9,108 bases of DNA from Candidatus Bathyarchaeota archaeon (GTDB lineage: Archaea > Thermoproteota > Bathyarchaeia > Bathyarchaeales > Bathyarchaeaceae): the NCBI GenBank assembly GCA_020356305.1, contig CP070636.1:945838-954945 (forward strand), read 5' to 3'. Position 1 is the first letter of the stretch; each line of letters starts with the position of its first letter. Positions 1 to 9,108 of the stretch are shown here, piece after piece. Made by a program: the position numbers and the translations under genes. The notes under the pieces are model-generated. The model had not been told where the DNA came from. It was given only the letters and a program-made list of their open reading frames with translations, and made no database searches.

Positions 1-2
1 GT

Positions 3-1112
3 TTCGCATCTGCACAAGATCTTGTTGTCCGAGCAGCCTACTTCGTATCAATAATCGGATCAAGCCTAGTTGGTTCAACTTTTTCGAATAGAATCCGCAG
101 AATTAATCTCCTTTGTTTATGGATTTTATTGGGCGTAGTTGCTTCTCTATTGTCCATTCTGCTTGGCAATTCTACAGTGGCACATGGTCTATTTGTCTCA
201 GTCCTTTTAGGAGTCTCATTTGGGTTGGGCATGCCCTCATGTTTAGCTTATTTCACGGACTGTACACCCATTGATAATCGGGGGCAGACAAGTGGAATAG
301 TATTTTTGGCAACTAATTTAAGTGCACCGCTTTTTGCAGTTATATTAAATTCAATGCTGAATTCATTCAATCTGATAGCGTGTTCGCTGATTTTGGCAGT
401 GTGGAGAGGAATCGGGCTACTCTTCTTCCTTTTGAAGCCAGAAGAAAAGAGTGCTTCAAAGAAGGGAGGAGACATTTCTTTTGTGTCGGTTTTTCATGAC
501 CGATCTTTTGTTCTCTATTTTGTTGCTTGGCTTATGTTCTGCTTTGTAGATCGTTTTGAGAGACCAATTCTAACGCATCTTTTCGGTGATTTCTCCTATT
601 TAATGATAGGTCCTATAATTGGTAGCTTTTTCGCTTTAGTTGCGGGAGTGTTATCCGATCGGATTGGGCGAAAGCGAGTAGTACTTTGTGGTTTTGCCAC
701 TCTGGGAATTGCCTATGCAATAATAGGAATTGCTCCAGAAGCAATTTTCTCATGGTACTTTTTTATCACCCTTGAGAGCATATCAACAGGGATATTGTGG
801 GTCCTCTTCATTTTGATATTATGGGGAGACTTGTCTCGATCTGGCACTGGAGAAAAATATTATGCAATTGGAGCAATTCCCTATTTTCTCACTTTCATAG
901 TACAGCAGCTTTCAGGTCCGTCCGTTGCGACAAGTCAACAATATCTACCCTTTTTTGTGGCCAGTTTCTTCTTGTTTCTGGGAGTCTTTCCATTAACGTA
1001 TGCTCCCGAGACTTTGTCTGAAAAGAAGATTGAGCTTCGGAGACTTAGAAAATACGTTGAGAAGGCAAAGATTGTTAAGGAGAAGCATATTCGAGAGGTG
1101 GTTCAGGATTAG
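3..1112 (+). CDS. MFS transporter, 5' end outside window
   Basis: The frame is open from the first bases of the window, so this is the last 369 residues of a longer gene; the TTG at 129 is not its start. The protein is strongly hydrophobic with about ten predicted membrane spans. The loop near visible residues 215-224 (GVLSDRIGRK) is a good match to the cytoplasmic motif A of the major facilitator superfamily, and a weaker copy (GSTFSNRIRR) near visible residues 24-33 fits the same motif in the first half. Such proteins move small solutes across the cytoplasmic membrane by proton coupling or facilitated diffusion; the substrate cannot be read from the sequence. The C-terminus is a charged cytoplasmic tail rich in Lys, Arg and Glu. 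The stop is TAG and overlaps the stop of the convergent ParA-like gene by three bases. Confidence 0.85.
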   Translation, partial: FASAQDLVVRAAYFVSIIGSSLVGSTFSNRIRRINLLCLWILLGVVASLLSILLGNSTVAHGLFVSVLLGVSFGLGMPSCLAYFTDCTPIDNRGQTSGIVFLATNLSAPLFAVILNSMLNSFNLIACSLILAVWRGIGLLFFLLKPEEKSASKKGGDISFVSVFHDRSFVLYFVAWLMFCFVDRFERPILTHLFGDFSYLMIGPIIGSFFALVAGVLSDRIGRKRVVLCGFATLGIAYAIIGIAPEAIFSWYFFITLESISTGILWVLFILILWGDLSRSGTGEKYYAIGAIPYFLTFIVQQLSGPSVATSQQYLPFFVASFFLFLGVFPLTYAPETLSEKKIELRRLRKYVEKAKIVKEKHIREVVQD

Positions 1113-1885
1113 AATCTCTCGATCTTCGTGGCTATTGTACCTACAATCTTTGTGAATGGATGCTCAGGCTTCTCCTCAGTGAATATGTATGTTCCCCCTG
1201 CTCTTAGTATATCGCAGAAGCAGGGAACAATCTCTAATATGGGAAGGCCATGTATGGCTTGAAACTGTTTACGCATTTTTCCCTTCCCAGTGTTGGTCGA
1301 GATTATTTCGGCGGGAACCTTATTCATGAGGATTCCGGTTTTTTTCTCAAAGAGATCGTAAAGTTCATGGGTCATTCGGCGAGTTCCCTCTATATCAGAC
1401 GTATCTATGGTAGCTACTACCAACGCTACATCAGCGCTCACGATGGCGTTTATGGAAGAGTAATGAAGACCAGGGCTTGTATCCCAAATTAGATAATCAA
1501 ACTCCATTTCGTTAAGGAAAGAATCTTTTAGCGACAAGAGTCGCCCCAAAGCCTTCATCTCCCACTTTCTGTCCTTTCCTGACATCTCTCGAATGGCCTC
1601 AGTGGACGGGTTTGCAAGCCCAATCCAAAGCTCTCCCTGTCTCACATGTCCTCGTGAAATATCAATCAAAACCTTTTTGACATCGCAAACTCCGTTCAAA
1701 TAATCGTTCAACCAGTGCTCGTTATCCTTTATTTTGAGCGCCGCCTGATGGCTTGGAGCTCGGAAATCAAGATCAAATAGACAAACTTTTTTGCCTCTAT
1801 TTGCATACGTGGCTGCCAAATTGACTGACAGCAGCGTCTTCCCTGTTCCGCCCTTATAGGAGTGAAACGCCACAATTTTTCCCAT
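1109..1885 (-). CDS. ParA/MinD-family ATPase
   Basis: A 258-residue P-loop ATPase of the ParA/MinD/SIMIBI class. From the ATG at 1885 the deviant Walker A motif KGGTGKT lies at residues 11-17, with the signature lysine K11 and catalytic K16. The switch I aspartates are in FDLDFRAPS (D38, D40) and Walker B is YLIWDTSPG (D134). Family members dimerise on ATP and position plasmids, chromosomes, or protein complexes on DNA or membrane. I prefer ATG 1885 to the in-frame GTG at 1894 because GGGTGG sits five bases before the ATG. It lies 17 bp after the stop of the winged-helix gene on the same strand, so the two are probably one transcript; this resembles partition cassettes made of a DNA-binding protein plus ParA. 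No typical MinD C-terminal amphipathic helix is obvious. Ends with TAA. Confidence 0.88.
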   Translation of the reverse strand: MGKIVAFHSYKGGTGKTLLSVNLAATYANRGKKVCLFDLDFRAPSHQAALKIKDNEHWLNDYLNGVCDVKKVLIDISRGHVRQGELWIGLANPSTEAIREMSGKDRKWEMKALGRLLSLKDSFLNEMEFDYLIWDTSPGLHYSSINAIVSADVALVVATIDTSDIEGTRRMTHELYDLFEKKTGILMNKVPAEIISTNTGKGKMRKQFQAIHGLPILEIVPCFCDILRAGGTYIFTEEKPEHPFTKIVGTIATKIERF

Positions 1886-1902
1886 TGGTGCCACCCATGA
1901 AC

Positions 1903-2262
1903 CTACTTTTCAATGTAAAAATAGGCCTTGCGTCCCCTCCTCTCCTTCTTCAGATATCCCATCATTACCAACTGATTCAAGTAGCCGCTCTCCACTGCCC
2001 TCGCTCGCTTGGTTTGTTCAGCAACTTCTTCAGCCGTTGCTTGATCGAGTCTGCTAATTGTCACCGCTGTTTTTCTCAGATGGTCCGGTAGAGAAAGCAG
2101 AGTCATCACATCCAGGACATCGGGTATGCTTTCACCCTCTTTTTGATTGTGCTTCTGTATCTCAATCATAACTTCCATTTTCTCGTTTAACTGATCGAGG
2201 CTCTCCTTTATCTTCTGCAGTATCTGGGCAGGATTTCTCCCCAGGATTCTATACTCCGACAC
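1903..2262 (-). CDS. Winged-helix DNA-binding protein with coiled-coil N-terminus
   Basis: A 119-residue protein. Residues about 10-45 form a likely coiled coil (ILQKIKESLDQLNEKMEVMI). Residues about 50-117 look like a MarR/ArsR-type winged helix: a first helix around LSLPDHLRKTAVTI, a second around TAEEVAEQTKRARAVESGYL, and a basic wing (KKERRGRKAYFYI). A DNA-binding role is inferred from this fold. It precedes the ParA-like ATPase by 17 bp and may be its DNA-binding partner, comparable in principle to AspA of the archaeal plasmid pNOB8, although I see no clear homology. The start is GTG; a TATA-like element about 22 bp upstream fits leaderless transcription beginning at that codon. Stop is TAG; reading through it would run out of frame into the ATPase gene, so UAG must terminate here. 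Confidence 0.75.
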   Translation of the reverse strand: MSEYRILGRNPAQILQKIKESLDQLNEKMEVMIEIQKHNQKEGESIPDVLDVMTLLSLPDHLRKTAVTISRLDQATAEEVAEQTKRARAVESGYLNQLVMMGYLKKERRGRKAYFYIEK

Positions 2263-2279
2263 CGTATGGATTCCCCAAA

Positions 2280-2298
2280 GTGTATAACACGTCTACAC
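2280..2298 (-). promoter_or_regulatory. Promoter with inverted repeat before winged-helix/ATPase pair
   Basis: On the minus strand GTTATACA (2288-2281) is a TATA-like box about 22 bp before the GTG at 2262, the spacing expected for a leaderless archaeal mRNA. The same place carries inverted half-sites GTGTA (2280-2284) and TACAC (2294-2298) separated by nine bases. A dimeric regulator bound there would cover the TATA box, so autoregulation by the winged-helix protein is possible but not shown. Confidence 0.35.
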
Positions 2299-2408
2299 AA
2301 TTCTAGATCATAGCATCTATTAAGTCTTACGATATAGCTAAGCCCTCAGTGGAAGAGATAAGGTGAACACTCAAAAAAGACGAGCCCTAGGCCAACCTCT
2401 TGTCCACG

Positions 2409-2513
2409 TTAGTGCCTTGTCCAAAACCACCCGAACACGATGAAGAAGACTATAAATATCCAGAACCACAATGCAAGCGTTCGAGCGGCATAAAGCACTA
2501 TTTCTTCAAACAA
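2409..2513 (-). CDS. Possible 34-residue single-span membrane protein
   Basis: A short frame starting at TTG 2513 and ending in TAA encodes 34 residues. After a short N-terminal part (MFEEIVLYAARTLA) it has an uninterrupted hydrophobic aromatic stretch (LWFWIFIVFFIVFGWFW) and ends TRH, as in a one-span membrane peptide with a positive cytoplasmic end. A palindromic TATA box CTTATAAG (2549-2556) lies about 40 bp upstream, giving a leader of roughly 12-15 bases that contains GGATGA. No family is recognised. The uncertainty is the size: an open frame this short can arise by chance, although the composition is unlike a random translation. It occupies the otherwise empty gap between two winged-helix genes. 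Confidence 0.4.
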   Translation of the reverse strand: MFEEIVLYAARTLALWFWIFIVFFIVFGWFWTRH

Positions 2514-2548
2514 TCTGAGTCATCCATGATCCTCTAGACCTAGGACTG

Positions 2549-2556
2549 CTTATAAG
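2549..2556 (-). promoter_or_regulatory. TATA box for the 34-residue membrane ORF
   Basis: CTTATAAG, about 40 bp before the TTG at 2513 on the minus strand. The site is self-complementary, so direction is inferred only from the downstream frame. The rest of 2514-2710 shows no further gene. Confidence 0.35.
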
Positions 2557-2710
2557 CCGTATTTCATCAGAGAAAATATTCTTTGGAGTAGACTATCACG
2601 ATTCCAGCAGCATCTTAATATGATGTGGCAAAGCAAAAATGCTGTTTAGTTCAGTAATACGAGAATCTGGGGTAGTATACTTTCGTTTTGTGCTCACTCG
2701 CATTAGTCGT

Positions 2711-3007
2711 TCAGTAGAGGGAGGCGGGTAAGCGGAGACGGGCCTCCTCAACGATGGGAAGAATAGTTCTTAGTTCTCTGAAGTATTTGAGTACAGTTCT
2801 GCCTCTCTCAGAAATAGCGTAAACAATTCTTTTCTTTCCCAGGCTTTTCTCCTCGACCAAGTTCTGCTCCATCAAGAAGTCCAAATATTGTTTCAAGACG
2901 CTGCAGTTAATGTTGGCTTTATACATGATGTGGGTTAATTTTAGAGGTCCGTGACGAGCTAGGACCTTCAGGATGTCGATATACATTTCGAGCTTGGATC
3001 TTCGCAT
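2711..3007 (-). CDS. Small winged-helix regulator (HTH_45-like)
   Basis: A 98-residue protein that fits the short archaeal winged-helix family often called HTH_45. Helix 1 begins with EMYIDILKVLARHGPLKL, helix 2 and the recognition helix follow (THIMYKANINCSVLKQYLDFL), and the wing is EKSLGKKRIVYAISERG, ending with a helix EYFRELR-like (LKYFRELRTIL) and a short tail. These proteins bind DNA as dimers and are common transcription regulators in archaea; the target is unknown. The start is ATG at 3007, with AAGGGC eight bases upstream and a TATA box at 3044-3051. It stops with TGA and is probably transcribed alone, since 82 bp with its own promoter separate it from the upstream gene. Confidence 0.82.
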   Translation of the reverse strand: MRRSKLEMYIDILKVLARHGPLKLTHIMYKANINCSVLKQYLDFLMEQNLVEEKSLGKKRIVYAISERGRTVLKYFRELRTILPIVEEARLRLPASLY

Positions 3008-3043
3008 TTTTAAGCCCTTCTGCCTTATTTGACCATGACATAA

Positions 3044-3051
3044 CTATAAAT
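3044..3051 (-). promoter_or_regulatory. TATA box for HTH_45-like gene
   Basis: Read on the minus strand this is ATTTATAG, centred about 41 bp before the ATG at 3007. With the usual archaeal spacing, transcription would start near 3022 and leave a leader of about 15 bases containing the AAGGGC ribosome-binding site. Confidence 0.5.
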
Positions 3052-3089
3052 CATTTATGGATTTAGACTACGTTTTTTCTCCGTCGTTT

Positions 3090-3413
3090 CTATCTGTCGT
3101 GTTTGGACTGAATTCTCATGAGGGTAGCCAGTCGATTCTCAAAGGCGGTAAGTAGGTCATCAGCTAAGATTCTTTGTAGTTCTTTTGAAAGTGTATTTGT
3201 TTTGTTTCTGAATGTTTCCATTATTTTGTTTTCGAGTTGTTTACGTTCCCCTGGAGATAATATTCTTCTCAATTCTTGTCCTCCATTGACGAATGGTTGT
3301 TTGCGTTTGCCTTTAACTAATTTATGAATTTGAAATATGAATTCTGATTGCACTTTGGACATTTCGAAGTCATCTTCACAGGAAAAAGTCAAACTCTCAT
3401 CTGTTCGACTCAC
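3090..3413 (-). CDS. Hypothetical protein, 107 aa
   Basis: I do not recognise this protein. It has an acidic N-terminus (residues 1-17), then a soluble, mostly helical body with many charged residues; the segment LSPGERKQLENKIMETFRNK is the most distinctive and is followed by a second amphipathic helix (LSKELQRILADDLLTAFENRL). There is no signal peptide or membrane span. The start is probably GTG 3413: a TTAATTTG element about 22 bp upstream would give a near-leaderless mRNA. The only alternative is ATG 3362, which lacks a convincing ribosome-binding site. The stop is TAG, followed eight codons later by TAA. Codon choice is AT-rich like its neighbours. Confidence 0.6.
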   Translation of the reverse strand: MSRTDESLTFSCEDDFEMSKVQSEFIFQIHKLVKGKRKQPFVNGGQELRRILSPGERKQLENKIMETFRNKTNTLSKELQRILADDLLTAFENRLATLMRIQSKHDR

Positions 3414-3724
3414 TCTCCTCTTCCAAACATCAAATTAATGCTTGACAAGGGATCTGTGTCCAATCGTTTCATTCATGCACGTATAGGTCGAAAAGTGGAG
3501 ATTACAGGAGAAATCGCAAGGCATCTCCAGTTTCAACGCAAGCGTCTATCTTAAATGTACGTTTTCCCTTTTTGGTCGAAGGATTCCATGTTTCATTTCG
3601 GTTAGTTTCCTCGGTGTGAATTTCTAATTAGTATATTCGTGCTTCTATATCGATATAGTTTCTCGATTCGCTACCTTTATCTACGCAGAACTTGAAGTAT
3701 TAGTTGTTCTAAGGAAGAAAGAAC
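3414..3724. other. Intergenic region between divergent genes
   Basis: About 310 bp separate two divergently transcribed hypothetical genes. It should hold both promoters: a TTAATTTG element near 3430-3440 for the minus-strand gene, and A/T-rich candidates between 3626 and 3683 for the plus-strand gene. A 38-codon plus-strand frame (3438-3554) exists, but I see no ribosome-binding site or known motif that would make it a gene. Confidence 0.5.
3645..3658. repeat. 14-bp perfect palindrome CTATATCGATATAG
   Basis: A fully self-complementary 14-mer 67 bp before the start of the 166-residue coiled-coil gene. It may be a dimeric operator. Because it is AT-rich, a chance occurrence is not excluded. 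Confidence 0.3.
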
Positions 3725-4225
3725 ATGACGAAAAGGCCGACGAAAAACGAGGCTCTCGACGCCTTGGATTTCATCGTAAATGTACTCAAGGAGCATGAGA
3801 AAGATCTAGATCGCCTGATCGGTGAGCTGGGCAAAGTGACAGAACGGTTTGGTGAAACCGGTGAGGTGTCGGGCAAGATGGATGCGGTTGAGAACCGCCT
3901 TTCGAGCCTTCAAACTGAGATGTCTGCCTTGATCAAGTTTATTTCGTCTCCCCGTGAAGCACTAGTCCATGCTCGTGGACCCCCAGTGATTGTTAAGTGT
4001 AAGCAATGGGATGATTTCAAGGTGTTAGCTAATGGTGCGGAGACGGTTTCTTTCCTCTTCAGAGAGGCGGAGAAAACTTTTCAGGCTGATGCTTTGAAAG
4101 AAGGTCGAGTTCTGAGCTATAGCGGAGAGTTTCCGAGGGACACTAGTTTGTTCAGGACCTGGTTGTCGAAAGAGCTGGATGTTTCCGAGGATAAGGTTTT
4201 TGAAGGAGTCCTAGCAGTCGGCTAG
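3725..4225 (+). CDS. Conserved-looking hypothetical coiled-coil protein, 166 aa
   Basis: I do not recognise a named family. Residues about 5-75 are heptad-like and charged (for example DFIVNVLKEHEKDLDRLIGE and MDAVENRLSSLQTEMSALIK), typical of a coiled coil. A compact globular part follows from about residue 85: it begins GPPVIVKCKQWDDFKVLANG and ends with LSKELDVSEDKVFEGVLAVG, which suggests an alpha/beta domain. There is no signal peptide or membrane span, so it is probably cytoplasmic. The start is ATG 3725 with AAGGAAGAAAGA directly upstream as ribosome-binding region. Stop is TAG with a TGA fourteen codons later. GC content and codon use are somewhat richer than the flanking spacer, which supports real coding. 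Confidence 0.72.
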   Translation: MTKRPTKNEALDALDFIVNVLKEHEKDLDRLIGELGKVTERFGETGEVSGKMDAVENRLSSLQTEMSALIKFISSPREALVHARGPPVIVKCKQWDDFKVLANGAETVSFLFREAEKTFQADALKEGRVLSYSGEFPRDTSLFRTWLSKELDVSEDKVFEGVLAVG

Positions 4226-4296
4226 TCTTTCTCTGAAGGTTTAATCCTAATTCTTGTTGTTAAGAAGTGATAAACAAGTCTTTTATGGAGCGAAGC

Positions 4297-4308
4297 AATT
4301 AGTATATT
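4297..4308 (+). repeat. Second copy of 12-mer AATTAGTATATT
   Basis: The same 12 bases occur at 3626-3637. One copy lies 88 bp before the 166-residue coiled-coil gene and the other 37 bp before the 53-residue coiled-coil gene, both in plus orientation. The core TTAGTATATT could act as a TATA element. Sharing may reflect similar promoters or chance in AT-rich spacer. Confidence 0.3.
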
Positions 4309-4344
4309 GAGTCTTACGATGGCGTAAATCACCAGTCGGCTGAG

Positions 4345-4506
4345 ATGGAGGACTGTACGTTGAATGATGAAGAAGAGTTCTTGGGAGAAATAATGAAGCA
4401 GTTGAAACGGTTGAGAGAGGAGTTTGAAGAGTTACGTCTCTTGAGGTTTGCGGCTGATGAGATGAAGAACTTAAGAAAGAGGATTTTGTCAAGTCATTAC
4501 GATTAA
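4345..4506 (+). CDS. Small coiled-coil protein, 53 aa
   Basis: A 53-residue frame from ATG 4345 to TAA 4506. The product is very acidic at the start (MEDCTLNDEEEF), then a heptad-patterned helix (EIMKQLKRLREEFEELRLLR and MKNLRKRILSS), so it should be a short coiled coil that could pair with another helical protein. A TATA-like TTAGTATATT is about 40 bp upstream. The ribosome-binding site is weak (GGCTGAG directly before ATG). It follows the 166-residue coiled-coil gene on the same strand after 119 bp. The amino-acid pattern is much more protein-like than the other two frames; no family is recognised. Confidence 0.55.
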   Translation: MEDCTLNDEEEFLGEIMKQLKRLREEFEELRLLRFAADEMKNLRKRILSSHYD

Positions 4507-5078
4507 CACGGATGGCATAAGAAGCCAATGAGCTCAGTTCACGACAGAATTTAGATTGAAATCATCACGTGATATGGAGAGAGGAGACACGAAATGAGTG
4601 AAAATCTACCGGTTTCAGAATTTTGCCAGTTGTTAATCATGTGACTTTATTCGAAGCAAAAAACGGTGCGAGACAGTGGCGTTGATCGAATCCTTCTGCA
4701 AGCGTTTCTTTGCCATGTACGTGTGGCAGTTCATGGATAGAAAGTGGAACAAAAACACAGGTTTCTGTTAGGTTTGGAAAAGTGAGGCAAGGCGGAGAAG
4801 GCAGTAGTTTAACTCGCTCCGAAACTTTTGGAACAGTTAAAAGAGGAAAGGTGTCAGAGCTCCAGTTTTATTGATGTTTGTTCTCCTGATTCTTAAATCA
4901 TCCTATTTCTCCAGTCCTTTTTCTCTTTGCAAGTTCACTATCCTGTGGGCTTCAATTCTACATTTATTTGTGTAAGAGTTGGTGAAAAAGAACTGTAGAA
5001 TATTAATCTACGATATACCACGATGAAAATAAAAGTTATTTCGTTCTTTTAGGCTAGAAACCAGCTAGGTGTGTAAAT
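4507..5078. other. 570-bp stretch without a supported gene
   Basis: No frame longer than about 60 codons with a plausible start is present. It contains a very good ribosome-binding site (GAGGAG 4581-4586) placed seven bases before ATG 4594, but that frame has only 16 codons. Other frames downstream are open for short distances and broken by stops, including two TAGs at 4769 and 4805 in the frame that then reaches TAA 4838. This could be a decayed gene, a leader, or non-coding. Near the right end is an 8-bp inverted repeat, and T-rich stretches around 4914-4930. Confidence 0.45.
4955..5001. repeat. Inverted repeat ATTCTACA / TGTAGAAT
   Basis: ATTCTACA at 4955-4962 is the exact reverse complement of TGTAGAAT at 4994-5001, separated by 31 bases. 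The right arm also takes part in a shorter hairpin, GTAGA (4995-4999) with TCTAC (5007-5011). Both are about 70-120 bp before the TTG start at 5079 and may be regulatory; I see no other support. Confidence 0.25.
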
Positions 5079-5903
5079 TTGATTTCATGGAAGTACTCTT
5101 TTGAAAAAGTAAGCAGAGAGCTCGAGTTAGCGAAGAAAAAGAAGGAGACTCTGGACGATCTGTTAAACACAGGCAAAATCTCGCAGTCTACCTACGACGA
5201 TCTGAACAAGAGCATCACTGAAGCTATCTCTGAGATTGAAGCCCGCCAGAAAACTTTAGCTGGAAAAATGACCGCCAAAATCACCGAACTCGAACAGCAG
5301 GTCAAGACACTGGAGAGATTCCTTGCAAACACGGAGATCGAATATGCGGCAGGAGAAGTCGATGAAGAACTGCATGAACGTGAAAGCAGCGCCCTCACCC
5401 TCGGACTTGAGACTGCAAAACAACAACTTGGTGTAATTAAAGAGGCGATGGCAGATCTTTTGCCAGGAGAAGCCGAGCTTGAACCTTCTCCCCAGCCAGC
5501 TGAGACTATAGAAGAAGTAGGGGAAGAAACGCCTGAAGTGCAGTCTGAGCCTCAGACCGAAGCGCCCGTGGAAGCACAGGAAGAGGTTGAATCCGGGTCG
5601 GACGAAGCATCATATGAGCAAACGACAGAGATTTCTACAACTGAAGAAGCCGAGAGGGCAATTGAAACGCTCGTAGAGGAGACATCAACAGAAGAAAGTT
5701 TCCCTTCATCTGAGGAGTCAGTTGAAGAAACCGTGACTGTTGAGGTTGGTGAAAGTTCTGAAGACCAAGAAACCCTCGAAGATACTGAAACTAGTGAGAT
5801 GGCGGAGACCGAGATCGCTGTGGAGGAGGCTCCAGTAGAGGAGTTCTCCTTGTCTCAAGACGAAGAAGAGGCAACAGTGGGAGAGGAAGAGACGGAAGAA
5901 TAG
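5079..5903 (+). CDS. Coiled-coil protein with long acidic C-terminal tail
   Basis: A 274-residue protein in two parts. Residues about 4-130 are almost entirely helical with heptads (RELELAKKKKETLDDLLNTG, ITELEQQVKTLERFLANTEI), interrupted by short turns such as GKISQSTYDDL and AGEVDEELH. Residues about 131-274 are low complexity and extremely rich in Glu with Thr, Ser and Val, hence disordered and strongly negative. The helical half reminds me of archaeal proteins loosely called CdvA-like (ESCRT-type cell division), but the PRC-barrel of true CdvA is absent, so this is only a suggestion. The start is TTG 5079: TAGGTGTG about eight bases upstream is a fair ribosome-binding site and an in-frame TAG at 5055 limits extension. 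Stop is TAG. Confidence 0.72.
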   Translation: MISWKYSFEKVSRELELAKKKKETLDDLLNTGKISQSTYDDLNKSITEAISEIEARQKTLAGKMTAKITELEQQVKTLERFLANTEIEYAAGEVDEELHERESSALTLGLETAKQQLGVIKEAMADLLPGEAELEPSPQPAETIEEVGEETPEVQSEPQTEAPVEAQEEVESGSDEASYEQTTEISTTEEAERAIETLVEETSTEESFPSSEESVEETVTVEVGESSEDQETLEDTETSEMAETEIAVEEAPVEEFSLSQDEEEATVGEEETEE

Positions 5904-5930
5904 CTCCTAGACACTAAAACACAAACAATC

Positions 5931-5950
5931 TCCTTTTTTGTCTTTTTTCT
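5931..5950 (+). terminator. T-rich terminator after acidic-tail gene
   Basis: Two runs of six T (5934-5939 and 5943-5948) in the non-template strand begin 30 bp after the TAG at 5903. Archaeal RNA polymerase terminates on such T-tracts without a strong hairpin. It also separates this gene from the convergent pyl operon, whose last gene ends at 6024. Confidence 0.55.
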
Positions 5951-6023
5951 GTGCGTTAAAATAGTGGCTGCGTGCGGAAAACACAGGTTCAAACGTCGAA
6001 GCTTTCACTAGGTTTTCAGCATT

Positions 6024-7124
6024 CTATCCTTTGGATAGTTTTTTTTCTTCAACCCACTCTATGTATTTTTTTCTCGGCGCAAACTTCAGCCCTATCTGTT
6101 CTATATACGGCTTAACTCCTTTGACTGTTCTTAGTCCACATTCAATGTTCAATTTAGACTGTGCCACTCCCGCGAGTCCAGATTTGGGTGGGATAAGGGA
6201 AGTCACAACATTGGCTCCAGCCATCAACCGGAGTTGAAGGCCTCTAGTTCCATCAATGTCATAGGATGCTGGAATAAGTTTGTCTGGTTGTGTTATCCTC
6301 ATCAAGGCAATAAATTTCATCTCATCAAGTATTGATGGGGAAGAGCAATTTTCCATGGGGGTCCCGGGCTGAGGTTGGAAACCCATTGCGCGCACTTGAT
6401 GAGCCCCGATTTCTTGCATGGCGAGTATAGAATCAACTCGGTCTTGATCGGTTTCGCCTATGCCTATGAGTACCCCTTCCTCAATCAACAAGCCTTCCTT
6501 TTTCGCTTGTAACTTTGCCTTCATTCTAACGTCAAAACTCTGTCCAACCCGCAAACGATCAAAAAGCTCCCTGTTATGTGTTTCTTGATATAGAGCGAAC
6601 CAGTCCGCTCCGGCGCGAGCCAGCGCTCGCAGTATTTTCTTTGGAACAACGCCAGGTGAGACCATAACAGGCAATCGTGTCTCATCGTCGATCTGTTTAA
6701 CTAGACCTACAAGATGCTCGTAATGTCCTTCGTCATGAATCAACGGATCCTCACTCATGGTTAAATCAATCAAGTGAACTCCGGACTTTTCAAGCCTTGT
6801 TGCGTATTCTAGAATTTCCTCTGGAGTCTTTCGATATCTTGGGCACTTGACATTGGGTTTTCTATAGAAACAGAAAATGCAATAGTTCCTACAATAGGTT
6901 GATGAGTAAATGAAGCCGTATGGAAAAACAGCGTTTCCAAAATTCTTTTCGCGGATACGCTGCGCAGTGGAGAAGATAGCGTAAAGGTCAATTATATCGC
7001 TGGTTTTCATCAAGCGTGAGATTTCCCTTTTGGTCAGCTTTTTTTCGCGCACGGCTTTATCTAAGATTTTCAAAGTTGCAGGATCTCTAGCTTTCATATG
7101 TGTAAACCTGGATTCGATAGTCAA
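6024..7124 (-). CDS. pylB: 3-methylornithine synthase PylB (radical SAM)
   Basis: PylB converts L-lysine to (3R)-3-methyl-D-ornithine, the first step of pyrrolysine synthesis, in the cytoplasm using S-adenosylmethionine and a [4Fe-4S] cluster. The 366-residue frame carries the cluster motif CxxxCxxC (C78, C82, C85; STYCRNYCIFCFY), where methanogen PylB has STYCKNQCSFCYY. Other PylB-specific blocks are DLTMSEDP (120-127), SPG (156-158), ALYQETH (177-183), LRVGQSFD (191-198) and LIPASYDIDG (283-292), the last near the substrate pocket. Length fits the family (about 350). The start is TTG 7124 or ATG 7097; neither has a decisive ribosome-binding site. It follows pylSc by 45 bp as the last gene of the operon. 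The stop is TAG, unusual for a gene of the UAG-decoding pathway; the next in-frame stop, also TAG, is 38 codons on. Confidence 0.95.
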   Translation of the reverse strand: MTIESRFTHMKARDPATLKILDKAVREKKLTKREISRLMKTSDIIDLYAIFSTAQRIREKNFGNAVFPYGFIYSSTYCRNYCIFCFYRKPNVKCPRYRKTPEEILEYATRLEKSGVHLIDLTMSEDPLIHDEGHYEHLVGLVKQIDDETRLPVMVSPGVVPKKILRALARAGADWFALYQETHNRELFDRLRVGQSFDVRMKAKLQAKKEGLLIEEGVLIGIGETDQDRVDSILAMQEIGAHQVRAMGFQPQPGTPMENCSSPSILDEMKFIALMRITQPDKLIPASYDIDGTRGLQLRLMAGANVVTSLIPPKSGLAGVAQSKLNIECGLRTVKGVKPYIEQIGLKFAPRKKYIEWVEEKKLSKG

Positions 7125-7169
7125 TTTAGGCCACTAATCACTTGGTTCCGTATACATGAACTTTGTTTC

Positions 7170-8003
7170 TCACTGCACATCTAAGCTGGCTCCGTCCAAA
7201 TAAGTGAGACACCGGGCAACGTGCTTGATTCTTTTGGTGTCCATTTTAATCATGGCCATTCGCTCGATGCCAAACCCAACCCCTGCCCATGCCTCGAAGA
7301 TCCCCCAATTTTTGTCCAATGGGTGAGGGCCGACGACAGCAGATGCTATTTCATTTCCTTCGATTATTAAATCCGTTGTTCTTCCATAGATTTCTGATTT
7401 CACGTTTTTCGATCTATAGGGAGGCAGTTGAACTGCCCTGATAACGATATTAATAATCTCTTTCAATCTTTCGAGGGGTTCATTATTTGGCGCCAATTCA
7501 ACGACGTTTAGCATCGTGAACTCTTCGAGATGTTCTCGTCCCTTGCTTTCCTTTCTGAAGCATGGACCTATCTCAAAAATGCTTACGGGTTTCGTGAATT
7601 TTCTCAGGGATTTCATAATGTAGTAAAGGTTAGGGGCAAGCATGGGTCTCAGGCATCTGCGGTCTCCAAGCCAGTGAATTTGGTTCCAAAGTTTGTGTGT
7701 CTCACTTATTCCCATGCGTTCGATGAACTCTCTCGAAATGACAAATGGCGTGGTGACCTCAACGAATCCAGCAGATGTAAGTGCTTCAACTAGTTTAGAT
7801 TCAATTCTTCTTATGAGAGGTCTCCTTGTGATCTTAAGTAGATTCAGCAGAGCCTCCTTATGCTTCCGCTCCCATGCGGTAGTTAGACCATCAAAGGTAT
7901 CGTCGCGTTCTTTCTCATTTTTGAATGTAAGAGTAACGTGACTGTCTGCTCCTAATTCTTTTAATCTTCTCTTCTGTGATAGAGTGAATTGGATGTTGTT
8001 CAT
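7170..8003 (-). CDS. pylSc: Pyrrolysyl-tRNA synthetase, catalytic domain (free-standing PylSc)
   Basis: A class II aminoacyl-tRNA synthetase that attaches pyrrolysine to tRNA-Pyl. It has 277 residues, the size of the isolated catalytic domain; the N-terminal tRNA-binding domain is in the gene just upstream. Visible signatures are RPMLAPNLY (119-127), motif 2 FEIGPCFRKES with R150, EHLEEFTMLN (157-166), SAVVGPHPLD and motif 3 GVGFGIER (241-248). By alignment from memory with M. mazei PylRS, A123, L126, Y127, N166, Y206 and W239 match pocket residues A302, L305, Y306, N346, Y384 and W417, while C348 is replaced by V168, as in M. alvus PylRS. ATG start; a purine-rich GAGGGAGAG lies about 13 bases upstream. 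Stop is TGA. Confidence 0.96.
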   Translation of the reverse strand: MNNIQFTLSQKRRLKELGADSHVTLTFKNEKERDDTFDGLTTAWERKHKEALLNLLKITRRPLIRRIESKLVEALTSAGFVEVTTPFVISREFIERMGISETHKLWNQIHWLGDRRCLRPMLAPNLYYIMKSLRKFTKPVSIFEIGPCFRKESKGREHLEEFTMLNVVELAPNNEPLERLKEIINIVIRAVQLPPYRSKNVKSEIYGRTTDLIIEGNEIASAVVGPHPLDKNWGIFEAWAGVGFGIERMAMIKMDTKRIKHVARCLTYLDGASLDVQ

Positions 8004-8053
8004 AGATTATTCTTTCTCTCCCTCTTTCCTTTCAAGAATCTTTTGACCTTCCA

Positions 8054-8284
8054 TTATGGAATGCGGCAATCTTTACAAACCGATTTAACCCATCTGTTTC
8101 TTAACCAACGCGCCGCTCTGCTCCTTCTTGAATCTTTCACCAAGATCGTTTCTTTACAATATGTCGTCACCCTAATAAAGTGCCCTAGGTTTTCAACTTT
8201 CTCAACGCCGTGAAGAATACCGCTTTTGGAAGGCCACAACTTGATCTTACTAACAAGGGAAAACAATTGAAGGTGTCTACTCAA
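8054..8284 (-). CDS. pylSn: Free-standing tRNA-Pyl binding domain PylSn
   Basis: A 76-residue protein homologous to the N-terminal domain of Methanosarcina PylRS, which grips the variable loop and T arm of tRNA-Pyl. Shared features are L-W...SGILH near the start, the basic block DSRRSRAARWLR (51-62) matching NSRSSRTARALR, and CKDCR at 70-74 matching CKRCR. The zinc ligands are all present (H25, C43, C70, C73; H24, C42, C70, C73 in M. mazei). The frame closes with TAA right after this domain, 50 bp before pylSc, so it is a separate protein and not a fused synthetase. Start is TTG 8284, 19 bp after the tRNA gene, with AGGGATAG upstream; it was chosen because residues 8-25 align to the known domain start. 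Confidence 0.93.
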   Translation of the reverse strand: MSRHLQLFSLVSKIKLWPSKSGILHGVEKVENLGHFIRVTTYCKETILVKDSRRSRAARWLRNRWVKSVCKDCRIP

Positions 8285-8303
8285 TACTATCCCTTCATGC
8301 CAA

Positions 8304-8372
8304 CGGGGGCCCCGGGAGTCGAACCCGGCTGCGGGGGCTTAGAACCCTCGCGACCACCTCGGCCAAACCCCC
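8304..8372 (-). tRNA. pylT: tRNA-Pyl (anticodon CUA)
   Basis: The 69-base gene folds with every peculiarity of tRNA-Pyl: acceptor stem GGGGGTT/GGCCCCC (two G-U pairs), a single base T8 before the D arm, a 4-bp D stem with a 5-base loop (GAGGT), one base before the anticodon arm, a 6-bp anticodon stem, a 3-base variable loop (CAG), and a 5-bp T stem CCGGG/CCCGG with loop TTCGACT. The anticodon CTA is at 8342-8340, so it reads UAG. The discriminator is G (8304) and CCA is not encoded. The anticodon stem CGAGGG/CCCCCG contains one A-C mismatch. It is the first element of the operon, 19 bp before pylSn. Confidence 0.96.
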
Positions 8373-8393
8373 ACTTCTTGGTGGAGAATTTTT

Positions 8394-8410
8394 TTTATAT
8401 ATATCTTTTT
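8394..8410 (-). promoter_or_regulatory. Strong TATA promoter of the pyl operon
   Basis: On the minus strand this reads CCAAAAAGATATATATAAA. The TATATATAT core (8404-8396) is centred 28 bp before the first base of tRNA-Pyl, with an A-rich BRE-like element just before it. This places transcription initiation at or within a few bases of the tRNA 5' end. No second promoter is obvious before pylSn, so pylT, pylSn, pylSc and pylB are probably transcribed together. Confidence 0.75.
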
Positions 8411-8446
8411 GGCCGCCTGCCCCCATAAACATTTGCTCTTTGGCTC

Positions 8447-8466
8447 TCAATGAGGATCCTCATTGA
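8447..8466. repeat. 20-bp perfect palindrome upstream of pyl promoter
   Basis: TCAATGAGGA followed directly by its exact reverse complement TCCTCATTGA, with no spacer. It lies about 45 bp upstream of the TATA core of the pyl operon and about 270 bp after the mttB stop codon. Position and symmetry suit an operator for a dimeric regulator, possibly one that ties the operon to methylamine use; it could also form a hairpin in a long mttB 3' transcript. Confidence 0.6.
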
Positions 8467-8655
8467 AACTGTAAACGCCTACGGTGAAGCGCCATCTACT
8501 CTTGCCAGATTTCGCGCAAAACTGTCTACACATCGGGCGCGTGCATGTGCAAGCACTTCTTCTGCATCAAAGGTTGAATGCCCTTTTTGCGAGACTTTTC
8601 AAAACACGATATTTAAAGGTAAACCGATTTTTGTTCAGGGCGGGGAATGGCTTTC

Positions 8656-8694
8656 AACGCTTTTGGGCCGGGCTTCCCGGCTTTTCAAAGCGTT
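8656..8694. terminator. Two-tier hairpin 3' of mttB
   Basis: An outer stem AACGCTTT (8656-8663) pairs exactly with AAAGCGTT (8687-8694), and inside it GCCGGG (8667-8672) pairs with CCCGGC (8676-8681) around a 3-base loop. The internal loops are TGG and TTTTC. It begins 40 bases after the mttB stop in the direction of mttB transcription. A role as transcript end, processing site or mRNA stabiliser is inferred. A smaller hairpin, CAGCT/AGCTG (8729-8741), overlaps the stop codon itself. Confidence 0.5.
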
Positions 8695-8734
8695 TCACTA
8701 AGCTGTTTGTCCCTTTCCTGAGGGGCACCAGCTG

Positions 8735-9108
8735 TTAGCTGGATGTTACGTGAGTTTTTTTGTCGGCTTCTTTCACGATCGCGCGAATGTCTTTCGCGAT
8801 GTCTTTGTCCAGTGGTTCCGGTTTGTGGTGCGCCAAGATGTGGTCAACCTTTTCGCAGGCCTGCTTGAAGAGGTCTTTCCACCCTTTCTTTTCCCAGTCG
8901 GCCCTCCAGTCTCTGGTGAAGAGGTCGGGTATCCACACGGCGGTTCTCGCCTTCGTGAGGGTGCTCGCCTGGCTCATGAAGTGGCCGCCGGGTCCAACCC
9001 GCATGATCGTGTCCAAGTCAATCGTGTCATCCGTCACCTCGATGCCCTTTAGGCTGTGTCTTACCGCCGCGACGATTTCGTTGTCGATCACGTACTGTTC
9101 CAGGCTCA
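8735..9108 (-). CDS. mttB: Trimethylamine methyltransferase (MttB) family protein, C-terminal part
   Basis: The frame is open to the window edge, so only about the last 124 residues are seen; the GTG at 9091 is internal. SLEQYVIDNEIVAAV at the edge, then the MRVGPGGHFM block and the ending HKPEPLDKDI, are typical of the C-terminal part of the MttB/COG5598 family. These enzymes pass a methyl group from trimethylamine or related quaternary amines to a corrinoid protein. True MttB carries pyrrolysine at about residue 334 of 495, which would lie upstream of this window, so whether this is Pyl-containing MttB or a non-Pyl glycine-betaine-type relative is undecided. Its place next to the pyl operon favours the former. 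The GC content (140 of 240 bases in 8821-9060) is well above that of pylSc. Stop is TAA. Confidence 0.85.
   Translation of the reverse strand, partial: SLEQYVIDNEIVAAVRHSLKGIEVTDDTIDLDTIMRVGPGGHFMSQASTLTKARTAVWIPDLFTRDWRADWEKKGWKDLFKQACEKVDHILAHHKPEPLDKDIAKDIRAIVKEADKKTHVTSS

Follow-up and report, generated by a model that had tools for sequence, protein, structure and literature searches.

A Bathyarchaeia gene cassette for a two-subunit pyrrolysyl-tRNA synthetase, with an early stop codon in the PylSn tail

The pyl cassette

The window, by which we mean the whole 9,108-nucleotide stretch analysed here (Candidatus Bathyarchaeota archaeon, contig CP070636.1), carries on its minus strand, in order of transcription, the end of an mttB-family gene, a tRNA-Pyl with anticodon CUA, pylSn, pylSc and pylB. 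The features discussed below are:

8735-9106, minus: mttB-family gene, C-terminal 123 residues, running off the window end (TIGR02369)
8304-8372, minus: tRNA-Pyl (pylT), anticodon CUA, with U8, a 5-nt D-loop, G73 and no encoded CCA (ARAGORN, minimum free energy fold, reading of the sequence)
8334-8348, minus: A.C mismatch in the tRNA-Pyl anticodon stem, pair 4/7 (A 8348, C 8334; stem comparison)
8054-8284, minus: pylSn, encoding the tRNA-binding small subunit of PylRS as a free protein, 76 aa from a TTG start to a premature TAA at 8056-8054 (TIGR03912; model against 5UD5 and 5V6X)
8000-8053, minus: cut-off PylSn tail, 17 in-frame codons (WKVKRF...) followed by TGA at 8002-8000 (intact counterpart in L001)
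8000-8003, minus: ATGA, the pylSc start codon overlapping the old pylSn stop (sequence; the same in L001 at 10001-10004)
7170-8003, minus: pylSc, the catalytic large subunit of PylRS, 277 aa (TIGR02367; tree)
6024-7124, minus: pylB, methylornithine synthase of the radical SAM type (TIGR03910; tree)

Judged by the NCBI curated profile thresholds, all three pyl proteins score above the cut-offs of their families, which excludes a chance match: PylSn with TIGR03912 at E 1.2e-25 (89.6 bits, cut-off 51.15), PylSc with TIGR02367 at E 4.6e-77 (258.6 bits, cut-off 178.15), and PylB with TIGR03910 at E 2.3e-125 (418.1 bits, cut-off 348.2). The pylSn and pylSc genes lie in different frames and no single open frame spans both domains, so the split of the pyrrolysyl-tRNA synthetase (PylRS) is real; the first-pass annotation had read a tRNA-Pyl, a separate 76-residue PylSn and a separate PylSc here, and ARAGORN, the two profiles and the differing frames all bear it out. 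A fused gene broken by a sequencing error at the 8054 stop, which that annotation had named as a refuting case, was considered and rejected because the frames differ and read-through stops at a TGA (8002-8000) that shares bases with the pylSc ATG (8003-8001).

ARAGORN calls the tRNA-Pyl (anticodon CTA in the gene) at 8303-8373 on the minus strand, the paired molecule running from 8372 to 8304. Its minimum free energy fold is a cloverleaf with a z of only -1.3 against shuffles, and no Rfam family matched at gathering score anywhere in the window, the tRNA assignment coming from ARAGORN and from our reading. A TATA-like stretch, TATATATA, which may be an archaeal promoter motif, lies near 8400, about 28 nt upstream of the tRNA.

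A genome scan, of which the best 80 of 363 loci were used (18 archaeal and 62 bacterial by their titles), found the nearest named relatives in two Candidatus Bathyarchaeota MAGs, bin28 (locus L001 of genome G001, 81% PylSc identity) and bin796 (locus L002 of genome G002, 66%). Neither pylC nor pylD lies in our window, and since the next sizeable frame downstream of pylB (5079-5903) is convergent, they do not follow pylB. That plus-strand frame encodes a CdvA-like coiled-coil protein with a long acidic tail (PF18822, E 7.6e-12); farther along, a minus-strand gene for a ParA/MinD-type ATPase (1109-1894; PF13614, E 1.2e-19) is preceded by one for a small winged-helix-like protein (2262-1903). Among nine related genomes, pylC scores over its cut-off in eight and pylD likewise in eight; G001 has no pylD match over cut-off and G002 no pylC match, in records whose fetched stretches contain runs of about 100 N. 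Both records (CP070759.1 and CP070659.1, the source of L001, L002, L087, L090 and L091) are titled chromosome; the G001 pylC is broken by an N run, and the same pylC stretch stands at two of these runs (L087, L090), as joined contig ends would. Calls of gene order and gene absence from these records are thus unsafe, and an incomplete Pyl pathway was dropped as a candidate novelty, the N runs and the broken pylC explaining why we make no such claim.

The mttB-family piece matches TIGR02369 at model positions 356-469 (E 1.2e-34, the fragment scoring 119.6 bits against a whole-protein cut-off of 525) and is cut before the Pyl site, so that the pyrrolysine codon would fall outside the window. Over 117 aa it is 84-85% identical to three TAG-bearing copies in G001, where the TAG (O) lies in the context VAGCOADAK or IAGCOADAK, and about 40-44% identical, over most of its length, to G001 copies without TAG at the motif; a nearer match of 32 aa beside the L001 tRNA (94%) does not reach the Pyl site. 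The family is expanded in both relatives, with 26 matches in G002, of which 15 have one in-frame TAG, and 20 in G001, of which 3 have TAG, several of the matches being fragments; all 13 of the G002 TAG copies that were fetched have it at the same Pyl motif. Such a number of candidate Pyl-containing methyltransferases, twelve or more in one Bathyarchaeota genome, seems noteworthy. Because no TAG-bearing copy of G001 or G002 reaches the trimethylamine cut-off of 525 bits, and because the window's own Pyl codon would lie outside, the substrate is uncertain. One TAG-less paralogue in G001 (L152, G001:C1:518515-519927) has an in-frame TGA where close paralogues have Cys (SGV-TGA-TIQL); it may encode selenocysteine or mark a pseudogene or an error.

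Early stop codon and lost tail of PylSn

The new point here is the TAA at 8054, which the first-pass annotation had taken for the natural end of pylSn. On sequence comparison it is a nonsense change within a conserved tail, standing in place of a conserved Glu codon that reads GAA in L001 (CCAGAATGG versus CCATAATGG), and past it the pylSn frame continues for 17 codons, WKVKRFLKGKRERKNNL, to the TGA that overlaps the pylSc start; the apparent 50-bp gap between the genes is a still recognisable PylSn tail, and in the alignment the PylSn proteins of relatives go on beyond the last zinc cysteine, with IPEWKxKRF and further residues. L001 has an intact 92-aa pylSn (9726-10004) which overlaps pylSc (from 10001) as ATGA, and in L002 the end of pylSn overlaps pylSc as TAATG. 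Thus, were the 8054 stop an error, the two genes would form a 4-nt-overlapping pair as in L001, not a fusion.

Of 122 PylSn proteins (16 from a tail-less query and the additional ones among the best 120 of 2146, which were ranked by a profile including the tail and so favour tailed PylSn), 121 have 14 or more residues behind the last Cys, the exception, with 3, being P0001, the window's own PylSn, called two codons longer and with the same end. In the fairer sample drawn by the tail-less query, 15 of 16 proteins have the tail. The same minimum of 14 holds for all 56 measurable PylSn loci of 57, one being unmeasurable and another, L028, counted with 19 residues or more although its frame is cut by the contig end. 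What the window protein lacks is a conserved C-terminal helix, usual for the PylSn+PylSc class but not defining it, which appears in the L001 PylSn model as helix 79-85 at the position of the window's lost tail. A differently broken PylSn frame was seen in a Thermoleophilia MAG (L032, about 9680-9906), where two tblastn pieces lie in different frames.

There is a real possibility, which we take seriously, that the TAA arose by an error in sequencing or assembly, or that it is an allele rare in the sampled population; the real pylSn would then have 94 codons and the ATGA overlap of L001. A single base separates the window TAA from the L001 GAA; the tail behind it is still alignable, with pN/pS 0.34 over the 13 tail codons comparable with L001 (few codons, and synonymous sites far diverged); and none of the 121 other PylSn proteins examined is without a tail. 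Yet the two likely start codons have changed too, the start region reading ATG GCA ATG in L001 and ATA GTA TTG in the window, so that the start is weakened (ATG to ATA and ATG to TTG) and the TAA is not the only functional difference between the window pylSn and that of L001; P0001 was moreover called with the same end, though it may be this very record. Together with the constraint on the PylSn core described below, the selection signal in the tail means that the truncation is recent, or is a polymorphism or an error.

The PylSn core and its tRNA

Given the gene identities, order and separate frames set out above, the predicted PylSn fold, and the archaeal placement of PylSc and PylB, the locus is very probably a Bathyarchaeia cassette, mttB-pylT-pylSn-pylSc-pylB, whose PylRS, of the known PylSn+PylSc class, has two subunits, with PylSn clipped in this sequence. 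The small zinc-binding PylSn would hold tRNA-Pyl at its T and variable loops, PylSc would charge it with pyrrolysine, and the Pyl-tRNA would read UAG in corrinoid methyltransferases such as the product of the adjoining mttB-family gene, which would bear a TAG; the pyl genes would be cotranscribed, and translation of pylSn and pylSc would ancestrally have been coupled through the ATGA overlap. The change of a single base, from the GAA of L001 to TAA, would then have removed the last 18 PylSn codons, including the conserved short helix, leaving a core that should still fold and bind the tRNA, perhaps less tightly, while coupling to pylSc would be lost.

The window PylSn model (the best of five, with a mean pLDDT of 80; the other four 60-76) aligns with 5UD5 and 5V6X, the M. 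mazei N-terminal domain bound to tRNA-Pyl, at a TM of 0.89 by query and 0.79-0.81 by target. With the full L001 PylSn model the target-normalised TM rises to 0.89-0.91, so the helix lost in the window belongs to the solved domain. The M. mazei chain has identical residues at the positions aligned with H25, C43, C70 and C73 of PylSn, which presumably bind zinc. Between the window and L001, pN/pS is 0.24 for the PylSn core, 0.22 for PylSc and 0.24 for PylB, values which point to purifying selection on the core; relaxed selection on PylSn was considered and not seen. The core fold and zinc ligands thus survive in the model and the alignment, and we expect a working split PylRS with a clipped tRNA-binding subunit.

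The fourth anticodon-stem pair of the tRNA is A.C in the window, A-U in L001 (whose tRNA-Pyl was missed by ARAGORN and found by sequence) and G.U in L002. Inner mismatches occur in 5 of 44 distinct tRNA-Pyl anticodon stems, and all five include the fourth pair, which is mismatched by itself in the window, in the fused-class tRNA of L113 and in the bacterium L031, and along with the third pair in two Methanomassiliicoccales tRNAs (L043, L064), where the register is less sure. We regard the A.C as compatible with tRNA function; such a pair, if protonated, is isosteric with G.U.

A different account holds that PylSn is decaying in a lineage moving from the split to the PylSn-less (delta-N) class, with the tRNA already partly adapted, and we think it unlikely. 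It would cover the lost tail and the weakened start, and by our reading the A.C would be pair 28:42 in the numbering of PMC10810272, in the accessible text of which G28:U42 is an identity element for the PylSn-less M. alvus enzyme; L002 has G.U there. The elements G3:C70 and G5:C68, also named in that text, are present in the window tRNA, but many of the tRNA-Pyl listed have a G-rich acceptor 5' end. The same text gives the M. alvus tRNA as having no base 8 and as losing activity when one is inserted, whereas the window tRNA has U8; the PylSn core is constrained like PylSc; and the window's end branch in the PylSn tree (0.089) is not flagged as long. PylSn loss in progress, in which the helix, the coupling to pylSc and the ATG start are gone and the tRNA has an A.C at 28:42 resembling the G.U needed by the M. 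alvus enzyme, is an improbable reading; if it held, delta-N enzymes could have descended from split ones whose free PylSn eroded step by step.

Phylogenetic placement, PylRS class and significance

We return to the reading of a clipped two-subunit PylRS. The PylSc tree has 89 rows, its input including 22 proteins from the 120 listed out of 3856 found, together with 28 of the 62 bacterial loci, all 18 archaeal loci and 20 fetched fused loci. In it, i) the window is one of six rows in a clade shared with L001, L002 and three metagenome proteins (100/97); ii) this Bathyarchaeota clade is sister to 12 metagenome rows, one labelled Acidoferrales (100/99); iii) both group with the TACK-type archaea Methylarchaceae, archaeon H03B2, Methanomethylicus and Hecatella (95/83); iv) bacteria form a clade (96/86) also holding JdFR-19 and a related Methanosarcinales MAG; and v) the Methanomassiliicoccales have a clade of their own (100/99), as do the 20 fused loci. 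A PylSc of M. alvus appearance, which the first-pass annotation had described, was therefore rejected. The PylB tree, made by a quick method with SH-aLRT support only, is congruent, joining the window to L001 and L002 (97) and these to the TACK-type archaea (99). The PylSn tree, on 74 columns and without L032 (broken frame), P0001 (the window's own), P0016 (partial), and L112 and L113 (fused loci with no tblastn hit), has an 8-row clade of the window, L001, L002 and P0002-P0006 (99/99). Of the separate phylogenies proposed for the two subunits, that of PylSc thus places its gene with archaea, and that of PylSn agrees as far as it is resolved. In NCBI, a PylSn of a Candidatus Bathyarchaeota MAG is already named as such (P0006).

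The sister clade of 12 PylSc rows (P0054, P0055, P0059, P0081, P0093, P0109 and others) has the one Acidoferrales label, on P0093, and its member P0081 lies on a 3.68-Mb contig; its cassette has possibly passed between Bathyarchaeota-like archaea and bacteria. A recent bacterial acquisition of the window's cassette, which the first-pass annotation had named as a refuting case and to which that bacterial label and large contig might be thought to point, is very improbable and was set aside, since the window and its sister clade stand with archaea and apart from the bacterial clade, PylB does likewise, and P0093, queried against 396 genomes sampled from the phylum to which G361 belongs, matched (E up to 1e-40) in 1, G361, at 46% identity, so that no bacterial home was found for the sister clade.

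Three PylRS classes are described in reviews, and the accessible text of PMC11363022 counts 204 split, 79 fused and 66 PylSn-less sequences. Archaea with PylSn and PylSc as two genes are likewise on record, seven genomes with JdFR-19 and Ca. Hydrothermarchaeum profundi named among them (PMC9499178, citing Guo et al. 2022, as far as accessible), or 7 of 75 archaeal genomes (PMC11764691, citing the same work, in the part available). On its sequence the window PylRS is thus of the PylSn+PylSc class, a known kind, neither new nor the intermediate between classes that had been proposed. The order tRNA-Sn-Sc-B, with PylSn directly behind the tRNA in an archaeal cassette, holds by coordinates and trees and is not distinctive: among the best 80 of 363 loci it recurs in the archaeal L001, L002 and L016 (Hydrothermarchaeum) and in 9 of 62 bacterial loci (L006-L009, L011, L017, L019, L020, L032), and the available part of PMC3941956 reported 'pylSnScBCD' in bacteria in 2014. 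That bacterial PylSn usually sits elsewhere was borne out in the same 80 loci: it lies directly upstream of PylSc in 15 of the 62 (against 7 of 18 loci in archaea), downstream in 30 of 62, and elsewhere than directly upstream in 33 of the 48 where PylSn was found.

Among the closest known systems, L001 and L002 have the same order and differ in their intact, overlapping PylSn. JdFR-18 (Ca. Hydrothermarchaeum profundi, L016) and JdFR-19 (Methanomicrobia archaeon, L040) also have tRNA-Pyl directly upstream of a free PylSn and this directly upstream of PylSc. Their PylSn have 15 and 18 residues after the last zinc Cys, against 3 in the window; the window PylSc and PylB fall in the Bathyarchaeota clade, whereas the PylSc of JdFR-19 groups with bacteria and its locus yielded no PylB. 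The bacterial systems of the Desulfitobacterium hafniense type share the two separate genes and the same families and differ in their commonly downstream PylSn; 3dsq and 2zni, which we take to be D. hafniense structures, are the best-scoring solved relatives of the window PylSc. The fused Methanosarcina enzyme has an N-terminal domain with the fold predicted for the window PylSn but is one polypeptide with a separate PylSc clade. The delta-PylSn enzymes of the M. alvus type share a stand-alone catalytic domain of similar length but have no PylSn (PMC3941956, accessible text), belong to a different clade and, in M. alvus, are served by a tRNA without base 8.

Host distribution was surveyed by genome class. 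In the class of G001, 2 of 256 genomes have a PylSn that scores over its cut-off and 3 of 256 a PylSc that does; among 14 control genomes PylSn matched only in Methanosarcina acetivorans. In the class of JdFR-19, PylSn scores over its cut-off in 46 of 99 genomes (47 matches), where G264 and G009 have short frames (96 and 160 aa) and the other matches are at least 406 aa, as for fused genes. A Pyl cluster in the Bathyarchaeota MAG JdFR-11 has already been reported (PMC9723677, in the part available); no PylSn was found in that locus (L003), nor did the matches listed in the literature search include a title announcing a Bathyarchaeota PylSn.

The significance of the cassette is that it places a split PylRS of archaeal placement in the Bathyarchaeota, an uncommon host group by the counts above and one that a review, in its accessible text, puts among those with the PylSn-less form (PMC11764691). 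It adds to the view, already published, that fusion in Methanosarcina is a derived state (PMC9499178, as far as accessible). For genetic-code expansion, the locus offers a further PylSn, PylSc and tRNA set, and the natural deletion of the PylSn tail, if real, would be a ready test of the role of the C-terminal helix.
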